Assembly: GCA_910579155.1 (NCBI GenBank)
Contig: CAJTTS010000040.1
Coordinates: 1-29,429 of the forward strand
Length of the DNA stretch: 29,429 nt
From: an uncultured Oscillospiraceae bacterium
GTDB taxonomy: Bacteria; Bacillota_A; Clostridia; Oscillospirales; Oscillospiraceae
Reading direction: 5' to 3'
This document shows, one piece after another, positions 1-29,429 of this stretch (the stretch's first letter is position 1; each line of letters begins with the position of its first letter). The position numbers were made by a program, and so were the translations under genes. The notes below the pieces were generated by a model. It was not told where the DNA came from, did no database searches, and worked only from the letters and a program-made list of their open reading frames with translations.

Positions 1-2
1 GT

Positions 3-281
3 TGGGCGGACTACGCCGTGCTCACCGAAGACAACCCCCGGTCGGAGCGCGTAGAGGACATCTGCGACGACCTCTCCGCCTGTCTCGGCGGCCTGCCCCA
101 CGAGACCGTCCCCGACCGCCGCGCGGCCATCTTCCGGGCGCTGGAGCTGGCCGGGCCGGGGGACGTGGTGGCCCTGCTGGGCAAGGGGCACGAGGAGTAC
201 ATCGAGACAAACGGAATCCGCCGTCCCTTCTCGGAACGGCGGGTGGTGGAGGAGTATTTCGGCGTGCAACGTTGTATTTGA
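3..281 (+). CDS. murE: UDP-N-acetylmuramoyl-tripeptide synthetase (MurE), C-terminal part only
   Basis: This is the last ~92 codons of a Mur ligase; the 5' part lies outside the window. MurE adds the third residue of the peptidoglycan stem peptide to UDP-MurNAc-L-Ala-D-Glu in the cytoplasm, using ATP. The visible part is the C-terminal ligase domain. It has the DNPR motif (the meso-diaminopimelate recognition signature in MurE), then a conserved DRRAAI segment, GDVVALLGKGHE, and the terminal F-x-E-R-x-V-V-E-E pattern. Together these separate MurE from MurC, MurD and MurF. The final residues (GVQRCI) and the stop codon fall inside a 12-bp sequence, GTGCAACGTTGT, that recurs at the far end of the inverted duplication, so the natural end of the gene may have been replaced. 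No murF or mraY follows, so it is not in a complete dcw cluster here. Confidence 0.9.
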   Translation, partial: WADYAVLTEDNPRSERVEDICDDLSACLGGLPHETVPDRRAAIFRALELAGPGDVVALLGKGHEEYIETNGIRRPFSERRVVEEYFGVQRCI

Positions 282-355
282 CGGTGACGATTCGGATCGC
301 AAAAAGGGGCCCCCGCAAAGCTACCCTTGCACCGGAACGTACAACACCGCCCCGG

Positions 356-382
356 TTATCCCCTCCCGTCAGGAGGGGATAA
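356..382 (+). promoter_or_regulatory. RBS-sequestering leader hairpin of the 387-767 gene
   Basis: TTATCCCCTCC (356-366) and GGAGGGGATAA (372-382) form a perfect 11-bp stem with a 5-nt loop (CGTCA). The right arm contains the Shine-Dalgarno sequence of the ATG at 387, so the folded RNA would hide the ribosome site. The conserved block CAACACCGCCCCGGTTATC runs into the left arm. The equivalent hairpin at 9619-9646 has a C-G pair changed to T-A at the same stem position. There is no T tract, so it does not look like a terminator. I see no convincing promoter between murE and this element. Confidence 0.75.
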
Positions 383-386
383 AATT

Positions 387-767
387 ATGCAACATACCGA
401 CAAATATCAACTGAACCTGATCGAAACATCCGACCCGTTCTCGCCGGACCCGCTCAACGAGAACGCCCAAAAGCTGGAGCAAGCCATCTCCGCCGAGGCC
501 GCCGCCGAGCAACAGGCCCGCGCCGCCGATGTCGCCGCCCTGGACCAGCGCGTGTCCGCGCTGGAGCTGCACAAGTACGTGACGGGCTATGCGTCCACAA
601 CCGGGTTCACGGACCTGGGCTTCACCCCCATCGCGTTGATCGCCAGCTCCCCCAACGGGCACGCCTTTGTCACCCGGGAGCAGGGCATAACCGGCATCAA
701 TATTGTGGAGGGCGGTTTTAATCACAACGGCTATTTCGGGGTCTGCCGCTACATCGCGTTTCTCTGA
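387..767 (+). CDS. Small phage tail-fibre-like protein, MQHTDKY family (copy 1)
   Basis: This is a 126-residue protein without signal peptide or membrane segment. The first ~30 residues (MQHTDKYQLNLI, then FSP-x2-LNENAQKLE) nearly match the copy at 9195-9614. An Ala/Glu/Gln-rich helical, probably coiled-coil stretch follows (about 32-62). The short Gly/aromatic-rich C-terminal domain has an LGFTPIALIA segment and ends YIAFL. N-terminal helix plus an 'LGF-x-P' and 'Y(I/V)AF' head is a layout I know from Firmicute prophage tail-fibre or receptor-binding proteins, so a phage structural origin is inferred. No other phage gene is nearby. The start at 387 is chosen because the second copy begins at the same Met and AGGAGG lies 10 nt upstream. 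It converges on the SLH gene at 846-4523, sharing its terminator. Its function here is unknown. Confidence 0.75.
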   Translation: MQHTDKYQLNLIETSDPFSPDPLNENAQKLEQAISAEAAAEQQARAADVAALDQRVSALELHKYVTGYASTTGFTDLGFTPIALIASSPNGHAFVTREQGITGINIVEGGFNHNGYFGVCRYIAFL

Positions 768-778
768 AAAAAGCGAGA

Positions 779-815
779 AAAAGTCCCCCCGGGAATTTCC
801 CGGGGGGACTCTTTT
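779..815. terminator. Bidirectional intrinsic terminator between copy 1 small gene and SLH gene 1
   Basis: AGTCCCCCCGGG (782-793) pairs with CCCGGGGGGACT (799-810). An A-rich run precedes it and CTTTTC follows, so it can end transcription of both convergent genes. A near-identical terminator sits at the matching place in the other arm (9150-9186). Confidence 0.85.
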
Positions 816-845
816 CACTGCTTTCGCTGAATCAGCGCCGTTCTC

Positions 846-3800
846 TTACTGCTCGTAGCAGACGTAGATGCAGGTGACGATCAGCGGGTTGCTGGGATCA
901 ACCACGGCGGACACCTTCAGAGGACGTCCGGTGACGGGGTCGATGGAACCGGCCTGGTTCAGAGTAGCCAGATCGGTGATGCCCGGCCAGATGTAGCCGC
1001 TGCTGGGACGGCGGACACAGTTGTCCTCAGCGTTCAGGTTCACGACCTTCGCCCCGGCCACGCGCTCCAGGATATCAGTCGCGTCCATGGGAGAGCCAAT
1101 CGTGCCGTCAGAGCCGCCGAAGATCGCGGTCTGGGCGTCGCGGGTGGTGGCGCTGTAGCTCACCTGGGCCATGTAGCCGAGCTGCGGGCGGTTGCTGGTG
1201 TTGTACACCGCAGCGGTGGTGGTGCCGGTAGTGCCTTGCAGGCCATAGCCGTTCTCGTTGTCGAAGTACACGCCGGGATGCCACATGCCGTTGTCGTCAT
1301 ACTGGCCGGCGGTGTAGATGGGCTGGCCGTCGTTGGCCTTCTCGCCGGTGTCCTTCAGGTTCAGGAACACGTCGTTGACCAGGTTGTAAGTGTGATCCTT
1401 CGCTCCGACCGTGTTGTAGGCGGCGGGGGCGGTGCCGTTGCTGGGATCGTTGGTCAGCCAGATCTGCTCCAGCTCGCCGTCCCTGTACAGGTTGTACTTC
1501 CAGGCATCGATACCCCAGGAGTTAATGGAGGTGTAGTTCGGGTCGCCCACGTAGTACAGGCCGGAACCGCCGCTCCAGGACACCGCAGCCTTGGGCAGGA
1601 CGATGGTGTCGATCTTCATGGCGGTAGCGCCGCTCTGGGCGTAGGTGTAGGGGCTCTCAGTGAAGTAGGTCATGGCGTTCACCGCAGTGGTATTAGCAAT
1701 GTGACCAATGCTCACATCGGTGCCCACCGCGCCGTCCATGTTCAGGACGACCTGGCTGGCGTTGCCCTTCAGCTCGCTGATGCCGGTAAAGACCTCAGCC
1801 TTGACGCTGTCGGTGCCGTAGCCGGACACCAGGATGAACTTGGTGGCCTCGGTGAAGTACTTGTTGCTGGAGGCAGTGGTCTGCTTCGCACCCAGGGTCA
1901 CGTCGGTGTTGGTGATCTGGATGTCGGCGCTGAACGCGGTCTCAGCAGTACCCGCCCTGTCGCTCTGGTAGGCGCCGTTGTGGATGCCCATGCGAGCCAT
2001 GTTGTTCAGGTACTCGTTGCGGTTGGCATAGGGATCGTTGGCAATGCCGTCGGCGATGTCGCCGGTGATGGCGAAGCCGCGGTACACGCCCTCGCCGATG
2101 CCGTTGATGGAACCGGCGGTGTTGTTGGCGGTGTCACGGAAGGGCACGCCGAGCTGGTTGGTGCCGGTGATGTTGGTCAGGGTGGTGGTGCTAGCCTGGC
2201 CCCACTCGTCCATCGTGCCGGGAGGAGTCGTCATACCGGGAGCCCAGAACTGCTTGAGCTGCACGGTCTTGATCTCGCCGTTCATATCAACGCCGGTCAG
2301 GTAGTAGTTGAAGGTGCTGCTGCTGGTGGCCTGGCTGTAATCCAGGTAAGTGCCGTACAGGAACTCGGAGCCGAAGGTGCGCTCAGCGCCCAGGTACTTG
2401 CCCTCGTGGTCCATGTAGAACTTGTAAGCCACGTTGGCGTAGCCCTCTTCCCAGTAGGTCGCGCCCTGCACCCAGCCCTGCGGGATGGCGGTGTTGGGGG
2501 CGGGATCGGCCTTGGGCTGCGCGTCGGACCAGCCCACCACGGTGTGGTAGTACTTGGAGCGCTCCAGCACGGTGCCGTTGTCCAGGGTCACGGTGCCCTT
2601 CGCCACGTTGTAGGCCACCACGGTGCCCTGCACGGGGGCCTCCACCTTGTTGAGCAGGAAGTAGGCGGTCTCAGCGCCGGTGCCGTTGATAGCGGTGGTC
2701 TCGGCAGAGGAGACGGTGCGCGGGGAGGTGCCGGTGATGTGGATGCCCATCTCGTAGTCGCCCAGGTTCTTGGCGGAGTTGCCCACCAGGGCGGCCTGCG
2801 CGATCACGCCGGTCAGGACGCTGTTCACGGACTTCACGTTCACGCCCGCGGCAGTGGTCGGGCTGCCCGCGCCGACGCCGTCGGTGTCCAGGCCGCCGCC
2901 GGTACCGGCGGTGATGAACATGGTCTCAAACTGGGAACCGTCGGTCAGGTCCACGGTGCCGTTGTCCATCACGGGCATACCCAGGGTGGGCACGCGGTTG
3001 ACGTTGTTGGACTCGGTGATCTGAGAGGACTCGATGTTCAGCGCGATGACCGCGTCAAGCTGCTTGTTGCCGCTGTTGGAGATCAGCTTGTACAGGCGCA
3101 CGGGGCTGGCGATCGCGTCGGCCTCGTCCACGTCCTCGCCGTTGCCCACGCCGTCGGAGGCGGCAGTGGCGAAGTCAGTGCCGAACAGGCCGAAGCTGTT
3201 GTTGAACACGGCGGTGGTATTGGCGTTGGGGGCCTTGAAGCCCGCGCCCTCGATCAGGTCGAACAGGTTGCGGCCGCCGTTGGCAAAGTCATCGGAGGTT
3301 GCGTTTACGGCGGTGGGGTTGCCCTGGCCGTTATCGCCGTCGGAGACGGTGACAATGGCGGTGTGCTCCACCTCGTCGAAGTAGGCGAACACGGGACGGC
3401 CGGACTTGGAGGCGGAGCCGGTGCCGTCGTCGTACCACAGCTTCAGGTTGTGGCCGATCAGGTCGATGCCGGTCTCCATGGTAAAGGTCACGTTCTTGCC
3501 CACCACGGCGTTTTTCGCGTCATCCGTGGCCGCGGTGCCGGTGGCGGAGGCCTTCGCGATGATGCCCGCAGCGGACACGTCATACTTGGTCTGCCAGGTG
3601 TAGGCGCTGTAGGGGACGCCGCCGGGCCAGTTGCTGGAGTTGATGGGCGCGCCGTTCACGTGCGTCGTCGCGGGCTTGGCGTCAAACTCCTTGCTGTTGC
3701 TGGCGTAGCCCATGACGGACTTGGACTCGCCGGTCTGCTGGTTGCCCAGCAGCACGCCTTCCTTGCTCAGGCTCAAGCCAAAGATGCGCTTGCCCAGAGT

Positions 3801-4523
3801 GGGGTTGGGGGTAGTGGTAGTGCCGATCAGGCTGCCGCTGTTGCCGTTCACCATGCCGTAGGGCTGATAGCCGAAGGCGGGGGTGTAAACGACCATGGGC
3901 ACGAAAGCATCGGCCTGGAACAGCAGGTCGGCGACCACGTCGCGGCGGGCGGCCAGGTACAGGGTGCCGCCGTACTGGGTGGTCTTGACGTTGGTCAGGA
4001 TGCCAAGCTGCTGAGACAGGGCGGAGACCTCGGTCTGCCAGGTGGAGCCGGTGAACTCGCCGTTCTTGTCGTAGCCGATGGCGCGCAGGATCATGGCCAG
4101 GGCCTCGTAGCCGGTCACGTTGCCGGACGGGTCGAAGTTGCCGTTGGGACGGCCCTTGATGTAGCCCGCGTTGGCGCAGTAGCCGACGTAGCCGGCGTAC
4201 CAGGCGTCATGGGGGACGTCGGGGAAGTTGCCGTACTCGGCGTACAGGTGGGCCTGGGCGTCGGTCACGTCGCCGGTGGCCAGGCGGTAGATCAGGGCGG
4301 CCACTTCGGCGCGGGTGATGTTGGCGGCGGGCTTGAAGTTGCCGTTATCGCCGCTGTACACGCCCATGCCGGTGAGCACGTCCACAGCTTCCTCAAACGC
4401 TTCGGTCACGCCGTCGGCGTCGCCGTACTGCGTGCCGGTGGTGGTGGCGTTGGCGGTGACCATCAGAGAGAAGGCCATCATCATCGCCAGAACCAGCGCG
4501 AGGAACTTTTTCAAGTTTCTCAT
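846..4523 (-). CDS. Large SLH-domain cell-surface protein 1
   Basis: This 1,225-residue secreted protein starts with a Sec signal peptide (MRNLKKFLALVLAMMMAF..., cleavage near ANA at 24-26). Three S-layer homology repeats follow at about 33-80, 98-150 and 160-205. The first carries the ITRAE motif and the second has GYEA in its place. SLH repeats normally anchor proteins to pyruvylated secondary cell-wall polymers, so this should be an S-layer-type or adhesin protein. The remaining ~1,000 residues are Asn/Thr/Gly/Asp-rich, beta-strand-like, and match no enzymatic domain I recognise. The final ~50 residues, including GYIWPGITDL, are nearly identical to the second SLH protein. AAGGAGG lies just before the ATG, in a leader shared with SLH gene 2. 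A sigma-A-like promoter is at 4634-4663. The gene is divergent from SLH gene 2 and convergent with the small tail-like gene. Confidence 0.9.
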   Translation of the reverse strand: MRNLKKFLALVLAMMMAFSLMVTANATTTGTQYGDADGVTEAFEEAVDVLTGMGVYSGDNGNFKPAANITRAEVAALIYRLATGDVTDAQAHLYAEYGNFPDVPHDAWYAGYVGYCANAGYIKGRPNGNFDPSGNVTGYEALAMILRAIGYDKNGEFTGSTWQTEVSALSQQLGILTNVKTTQYGGTLYLAARRDVVADLLFQADAFVPMVVYTPAFGYQPYGMVNGNSGSLIGTTTTPNPTLGKRIFGLSLSKEGVLLGNQQTGESKSVMGYASNSKEFDAKPATTHVNGAPINSSNWPGGVPYSAYTWQTKYDVSAAGIIAKASATGTAATDDAKNAVVGKNVTFTMETGIDLIGHNLKLWYDDGTGSASKSGRPVFAYFDEVEHTAIVTVSDGDNGQGNPTAVNATSDDFANGGRNLFDLIEGAGFKAPNANTTAVFNNSFGLFGTDFATAASDGVGNGEDVDEADAIASPVRLYKLISNSGNKQLDAVIALNIESSQITESNNVNRVPTLGMPVMDNGTVDLTDGSQFETMFITAGTGGGLDTDGVGAGSPTTAAGVNVKSVNSVLTGVIAQAALVGNSAKNLGDYEMGIHITGTSPRTVSSAETTAINGTGAETAYFLLNKVEAPVQGTVVAYNVAKGTVTLDNGTVLERSKYYHTVVGWSDAQPKADPAPNTAIPQGWVQGATYWEEGYANVAYKFYMDHEGKYLGAERTFGSEFLYGTYLDYSQATSSSTFNYYLTGVDMNGEIKTVQLKQFWAPGMTTPPGTMDEWGQASTTTLTNITGTNQLGVPFRDTANNTAGSINGIGEGVYRGFAITGDIADGIANDPYANRNEYLNNMARMGIHNGAYQSDRAGTAETAFSADIQITNTDVTLGAKQTTASSNKYFTEATKFILVSGYGTDSVKAEVFTGISELKGNASQVVLNMDGAVGTDVSIGHIANTTAVNAMTYFTESPYTYAQSGATAMKIDTIVLPKAAVSWSGGSGLYYVGDPNYTSINSWGIDAWKYNLYRDGELEQIWLTNDPSNGTAPAAYNTVGAKDHTYNLVNDVFLNLKDTGEKANDGQPIYTAGQYDDNGMWHPGVYFDNENGYGLQGTTGTTTAAVYNTSNRPQLGYMAQVSYSATTRDAQTAIFGGSDGTIGSPMDATDILERVAGAKVVNLNAEDNCVRRPSSGYIWPGITDLATLNQAGSIDPVTGRPLKVSAVVDPSNPLIVTCIYVCYEQ

Positions 4524-4633
4524 TGGATTTGTTTCCTCCTTGTTTATTTTTGCCTGAATCTCAGCACTTTTTTGCGGTTAGTTGGAACATAAGCCATCCT
4601 CTCCGCCGTCGGTCCCTCGTTCAAGCTAAACGC

Positions 4634-4663
4634 ATGATACCACACGGCGAAACGAAAAGTCAA
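4634..4663 (-). promoter_or_regulatory. Sigma-A-type promoter for SLH gene 1
   Basis: On the minus strand, TTGACT (4658-4663), an 18-nt spacer, then TATCAT (4634-4639). Transcription would give a leader of roughly 105 nt before the ATG at 4523. The promoter lies just outside the part of the leader shared with SLH gene 2. Confidence 0.65.
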
Positions 4664-4778
4664 TGGGTCAAGCTCAAGTGTAACACAACTGTAACAAAGC
4701 GAAATGTTGCCGGAAACGGTGCAACGGCGGAAAATTTTGACGAACGCAAGCTCTTGTGCCGGGGGGGTGGCCTGCGGG

Positions 4779-4808
4779 TATATATATAGTGGTATGTCCC
4801 TGGTGCAA
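4779..4808 (-). promoter_or_regulatory. Possible second promoter for SLH gene 1
   Basis: On the minus strand, TTGCAC (4803-4808), an 18-nt spacer, then TATATA (4779-4784) inside the TATATATATA run. The TTGCAC is one of the repeated motifs of the central region. The AT run is nearly symmetric, so direction is uncertain; a weak plus-strand reading, TTGTGC at 4754 with a 19-nt spacer, is also possible. Confidence 0.35.
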
Positions 4809-4819
4809 CGGCAATGCAG

Positions 4820-4866
4820 CGCGAAAAAAACCCATGTTTTTTTAAAAAAAACGCGTTTTTTTCGCG
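4820..4866. repeat. Inverted repeat with internal A/T tracts
   Basis: CGCGAAAAAAAC (4820-4831) is repeated in perfect inversion as GTTTTTTTCGCG (4855-4866). Between them lies a T7 run followed by an A8 run. The element could form a cruciform or hairpin, act as a bidirectional terminator separating the divergent transcripts, or be intrinsically curved DNA. Its role is inferred only. Confidence 0.7.
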
Positions 4867-5049
4867 AAAATTCCGCGTTTGTTGCACGGGCCGTCCGGTT
4901 TTTCCCCGCGTCCGCCTGAAAACGGCCCGAAAATTGCACGGAAGTTGTCCGTTTTGTTGCACGGCGGCCTTTCAGGCCGGTTTGCGGGAAGTCAACGTTG
5001 CCCGTTTTGCCGGGTGCGGCGGTTGTACGAAGCGGATGCGTATTAAGGT

Positions 5050-5128
5050 AAGGCGGGAGGGCGGCGGCTCCGGTGCGCCCCCTCCCGCGCGGCGGCTCCG
5101 CCGCTCCCCCTCCCGCGCGGCGGCTCCG
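5050..5128. repeat. 28-bp GC-rich tandem repeat, about 2.5 copies
   Basis: A 23-bp block ending GCGGCGGCTCCG occurs at 5078-5100 and 5106-5128, 28 bp apart. A third partial copy (GCGGCGGCTCCG at 5061-5072) keeps the same 28-bp phase. It lies where a promoter for SLH gene 2 would be expected by symmetry and has no counterpart on the SLH gene 1 side. Confidence 0.7.
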
Positions 5129-5329
5129 CTGCGCCCGCCCGCACCCCCTCCCGGGAAAATGCGGGACAAAATCTCCCGTGGAACGCCGCGAAAAAGTGCC
5201 GTAAACGGCCCGGGTCCGGCGGTTTCCGGCACGGTTCGGCCCCTGAGAGGATGGCTTATCTTATCGCCATTTTATCCGCCAAAAAGTTCCAAAATTCGGG
5301 CGAAAATAAACAAGGAGGAAACAAATCCA

Positions 5330-8300
5330 ATGAGAAACTTGAAGAAGTTCCTCGCGCTGGTTCTGGCGATGATGATGGCCTTCTCTCTGATGGTCACCGC
5401 CAACGCGGCCAACCCGGTCCGGGATTATCCCGACATCGACCAGGCCGACGAAGCGTTTGAGGAAGCGATCGACGTGCTCACCGGCATGAAGGTGTACAGC
5501 GGCGACAACGGCAATCTTAAGCCCGCCAGCACCATCACCCGCGCCGAGGTGGCCGCGCTGATCTACCGCCTGGCCACCGGCGACGTGACCGACGCCCAGG
5601 CCCACCTGTACGCCGAGTACGGCAACTTCCCCGACGTCCCCCATGACGCCTGGTACGCCGGCTACGTCGGCTACTGCGCCAACGCGGGCTACATCAAGGG
5701 CCGTCCCAACGGCAACTTCGACCCGTCCGGCAACGTGACCGGCTACGAGGCCCTGGCCATGATCCTGCGCGCCATCGGCTACGACAAGAACGGCGAGTTC
5801 ACCGGCTCCACCTGGCAGACCGAGGTCTCCGCCCTGTCTCAGCAGCTTGGCATCCTGACCAACGTCAAGACCACCCAGTACGGCGGCACCCTGTACCTGG
5901 CCGCCCGCCGCGACGTGGTGGCCGACCTGCTGTTCCAGGCCGACGCTTTCGTGCCCATGGTCGTCTACACCCCCGCCTTCGGCTATCAGCCCTACGGCAT
6001 GGTGAACGGCAGCAGCGGCAACCTGATCGGCTCCACCCAGACCCCCAACCCCACCCTGGGCCGCCGCATCTTCGGCCTGACCTATAGCAGCGACAAGACC
6101 GAGAAGAACGGCGACGGCAAGGGCCTGCCTGTCCTGCTGGGCAACGAGCAGACCGGCGAGAGCAAGGACAAGTCCGTCATGGGCTACAAGGGCGAGGCCA
6201 CCAAGAACGTGAACGGCGGCAATCTGGCCACCCCCATCCCCTACACCGAGTACACCTGGCAGGATAATTATGACGTGAGCGCCGCCACCGTGACCAACGG
6301 CGTGGCCACCGGCATCGCGGGCGAGGACACCGCCAACGCCGCGAACAACGCCGAGCTGGGCAAGAACGTCACCTACACCCTGAAGAGCGGCATCGACCTG
6401 GTGGGCCACAAGCTGAAGCTGTGGTACGACGACGGCACCGGCTCCGCCTCCCTGAGCAACAAGCGGGTGTACGCCTACTTTGACAAGGCCACCCTGACTG
6501 ATGTGGTCACCGTCACCAACGGCGTGAAGGCCGACGGCACCCCCGAAGCGGTGACCAACCCCACTGCGGTCAACGCTACCGCCACTTATGGCGCTGCTCC
6601 CGCCGTGGACGGCGCGAACCTGTATGACCTGGCCGACGACGCGGGCTTCGCGGTGAACGCCAACACCACCGTGGCCTTTAACAACAGCTTCGGCCGGTTC
6701 GGCTCCGACTTCGACACCGCCGACGCTGCCGCTGTGGGCAGCGGCGAGCGCGTGGACGCCATGACCAGCGTGACCAGCCCCGTGCGCATGTACAAGCTGA
6801 TCTCCAACAGCGGGGACAAGAGCCTGGACGTGGTCATCGCCCTGAACATCGAGTCCTCCCGGATCACCGAGTCCAACAACGTCAACCGCGTGCCCACCAT
6901 CAGCGTGCCCGTGTTTGACACCCAGGCCACCCTGGGCACGGAGAATGCCGCCACCGACTGGGACGGCACCGCCGCCAACATGGCCGGTATCCAGACGGGC
7001 GCTCAGATCCAGACCGCCTATGTTGACGGCTCTATTACGGACATTGCCAGCACCCCCTGGACGGACAAGAACCTGAAGCGCGTGCCCAACGCCGATAACG
7101 GCGCCGTGACCGGCGTGGTCGCGCAGGCCGCCCTGGTGGGCAACTCCGTCAAGGACCTGGGCGACTATGAGTTCGGCATCCACATCACCGGCACCAGCCC
7201 CCGCACCGTCTCCAAGGCGGAGCATGAAGCCATCAACAACAAGGGCCAGGAGACCGCCTGGTTCCTGATGAACGAAGTGACCGCCCCCGTGCAGGGCACC
7301 GTGGTGGCCTACAACGTGGCGAAGGGCACCGTGACCCTGGACAACGGCACCGTTCTGGAGCGTTCCAAGTACTACCACACCGTGGTGGGCTGGACCGACG
7401 CGCAGCCCAAGGCCAATTCCGCCCCCAACACCGCCATCCCGCAGGGCTGGACCCAGGGCGCCACATACTGGGAAGAGGGCTACGCCAACGTGGCTTACAA
7501 GTTCTACCTGGACCACGAGGGCAAGTATCTGGGCGCGGAGCGCACCTACGGCTCCACCTTCCTGTACGGCACCTATCTGGACTACGACCAGAAGACCAGC
7601 ACCAGCTCCTTCAACTACTTCCTGACCGGCGTGGACATGAACGGCGAGATCCAGACCGTCCAGCTCAAGAAGTTCTGGGACGGCCAGACAACCGACGGCA
7701 CCAAGGAGGAGGCGTCCATCGCGCCCGCTACTACCTGGGCTGCCACCAATCTGGTTGACATCACCGGCACCGACGACCTGGGCGTGCCCTTCCGTGACAC
7801 CTTCGGCCACGGCGGTACTGCGGGCACCAACTCTGTCAACGGCATCGGCGTGGGCGTGTACATGGGCTACGCCATCACCGGCGAGACCGGCGATCCCATC
7901 GTCGGCGATCCCTACACCGACCGCGGCGAGTACCTGGCCAACATGAACCGCCTGGGCATCCACAACGGCGCTTACCAGGGCGACAACGCCTTCACCGCCG
8001 AGACCGCGTTCGACAGCGGCACTCTGATTGACAAGACCGACATCACCCTGGGCGCGAAGGAGACTGACACCGGCTCCAACAAGTTCTTCACCGAGGCCAC
8101 CAAGTTCATCCTGGTGTCCGGCTACGGCACCGACTCCGTGAAGGCCACCGTGTACACCGGCATCAGCGAGCTGCGCGGCAGCGCCAGCAGCGTGACCCTG
8201 AGGACGGGCGTCACCGTGGCCGCGCTGGACGACCGGAGGATGGCCAGCATCGACGAAAACACCGACGTGAAGGACATGATCTACTACACCCAGAGTCCCT

Positions 8301-9118
8301 ACACCTACGCCCAGAGCGGCCAGACCGCTATGAAGATCGACACCATCATCCTGCCCGCGGCTGCGGTGTCCTGGAGCGGTGGTTCCGGCCTGTACTACGT
8401 GGGCGATCCCAACTACACCCTGATTAACTCCTGGGGCACCGACGCCTGGAAGTACAACCTGTACAAGGACGGCGAGCTGGAGCAGATCTGGCTGACCAAC
8501 GATCCCAGCAACGGCACCGCCCCCGCCGCCTACAACACGGTCGGAGCGAAGGATCACACTTACAACCTGGTCAACGACGTGTTCCTGAACCTGAAGGACA
8601 CCGGCGAGAAGGCCAACGACGGCCAGCCCATCTACACCGCCGGCCAGTATGACGCCAACGGCACGTGGCATCCCGGCGTGTACTTCAACAACACCAACGG
8701 GTACGACCTGATGACAAACACTGGTTCCGGAACCAACGCGGTGTACAACACCAGCGGCCGCCCGCAGTTGGGCTACATGGCCCGCGTGGATTACAGCGCG
8801 ATGACCCGCGACGCCCAGACCGCCACCTTCGGCGGCGCTGACGGGCAGATCAACGTGCTTGATGCGACCGACAGCGTGAACAACGACAACATCCTGGAGC
8901 GCGTGGCCGGCGCGAAGGTCGTGAACCTGAACGCCAAGGAGAACTGCATCCGTCAGCCCGACAGCGGCTACATCTGGCCGGGCATCACCGATCTGGCGAC
9001 CCTGAACCAGGCCGGCTCCATCGATCCCGTCACCGGGCGCTCCCTGAAGGTGTCCGCGGTCGTGGATCCCACCAACAACCTGATTGTCACCTGCATCTAC
9101 GTCTGCTACGAGCAGTAA
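5330..9118 (+). CDS. Large SLH-domain cell-surface protein 2
   Basis: This 1,262-residue paralogue of the 846-4523 product has an identical 26-residue signal peptide. Three SLH repeats lie at about 33-205, with ITRAE in the first. A long Thr/Asn/Gly-rich extracellular part ends in the same tail (GYIWPGITDL..., terminal YVCYEQ). It is presumed wall-anchored through its SLH repeats. Conservation with the paralogue is patchy. The SLH part is almost identical even at silent sites, residues just after it (about 240-430) and around 540-580 differ with insertions, and the last third is again close. The start at 5330 is set by the signal peptide and by AAGGAGG 10 nt upstream; open frame continues upstream but is non-coding leader. 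Unlike SLH gene 1, no clear -10/-35 pair lies near its leader, so its expression may be low or conditional. Confidence 0.9.
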   Translation: MRNLKKFLALVLAMMMAFSLMVTANAANPVRDYPDIDQADEAFEEAIDVLTGMKVYSGDNGNLKPASTITRAEVAALIYRLATGDVTDAQAHLYAEYGNFPDVPHDAWYAGYVGYCANAGYIKGRPNGNFDPSGNVTGYEALAMILRAIGYDKNGEFTGSTWQTEVSALSQQLGILTNVKTTQYGGTLYLAARRDVVADLLFQADAFVPMVVYTPAFGYQPYGMVNGSSGNLIGSTQTPNPTLGRRIFGLTYSSDKTEKNGDGKGLPVLLGNEQTGESKDKSVMGYKGEATKNVNGGNLATPIPYTEYTWQDNYDVSAATVTNGVATGIAGEDTANAANNAELGKNVTYTLKSGIDLVGHKLKLWYDDGTGSASLSNKRVYAYFDKATLTDVVTVTNGVKADGTPEAVTNPTAVNATATYGAAPAVDGANLYDLADDAGFAVNANTTVAFNNSFGRFGSDFDTADAAAVGSGERVDAMTSVTSPVRMYKLISNSGDKSLDVVIALNIESSRITESNNVNRVPTISVPVFDTQATLGTENAATDWDGTAANMAGIQTGAQIQTAYVDGSITDIASTPWTDKNLKRVPNADNGAVTGVVAQAALVGNSVKDLGDYEFGIHITGTSPRTVSKAEHEAINNKGQETAWFLMNEVTAPVQGTVVAYNVAKGTVTLDNGTVLERSKYYHTVVGWTDAQPKANSAPNTAIPQGWTQGATYWEEGYANVAYKFYLDHEGKYLGAERTYGSTFLYGTYLDYDQKTSTSSFNYFLTGVDMNGEIQTVQLKKFWDGQTTDGTKEEASIAPATTWAATNLVDITGTDDLGVPFRDTFGHGGTAGTNSVNGIGVGVYMGYAITGETGDPIVGDPYTDRGEYLANMNRLGIHNGAYQGDNAFTAETAFDSGTLIDKTDITLGAKETDTGSNKFFTEATKFILVSGYGTDSVKATVYTGISELRGSASSVTLRTGVTVAALDDRRMASIDENTDVKDMIYYTQSPYTYAQSGQTAMKIDTIILPAAAVSWSGGSGLYYVGDPNYTLINSWGTDAWKYNLYKDGELEQIWLTNDPSNGTAPAAYNTVGAKDHTYNLVNDVFLNLKDTGEKANDGQPIYTAGQYDANGTWHPGVYFNNTNGYDLMTNTGSGTNAVYNTSGRPQLGYMARVDYSAMTRDAQTATFGGADGQINVLDATDSVNNDNILERVAGAKVVNLNAKENCIRQPDSGYIWPGITDLATLNQAGSIDPVTGRSLKVSAVVDPTNNLIVTCIYVCYEQ

Positions 9119-9149
9119 GAGAACGGTGCTAAATCAGCAAAAGCAGTAA

Positions 9150-9186
9150 AAGAAGTCCCCCCGGGAATTTTCCGGGGGGACTTCTT
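9150..9186. terminator. Bidirectional intrinsic terminator between SLH gene 2 and copy 2 small gene
   Basis: AAGTCCCCCCGG (9153-9164) pairs with CCGGGGGGACTT (9172-9183), preceded by an A-rich run and followed by CTTCTTT. It is the counterpart of the terminator at 779-815. Confidence 0.85.
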
Positions 9187-9194
9187 TGCGCCGC

Positions 9195-9614
9195 TCAGCC
9201 AAAGGCGACATAGGCGAAGGTTCCGGCGGCGTTGAGGGCGGTGCCGTTGTTGCTGCCGCCGCCGTGGCCGGTGATGGAGAAGCCGTCGTCGGTGATGTGG
9301 CCGTTACTGTGGGAGACACCGTCAAAGAGCGCCCCGCCCCGGGTGACCCCGGCCGCCAGGATGAACACTACCCTGGGGCGGAAGCCCAGGCTGACGTTGA
9401 AGGTGGTTACGCTGGGCAGATAGGTGCCGAAGGCGAAGCGCTTGGCCTCGAACACCTGGAGGCGCTGGTCCAAGGCGGCGTCCCCGGTGGCGGCCTCAGC
9501 CCGGACGGCCTCCAGGGCCGCCTCCAGCTTTTGGGCGTTCTCGTTGAGCGCCTCCGGCGAGAACGTGTCGTTCCGGTCGATCAGGTTCAGTTGATATTTG
9601 TCGGTGTGTTGCAT
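9195..9614 (-). CDS. Small phage tail-fibre-like protein, MQHTDKY family (copy 2)
   Basis: This 139-residue soluble protein has no signal peptide. The N-terminal ~30 residues match copy 1 (MQHTDKYQLNLI, FSP-x-ALNENAQKLE). A helical segment (about 33-55, DAALDQRLQVFEAK) then leads into a Gly-rich beta-type head with SLGFRPRVVFILAA, a GGGSNNG turn and the ending AYVAFG. The final 'LN-x2-G-x2-Y-x-A-F' style is common in prophage tail proteins, so a tail-fibre or receptor-binding ancestry is inferred. The head shares only its general pattern with copy 1, so the two proteins look like one N-terminal module with two exchanged C-terminal modules. It converges with SLH gene 2. The ATG at 9614 follows GGAGGAGAT, which is buried in the leader hairpin. 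Confidence 0.75.
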   Translation of the reverse strand: MQHTDKYQLNLIDRNDTFSPEALNENAQKLEAALEAVRAEAATGDAALDQRLQVFEAKRFAFGTYLPSVTTFNVSLGFRPRVVFILAAGVTRGGALFDGVSHSNGHITDDGFSITGHGGGSNNGTALNAAGTFAYVAFG

Positions 9615-9618
9615 GTTT

Positions 9619-9646
9619 TTATCTCCTCCTCACCGGGAGGAGATAA
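9619..9646 (-). promoter_or_regulatory. RBS-sequestering leader hairpin of the 9195-9614 gene
   Basis: On the transcribed strand, TTATCTCCTCC (9646-9636) and GGAGGAGATAA (9629-9619) form a perfect 11-bp stem with a 6-nt loop. The Shine-Dalgarno is inside the right arm, followed after AAAC by the ATG. Compared with 356-382, stem position 6 changes from C-G to T-A, which keeps the pairing. The same CAACACCGCCCCGGTTATC block precedes it. Confidence 0.75.
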
Positions 9647-9718
9647 CCGGGGCGGTGTTGCCCAAAAAAATGCAAGAAAAAATTCCGTGCCGGGGGTTTT
9701 TTTCGGCAAAAGACAACG

Positions 9719-9747
9719 TTGCACCCGGCTGTCCCGTCTGTTACAAT
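9719..9747 (+). promoter_or_regulatory. Sigma-A-type promoter of the BMP/metallophosphoesterase unit
   Basis: TTGCAC (9719-9724), a 17-nt spacer, then TACAAT (9742-9747), 34 bp before the ATG at 9782. The -35 box overlaps the outer end (CAACGTTGCAC) of the inverted duplication. Confidence 0.75.
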
Positions 9748-9781
9748 GTTCTTGGAAAAATACCGAAAGGAGGGCGTGCCC

Positions 9782-11725
9782 ATGTCGAACGCCGAAGCGG
9801 TGCAGAACTATCAGCAGGCCCTGAAGCTGGGCCAAAAGGAATACAAGAATTGTGTCCACCGGGGCTTTTACCCCAACATCCAGGCCCTGGGGCCGGATCA
9901 GCTCCAACTGTCCCAAGTCAAGCTGGGCGTGATGGAAATTCCCATCTACCTTGTGGTGGGCTCCACCGAGGAGGCCCGGTGTAACTCGTTTTCCCCCGGA
10001 TTTTATCCCCTGATGAGCCAGGACAGCGAGTTTGCCATGAAGTGGATCACCCTGTGCTCCGCCCAGCTCAGCGAGGGTATTCACGACGCTATCAAATGCT
10101 ATGAATACCTGGGCCGGTTCTACGTCCAGGAGGGAAATAAGCGGGTGAGCGTGCTCAAAACCATGGGCTCCGCCACCATTCAGGCGGACGTCACCCGGCT
10201 CATGCCCGAAAAGTCGGACGACATCACCACCCGGATTTACCTGGAGTTCCTGGAGTTTTTCAAGCACAGCAAGTGCTGGGGCGTGCATTTCAGCGATCTG
10301 GGCGGGTACGCCAAGCTCCAGGCGGCGCTGGGGTACGCCCGCGACGAGGACTGGCCGGAGGACATCCAGAAGAAGTTCCGGGCCCGGTATTTCAGCTTCC
10401 GGACCAGCTTTTACCGCCTGGGCGGGAGCAGCCTGGGCCTGACCACCGGGGACGCGCTGTTGCGGTGGCTGGAATTTTACTCCGCAGAGGAGTTTTTCGC
10501 ATCCATCGGCGAGGGCGACTTCCGCCAGACCCTCAGCGCCGTTTGGAAGGAACTGTGCGTCCACGCTGAAACCGCGCCCATCGCGGTAAGCCTGGCCCCG
10601 GCCGGCGAGGGCGGGGAGAAAAAGGGCGTGATGTCCGCCCTGCTGGGCAGCGGCAAGAAAAAGCTGCGGGTGGCGTTTCTGTTCCAGGACACCCCGGCCA
10701 CCAGCGGCTGGACCGCCGCCCACGACAAGGGCCGGGAGCACCTGGAGGAGACCCTGGGGGACAGCGTCAGCGTGCAGTGTTACTATGAGGTGTCCCGGCA
10801 GGGGGCGGCCGCGGTCATCGGCGAGGCGGTGGCCGACGGCGCGGAGCTGATCTTCACCACCTCGGTGAGCCTCATTGACGCCACGCTGCGGGTGGCGGTG
10901 AAGTACCCGAAGGTGCGGTTCATGAACTGTTCCATTGACCAGCCCTACGTGAACGTGAAGGCCTATTACTGCCGGGTGTACGAAGCCAAATTCATCACCG
11001 GGGCCATCGCCGGAGCCATGAGCAAAACCGGGCGGATCGGCTACGTGGGCAGCTATCCCATCCTGGGCGTGCCCGCCAGCATCAACGCCTTTGCCCTGGG
11101 CGCCGCCCTGACCAATCCGGACGCGCAGGTGGAGCTGCGCTGGCACTGCCTGCCTGGGGACTATATGGAGGAGTTCCGCCGCCAGGGCGTCCGCCTGGTC
11201 AGCGACCGGGACTATATCGCCGAGCAGCCCTACGGGGCCCAGGGCCTGGCCTGCCTGGAGGCGGACGGGGAGCTGACGCAACTGGCCTCTCCCTCCTGGC
11301 TGTGGGGGGAATTCTACGTGCGCATTGTGCGGGAGCTGCTCCGGGACCCCAAAACCATCCCCCTGGCCGAGGACAGTAACAAGGCCATCAACTACTGGTG
11401 GGGGATGAACAGCGGCGTGGTGGACATGAAGCTGAGCCCCAACCTGCCCGAGGGCATGCGGGCGCTGGCGGAGCTGCTCCGGGACGGCATCCGCGCCGGA
11501 ACCATCCAGCCCTTCAGGCGGTTGATCCGGGCCCAGGACGGGCGGCTCATCAACGACGGCAGCCGCAACCTGACCATGGAGGAGATTTTGAAAATGGACT
11601 GGCTGTGCGACCGGGTGGACGGCCGCTTGCCCGCCTATGAGGAGCTGCTGCCCATCACCCGCGCCACGGTGCGGCGGTTGGGCGTGGACCGGGAGAACAT
11701 TCCGCCGGAGGAGGAGAATGCGTGA
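9782..11725 (+). CDS. Cytoplasmic BMP-family ligand-binding protein with N-terminal ParB-like segment
   Basis: This is a 647-residue protein. Residues ~294-570 resemble the BMP/Med (PnrA-like) substrate-binding family, which usually binds nucleosides for ABC importers: KLRVAFLFQDTPATSGW, an internal TTSVSLIDATLRVAVKYP stretch, then a GRIGYVGSYPILG stretch. Unlike those lipoproteins it has no signal peptide or lipobox. It carries ~290 N-terminal residues that include QEGNKRVSVLK (116-126), like the ParB/Srx-type G-N-x-R-V segment. A soluble intracellular sensor of a nucleoside-like ligand is therefore more likely than transport; this is inference. No permease or ATPase gene is nearby. The ATG at 9782 follows AAAGGAGG, and a clear promoter lies just upstream. 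The stop codon overlaps the GTG of the phosphoesterase gene, so the two are translationally coupled. Confidence 0.75.
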   Translation: MSNAEAVQNYQQALKLGQKEYKNCVHRGFYPNIQALGPDQLQLSQVKLGVMEIPIYLVVGSTEEARCNSFSPGFYPLMSQDSEFAMKWITLCSAQLSEGIHDAIKCYEYLGRFYVQEGNKRVSVLKTMGSATIQADVTRLMPEKSDDITTRIYLEFLEFFKHSKCWGVHFSDLGGYAKLQAALGYARDEDWPEDIQKKFRARYFSFRTSFYRLGGSSLGLTTGDALLRWLEFYSAEEFFASIGEGDFRQTLSAVWKELCVHAETAPIAVSLAPAGEGGEKKGVMSALLGSGKKKLRVAFLFQDTPATSGWTAAHDKGREHLEETLGDSVSVQCYYEVSRQGAAAVIGEAVADGAELIFTTSVSLIDATLRVAVKYPKVRFMNCSIDQPYVNVKAYYCRVYEAKFITGAIAGAMSKTGRIGYVGSYPILGVPASINAFALGAALTNPDAQVELRWHCLPGDYMEEFRRQGVRLVSDRDYIAEQPYGAQGLACLEADGELTQLASPSWLWGEFYVRIVRELLRDPKTIPLAEDSNKAINYWWGMNSGVVDMKLSPNLPEGMRALAELLRDGIRAGTIQPFRRLIRAQDGRLINDGSRNLTMEEILKMDWLCDRVDGRLPAYEELLPITRATVRRLGVDRENIPPEEENA

Positions 11726-12384
11726 AGCTCTTGCTTATCTCAGACGTCCCGGACCCGGGGCTGTGGGACTATTTCTCCAAGGCTAAGCTTCAGGGGGCGG
11801 ACGCCATCATCTCTTGCGGCGACCTGCCCGCCGCCTATCTGACCTTCCTGGTGACCATGGCCAACAAGCCGCTGTTCTACGTCCACGGCAACCACGATAC
11901 CAAATACGCCCAGCAGCCTCCCGAGGGGTGCGACTGCATCGACGGGCAGATTGTGGAGTTCAAGGGCTACCGCATTCTGGGCCTGGGCGGCTGCATGAAG
12001 TACAACGACAACGCCCACCAGTACACCGAGCGCCAGATGGAATGGCGCATCGGGAAGCTCAGGCGCCAAATAAAGAAGGGGGGCGTGGATATTCTGGTCA
12101 CCCATGCCCCCGCCCAGGACCTGGGGGACATGGACGATCCCTGTCACCGGGGGTTTGCCTGCTTCCGGACGCTGATGGAGAAATATACCCCTCAGTATCT
12201 GGTTCACGGCCATGTTCACCTGCAATACGCCCCCAATTTCCCCCGTGTGCGGGAATATGGGGACACCACGGTGATCAACGCCTCCGGAAAGTATTTCATT
12301 GAGCTGCCGGACAGGCCTTATGCGGTCCGGCCTCAGCCCAAGGGACTAAAGGGCTGGGTGCTGCGGCATGTGGGAACGATTTGA
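11722..12384 (+). CDS. Calcineurin-like metallophosphoesterase
   Basis: This 220-residue protein has the whole metallophosphoesterase signature: D8 in ISDVPD, CGDLPA, HGNHDT, THAP and HGHVH. These residues normally bind two metal ions and hydrolyse phosphomono- or diesters. The substrate cannot be told from sequence; relatives of this size include YfcE-type cyclic phosphodiesterases and nucleotide hydrolases. The start is GTG, overlapping the TGA of the BMP-like gene (GTGA), with GGAGGAGAA just upstream, so it belongs to the same unit. A ligand-sensing protein beside a phosphoesterase suggests a shared role in nucleotide or nucleoside handling, which is inference. A strong terminator follows. 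Confidence 0.85.
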   Translation: MKLLLISDVPDPGLWDYFSKAKLQGADAIISCGDLPAAYLTFLVTMANKPLFYVHGNHDTKYAQQPPEGCDCIDGQIVEFKGYRILGLGGCMKYNDNAHQYTERQMEWRIGKLRRQIKKGGVDILVTHAPAQDLGDMDDPCHRGFACFRTLMEKYTPQYLVHGHVHLQYAPNFPRVREYGDTTVINASGKYFIELPDRPYAVRPQPKGLKGWVLRHVGTI

Positions 12385-12394
12385 TGATGGATCA

Positions 12395-12436
12395 AAAAAC
12401 CGGGGATGTGCAAAAGCACATCCCCGGCCGTTTTTA
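12395..12436. terminator. Bidirectional intrinsic terminator
   Basis: CCGGGGATGTG (12400-12410) pairs perfectly with CACATCCCCGG (12417-12427), flanked by AAAAAA on the left and TTTTT on the right. It separates the convergent metallophosphoesterase and symporter genes. Confidence 0.9.
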
Positions 12437-12444
12437 CAGAGGAA

Positions 12445-14022
<1,578 letters not shown>

Positions 14023-14057
14023 GGGAATCCCCTCTTTTCTCAAAAATACTCTACCGC

Positions 14058-14086
14058 AGTATATAATAAAAGTGTCAAAAACGCAA
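14058..14086 (-). promoter_or_regulatory. Promoter of the AGCS symporter gene
   Basis: On the minus strand, TTGCGT (14081-14086), 17-nt spacer, TATACT (14058-14063). A TTGACA nearby pairs less well (19-nt spacer to TAGAGT). The leader is about 30 nt. Confidence 0.55.
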
Positions 14087-14246
14087 GAAAAAAGGGGCAA
14101 TTTTCATTTTCCAGAAAGCAATTTCCAAAAAATCGCCAAATATCAGGGGATCGGCAAGTCAAAATTGTAGAAAACGCAAGCGAATCCCCTGTAAAATTCA
14201 TTTTCCGCCCAGAGCGAGGCCATCGGCCCACCCTGGGCGGCGATTT

Positions 14247-15677
14247 TCACTGTGTCAGAAGCTCCTTCAAAATGCGGTTCGCGCTCTGGGGGTTGGCCTT
14301 GCCCTTCAGCTCCCGCATGACCTGTCCCACCAGAAAACCAAGGACTTTTTCCTTGCCGTCCTGATAGTCGGCCACAGACTGCGGATGCTTCTCCAGCACC
14401 CTGGCCGCGGTTTCCCGCACCAGGCCGTCGTCGTTGACCTGCTCCAGGCCGTGCGCCTTGACATAGGCGTCCACATCCCCGTCCGAGTCAAAGACGGCCT
14501 CGAACACTTTGACGGCGGTGTTGCGGTTCAGCCTGCCATCCCCCACCAGGGCAATGAGCCGGGCCAGGGTGGCAGGGGTCAGCTTCATGTCCTTGGGCTC
14601 CATGCCCCGGGCGGACAACGCCCCCAGCACCTCGCCCATGATCCAGTTGGCCCCCTGCTTGGGGGGAGCGCCCAGCTCCACCAGCGCCTCGAAAAAACGG
14701 GCCAGCACACTGTCCGACGTAATCATCCGGCTGTCGTACTCGGTAAGGCCATACTCCGCCTGATAGCGGATCCGTTTGGCCTCAGCCAGCTCCGGCTGGG
14801 CAGAGCGCAGGTCCTCCAGATACGCCTGGGACAACTCAATGGAAGGGATGTCCGGCTCGGGGAAATAGCGGTAATCCTGGGCGTTCTCCTTGGAGCGCAT
14901 GGCGTAGGTGGCGCCCATGTTCTCGTCCCAACGGCGGGTCTCCTGGACCACCCGCTTTCCTTCTTCAATCAGCTTGATCTGCCGCTTGGCCTCATAGCCG
15001 ATGGCCCGGGCGATGGCCTTGAAGGAGTTCAGGTTTTTCATCTCCGTCCGTGTGCCCAGCTCGCCGCTTCCCATGAGCCGTACGGACAGATTCACGTCGC
15101 ACCGCAGGGAGCCCTCCTGCATCTTGCAGTCGGACACGCCCAGGTATTGCAGGGTCTCCTTCAGCTTTTCCAGGTAGGCGGTCGCCTCGTCCGCCGTGCG
15201 GAAGTCCGGCTCGGTGACAATCTCAATCAGCGGCACGCCGCAGCGGTTGTAGTCGATGCGGGTCAGGCCCGTACCGGGGTCGTGACTCAGCTTGCCCGCA
15301 TCCTCCTCCATATGCAGCTCGCGGATGCGGATGGTCTTGTCCCCGGCGGCGGTTCGGATGGACACGGCTCCATCCCGGGCAATGGGAAGATAAAGCTGGG
15401 ATATTTGGTACGCCTTGGGCAGATCTGGGTAGAAATAGTTTTTCCGGTCAAACTTGCTGTACCGGGTGATGCCACAGTTCAGCGCCAGTCCAGCTTTGAC
15501 GGCAAATTCCAGCGCCTTCCTGTTCAGGACAGGGAGCGTCCCCGGCATCCCGGTACACACAGGGCAACAGTGGGTGTTGGGTGCGCCGCCGAAGGCGGTG
15601 GTACAGGAGCAGAAGATTTTCGTCCTGGTGGCCAGCTCCACGTGGGTTTCCAGGCCGATGACGGTCTCCCACCTCAT
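14247..15677 (-). CDS. gatB: Aspartyl/glutamyl-tRNA(Asn/Gln) amidotransferase subunit B
   Basis: GatB (476 residues) binds the misacylated tRNA and carries the kinase site that activates Glu-tRNA(Gln) or Asp-tRNA(Asn) within GatCAB. The N-terminus has the signature GLETHVEL. The metal-binding pattern follows: a C-x-C pair, then C-P-V-C ahead of TGMPGTLPVLN. Further on are FDRKNYFYPDLPK and the family stretch DYNRCGVPLIEIVTEPD. The C-terminal ~150 residues form the helical YqeY-like tRNA-binding tail. The start at 15677 (MRWETVIGLE) is chosen because AAGGAGG precedes it and its ATG overlaps the gatA stop in an ATGA. Frame continues upstream of this inside gatA. It is the last gene of gatCAB; no obvious terminator follows in the ~220 bp before the next promoter. 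Confidence 0.97.
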   Translation of the reverse strand: MRWETVIGLETHVELATRTKIFCSCTTAFGGAPNTHCCPVCTGMPGTLPVLNRKALEFAVKAGLALNCGITRYSKFDRKNYFYPDLPKAYQISQLYLPIARDGAVSIRTAAGDKTIRIRELHMEEDAGKLSHDPGTGLTRIDYNRCGVPLIEIVTEPDFRTADEATAYLEKLKETLQYLGVSDCKMQEGSLRCDVNLSVRLMGSGELGTRTEMKNLNSFKAIARAIGYEAKRQIKLIEEGKRVVQETRRWDENMGATYAMRSKENAQDYRYFPEPDIPSIELSQAYLEDLRSAQPELAEAKRIRYQAEYGLTEYDSRMITSDSVLARFFEALVELGAPPKQGANWIMGEVLGALSARGMEPKDMKLTPATLARLIALVGDGRLNRNTAVKVFEAVFDSDGDVDAYVKAHGLEQVNDDGLVRETAARVLEKHPQSVADYQDGKEKVLGFLVGQVMRELKGKANPQSANRILKELLTQ

Positions 15678-17140
15678 GCCGGACCGCCTCCTTTCGGGAC
15701 GCGTTTGTGCCAATCCGTGTCCATCTGGAACACATGGGCGGCATTGAGCAATTGTCCCTCTCCAAAATGGGGCCCGATGAGCTGCGCCCCGATGGGCAGA
15801 CCTTTGGAATCAAATCCACAGGGCATGGACAGTCCCGGCAACCCCGCCAGGTTCGCCGACACGGTATACACGTCCCCAAGGTACATTTGAAGGGGGTCGG
15901 ACAGGCTTTCTCCCAGCCTGGGCGCGGTGGTGGGGGCCACGGGAGTGAGCAACAGGTCGCACCACTGGAACGCCTTGTCAAACGCCTCCTTGATAACCGC
16001 CTTGACTTGCAATGCCTTCCGGTAGTAAGCGTCGTAATATCCCGAGGACAGCACAAACGTCCCCAGCAGAATACGCCGCTTCACCTCGGGGCCAAAGCCC
16101 TGGGTGCGGGTCTTGCAGTACAGGTCCCTTAAGCCCTCATACTCCTGCGCCCGCCAGCCGTACTTCACGCCGTCGAACCGGGCCAAGTTGGAGGACGCCT
16201 CGGCGGCGGCGATGATATAGTACGTGGGCACCACGTACTCCATCACCGGGAAGGACACTTCCACCACTTCCGCGCCTCGGCTTTTGAGCGCGTCCGCCAC
16301 GGCCAGCACGGCGGCTTTGACTTCTCCGTTCAATCCGTCCCCATAGCAGTCCACGGGCAAACCGATGTTCAGCCCCCGCACGTCCCCAGTGAGACCGCTG
16401 ATCAAGTTCCCGTATTGCCCGTCCAGGCTGGTGCCGTCCCTGGGATCCTTCCCCCGGATCACGTCCAGGACGGCGGCGCAGTCCGCCGCGTCCCGGCACA
16501 GCGGACCGATCTGGTCCAAAGAGGAGGCATAGGCGATGAGCCCATACCGGGACACGACGCCGTAGGTAGGCTTTAACCCCGTCACGCCGCAGTGGGCCGC
16601 GGGCTGGCGGACGGACCCGCCGGTGTCGGAGCCGATGGCGTACCATCCCAACCCCGCCGCTACAGCCGCCGCCGCGCCTCCAGAGGACCCGCCGGGCGCC
16701 CGGGTAAGGTCCCAAGGGTTTTTTACCGGGCCGTAGAATGAGGTCTCCGATGTGGACCCCATGGCAAACTCGTCCATGTTCAGCTTGCCCAGGCAGACAG
16801 CCCCCGCGCTTGCCAGCTTGTCCACTACGCAGGCGCTATAAGGGGGCACGAAGCCGTCCAGGATTTTAGACGCGCAGGTGGTGGGCACGCCCCGGGTACA
16901 GATGTTGTCCTTGACGGCCATGGGCACGCCGTAAAGGGGGCTGTCCGCGTCCTTTACTCCGGCCTGCAATTGCTCCGCCCGCTCCAACGCCCGCTCACTG
17001 GTGACGGTAACGAAGGCGTTCATTGCGCTGTTCCGTGCGGCGATCCGGTCCAGGGCCCCCTGGACGGCCTCCCTGACGGACAGCTCGCCCTTTTTGATGG
17101 CCGCGCCCAGCTCCAGGGCGGTCAGCTCGGTCCATTCCAT
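15674..17140 (-). CDS. gatA: Aspartyl/glutamyl-tRNA(Asn/Gln) amidotransferase subunit A
   Basis: GatA (488 residues) is the glutaminase subunit. It releases ammonia from glutamine and channels it to GatB. The amidase-signature catalytic triad is visible: Lys77 in GVPMAVKDN, cis-Ser152 in APGGSSGG, and nucleophile Ser176 in GSDTGGSVRQP. LGKLNMDEFAMGS and GVTGLKPTYG are further family landmarks. Length is normal. The ATG at 17140 has GAGGGG close upstream and lies 10 bp after the gatC stop. The 3' end overlaps the gatB start by 4 bp, so gatCAB is one tightly coupled operon. Its presence implies that at least one of glutaminyl- or asparaginyl-tRNA is made by the indirect pathway. Confidence 0.97.
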   Translation of the reverse strand: MEWTELTALELGAAIKKGELSVREAVQGALDRIAARNSAMNAFVTVTSERALERAEQLQAGVKDADSPLYGVPMAVKDNICTRGVPTTCASKILDGFVPPYSACVVDKLASAGAVCLGKLNMDEFAMGSTSETSFYGPVKNPWDLTRAPGGSSGGAAAAVAAGLGWYAIGSDTGGSVRQPAAHCGVTGLKPTYGVVSRYGLIAYASSLDQIGPLCRDAADCAAVLDVIRGKDPRDGTSLDGQYGNLISGLTGDVRGLNIGLPVDCYGDGLNGEVKAAVLAVADALKSRGAEVVEVSFPVMEYVVPTYYIIAAAEASSNLARFDGVKYGWRAQEYEGLRDLYCKTRTQGFGPEVKRRILLGTFVLSSGYYDAYYRKALQVKAVIKEAFDKAFQWCDLLLTPVAPTTAPRLGESLSDPLQMYLGDVYTVSANLAGLPGLSMPCGFDSKGLPIGAQLIGPHFGEGQLLNAAHVFQMDTDWHKRVPKGGGPA

Positions 17141-17150
17141 GCCGCCCCTC

Positions 17151-17444
17151 CTATTCCACGGTTTTGGGCGCCAGGAAGGTTTCGCCGTCCGTCTCAGGCG
17201 CTCCGGCCAGCAGCCCGACCCAGTCCTGGAAGGGGAAAGGGACGACCACGTCCTCCCTCAGCACATTCTTCACCGGAAACACATGGCTCATGGGCTCCAC
17301 ACCTTCCGTGTCCAGCCGGTTCAGCACGTCCATATAGCCCAGCACCCGCTCCAGCTCCGCCGCAATCCCCCGGACCTCCTCCGGCCCCAGCTCCAGCCGG
17401 GACAAATCCACAATATGCTCCACCAGTTCCGGCGTGACGTCCAT
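17151..17444 (-). CDS. gatC: Aspartyl/glutamyl-tRNA(Asn/Gln) amidotransferase subunit C
   Basis: GatC (97 residues) is the small linker that wraps around GatA and stabilises its contact with GatB. The sequence has the normal pattern: an N-terminal helix with HIVDLSRLEL, an ILGYMDVLNRLDT-like middle (VLGYMDVLNRLDT), then VEPMSHVFPVKNVLREDVV and a C-terminal FLAPKTVE, a tail typical of the family. The ATG at 17444 has GAGGAGGG at good spacing. It is the first gene of the leftward gatCAB operon. Upstream are a consensus promoter and a terminator-like leader hairpin. Confidence 0.95.
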   Translation of the reverse strand: MDVTPELVEHIVDLSRLELGPEEVRGIAAELERVLGYMDVLNRLDTEGVEPMSHVFPVKNVLREDVVVPFPFQDWVGLLAGAPETDGETFLAPKTVE

Positions 17445-17459
17445 GACGGTCCCTCCTCG

Positions 17460-17508
17460 CGGCTGATAAAAATCCCGGACGTACGCAGGTACTGCCCGGG
17501 TATAGCCG
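17460..17508 (-). promoter_or_regulatory. Terminator-like hairpin in the gatCAB leader
   Basis: On the transcribed strand, CCCGG (17500-17496) pairs with CCGGG (17478-17474), with an inner GTAC/GTAC helix, followed by ATTTTTAT. An outer CGGCT/AGCCG pairing spans 17508-17460. It lies between the promoter and gatC, so it could attenuate transcription. The leader (~75 nt) is too short for a T-box. Confidence 0.4.
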
Positions 17509-17526
17509 CCTATTGACTATAAAAAC

Positions 17527-17555
17527 ATTCTACCCCAGTCCGGGACCGCTGTCAA
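17527..17555 (-). promoter_or_regulatory. Promoter of the gatCAB operon
   Basis: On the minus strand, a consensus TTGACA (17550-17555), 17-nt spacer, TAGAAT (17527-17532). Transcription would start near 17520. Confidence 0.8.
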
Positions 17556-17593
17556 CCGCCTGGGAGGCCTGGAAGAATATTCACAAAAAAGAG

Positions 17594-17622
17594 ATGACAT
17601 CGCCCCGTACCGGCGTTATAAT
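17594..17622 (+). promoter_or_regulatory. Promoter of the uracil-DNA glycosylase gene
   Basis: ATGACA (17594-17599), 17-nt spacer, consensus TATAAT (17617-17622), 39 bp before the ATG. It is back to back with the gatCAB promoter. Confidence 0.75.
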
Positions 17623-17661
17623 ACTTTCAGGACAAAAACAATACGGGAGGGAATAGACCCC

Positions 17662-18234
17662 ATGCCAGACTGGATAGAATTAGAGCGGCGCTGTCTTTCC
17701 TGTCAGAAGTGCGCTCTGGCGGATACGCGTACCAACGTGGTGTTCGGCAAGGGCCCCCAGGACGCCCGGGTCATGTTCATCGGCGAGGGCCCCGGCGAAA
17801 ACGAGGACCTCCAGGGGGAGCCCTTTGTGGGCCGGGGCGGCCAGCTTTTGGACGAGATGCTATCCCTCGTTGGTTTGAGCCGGGAAAAAAACTTTTACAT
17901 CACCAACATCGTCAAATGCCGCCCGCCCAAGAACCGGGACCCGCTGAACACCGAGCAGGACGCCTGCATCGGCTATCTGTGGGATCAGATGGAGCTGCTG
18001 CGGCCCAGGATCGTCGTGTGCCTGGGCCGCATCGCCGCCATGCGCCTCATCAAGCCAGACTACCGGATCACCAAGGAGCACGGCCAGTGGCTGGAGAAGG
18101 ACGGCGTATTCTATACCGCAATCTATCATCCCGCCGCCCTGCTCCGGGACCCCACTAAGAAGCCGGACACCTTCGCCGACCTGCGCTCGATCCGGACAAA
18201 GATCCGGGAGATATGCCCGGAGGCATATGGTTGA
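17662..18234 (+). CDS. Type-4 (family 4) uracil-DNA glycosylase, Fe-S protein
   Basis: This 190-residue protein removes uracil from DNA, the first step of base-excision repair after cytosine deamination. Family 4 hallmarks are present: C14-x2-C17, C86 and C102 as likely [4Fe-4S] ligands, the active-site motif GEGPGENED (41-49), FVGRGGQLLDEML, and HPAALLR near the end. Length is typical. The ATG at 17662 follows GGGAGGG. The gene is monocistronic. The 125 bp after it has no gene, only a strong GC palindrome at 18331-18349. Confidence 0.93.
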   Translation: MPDWIELERRCLSCQKCALADTRTNVVFGKGPQDARVMFIGEGPGENEDLQGEPFVGRGGQLLDEMLSLVGLSREKNFYITNIVKCRPPKNRDPLNTEQDACIGYLWDQMELLRPRIVVCLGRIAAMRLIKPDYRITKEHGQWLEKDGVFYTAIYHPAALLRDPTKKPDTFADLRSIRTKIREICPEAYG

Positions 18235-18330
18235 CTATCTGCGCTGCTCACGATGGCTCCGCGCTGTCCTATTCACGCTGCGCAGACGCCTGACCGCTCG
18301 GTCGCTTTCGCTCCGATTCGGCCTGGTCTC

Positions 18331-18349
18331 AGGGGCGCACTGCGCCCCT
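18331..18349. repeat. GC-rich hairpin between convergent genes
   Basis: AGGGGCGC / GCGCCCCT form a perfect 8-bp stem with a 3-nt loop in the gap between the glycosylase and the SSB-like gene. It has no T tract, so a terminator role is only possible. Confidence 0.35.
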
Positions 18350-18359
18350 GCGCTCGGCC

Positions 18360-18998
18360 TCACTCCGTTCCAAGCTCCCTCGCAGGCATCTGCTCCGCGC
18401 TATCCAGCAGGTTCATCACCGAAATCTCAAAGGCCGTCCGCTCCACCTGCTCCCCGTCGATGAGCTTGTGGTACTGCCGGCTCTGGAGCCTGCCCTCCAG
18501 CCGCAGCTTATCCCCCACGTCCAGCTCCGCGCAGTGGGCCGCCAACGATCCCCAGGCGATGCATGGTAAGTAATCCGCCCGGCCGTAGGGGCGGTTGACG
18601 GCCAGCAGCAGGTCGCAGATCTCCCGCCCCAGCGGCGTTCGCCGGGCCACCGGCTTGCGGCACAATACCCCGGCCAGTGCCAAGCGGTTTTCCCCCTCCT
18701 CCGCCTCGGCAGGCGCGGCAGACCGCACCAGCACGGTGATGACCAGCTTGCTGCCCTGGCCGGAGCGGTTGTTGTACGACCGCACCTCCCCCTGCACCTC
18801 CACCCACCGGCCCGCCGTCCACAGCTCCGGGTCCGGCTGGTTGATCACCAGGTTGAGCACGTCGTCCGTCCCGCTCAAACGGGGCACCCGCAGGGGGACC
18901 ACATAATAGTCCACCCCGTGGTTCCGGTGGGAGGGCGTGGGCTCCCCCAACCCCTGTCCCCGCAGTACGATCTTGTTTTCCCCTCTGTATTCGTCCAT
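18360..18998 (-). CDS. Tandem OB-fold single-stranded DNA-binding-like protein
   Basis: This 212-residue protein is built from two SSB-type OB folds. The first (about 1-105) has NKIVLRG, a loop with HGVDYYVVPLRVPRLSGTDD, and W-x-EVQGEVRSYNN. The second (about 112-200) is closer to ordinary SSB: NRLALAGVLCRKPVARRTP, the strand ICDLLLAVNR followed by RADYLPCIAWG, and GDKLRLEGRLQSRQY. It lacks the acidic C-terminal tail of canonical SSB, which recruits repair and replication partners. It is therefore probably an accessory ssDNA-binding protein rather than the replicative one. Frame extends to 19076, but ATG 18998 (MDEYRGENK) with a GGAG upstream starts the first fold cleanly. It is transcribed divergently from the 19131 gene. 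Confidence 0.75.
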   Translation of the reverse strand: MDEYRGENKIVLRGQGLGEPTPSHRNHGVDYYVVPLRVPRLSGTDDVLNLVINQPDPELWTAGRWVEVQGEVRSYNNRSGQGSKLVITVLVRSAAPAEAEEGENRLALAGVLCRKPVARRTPLGREICDLLLAVNRPYGRADYLPCIAWGSLAAHCAELDVGDKLRLEGRLQSRQYHKLIDGEQVERTAFEISVMNLLDSAEQMPARELGTE

Positions 18999-19069
18999 GA
19001 ATATCACGCTCCGTGTGTCAAATGGTTTCCTGACCTGACTATATGATGGAAATGCGGCAAGTATGCCCA

Positions 19070-19097
19070 TTGACAAGTGGAGAATGGACTGTATAAT
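19070..19097 (+). promoter_or_regulatory. Promoter of the 19131-19538 gene
   Basis: Consensus TTGACA (19070-19075), 16-nt spacer, consensus TATAAT (19092-19097), 33 bp before the ATG. This is one of the strongest promoters by sequence in the window. Confidence 0.8.
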
Positions 19098-19130
19098 ATA
19101 GAGTTGAACCCAGCCGAAGGAGGGCTAAGG

Positions 19131-19538
19131 ATGGAAGTGGAACTGACGCGCAAGCAGCTACGCCGGCTGCTGGACATGGTGTACATCGGAAATTGGATTC
19201 TGAACTCCACCCGGGGCGAGGACCGGTTCAAGGACTACGACGAGGTGGAGAGCCTGCTGTTCGCCAGGGCCGCCCGGGAGGGTATGCCCACCCTGTCCGA
19301 GACCTATCAGGGAGAGGTGATCCCCTCCCGCGCCTTCGCAGAGGGCGGCATTCACGAGGCCATTATGGAATACGAGAACAACGTGTTTTTCGAGATATTG
19401 GCAGAGGACCTGGCCCGACGGGATATGGACGATGTGCCCATCGACGAGACCAACTACGACGAGCTGGCCCAGCGCATCGACGCCTATATCGACGAGTTCG
19501 AGGCCCACGGGACGGACAATATCACCGTGGACTGCTGA
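19131..19538 (+). CDS. Small acidic protein of unknown function
   Basis: A 135-residue soluble, acidic, mostly helical protein that I do not recognise. It begins MEVELTRKQLRRLLDMVYIGNWILNS in sense (helix with a basic face), continues with the acidic stretch RFKDYDEVESLL, a long EYENNVFFEILAEDLARRDM helix, and ends in an Asp/Glu-rich tail. There is no signal peptide, Cys cluster or membrane segment. ATG 19131 is chosen because AAGGAGGG lies at good spacing; an upstream in-frame Met overlaps the promoter. Consensus -35/-10 boxes suggest strong constitutive expression. A terminator follows. It is divergent from the SSB-like gene, which does not by itself imply a linked function. Confidence 0.8.
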   Translation: MEVELTRKQLRRLLDMVYIGNWILNSTRGEDRFKDYDEVESLLFARAAREGMPTLSETYQGEVIPSRAFAEGGIHEAIMEYENNVFFEILAEDLARRDMDDVPIDETNYDELAQRIDAYIDEFEAHGTDNITVDC

Positions 19539-19545
19539 GCGCAAG

Positions 19546-19584
19546 GACAAAGGGCTGTACCTGGGAGGGTACGGCCCTTTTTTC
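19546..19584 (+). terminator. Intrinsic terminator
   Basis: AAGGGCTGTACC (19550-19561) pairs with GGTACGGCCCTT (19568-19579) with one T-G wobble, followed by a T run ending at 19583. It ends the 19131-19538 transcript, leaving the next gene only ~20 bp downstream. Confidence 0.85.
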
Positions 19585-19603
19585 ACAGAAAAGGAGGCGC
19601 GGC

Positions 19604-20068
19604 ATGATTTTTGAGTTTGGCCCCTATTGCGTTGACGTAGACGTAGAGCGCACCCGCCGCTGGTATGAAACCGAGCCCACCGCCAGCCAGCGCTGCAACT
19701 GCGACGGCTGTGTGAACTTTGACCGGGCGGCGGACCTGTTCCCGGAGAGCGTCAAGTCTTTTTTTGCCTCCTTGGGCGTGGACGCGAAAAAGCCCATTGA
19801 AGTCTATGTCAACTACACCAACAAGGACGGCACCCTGTCGTACGGCGGCTGGTATCATCTGTGCGGCACCTTGTTGGCCGAGGGAAGCGATACCTGGCAG
19901 GTGGGAAAGGGCGCGCCGCTGGGTCCCCGCGGCTTTCAAATCTGGTTCAGGGAGGATTGCCACATAGTGCAGGAAAACTGTCCCCGCCCTGTCTTGCAAA
20001 TGGAACTGAACGCCGACATTCCCTGGGTGCTGGAGAAGGAACACACCTACGAGAGAGAACGGAATTAA
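19604..20068 (+). CDS. Hypothetical protein with CNCDGC motif
   Basis: A 154-residue soluble protein that I cannot assign to a family. The N-terminal region has a compact Cys motif, C-N-C-D-G-C, near residue 30, and two further cysteines lie in the last third (DCHIVQENC), which could bind metal. The rest has alternating strands and helices (KPIEVYVNYTNKDG, YGGWYHLCGTLL, GFQIWFREDC). There is no signal peptide. AAGGAGG precedes the ATG at 19604 at good spacing. A terminator separates it from the upstream gene and I see no clear promoter in the short gap, so it may depend on read-through. A strong bidirectional terminator follows. Confidence 0.75.
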   Translation: MIFEFGPYCVDVDVERTRRWYETEPTASQRCNCDGCVNFDRAADLFPESVKSFFASLGVDAKKPIEVYVNYTNKDGTLSYGGWYHLCGTLLAEGSDTWQVGKGAPLGPRGFQIWFREDCHIVQENCPRPVLQMELNADIPWVLEKEHTYERERN

Positions 20069-20114
20069 AAACAAGAGGACGAAAGCAGCCCGCTTTCGTC
20101 CCCTTGTTTTCTCT
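20066..20114. terminator. Bidirectional intrinsic terminator
   Basis: AAAACAAG...GGACGAAAGC pairs with GCTTTCGTCC...CTTGTTTT across 20067-20110, a stem of about 18 bp with one mismatch and T/A tails on both sides. It separates the 19604 gene from the convergent NhaC-family gene. Confidence 0.85.
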
Positions 20115-20152
20115 TTCTGACGGGAAATCTTTTGAGCGGGGGCCTATGCGCG

Positions 20153-21880
20153 TCACGCGCTCCTCTTCTTCATCAAGAACAGGAACCCGATCATCAGCGC
20201 CACGCCGATGGGCAGCGCGATCAGCCCCGGCGCGCCCGCGAAGGCCAGCACGCCCGCGATAAGATACGTGACACCCGTAATCACCGCACAGGAGATGGCG
20301 TAGGGCAGTTGGGTGGACACATGGTTCACGTGGTCGCATTGAGCCCCTGCGGAGGCCATGATGGTGGTGTCGGAGATGGGGGAGCAGTGGTCGCCGCACA
20401 CCGCGCCGGCCATGCAGGCGGAGATGCAGATGATGGCCAGGGGGTTGTCCATAGAGAACACATTCTGGACAATGGGGATGAGGATGCCGAAGGTGCCCCA
20501 GGAGGTACCGGTGGCAAAGGCCAGCAGGCAGCCCACCACGAACACGATCACAGGCAGCAGCACCTGGATGCCGGAGGCGGTGCGCACAAAGTCACGGACG
20601 AAGAATTTCGCGCCCAGGGAATCGGTCATGCCCTTCAGGGACCAGGCGAAGGTGAGGATCATGATGGCGGGCACCATGGCCTTAAAGCCCTCGGGGATGC
20701 AGCCCATGATGTCCCGGAAGGACATAGAGCGGCGGATCAGGTAATAAATGATGGCAAACACCAGCCCGAAGGCGGAGCCCAGCATCAGGCCCACGGAGGC
20801 ATCGGAATTGGAGAAAGCGGTGATGAAGTCATCTCCGTCGAAGAAGCCGCCGGAGTAGATCATGCCGATGACGCAGGCCACCACCAGCACCACGATGGGC
20901 AGCACCAGGTCCAGCACGGAACCCTTGGACTCATCCACATCATCCGTCATGGTGGCATAGGGGTTGGAGCCGGAGAACAGGTCGCCCTTCTCCACGGCGT
21001 TCTTCTCAAACTTGGCCATGGGGCCGAAGTCTACATTGAGCACCACCAGGCCGACCATCATCACGATGGTGAACAGGGCGTAGAAGTTATATGGGATGGC
21101 GCGGATGAACAGGTTCAGGCCCTGGCCGTCCTCGGCGAAGGCGGCCACAGCGGCCGCCCAGGACGAGATGGGGGCAATGATGCACACCGGGGCGGCGGTG
21201 GCGTCGATCAGGTAAGCCAGCTTGGCCCGGGACACGTTGTGCTTGTCGGTGATGGGCCGCATGACAGAGCCCACGGTAAGGCAGTTGAAGTAGTCGTCGA
21301 TGAAGATCAGGCACCCCAGCAGGATGGAGGATAGCTGCGCACCCACCCGGGAGTGGATGTTCTTCTGGGCCCAGCGTCCGAAGGCGGCGGAGCCCCCCGC
21401 CTTGTTCATCAGGCACACGATGGCCCCCAGGATGACCAGGAAGATCAGGATGCCCACGTTGTACCCATCGGACAGAGAGGCCACGATTCCGTCGTTGAAG
21501 GCGTGCAGGACGGTCCCCTCGAAGGAGAAATTGGAGTACAGCAGCCCGCCCATCAAAATCCCGATGAACAGGGAGGAGTAAACCTCCTTGGTAATCAGCG
21601 CCAGCGCAATGGCGATAACCGGGGGCAGCAGGGACCAGATGGTGTTATAGAAATTGCTGGGAGACTTGATATAGCCATAGCCCTCGCAGGTGTCGCAGGT
21701 GACAGCCTCGCCCACATCGGACAGCACCACGCCCAGCGTACCGCAGTCGGGGCACTCAATGTACTTGGTGTTGCTGATTTCGGTGGGGTCCTCCGAGGCG
21801 GCAAAGGCGGTGCTGGTCAGGGCAAACATCATCATGACAAGCAGCGCGATGATGCCCAGACGGGTTTTTGTTCTTCTCAT
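20153..21880 (-). CDS. NhaC-family Na+/H+ antiporter-like lysine transporter with N-terminal Cys4 extension
   Basis: This 575-residue membrane protein has about a dozen hydrophobic spans and NhaC landmarks, such as FIDDYFNCLTVGSVMRP, ATGTSWGTFGILIPI and GAVCGDHCSPISDTTIM. It differs from ordinary NhaC at the start: a signal-peptide-like segment (1-27, ending TAFA) is followed by C43-x2-C46 and C62-x2-C65 with an EGYGY turn, resembling a DnaJ-like zinc ribbon. This places a small Cys4 unit outside the membrane. The gene sits behind a lysine riboswitch. NhaC-type proteins under lysine riboswitches have been proposed as lysine transporters, so lysine transport is the best guess and Na+/H+ exchange the alternative. 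AAGGAGAG precedes the ATG at 21880. Confidence 0.88.
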   Translation of the reverse strand: MRRTKTRLGIIALLVMMMFALTSTAFAASEDPTEISNTKYIECPDCGTLGVVLSDVGEAVTCDTCEGYGYIKSPSNFYNTIWSLLPPVIAIALALITKEVYSSLFIGILMGGLLYSNFSFEGTVLHAFNDGIVASLSDGYNVGILIFLVILGAIVCLMNKAGGSAAFGRWAQKNIHSRVGAQLSSILLGCLIFIDDYFNCLTVGSVMRPITDKHNVSRAKLAYLIDATAAPVCIIAPISSWAAAVAAFAEDGQGLNLFIRAIPYNFYALFTIVMMVGLVVLNVDFGPMAKFEKNAVEKGDLFSGSNPYATMTDDVDESKGSVLDLVLPIVVLVVACVIGMIYSGGFFDGDDFITAFSNSDASVGLMLGSAFGLVFAIIYYLIRRSMSFRDIMGCIPEGFKAMVPAIMILTFAWSLKGMTDSLGAKFFVRDFVRTASGIQVLLPVIVFVVGCLLAFATGTSWGTFGILIPIVQNVFSMDNPLAIICISACMAGAVCGDHCSPISDTTIMASAGAQCDHVNHVSTQLPYAISCAVITGVTYLIAGVLAFAGAPGLIALPIGVALMIGFLFLMKKRSA

Positions 21881-21922
21881 TGTTCTCTCTCCTTAACATG
21901 CAAGCAGATGCCGCCTGACCAC

Positions 21923-21953
21923 AAAAAACGGGCGCTTCCTATAGAAGCGCCCG
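21923..21953 (-). terminator. Expression-platform terminator of the lysine riboswitch
   Basis: On the transcribed strand, CGGGCGCTTC (21953-21944) pairs with GAAGCGCCCG (21938-21929), followed by six Ts. It lies between the aptamer and the NhaC-like gene, with a second hairpin (CCGCCCG...CGGGCGG, about 21969-21990) between them that may take part in the switch. Confidence 0.88.
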
Positions 21954-21993
21954 CAATAGGCAAAACCCGCCGCCCGCAGAATCGGGCGGTGAA

Positions 21994-22156
21994 TTGATAG
22001 CGCTCCACAAACTTGTGACAGTCCGGGGGATATTCTCCCACGGCCCAGGATTGGGGCCCAGGCAGGCCCTTGCACCTTCGGCGGCTCGTCCCTCTCCCAC
22101 GGAGCGGCTTACCTGGCCTTGCTCCGCGGTACGCATGGCGTCCGCGCCTCTATCAA
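21994..22156 (-). promoter_or_regulatory. Lysine riboswitch (L box) aptamer
   Basis: The minus-strand RNA has the conserved lysine-riboswitch elements in order. P1 5' arm TTGATAG (22156-22150) runs into AGAGGCGCGG; then GAGCCGCCGAAGG, CCTGGGCC, GGACTGTCAC, and TGGAGCGCTATCAA, which closes P1 with CTATCAA (22000-21994). Known riboswitches of this class end transcription of lysine synthesis or transport genes when lysine is bound. A terminator hairpin follows directly, so lysine should switch the NhaC-like gene off. Confidence 0.92.
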
Positions 22157-22181
22157 ACGGTATTCACTTGTTGATGGAGGA

Positions 22182-22210
22182 ATACTATCACATTCGTGCG
22201 TTAAAGTCAA
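22182..22210 (-). promoter_or_regulatory. Promoter of the lysine riboswitch / NhaC-like gene
   Basis: On the minus strand, TTGACT (22205-22210), 17-nt spacer, TAGTAT (22182-22187). It starts transcription just before the riboswitch aptamer, giving a leader of about 290 nt. Confidence 0.75.
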
Positions 22211-22256
22211 TGGCAAAATCCACAGAAAATCCCGCAATTCACACACAATTTACGCC

Positions 22257-22288
22257 AAAACTCCCCCGCCGTGAGACGGGGGAGTTTT
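22257..22288. terminator. Terminator of the ribosomal operon
   Basis: AAAACTCCCCCG (22257-22268) and CGGGGGAGTTTT (22277-22288) form a perfect 12-bp stem with an 8-nt loop, directly after the rplQ stop in the transcribed direction. It insulates the ribosomal operon from the lysine-regulated gene. Confidence 0.9.
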
Positions 22289-22292
22289 GAAA

Positions 22293-22634
22293 TCACACCA
22301 GTTGGATGATGGCCATCTCGGCGGCGTCGCCGCGGCGGGGACCCATCTTCAGCACCCGTGTGTAGCCGCCGTTGCGGTCGGCGTACTTGGGGCCGATCTC
22401 GTGGAACAGCTTATTGGCCACGCTCTCTTTAGTGATATAGGACAGGGCCTGACGGTAAGCCGCCAGATCGTTCTTCTTGGCCAGGGTAATCATCTTCTCG
22501 GCGATGGGGGCGACCTCCTTCGCGCGGGCGTAGGTGGTCTTGATCTGCCCATTTTCCAGCAGATAGGTGGTCATGGCGCGCAGCATGGCGCGGCGCTGGT
22601 CGCTGGGACGGCCCAGCTTACGGTTCTTAGCCAT
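22293..22634 (-). CDS. rplQ: 50S ribosomal protein L17
   Basis: L17 (113 residues) is a large-subunit protein near the peptide exit tunnel. The sequence matches the family throughout: [16 protein letters not shown], the [16 protein letters not shown] segment, [13 protein letters not shown], and the C-terminal [25 protein letters not shown] block. Frame extends upstream, but ATG 22634 (MAKNRKLGR) is the family start and has GGAG about 10 nt upstream. It is the last gene of the operon and is followed by a strong terminator. An unusually long 247-bp gap separates it from rpoA. Confidence 0.97.
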
Positions 22635-22744
22635 TTTGAAACACTCCTTCGGCCTCGCGTGGCGAAGCCTGTTAAATTCGTTCTGACGCCCGGATTTCCC
22701 GGGACACGCCAAAGCGTGCATATAGGGAGGAACGTTACATACCC

Positions 22745-22804
22745 CTATATCGTCGGCACATGCTCCATATCCTTTGCTTCCGGCTCCACCGAAAGCTCGC
22801 TCAT
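22745..22804 (-). CDS. Possible 19-residue peptide between rpoA and rplQ
   Basis: A short ORF in the rpoA-rplQ gap, co-directional with the operon, encodes [20 protein letters not shown] strong GAGAGGAGG lies about 10 nt before the ATG. I do not recognise the peptide. It could be a real small protein, a leader peptide controlling rplQ, or a chance ORF inside an inserted intergenic element. The GC palindrome just upstream (AAGCCCAGCGAAGCGGGCTT) supports some structured element here. Confidence 0.35.
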
Positions 22805-22881
22805 TTCGCTGTGCCTCCTCTCCCCGCGAAGCCCGCTTCGCTGGGCTTTCGCAGGGGCTCTAAGACAGCGTTTTGCGCTGT

Positions 22882-23832
22882 TTAAAGGTTTTCATCATTG
22901 GCCAGGGAGAGCCCCATCATGGCCAGCTTGTTGATGACTTCCTCCAGAGACTTGCGGCCCAGATTGCGCACCTTCATCATCTCGTCCTCGGTCTTGGAGA
23001 TCAGATCCTCCACCGTGTTGATGTTGGCCCGCTTCAAGCAGTTGAAGGACCGCACGGACAGGTCCAGTTCCTCAATGGTCAGCTCCAGCACCTTGTCCCG
23101 CTGGGCCTCCGCCTTCTCCACCACCGTGGCCTTGGAGCCCATGGTCTCGGACAGGTCTGTGAACAGGGTAAAATGGTCCACCAGGATACGTGCCCCCAGG
23201 GACACCGCGTCCCGGGCGGAGATAGTGCCGTTGGTCCAGACCTCCAAGGTCAGCTTGTCGTAGTCGGTGGCGTCGCCCACGCGGGTGTTCTCCACAAAGT
23301 AGTTTACCTTGCGCACGGGCGTATACACAGAGTCCACGGGGATCAGACCGATGACGGCCTGAGCAGGCTTGTTCCGGTCGGCGGTGACATAGCCCCGGCC
23401 CTGGGAGAGGGTCAGCTCCATATTCAGCGAAGCCTCAGGACCCAGGGTGGCAATGTGGTGGTCAGGGTTCAGGATCTCCACGTCACTGTCCGTCTTGATG
23501 TCGCCGGCGACGACCTCACCCTCGCCAGCGGCCTCGATGTAGACCGTTTTGACCCCTTCGCTGTACAGCTTGGCGACAATGCCCTTGATGTTCAGGACGA
23601 TCTCCGTCACGTCCTCCTTGATCCCTGGGATCACGGAGAACTCATGCTGCACGCCGGCGATCTTAATGCCCGTGACCGCCGTGCCGGGCAGGGAGGACAG
23701 CAGGATGCGGCGCAGGGAGTTGCCGATGGTGGTGCCGTACCCCCGCTCCAGCGGCTCGACCACGTACTTGCCGTAGGACTCGTCGCCAACATTTTCGATA
23801 CATTCGATGCGCGGCTTCTGGATTTCTACCAT
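22882..23832 (-). CDS. rpoA: DNA-directed RNA polymerase subunit alpha
   Basis: Alpha (316 residues) nucleates RNA polymerase assembly and contacts UP elements and regulators. The N-terminal dimerisation domain shows [31 protein letters not shown] in sense, and GAEx-type core features. The C-terminal domain has [23 protein letters not shown] and [15 protein letters not shown], the helix-hairpin-helix part that binds DNA. Frame continues to 23880, but ATG 23832 ([10 protein letters not shown]) with AAGGAGGG upstream is the family start. It lies 124 bp downstream of rpsD, with GC-rich inverted repeats (GCGGG/CCCGC, GCCGCG/CGCGGC) between them. Confidence 0.98.
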
Positions 23833-23956
23833 TCGTGTGTTACCCTCCTTTAACATTGGCGAAAGCTTCCGGGCGTCCACAAAGCGGGCCCGTCAAGGGG
23901 CGGACCCGCTGCCGCGCCGTCACGCGGCGGAGCGTCCGGTTGCCGTGGGAGCGGCA

Positions 23957-24556
23957 TTACTTGGAGTACAACTCCACGATGAGGTTAACGGCCACGTCGA
24001 AGTCGATGTCGTCCCGCTGCGGCATGGCGATGACCTTGCCCTCCAGCGGAGCGTTCTTATTTTTCTCTAACCACTTGGGAGCAGCCACAAAACGGTCGTC
24101 CTCCACGATCTTCTTGAACTTTGCGGAGGAGCGGCTCTTATCGCGGACGGCAACCACCTCGCCGGGCTTCACCAGGTAAGAGGGGATATTCACCCGCTTG
24201 CCGTTGACAGTGAAGTGGCCGTGGTTGACCAACTGGCGGGCCTCGCGCCGGGTGGCGGCCAGGCCCAGACGGAACACCACGTTATCCAGGCGGCGTTCCA
24301 GCAGGGTCATCAGCTCATCGCCGGTGTTGCCCTTCATACGGGCGGCCTTCTCGTAGTAGGCGCGGAACTGCTTCTCCAACACGCCGTACACGAACTTGAC
24401 CTTCTGCTTTTCCGTGAGCTGGAGCGCGTACTCGCTCTTCTTGGGGCGGCGCTGGGGGCCGGGGTTCCGGTTGGACTCCTTGTTCACGCCCATGACGGCG
24501 GGGGAGATGCCCAGCGTGCGGCAGCGCTTCAGGTAGGGCTGCATATTCTTAGCCAT
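23957..24556 (-). CDS. rpsD: 30S ribosomal protein S4
   Basis: S4 (199 residues) binds 16S rRNA early in small-subunit assembly. The S4 RNA-binding domain is clear: LERRLDNVVFRLGLAATRREARQLVNHGHFTVNGKRVNIPS in sense, residues ~90-130. The N-terminal region has a single Cys (C12) and no zinc-ligand set, so it is the zinc-free (C-) form. This often co-occurs with a separate zinc-binding paralogue elsewhere, but none is seen here. ATG 24556 has AAGGAGG upstream. It follows rpsK after a ~20-bp gap. In many Firmicutes rpsD is separate, so its place in this operon is a clostridial trait. Confidence 0.98.
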   Translation of the reverse strand: MAKNMQPYLKRCRTLGISPAVMGVNKESNRNPGPQRRPKKSEYALQLTEKQKVKFVYGVLEKQFRAYYEKAARMKGNTGDELMTLLERRLDNVVFRLGLAATRREARQLVNHGHFTVNGKRVNIPSYLVKPGEVVAVRDKSRSSAKFKKIVEDDRFVAAPKWLEKNKNAPLEGKVIAMPQRDDIDFDVAVNLIVELYSK

Positions 24557-24577
24557 ATCGGTTTTCCTCCTTCCAGA

Positions 24578-24973
24578 TCAGACGCGGCGGCGCTTGGGCG
24601 GACGGCAGCCGTTGTGGGGCACGGGGGTCACGTCTTTGATGAGGGTGACCTCCAGGCCCACGGCCTGCAGCGCCCGGATGGCGGCCTCGCGGCCCTGACC
24701 GGGACCCTTGACGTACACCTCCACGCTCTTCAGGCCGCACTGGTCGATGGCGGCGTTGGCGGCGGTCTCGGCGGCGGTCTGGGCGGCGAAGGGGGTGGAT
24801 TTCCGGGAGCCCCGGAAGCCCATCTCACCGGAGGAAGCCCAGGACAGGGCGTTGCCCTGCATATCGGTGACGGTGATCATGGTGTTGTTGAAGGAGGAAC
24901 GGATATGCACCTGACCCTTCTCCACGTTTTTGCGCTCGCGGCGGCGCTTGATTACTTTTTTGTTAGCAGCCAT
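24578..24973 (-). CDS. rpsK: 30S ribosomal protein S11
   Basis: S11 (131 residues) lies on the platform of the small subunit next to the mRNA exit. Family blocks are complete: a basic N-terminus, [57 protein letters not shown], and the C-terminal [18 protein letters not shown]. Length is normal. ATG 24973 has AAGGAGGG upstream. It lies between rpsM and rpsD in the standard alpha-operon order. Confidence 0.98.
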
Positions 24974-24989
24974 GTGACGTTATCCCTCC

Positions 24990-25358
24990 TTACTTCTTCT
25001 TGTTGGCGACGGTGCGCTTGGGACCCTTGCGGGTGCGGGCGTTGGTCTTGGAACGCTGCCCGCGCACGGGGAGGCCTTTGCGATGGCGGACGCCACGGTA
25101 GCAGCCGATTTCGGTCAGGCGCTTGATATCCATCGCCACATTGCGGCGCAGGTCGCCCTCCACGGTGTACTCGTGGCTGATGATCTCACGCAGCTTGGCC
25201 TCCTCGGCGTCGGTCAGGTCCTTCACGCGGGTATCGGGGTTGATGCCCGCCTCCTTGAGGATCTTGCCCGCGCTGGTGCGGCCAATGCCATAAATATAGG
25301 TGAGTCCGATCTCGACTCGCTTTTCCTTCGGCAGATCAATGCCGGCAATACGTGCCAT
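24990..25358 (-). CDS. rpsM: 30S ribosomal protein S13
   Basis: S13 (122 residues) sits at the head of the small subunit and contacts the P-site tRNA and large-subunit bridges. Recognisable parts are [25 protein letters not shown], the [11 protein letters not shown] helix, [11 protein letters not shown], and the basic tail [27 protein letters not shown] in sense. ATG 25358 follows AAAGGAGGGG, with its RBS directly after the rpmJ stop. The order rpmJ-rpsM-rpsK is standard. Confidence 0.98.
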
Positions 25359-25374
25359 ACTCTATGCCCCTCCT

Positions 25375-25488
25375 TTAACCTTGTCTCTGCTTGTGCTTGG
25401 GGTTTTCGCAAATGACCATAACTTTGCCCTTGCGCTTGATGATCTTGCACTTCTCGCACATGGGCTTGACAGACGGTCTGACTTTCAT
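25375..25488 (-). CDS. rpmJ: 50S ribosomal protein L36
   Basis: L36 (37 residues) is a small zinc-ribbon protein of the large subunit. The reading [20 protein letters not shown] continues to [12 protein letters not shown]11, C14, C27 and H32 form the zinc site, so this is the zinc-containing (C+) form. The ATG at 25488 has GGAGG 8-10 nt upstream. It sits between infA and rpsM, the usual place. Confidence 0.97.
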
Positions 25489-25566
25489 ATCGTTAACCTC
25501 CTGTTAATGCCTTGATGGCCCCCGCAAAACCGAAGGCAAGGCCCCGGTCTCGCAGGTCGTGAATCG

Positions 25567-25785
25567 TTACTTGGAACGCCAGGTAATGCGTCCACGGGTC
25601 AGGTCGTAGGGCGACATCTGAACCGTGACTTTATCGCCAGGCAGGATGCGGATGAAGTTCATGCGCAGCTTGCCGGAGATGTGTGCCAGGATAATGTGTC
25701 CATTTCCAATATCCACGTTGAACGTGGTGTTAGGCAGGGCCTCGGTGACGACGCCCTCCAACTCGATCATGTCGTCTTTTGCCAA
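25567..25785 (-). CDS. infA: Translation initiation factor IF-1 (TTG start)
   Basis: IF-1 (72 residues) occupies the ribosomal A site during initiation and helps IF-2 and IF-3. It is one S1/OB fold: [45 protein letters not shown], and the C-terminal [15 protein letters not shown] match the family. The codon at the conserved first residue is TTG (25785-25783). The nearest ATG upstream is out of frame, and GGAGG lies ~10 nt before the TTG. A weak start codon on an initiation-factor gene could reduce or regulate its output. The RBS overlaps the end of the KOW gene, which stops 4 bp before. Confidence 0.95.
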
Positions 25786-25789
25786 AGCG

Positions 25790-26083
25790 TCATACCTCCA
25801 GTTGATCTCGGAACGCGGCCAGCGCCCGTCTCAGTGCCTTGTCCGACAGGGCCTCGCCCTGTTTCAGCGTTTGAATGGCGGGGTGGTCAAACCCATCGGT
25901 GAGCAGCTTCACGTGATTGAAGTCCTTGGCCTTGGGCCGTGCGGCCTTCCGTCGCTTGCCATCGGCCAGCAGGAGCCGCCTCTGCTCCTGGACAACGCCT
26001 ATCACGCAGAACAGCCCGCCCTTGTCCCGTCCGGCCTCGGCGCGGACGATCCAGCCGGTATAATCAGGCATTGTACTGCTCAT
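25790..26083 (-). CDS. KOW-domain RNA-binding protein (L14e-like)
   Basis: This 97-residue basic protein begins with a KOW-type fold: [22 protein letters not shown], a strand-turn with the invariant glycine, followed by [11 protein letters not shown] helical basic part, [17 protein letters not shown], follows. Such KOW/L14e-like proteins are regularly found between map and infA in Clostridia and are thought to be ribosome-associated; the exact role is unknown. The ATG overlaps the map stop (ATGA), so translation is coupled. The stop is 4 bp before the infA start. Confidence 0.85.
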
Positions 26084-26853
26084 AAATAGGCCCCGTCCTC
26101 GGTCACAGTGGTGATCTCCGGTCCATTCTCCGTGATGAGCATGGTGTTCTCATAGTGGGCCGTCAGGGAGCCGTCCGCCGACACGGTGGTCCAGCCGTCC
26201 TTGAGCACCTTCACATGCCAGTCCCCGGCGCACACCATGGGCTCCACCGCGATGGCCATGCCCGGCTGGAGCCGGGCTCCGTGGCCGGCGGGCCCGAAGT
26301 TAGGCACCTCCGGCGCCTCGTGGAGCTTGGCGCCCACGCCGTGGCCCACGAAGTCCCGCACCACGGAGTAGCCGTGGGACTCCACGTAGACCTGCACCGT
26401 GTGGGAGATATCGCTGACCCGGTTCCCCGCCTGAGCCTGTTGGAAGCCTTCCCAGAAGCTCTGACGGGTAACCTCAATGAGCCTCCTGGCTTCGTCGGAA
26501 ACCGCCCCACAGGGATAGGTGGCGGCACAGTCGCCGTGAAAACCGTCGATGATGGCCCCCACGTCGATGCTCACGATGTCCCCTTCTTTCAGCACGGTGC
26601 CCTTGGAAGGGATGCCGTGGATGACCACCTCGTTCACCGAGATGCACGCGGAGCCGGGAAAGCCGCCGTACCCCAGAAATGAGGGCTGACCGCCCTTGCT
26701 ACGGATGAACTTGCGCACCGCGTCGTCGATCTCCTTGGTGGTGACGCCGGGACGGACCATGCTACCCGCCAGCGCCCTGGCCTGGGCGGTGACCCGTCCG
26801 GCCCTGCGCATGGCGTCCTGTTCCCGGGGTGACTTCAGCGTAATCAGCTCCAT
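26080..26853 (-). CDS. map: Type I methionine aminopeptidase
   Basis: MetAP (257 residues) removes the initiator Met from nascent proteins. The metal ligands are visible in order: the D of SIDVGAIIDG and the D of FHGDCAATY, the H of FVGHGVGAKLHEAP, the E of VEPMV, and the final E of HYENTMLI. The conserved substrate His appears in VIHGIPS. Frame continues upstream into adk, but ATG 26853 (MELITLKSPREQDAM) is the family start and lies 4 bp after the adk stop. The stop overlaps the KOW gene start. Confidence 0.97.
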   Translation of the reverse strand: MELITLKSPREQDAMRRAGRVTAQARALAGSMVRPGVTTKEIDDAVRKFIRSKGGQPSFLGYGGFPGSACISVNEVVIHGIPSKGTVLKEGDIVSIDVGAIIDGFHGDCAATYPCGAVSDEARRLIEVTRQSFWEGFQQAQAGNRVSDISHTVQVYVESHGYSVVRDFVGHGVGAKLHEAPEVPNFGPAGHGARLQPGMAIAVEPMVCAGDWHVKVLKDGWTTVSADGSLTAHYENTMLITENGPEITTVTEDGAYL

Positions 26854-26857
26854 AGCG

Positions 26858-27490
26858 TCAGATCCCCAGCGTCTCCACCACGGCCTTGGTGGTGGCCTCA
26901 ATGGAGGGCTGGAAGCCCACCGTCTTGAGGATGCCCCGCTGGGCATAGAACTCTTTGAGCGGCTCGGTCTGGCTGTGATACACGTCGAGGCGGCTCTGGA
27001 CCGTCTCGGGCTTGTCGTCGTCCCGCTGGACCAGCGCGCCGCCGCAGGCGTCGCACACACCCTCCGCCTTGGGGGGCGCGGCCACCACATGGTACGTCGC
27101 GCCGCAGGCGGTGCAGGCCCGGCGCCCGGTCATGCGCTTCATGATCTCGCTGTCCGGAACCTCAATGTCCAGCACGCAGTCAAACTTGACGCCCGCGTTT
27201 TCCAGGGCCTCAGCCTGGGGGATGGTGCGGGGCACGCCGTCCAGGATAAACCCGTTCCGGCAATCGGCCTCGCCCAGCCGCTCCACAATGATATCGATGA
27301 TGACCTGGTCGGGCACCAGTTGGCCCGCGTCCATGTAACGCTTGGCCTGGAGTCCCACGGGCGTGCCGTTTTTCACGGCCGCCCGCAGGATGTTGCCTGT
27401 GGAAATGGTGGGAACGCCCAATCGCTCGCTGAGAATGGCGGCCTGGGTCCCCTTGCCGGCGCCGGGGGCGCCGAACATAATCAGCTTCAT
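26858..27490 (-). CDS. adk: Adenylate kinase (zinc-LID form)
   Basis: Adk (210 residues) catalyses ATP + AMP = 2 ADP. The P-loop is [10 protein letters not shown] (7-16), the AMP-binding region ISTGNILR, and the LID domain has C126-x2-C129 and C146-x2-C149, the structural zinc site common in Gram-positive enzymes. One oddity is that the usual DGFPRT reads DGVPRT (84-89), with Val in place of Phe. The neighbouring Arg is kept, so activity is expected. ATG 27490 ([10 protein letters not shown]) is the family start; frame extends seven codons further. It lies between secY and map, as in most spc operons. Confidence 0.97.
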
Positions 27491-27507
27491 ACCGTCCACC
27501 TCACGGC

Positions 27508-28854
27508 TCACTCAAGGAAGCCCTTGTAGTGACGCATCATCAGTTGAGCCTCCAGAGCCTTGACGGTCTCCAGCGCCACGCCCACCACGATGATGACGGA
27601 CGTGCCGCCGATGGACAGGCTGCGGCCCGCGCTGCTACCCAGGGCGTACATGATGTTGCCCACGATGGTGGGCAGCAAGGCCACCACCGCCAGGTAAAGC
27701 GCGCCGAACATGGTGATGCGGGAGATGACCTTGGTCAGGAAGTCGCTGGTGGGCTTGCCGGGCCGGAAGCCGGGCACAAAGCCGCCGTTCTTCTTCAGGT
27801 TGTTGGCCACCTCCACGGGGTTGAACTGGATGGTGTTGTAGAAATAGCTGAACAGCACAATCAGCAGGAAATAGACGATGCAGTAGGGCAGGCCCCGGGT
27901 GTCAAAGACGTCCAGGAAGGTATACCAGCCGGTGCCGGGGGTCCGCGCCGACGGCACGAACATGCCGATGGTGGCGGGGATGGAGGCGATGGACTGGGCA
28001 AAGATGATGGGCAGCACGCCGGACATGTTCACCTTAATGGGCAGGTGGCTGGACTGCCCGCCATACATCTTCCGGCCCACCACCCGCTTGGCGTACTGCA
28101 CGGGGATGCGGCGCTCGGAGTTGTCCATAAACACGATGAACGCCACCAGCAGCAGTATACCGGCCACGATGAGCAGGATAAACGCGGGATGAAGCACCGT
28201 ATTGCTCTTGGGGTCCGCGCCGCTCATCCAGTTGAGCACGCCGCTGTAAATGCCGTACACCATGGAGGGACCGCGGGCTATGATGCCGGCAAACAGGATG
28301 ATGGAGATGCCGTTGCCGATGCCGAACTCGGTGATCTGCTCGCCCAGCCACATGACGAAGGCGGAGCCGGCCACAAAGGCGGTAATGATGACGACGGCGG
28401 GCCACACGCCCTGGGCGGACAGGAAGCTGGCGCCGTTGGAGCCCACCCGGATCATGGTGTAATAGCCGAAGGCCTGGATCAAAGCGATGCCCACGGTGGC
28501 ATAGCGGGTGATGGCAGCGATCTTCTTCTTGCCCTCCTCGCCACCCTCCTTGGACATACGCTCCAGAGCGGGGATGGCGATGGTCAGCAGCTGGATGATG
28601 ATGGAGCTGTTGATATAGGGCTGGATGGACAAGGCGAACACCGTGGCCTGAGAGAAGGCGTCGCCGCTCATCACGTTGAGCAGGCTGAAAATGCTGGCCG
28701 ACTGGGACGTGATATACTGGCTGAGCAGATCGGTGTCGATAAAGGGCACCGGCACCGCGGCGCCCAGCCGGAAGATGAGCAGGGCAAACACGGTGAACAG
28801 CAGCTTGCCGCGCAGCTCCGGCACCTTCCAGGCGTTGCGGATGGTCTGAATCAT
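27508..28854 (-). CDS. secY: Preprotein translocase subunit SecY
   Basis: SecY (448 residues) forms the protein-conducting channel in the cytoplasmic membrane. It has ten hydrophobic spans and landmarks such as the N-terminal [24 protein letters not shown], the plug region after it, [43 protein letters not shown] in sense, and the C-terminal [23 protein letters not shown] segment. The start at 28854 lies 2 bp after the rplO stop, with GGAGGTGAT spanning that stop. This channel must export the two large SLH proteins at the other end of the window. Confidence 0.98.
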
Positions 28855-28856
28855 GC

Positions 28857-29297
28857 TCAGATCACCTCCGCAGTACCGCCCGCCTTTTCGATCTTCTCCT
28901 TGGCAGAGGCGGAGAACGCGGAAGCCCGAACCGTGAGCTTCTTGGTCAATTCCCCGTTGCCCAGGACCTTGACGCCGTACTCACACTTGGAAATGATACC
29001 CTTTTCCAGCAGGTCGCAAACATTGACCACCGCGCCGTCCTCAAACTTGTTCAGGGCGGAGACGTTGATGGCCTCCAGGCGCTTGGCGAAGATGTTGTTG
29101 AAGCCACGCTTGGGCAGACGGCGGGCCAGAGGCATCTGGCCGCCCTCAAACCCGATGCGGACGCCGCCGCCGGAACGGGCCCACTGGCCCTTATGGCCGC
29201 GGCCGGCGGTCTTGCCGTTTCCGGTGCCGGGGCCGCGCCCCTTGCGCTTGCCCACCTGGGTGGAACCGGGGGCGGGAGACAGTTCATGCAGATTCAT
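28857..29297 (-). CDS. rplO: 50S ribosomal protein L15
   Basis: L15 (146 residues) binds 23S rRNA late in large-subunit assembly. The family signature is present: the N-terminal [11 protein letters not shown], a Gly/Lys/Arg-rich stretch [21 protein letters not shown], then [20 protein letters not shown], and the C-terminal [19 protein letters not shown]. Frame extends upstream, but ATG 29297 with AAGGAGG upstream matches the normal start. It follows rpmD by 13 bp. Confidence 0.97.
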
Positions 29298-29310
29298 GGT
29301 CGCAACCTCC

Positions 29311-29429
29311 TTAGGCGTTCTCGGTGACCTGGAGCAGGTAACCGATGTGGGCGATCTTGCCCCGGGTAGCCTCATTGTCGGGCTGCACGGTGGTGTCGCC
29401 GATCTTGCGCAGGCCCAGGGCCTCGGCGG
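29311..29429 (-). CDS. rpmD: 50S ribosomal protein L30, C-terminal part
   Basis: The last 39 codons of rpmD enter the window; the start lies beyond it. The reading [18 protein letters not shown], then [17 protein letters not shown], matches the L30 C-terminal half ([10 protein letters not shown]/Q-T-V, then RGKI). L30 is a small protein of the large subunit. It is the most upstream spc-operon gene visible, read leftward towards rplO. Confidence 0.93.

Follow-up and report, generated by a model that had tools for sequence, protein, structure and literature searches.

The window analysed here, a 29,429-nt stretch of DNA from an uncultured Oscillospiraceae bacterium, carries at positions 264-9724 a mirror-image locus of four genes in the order MQ1> <SLH1 SLH2> <MQ2 (Table 1). 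Its inverted arms comprise stretches of 817 nt at 92%, 588 nt at 87% and 451 nt at 92% identity together with shorter pieces at 70-96%; between the terminators the identity is 89%. SLH1 and SLH2 both match the S-layer homology domain family PF00395 in Pfam and are 72% identical overall, with divergent islands that include one 60-column block holding just 17 identities; the start of SLH2 was set at 5330, the open reading frame start at 4814 not being the true one. MQ1 and MQ2 agree at 25 of their first 31 residues, and their C-terminal heads are different. Neither matched a Pfam family, and the best E-value in a PHROGs search with the two proteins was 0.22.

The initial annotation had described two mirrored arms with matching gene order, terminators, leaders and outer 12-bp ends, all of which the sequence comparison bears out. 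Since the same MQ> <SLH SLH> <MQ layout recurs in seven other loci (L001, L002, L007, L008, L016, L019 and L032), an assembly artefact is very unlikely. We read the 12-bp repeats present at both outer ends as back-to-back half-sites of a recurring dyad motif, GTTGCACG-N4-CGTGCAAC, rather than as element ends; additional half-sites lie in the divergent region of SLH1 and SLH2, between 4718 and 5029. Three tandem 28-nt repeats are found upstream of SLH2 (5061-5144). Away from the locus, a lysine riboswitch (RF00168; 21990-22160, minus strand) precedes an antiporter-like gene at 20156-21880, for which Tet(35) was the best NCBIfam match, far under its cut-off; in an Rfam search of the whole window at E<=1 the riboswitch was the sole match above its cut-off.

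Table 1 Features of the mirror-image locus (window coordinates)
Feature	Position	Strand	Remarks
Left outer repeat	264-275	+	GTGCAACGTTGT; read as dyad half-sites, back to back
Dyad motif before MQ1	326-345	+	13/16 positions of GTTGCACG-N4-CGTGCAAC
MQ1 leader hairpin	356-382	+	11-bp stem TTATCCCCTCC/GGAGGGGATAA; Shine-Dalgarno in 3' arm
MQ1, tail-fibre-type protein, 126 aa	387-767	+	
Terminator-like inverted repeat, MQ1/SLH1	778-815		no strand
SLH1, surface protein, 1225 aa	846-4523	-	SLH domains, signal-peptide-like start
Dyad motif, SLH1/SLH2 divergent region	4706-4725	+	13/16
SLH2, surface protein, 1262 aa	5330-9118	+	
Terminator-like inverted repeat, SLH2/MQ2	9150-9187		no strand
MQ2, tail-fibre-type protein, 139 aa	9195-9614	-	
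MQ2 leader hairpin	9619-9646	-	11-bp stem TTATCTCCTCC/GGAGGAGATAA; Shine-Dalgarno in 3' arm
Weak dyad before MQ2	9657-9676	-	11/16; TTGC-N10-GCAA intact
Right outer repeat	9713-9724	-	inverted copy of 264-275

MQ genes, their leaders and their SLH neighbours

A protein search returned 104 relatives of MQ1, and members of the family as built share a conserved N-terminus and a coiled-coil-like stretch and vary in their C-terminal part; comparison with solved structures gave weak matches, and no signal peptide was seen at the MQ starts in the sequences read by eye. Scanning genome contigs with profile A1 produced 37 loci, titled Oscillospiraceae, Clostridiales or uncultured bacterium, and further MQ groups with N-termini such as MSTNKTEHFGLHAWEPEDRFLREEFNENF occur in the family of genome G001. 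The resulting catalogue holds 84 MQ genes in 58 loci (the 37, another 20 and the window), the A1 loci having been found through MQ alone and the later-group loci hand-picked from MQ matches. A convergent SLH gene lies within 250 bp of 63 of these 84 genes, at a median distance of 85 bp (61-212). Where 3.3 kb or more of sequence lies beyond the MQ gene the proportion is 60/62, and the remaining 19 genes with no visible partner are those where the contig or fetched stretch stops within 3.3 kb. The two exceptions that have room are in L035 (+10001) and L078; the unpaired MQ of L078 (5764-6381) is convergent to genes which we take to be glycosyltransferase-like and UDP-galactopyranose-mutase-like, presumably another kind of surface-making neighbour. 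SLH domains are common, giving 24-88 matches per genome in 22 genomes, and MQ matches number 1-7, which means that MQ is associated with some SLH genes and not with all.

A functional link between the two proteins is likely, as had been proposed from the window, and the wider catalogue shows MQ genes almost always convergent to SLH genes and mostly outside ordinary prophages. A one-to-one lock-and-key relation of MQ head and SLH body was unsupported by covariation: over 63 pairs, the agreement of head similarity with body similarity was 0.158 versus 0.164 in within-genome shuffles (p 0.70), in a test that is weak because MQ heads saturate and whole SLH bodies were compared.

The leader noted as special in the initial annotation turned out to be a hairpin with the Shine-Dalgarno sequence in its 3' arm, and the stems of the two window copies (Table 1) differ by compensatory changes. 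Stems of at least 9 bp, with 17 distinct 5' arms, are present in 48/50 class-1 MQ leaders, counted directly because MAFFT shifted the register needed for column-wise covariation statistics, and with no shuffle control; a Shine-Dalgarno-like sequence lies in the 3' arm of 46 of these 48. In the MQ leaders of one clade the hairpin is predicted to hide the ribosome-binding site; in the wider MQ groups a hairpin abutting the start is mostly absent.

With regard to chromosomal place, 22 of 57 related loci have one or more neighbour genes of the window beside the pair, as vertical inheritance would predict; L001 and L002, for example, share with the window a murE fragment and an antiporter-rplQ-rpoA-secY stretch (murE and adk being probable gene assignments). 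Arrays of at least five SLH/MQ pairs occur in G291 and in G150 and establish that duplication of the pair as a unit is real. The suggestion that the pair is a unit of duplication or mobility is thus upheld for duplication by the arrays and disfavoured for mobility by the common neighbours: no sign of element ends was noticed at the MQ/SLH loci viewed, and mobility is not indicated by these sequences.

A conserved phage-like cluster and its relation to MQ

Baseplate_J was detected in 28/28 MQ-bearing genomes versus 3/14 named controls, a count to which ordinary prophages contribute, and 17 of the 20 baseplate loci fetched represent one conserved cluster. The cluster, known from the genomes of relatives and not from the window's own, contains terminase, portal, capsid, contractile sheath, tube and baseplate genes. 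In L089, Pfam matched terminase, capsid, portal, sheath, LysM, baseplate J and a Gp48-like protein (portal and Gp48 under their cut-offs), and in L160 terminase; no integrase, replication or repressor gene was noticed in the L089 ORF list, some of whose genes were scanned against families. The relatives carry one trait of a gene transfer agent (GTA), a chromosomal phage structural cluster with terminase, portal and capsid, and the cluster departs from an R-type tailocin, a contractile tail with no head or terminase, in having both. The tape-measure family PF10145 matched 16/28 genomes, counted anywhere in the genome rather than relative to the cluster. At the expected tape-measure place L089 has a 189-aa protein (9994-10563) and no long tape-measure gene, a possible sign of a very short tail. 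Near the cluster end, and convergent to it, four genomes encode a small SLH-domain protein (about 165 aa) that begins with a signal-peptide-like stretch (L088 9932-10738; L109 217-741; L113 13109-13633; L118 13925-14446).

The capsid gene was found in 107/300 genomes of the family and 43/295 of the order, as a single copy except in G125 (split across two contigs); all E-values were <=1e-93 apart from that of a 52-aa fragment in G103. Median dN/dS values, from 15-21 pairs per gene, were 0.12 for the capsid, 0.16 for the terminase part, 0.18 for the portal, 0.21 for baseplate J and 0.23 for the sheath; on this distribution and these ratios, the cluster is kept by vertical inheritance under purifying selection.

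An MQ profile search of the 20 baseplate loci gave no match at E<1, and none of the 15 clusters viewed that far has an MQ-type gene next after the gpI-like gene; in L114 and L118 that place is taken by a different gene, of about 152 aa, and in L109 less than 1 kb of sequence remains. In most genomes the pairs and the cluster are far apart or on different contigs. MQ lies roughly 5-30 kb from the capsid in G064, G291, G138, G252 and G150, at much larger distances in G061 and G140, and on a separate contig in others. The two occur together. In the same 300 family genomes, MQ (profile A2, E<=1e-4) was accompanied by the capsid in 75 and stood alone in 23; another 32 had the capsid alone and 170 neither, an odds ratio of 17, with p values that overstate the case because the genomes are related and the co-occurrence is not independent. 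At E<=1e-20 for MQ, 39 of 42 MQ-positive genomes had the capsid. The cluster's baseplate J (E<1e-50) was present in 5 of the 23 MQ-only genomes, and 18/98 MQ-positive genomes had neither capsid nor cluster baseplate gene at that threshold.

Direct placement of MQ beside baseplate genes came from L120 (G260), where an MQ-type gene directly follows gpI, and from viral contigs. Profile A8, built on the class-2 alignment, matched five of the latter. One of these, L165/L201, is the element itself and carries MQ> <SLH immediately before the terminase gene of the cluster; a further viral contig, L246, has the same arrangement. In L167 the MQ N-terminal motif stands right after gpI, in L169 about 0.7 kb after gpI and in L166 about 0.6 kb after baseplate J; in L168 it opens two long proteins with no baseplate gene in view. 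MQ homologues in L166, L167, L169 and L120 thus occupy the place of phage tail fibres downstream of related baseplate genes, in keeping with the tail-fibre type assigned to the window proteins, and we hold the fibre identity of MQ and its link to the cluster to be highly probable. Nine viral loci have 1.5 kb or more of sequence before the terminase, and in 4 of them an SLH gene lies there. By tblastn against 50,697 phage records, neither MQ2 (limit E 1) nor one class-2 MQ (limit E 0.01) found a match, and scans of viral contigs with A1 and with the MQ of L120 gave zero matches each. Human-faecal 'Bacteriophage sp.' records (MT835769.1, MT836604.1, MT835952.1, MT835508.1 and MT838993.1) contain capsid relatives at 54-65% identity, and 221 IMG/VR stretches encode a relative of the cluster capsid; the cluster is therefore frequently catalogued as viral.

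The dyad motif and a putative regulon

The dyad in its TTGC-N10-GCAA form occurs 59 times in a 1.60-Mb set enriched in MQ and cluster loci versus 5-26 times at other spacings, and before 28/84 MQ genes versus 0-2. At a threshold of 12 of the 16 positions, the motif precedes 47/82 MQ genes versus 32/3000 controls and 11/14 cluster starts (L127 weakly) versus 9.3% of 1500 random windows, counts that are not fully independent of the consensus because it was written after the MQ leaders and cluster starts had been viewed; the cluster starts of L108, L109 and L111 reach 11/16. The position is narrow, 41 of the 47 MQ dyads lying 58-63 bp before the start. Paired SLH genes carry the dyad in 15/52 upstream regions versus 61/2000 controls, 8 of the 15 at 200-210 bp before the start, and SLH genes outside the paired set in 0/8, at least two of these (L019, L069) being end-cut pair members. 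It was also present upstream of 7/15 viral terminase genes, some of them near-duplicates.

A strict search (at most one mismatch) matched 8 of 20 genomes, the motif being absent in 12/20, and the reversed pattern yielded 0-1 sites per genome. In G206, 9/16 strict sites stand upstream of the cluster and of the 8 MQ matches, and in G093 7/9 stand upstream of the cluster and of 6/7 MQ matches. Some other strict sites stand before unrelated genes, three of them DUF6291 genes (PF19808) with the dyad 40-80 bp upstream (L149 in G206, L155 in G093 and L158 in G018), which are perhaps further members of the putative regulon.

As an RNA hairpin the dyad was set aside, changes in one half being mostly uncompensated by eye, and its spacing, also judged by eye, does not fit a sigma-70 -35 element. 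Before the cluster of G201 the dyad (L123 14251-14270) is followed by a T run and looks terminator-like, so attenuation may operate there. The best explanation of the motif is a putative regulon that would tie fibre, surface protein and particle cluster together in many lineages.

Proposed roles and comparison with known systems

We consider it rather probable that the MQ proteins are detached receptor-binding fibres of a domesticated, contractile-tailed, GTA-like particle and that the SLH proteins are their co-regulated surface partners. The genes for terminase, head, tail and baseplate would form the separate conserved cluster that ends with no MQ-type gene, and the fibre genes would be kept at other sites, commonly as multiple copies, every one facing the gene of a large SLH surface protein convergently; the dyad would join all three in many lineages. 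In one clade the hairpin over the MQ ribosome-binding site would block translation of stray transcripts. From position and fold, the MQ N-terminus may dock on the baseplate, the helix may trimerise and the variable head may bind the cell surface. The SLH protein would most likely make up the surface layer encountered by particles on recipient cells and act there as receptor or gate; that it is the receptor proper is a possibility to which we give somewhat less than an even chance. If, as several lines of evidence suggest, the pairs belong with such a domesticated virus-like particle, they may determine the cells to which it attaches. A more specific version, which we put forward tentatively, is kin recognition: multi-copy fibre cassettes, some hairpin-locked, would face the cell's own S-layer genes, and a single regulon would make a DNA-carrying, contractile-tailed GTA, its adhesins and the surface they meet. 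Counting against the fibre-and-partner explanation are the missing head/body covariation, the 32 capsid-bearing genomes with no MQ match, the 18/98 MQ-positive genomes with neither capsid nor cluster baseplate gene, the absence of the strict motif from 12/20 genomes, the usual distance between cluster and pairs, and the weak structure matches.

That covariation is lacking would suit a PBSX- or tailocin-like killer whose MQ heads target other strains and whose SLH proteins mask the producer from its own fibres. The fibre, regulon and linkage evidence fits such a weapon and shield equally, and heads that vary quickly, in several copies kept per genome, are what targeting would predict. The purifying selection on terminase, portal and capsid, needless for a killer that carries no DNA, argues against it; PBSX itself retains a head, so conservation of the head genes is not decisive, and we regard this alternative as unlikely but worth keeping in sight. 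The near-constant pairing would also be expected if MQ had no part in the particle and were instead presented on the S-layer by the neighbouring SLH protein, as an adhesin of the surface or a decoy for phages. This reading we find improbable in view of the MQ starts, which have no signal peptide in the sequences read by eye, of the MQ motif downstream of baseplate genes in viral contigs, and of the way that the dyad and MQ occurrence track the cluster. Least probable by far is a mobile or invertible element with the pair as cargo: the inverted arms, the 12-bp outer repeats and the several pairs in one genome might suggest one, and against it stand the identical layout in seven other loci, the neighbour genes common to 22/57 loci and the match of the outer repeats to dyad half-sites.

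If the domesticated-particle explanation is true, common gut bacteria could steer gene exchange to chosen cell surfaces, and the MQ family, whose MQ1 and MQ2 matched no Pfam family, would gain a function. The pairs would be the likely targeting parts of the cluster, and the motif makes the regulon testable. No earlier description of an SLH/tail-fibre gene pair appeared in the literature searched, mainly titles and the beginnings of abstracts.

PBSX-like elements and R-type tailocins have a contractile tail and are chromosomal with no sign of self-transfer, and the cluster resembles them in tail type and location; unlike the headless tailocins it conserves terminase, portal and capsid, and unlike PBSX, whose fibre genes lie inside its cluster, it has its fibre genes outside. 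In RcGTA of Rhodobacter capsulatus, the capsule and head-spike genes are located away from the main particle cluster. The capsule receptor genes adjoin and are co-regulated with the head-spike genes (PMC10218006), which is the arrangement proposed here for a receptor-binding particle gene and its would-be receptor. Unlike the capsule and head spike of RcGTA, the MQ/SLH system would pair a protein layer with a contractile-tail fibre, in Gram-positive-type bacteria and as convergent pairs in many copies. SlpA of C. difficile belongs to a protein family different from that of the SLH proteins. It too is an S-layer protein that a contractile particle would recognise, its variants setting susceptibility to contractile phages (PMC10100898), and no pairing of SlpA with a fibre gene such as that seen here is described there. 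FpGTA of Faecalibacterium, from a related gut group, is a domesticated particle whose fibre and receptor-binding genes occupy a second locus (PMC12946183); unlike the cluster described here, it is thought to be podovirus-like and to have no sheath, and the terms 'S-layer' and 'SLH' are absent from the text of that report. The same work reports GTA-like packaging in Onthomonas, a member of the Oscillospiraceae, and does not name the operon (PMC12946183); the cluster is a concrete candidate for that unnamed operon in gut Oscillospiraceae.
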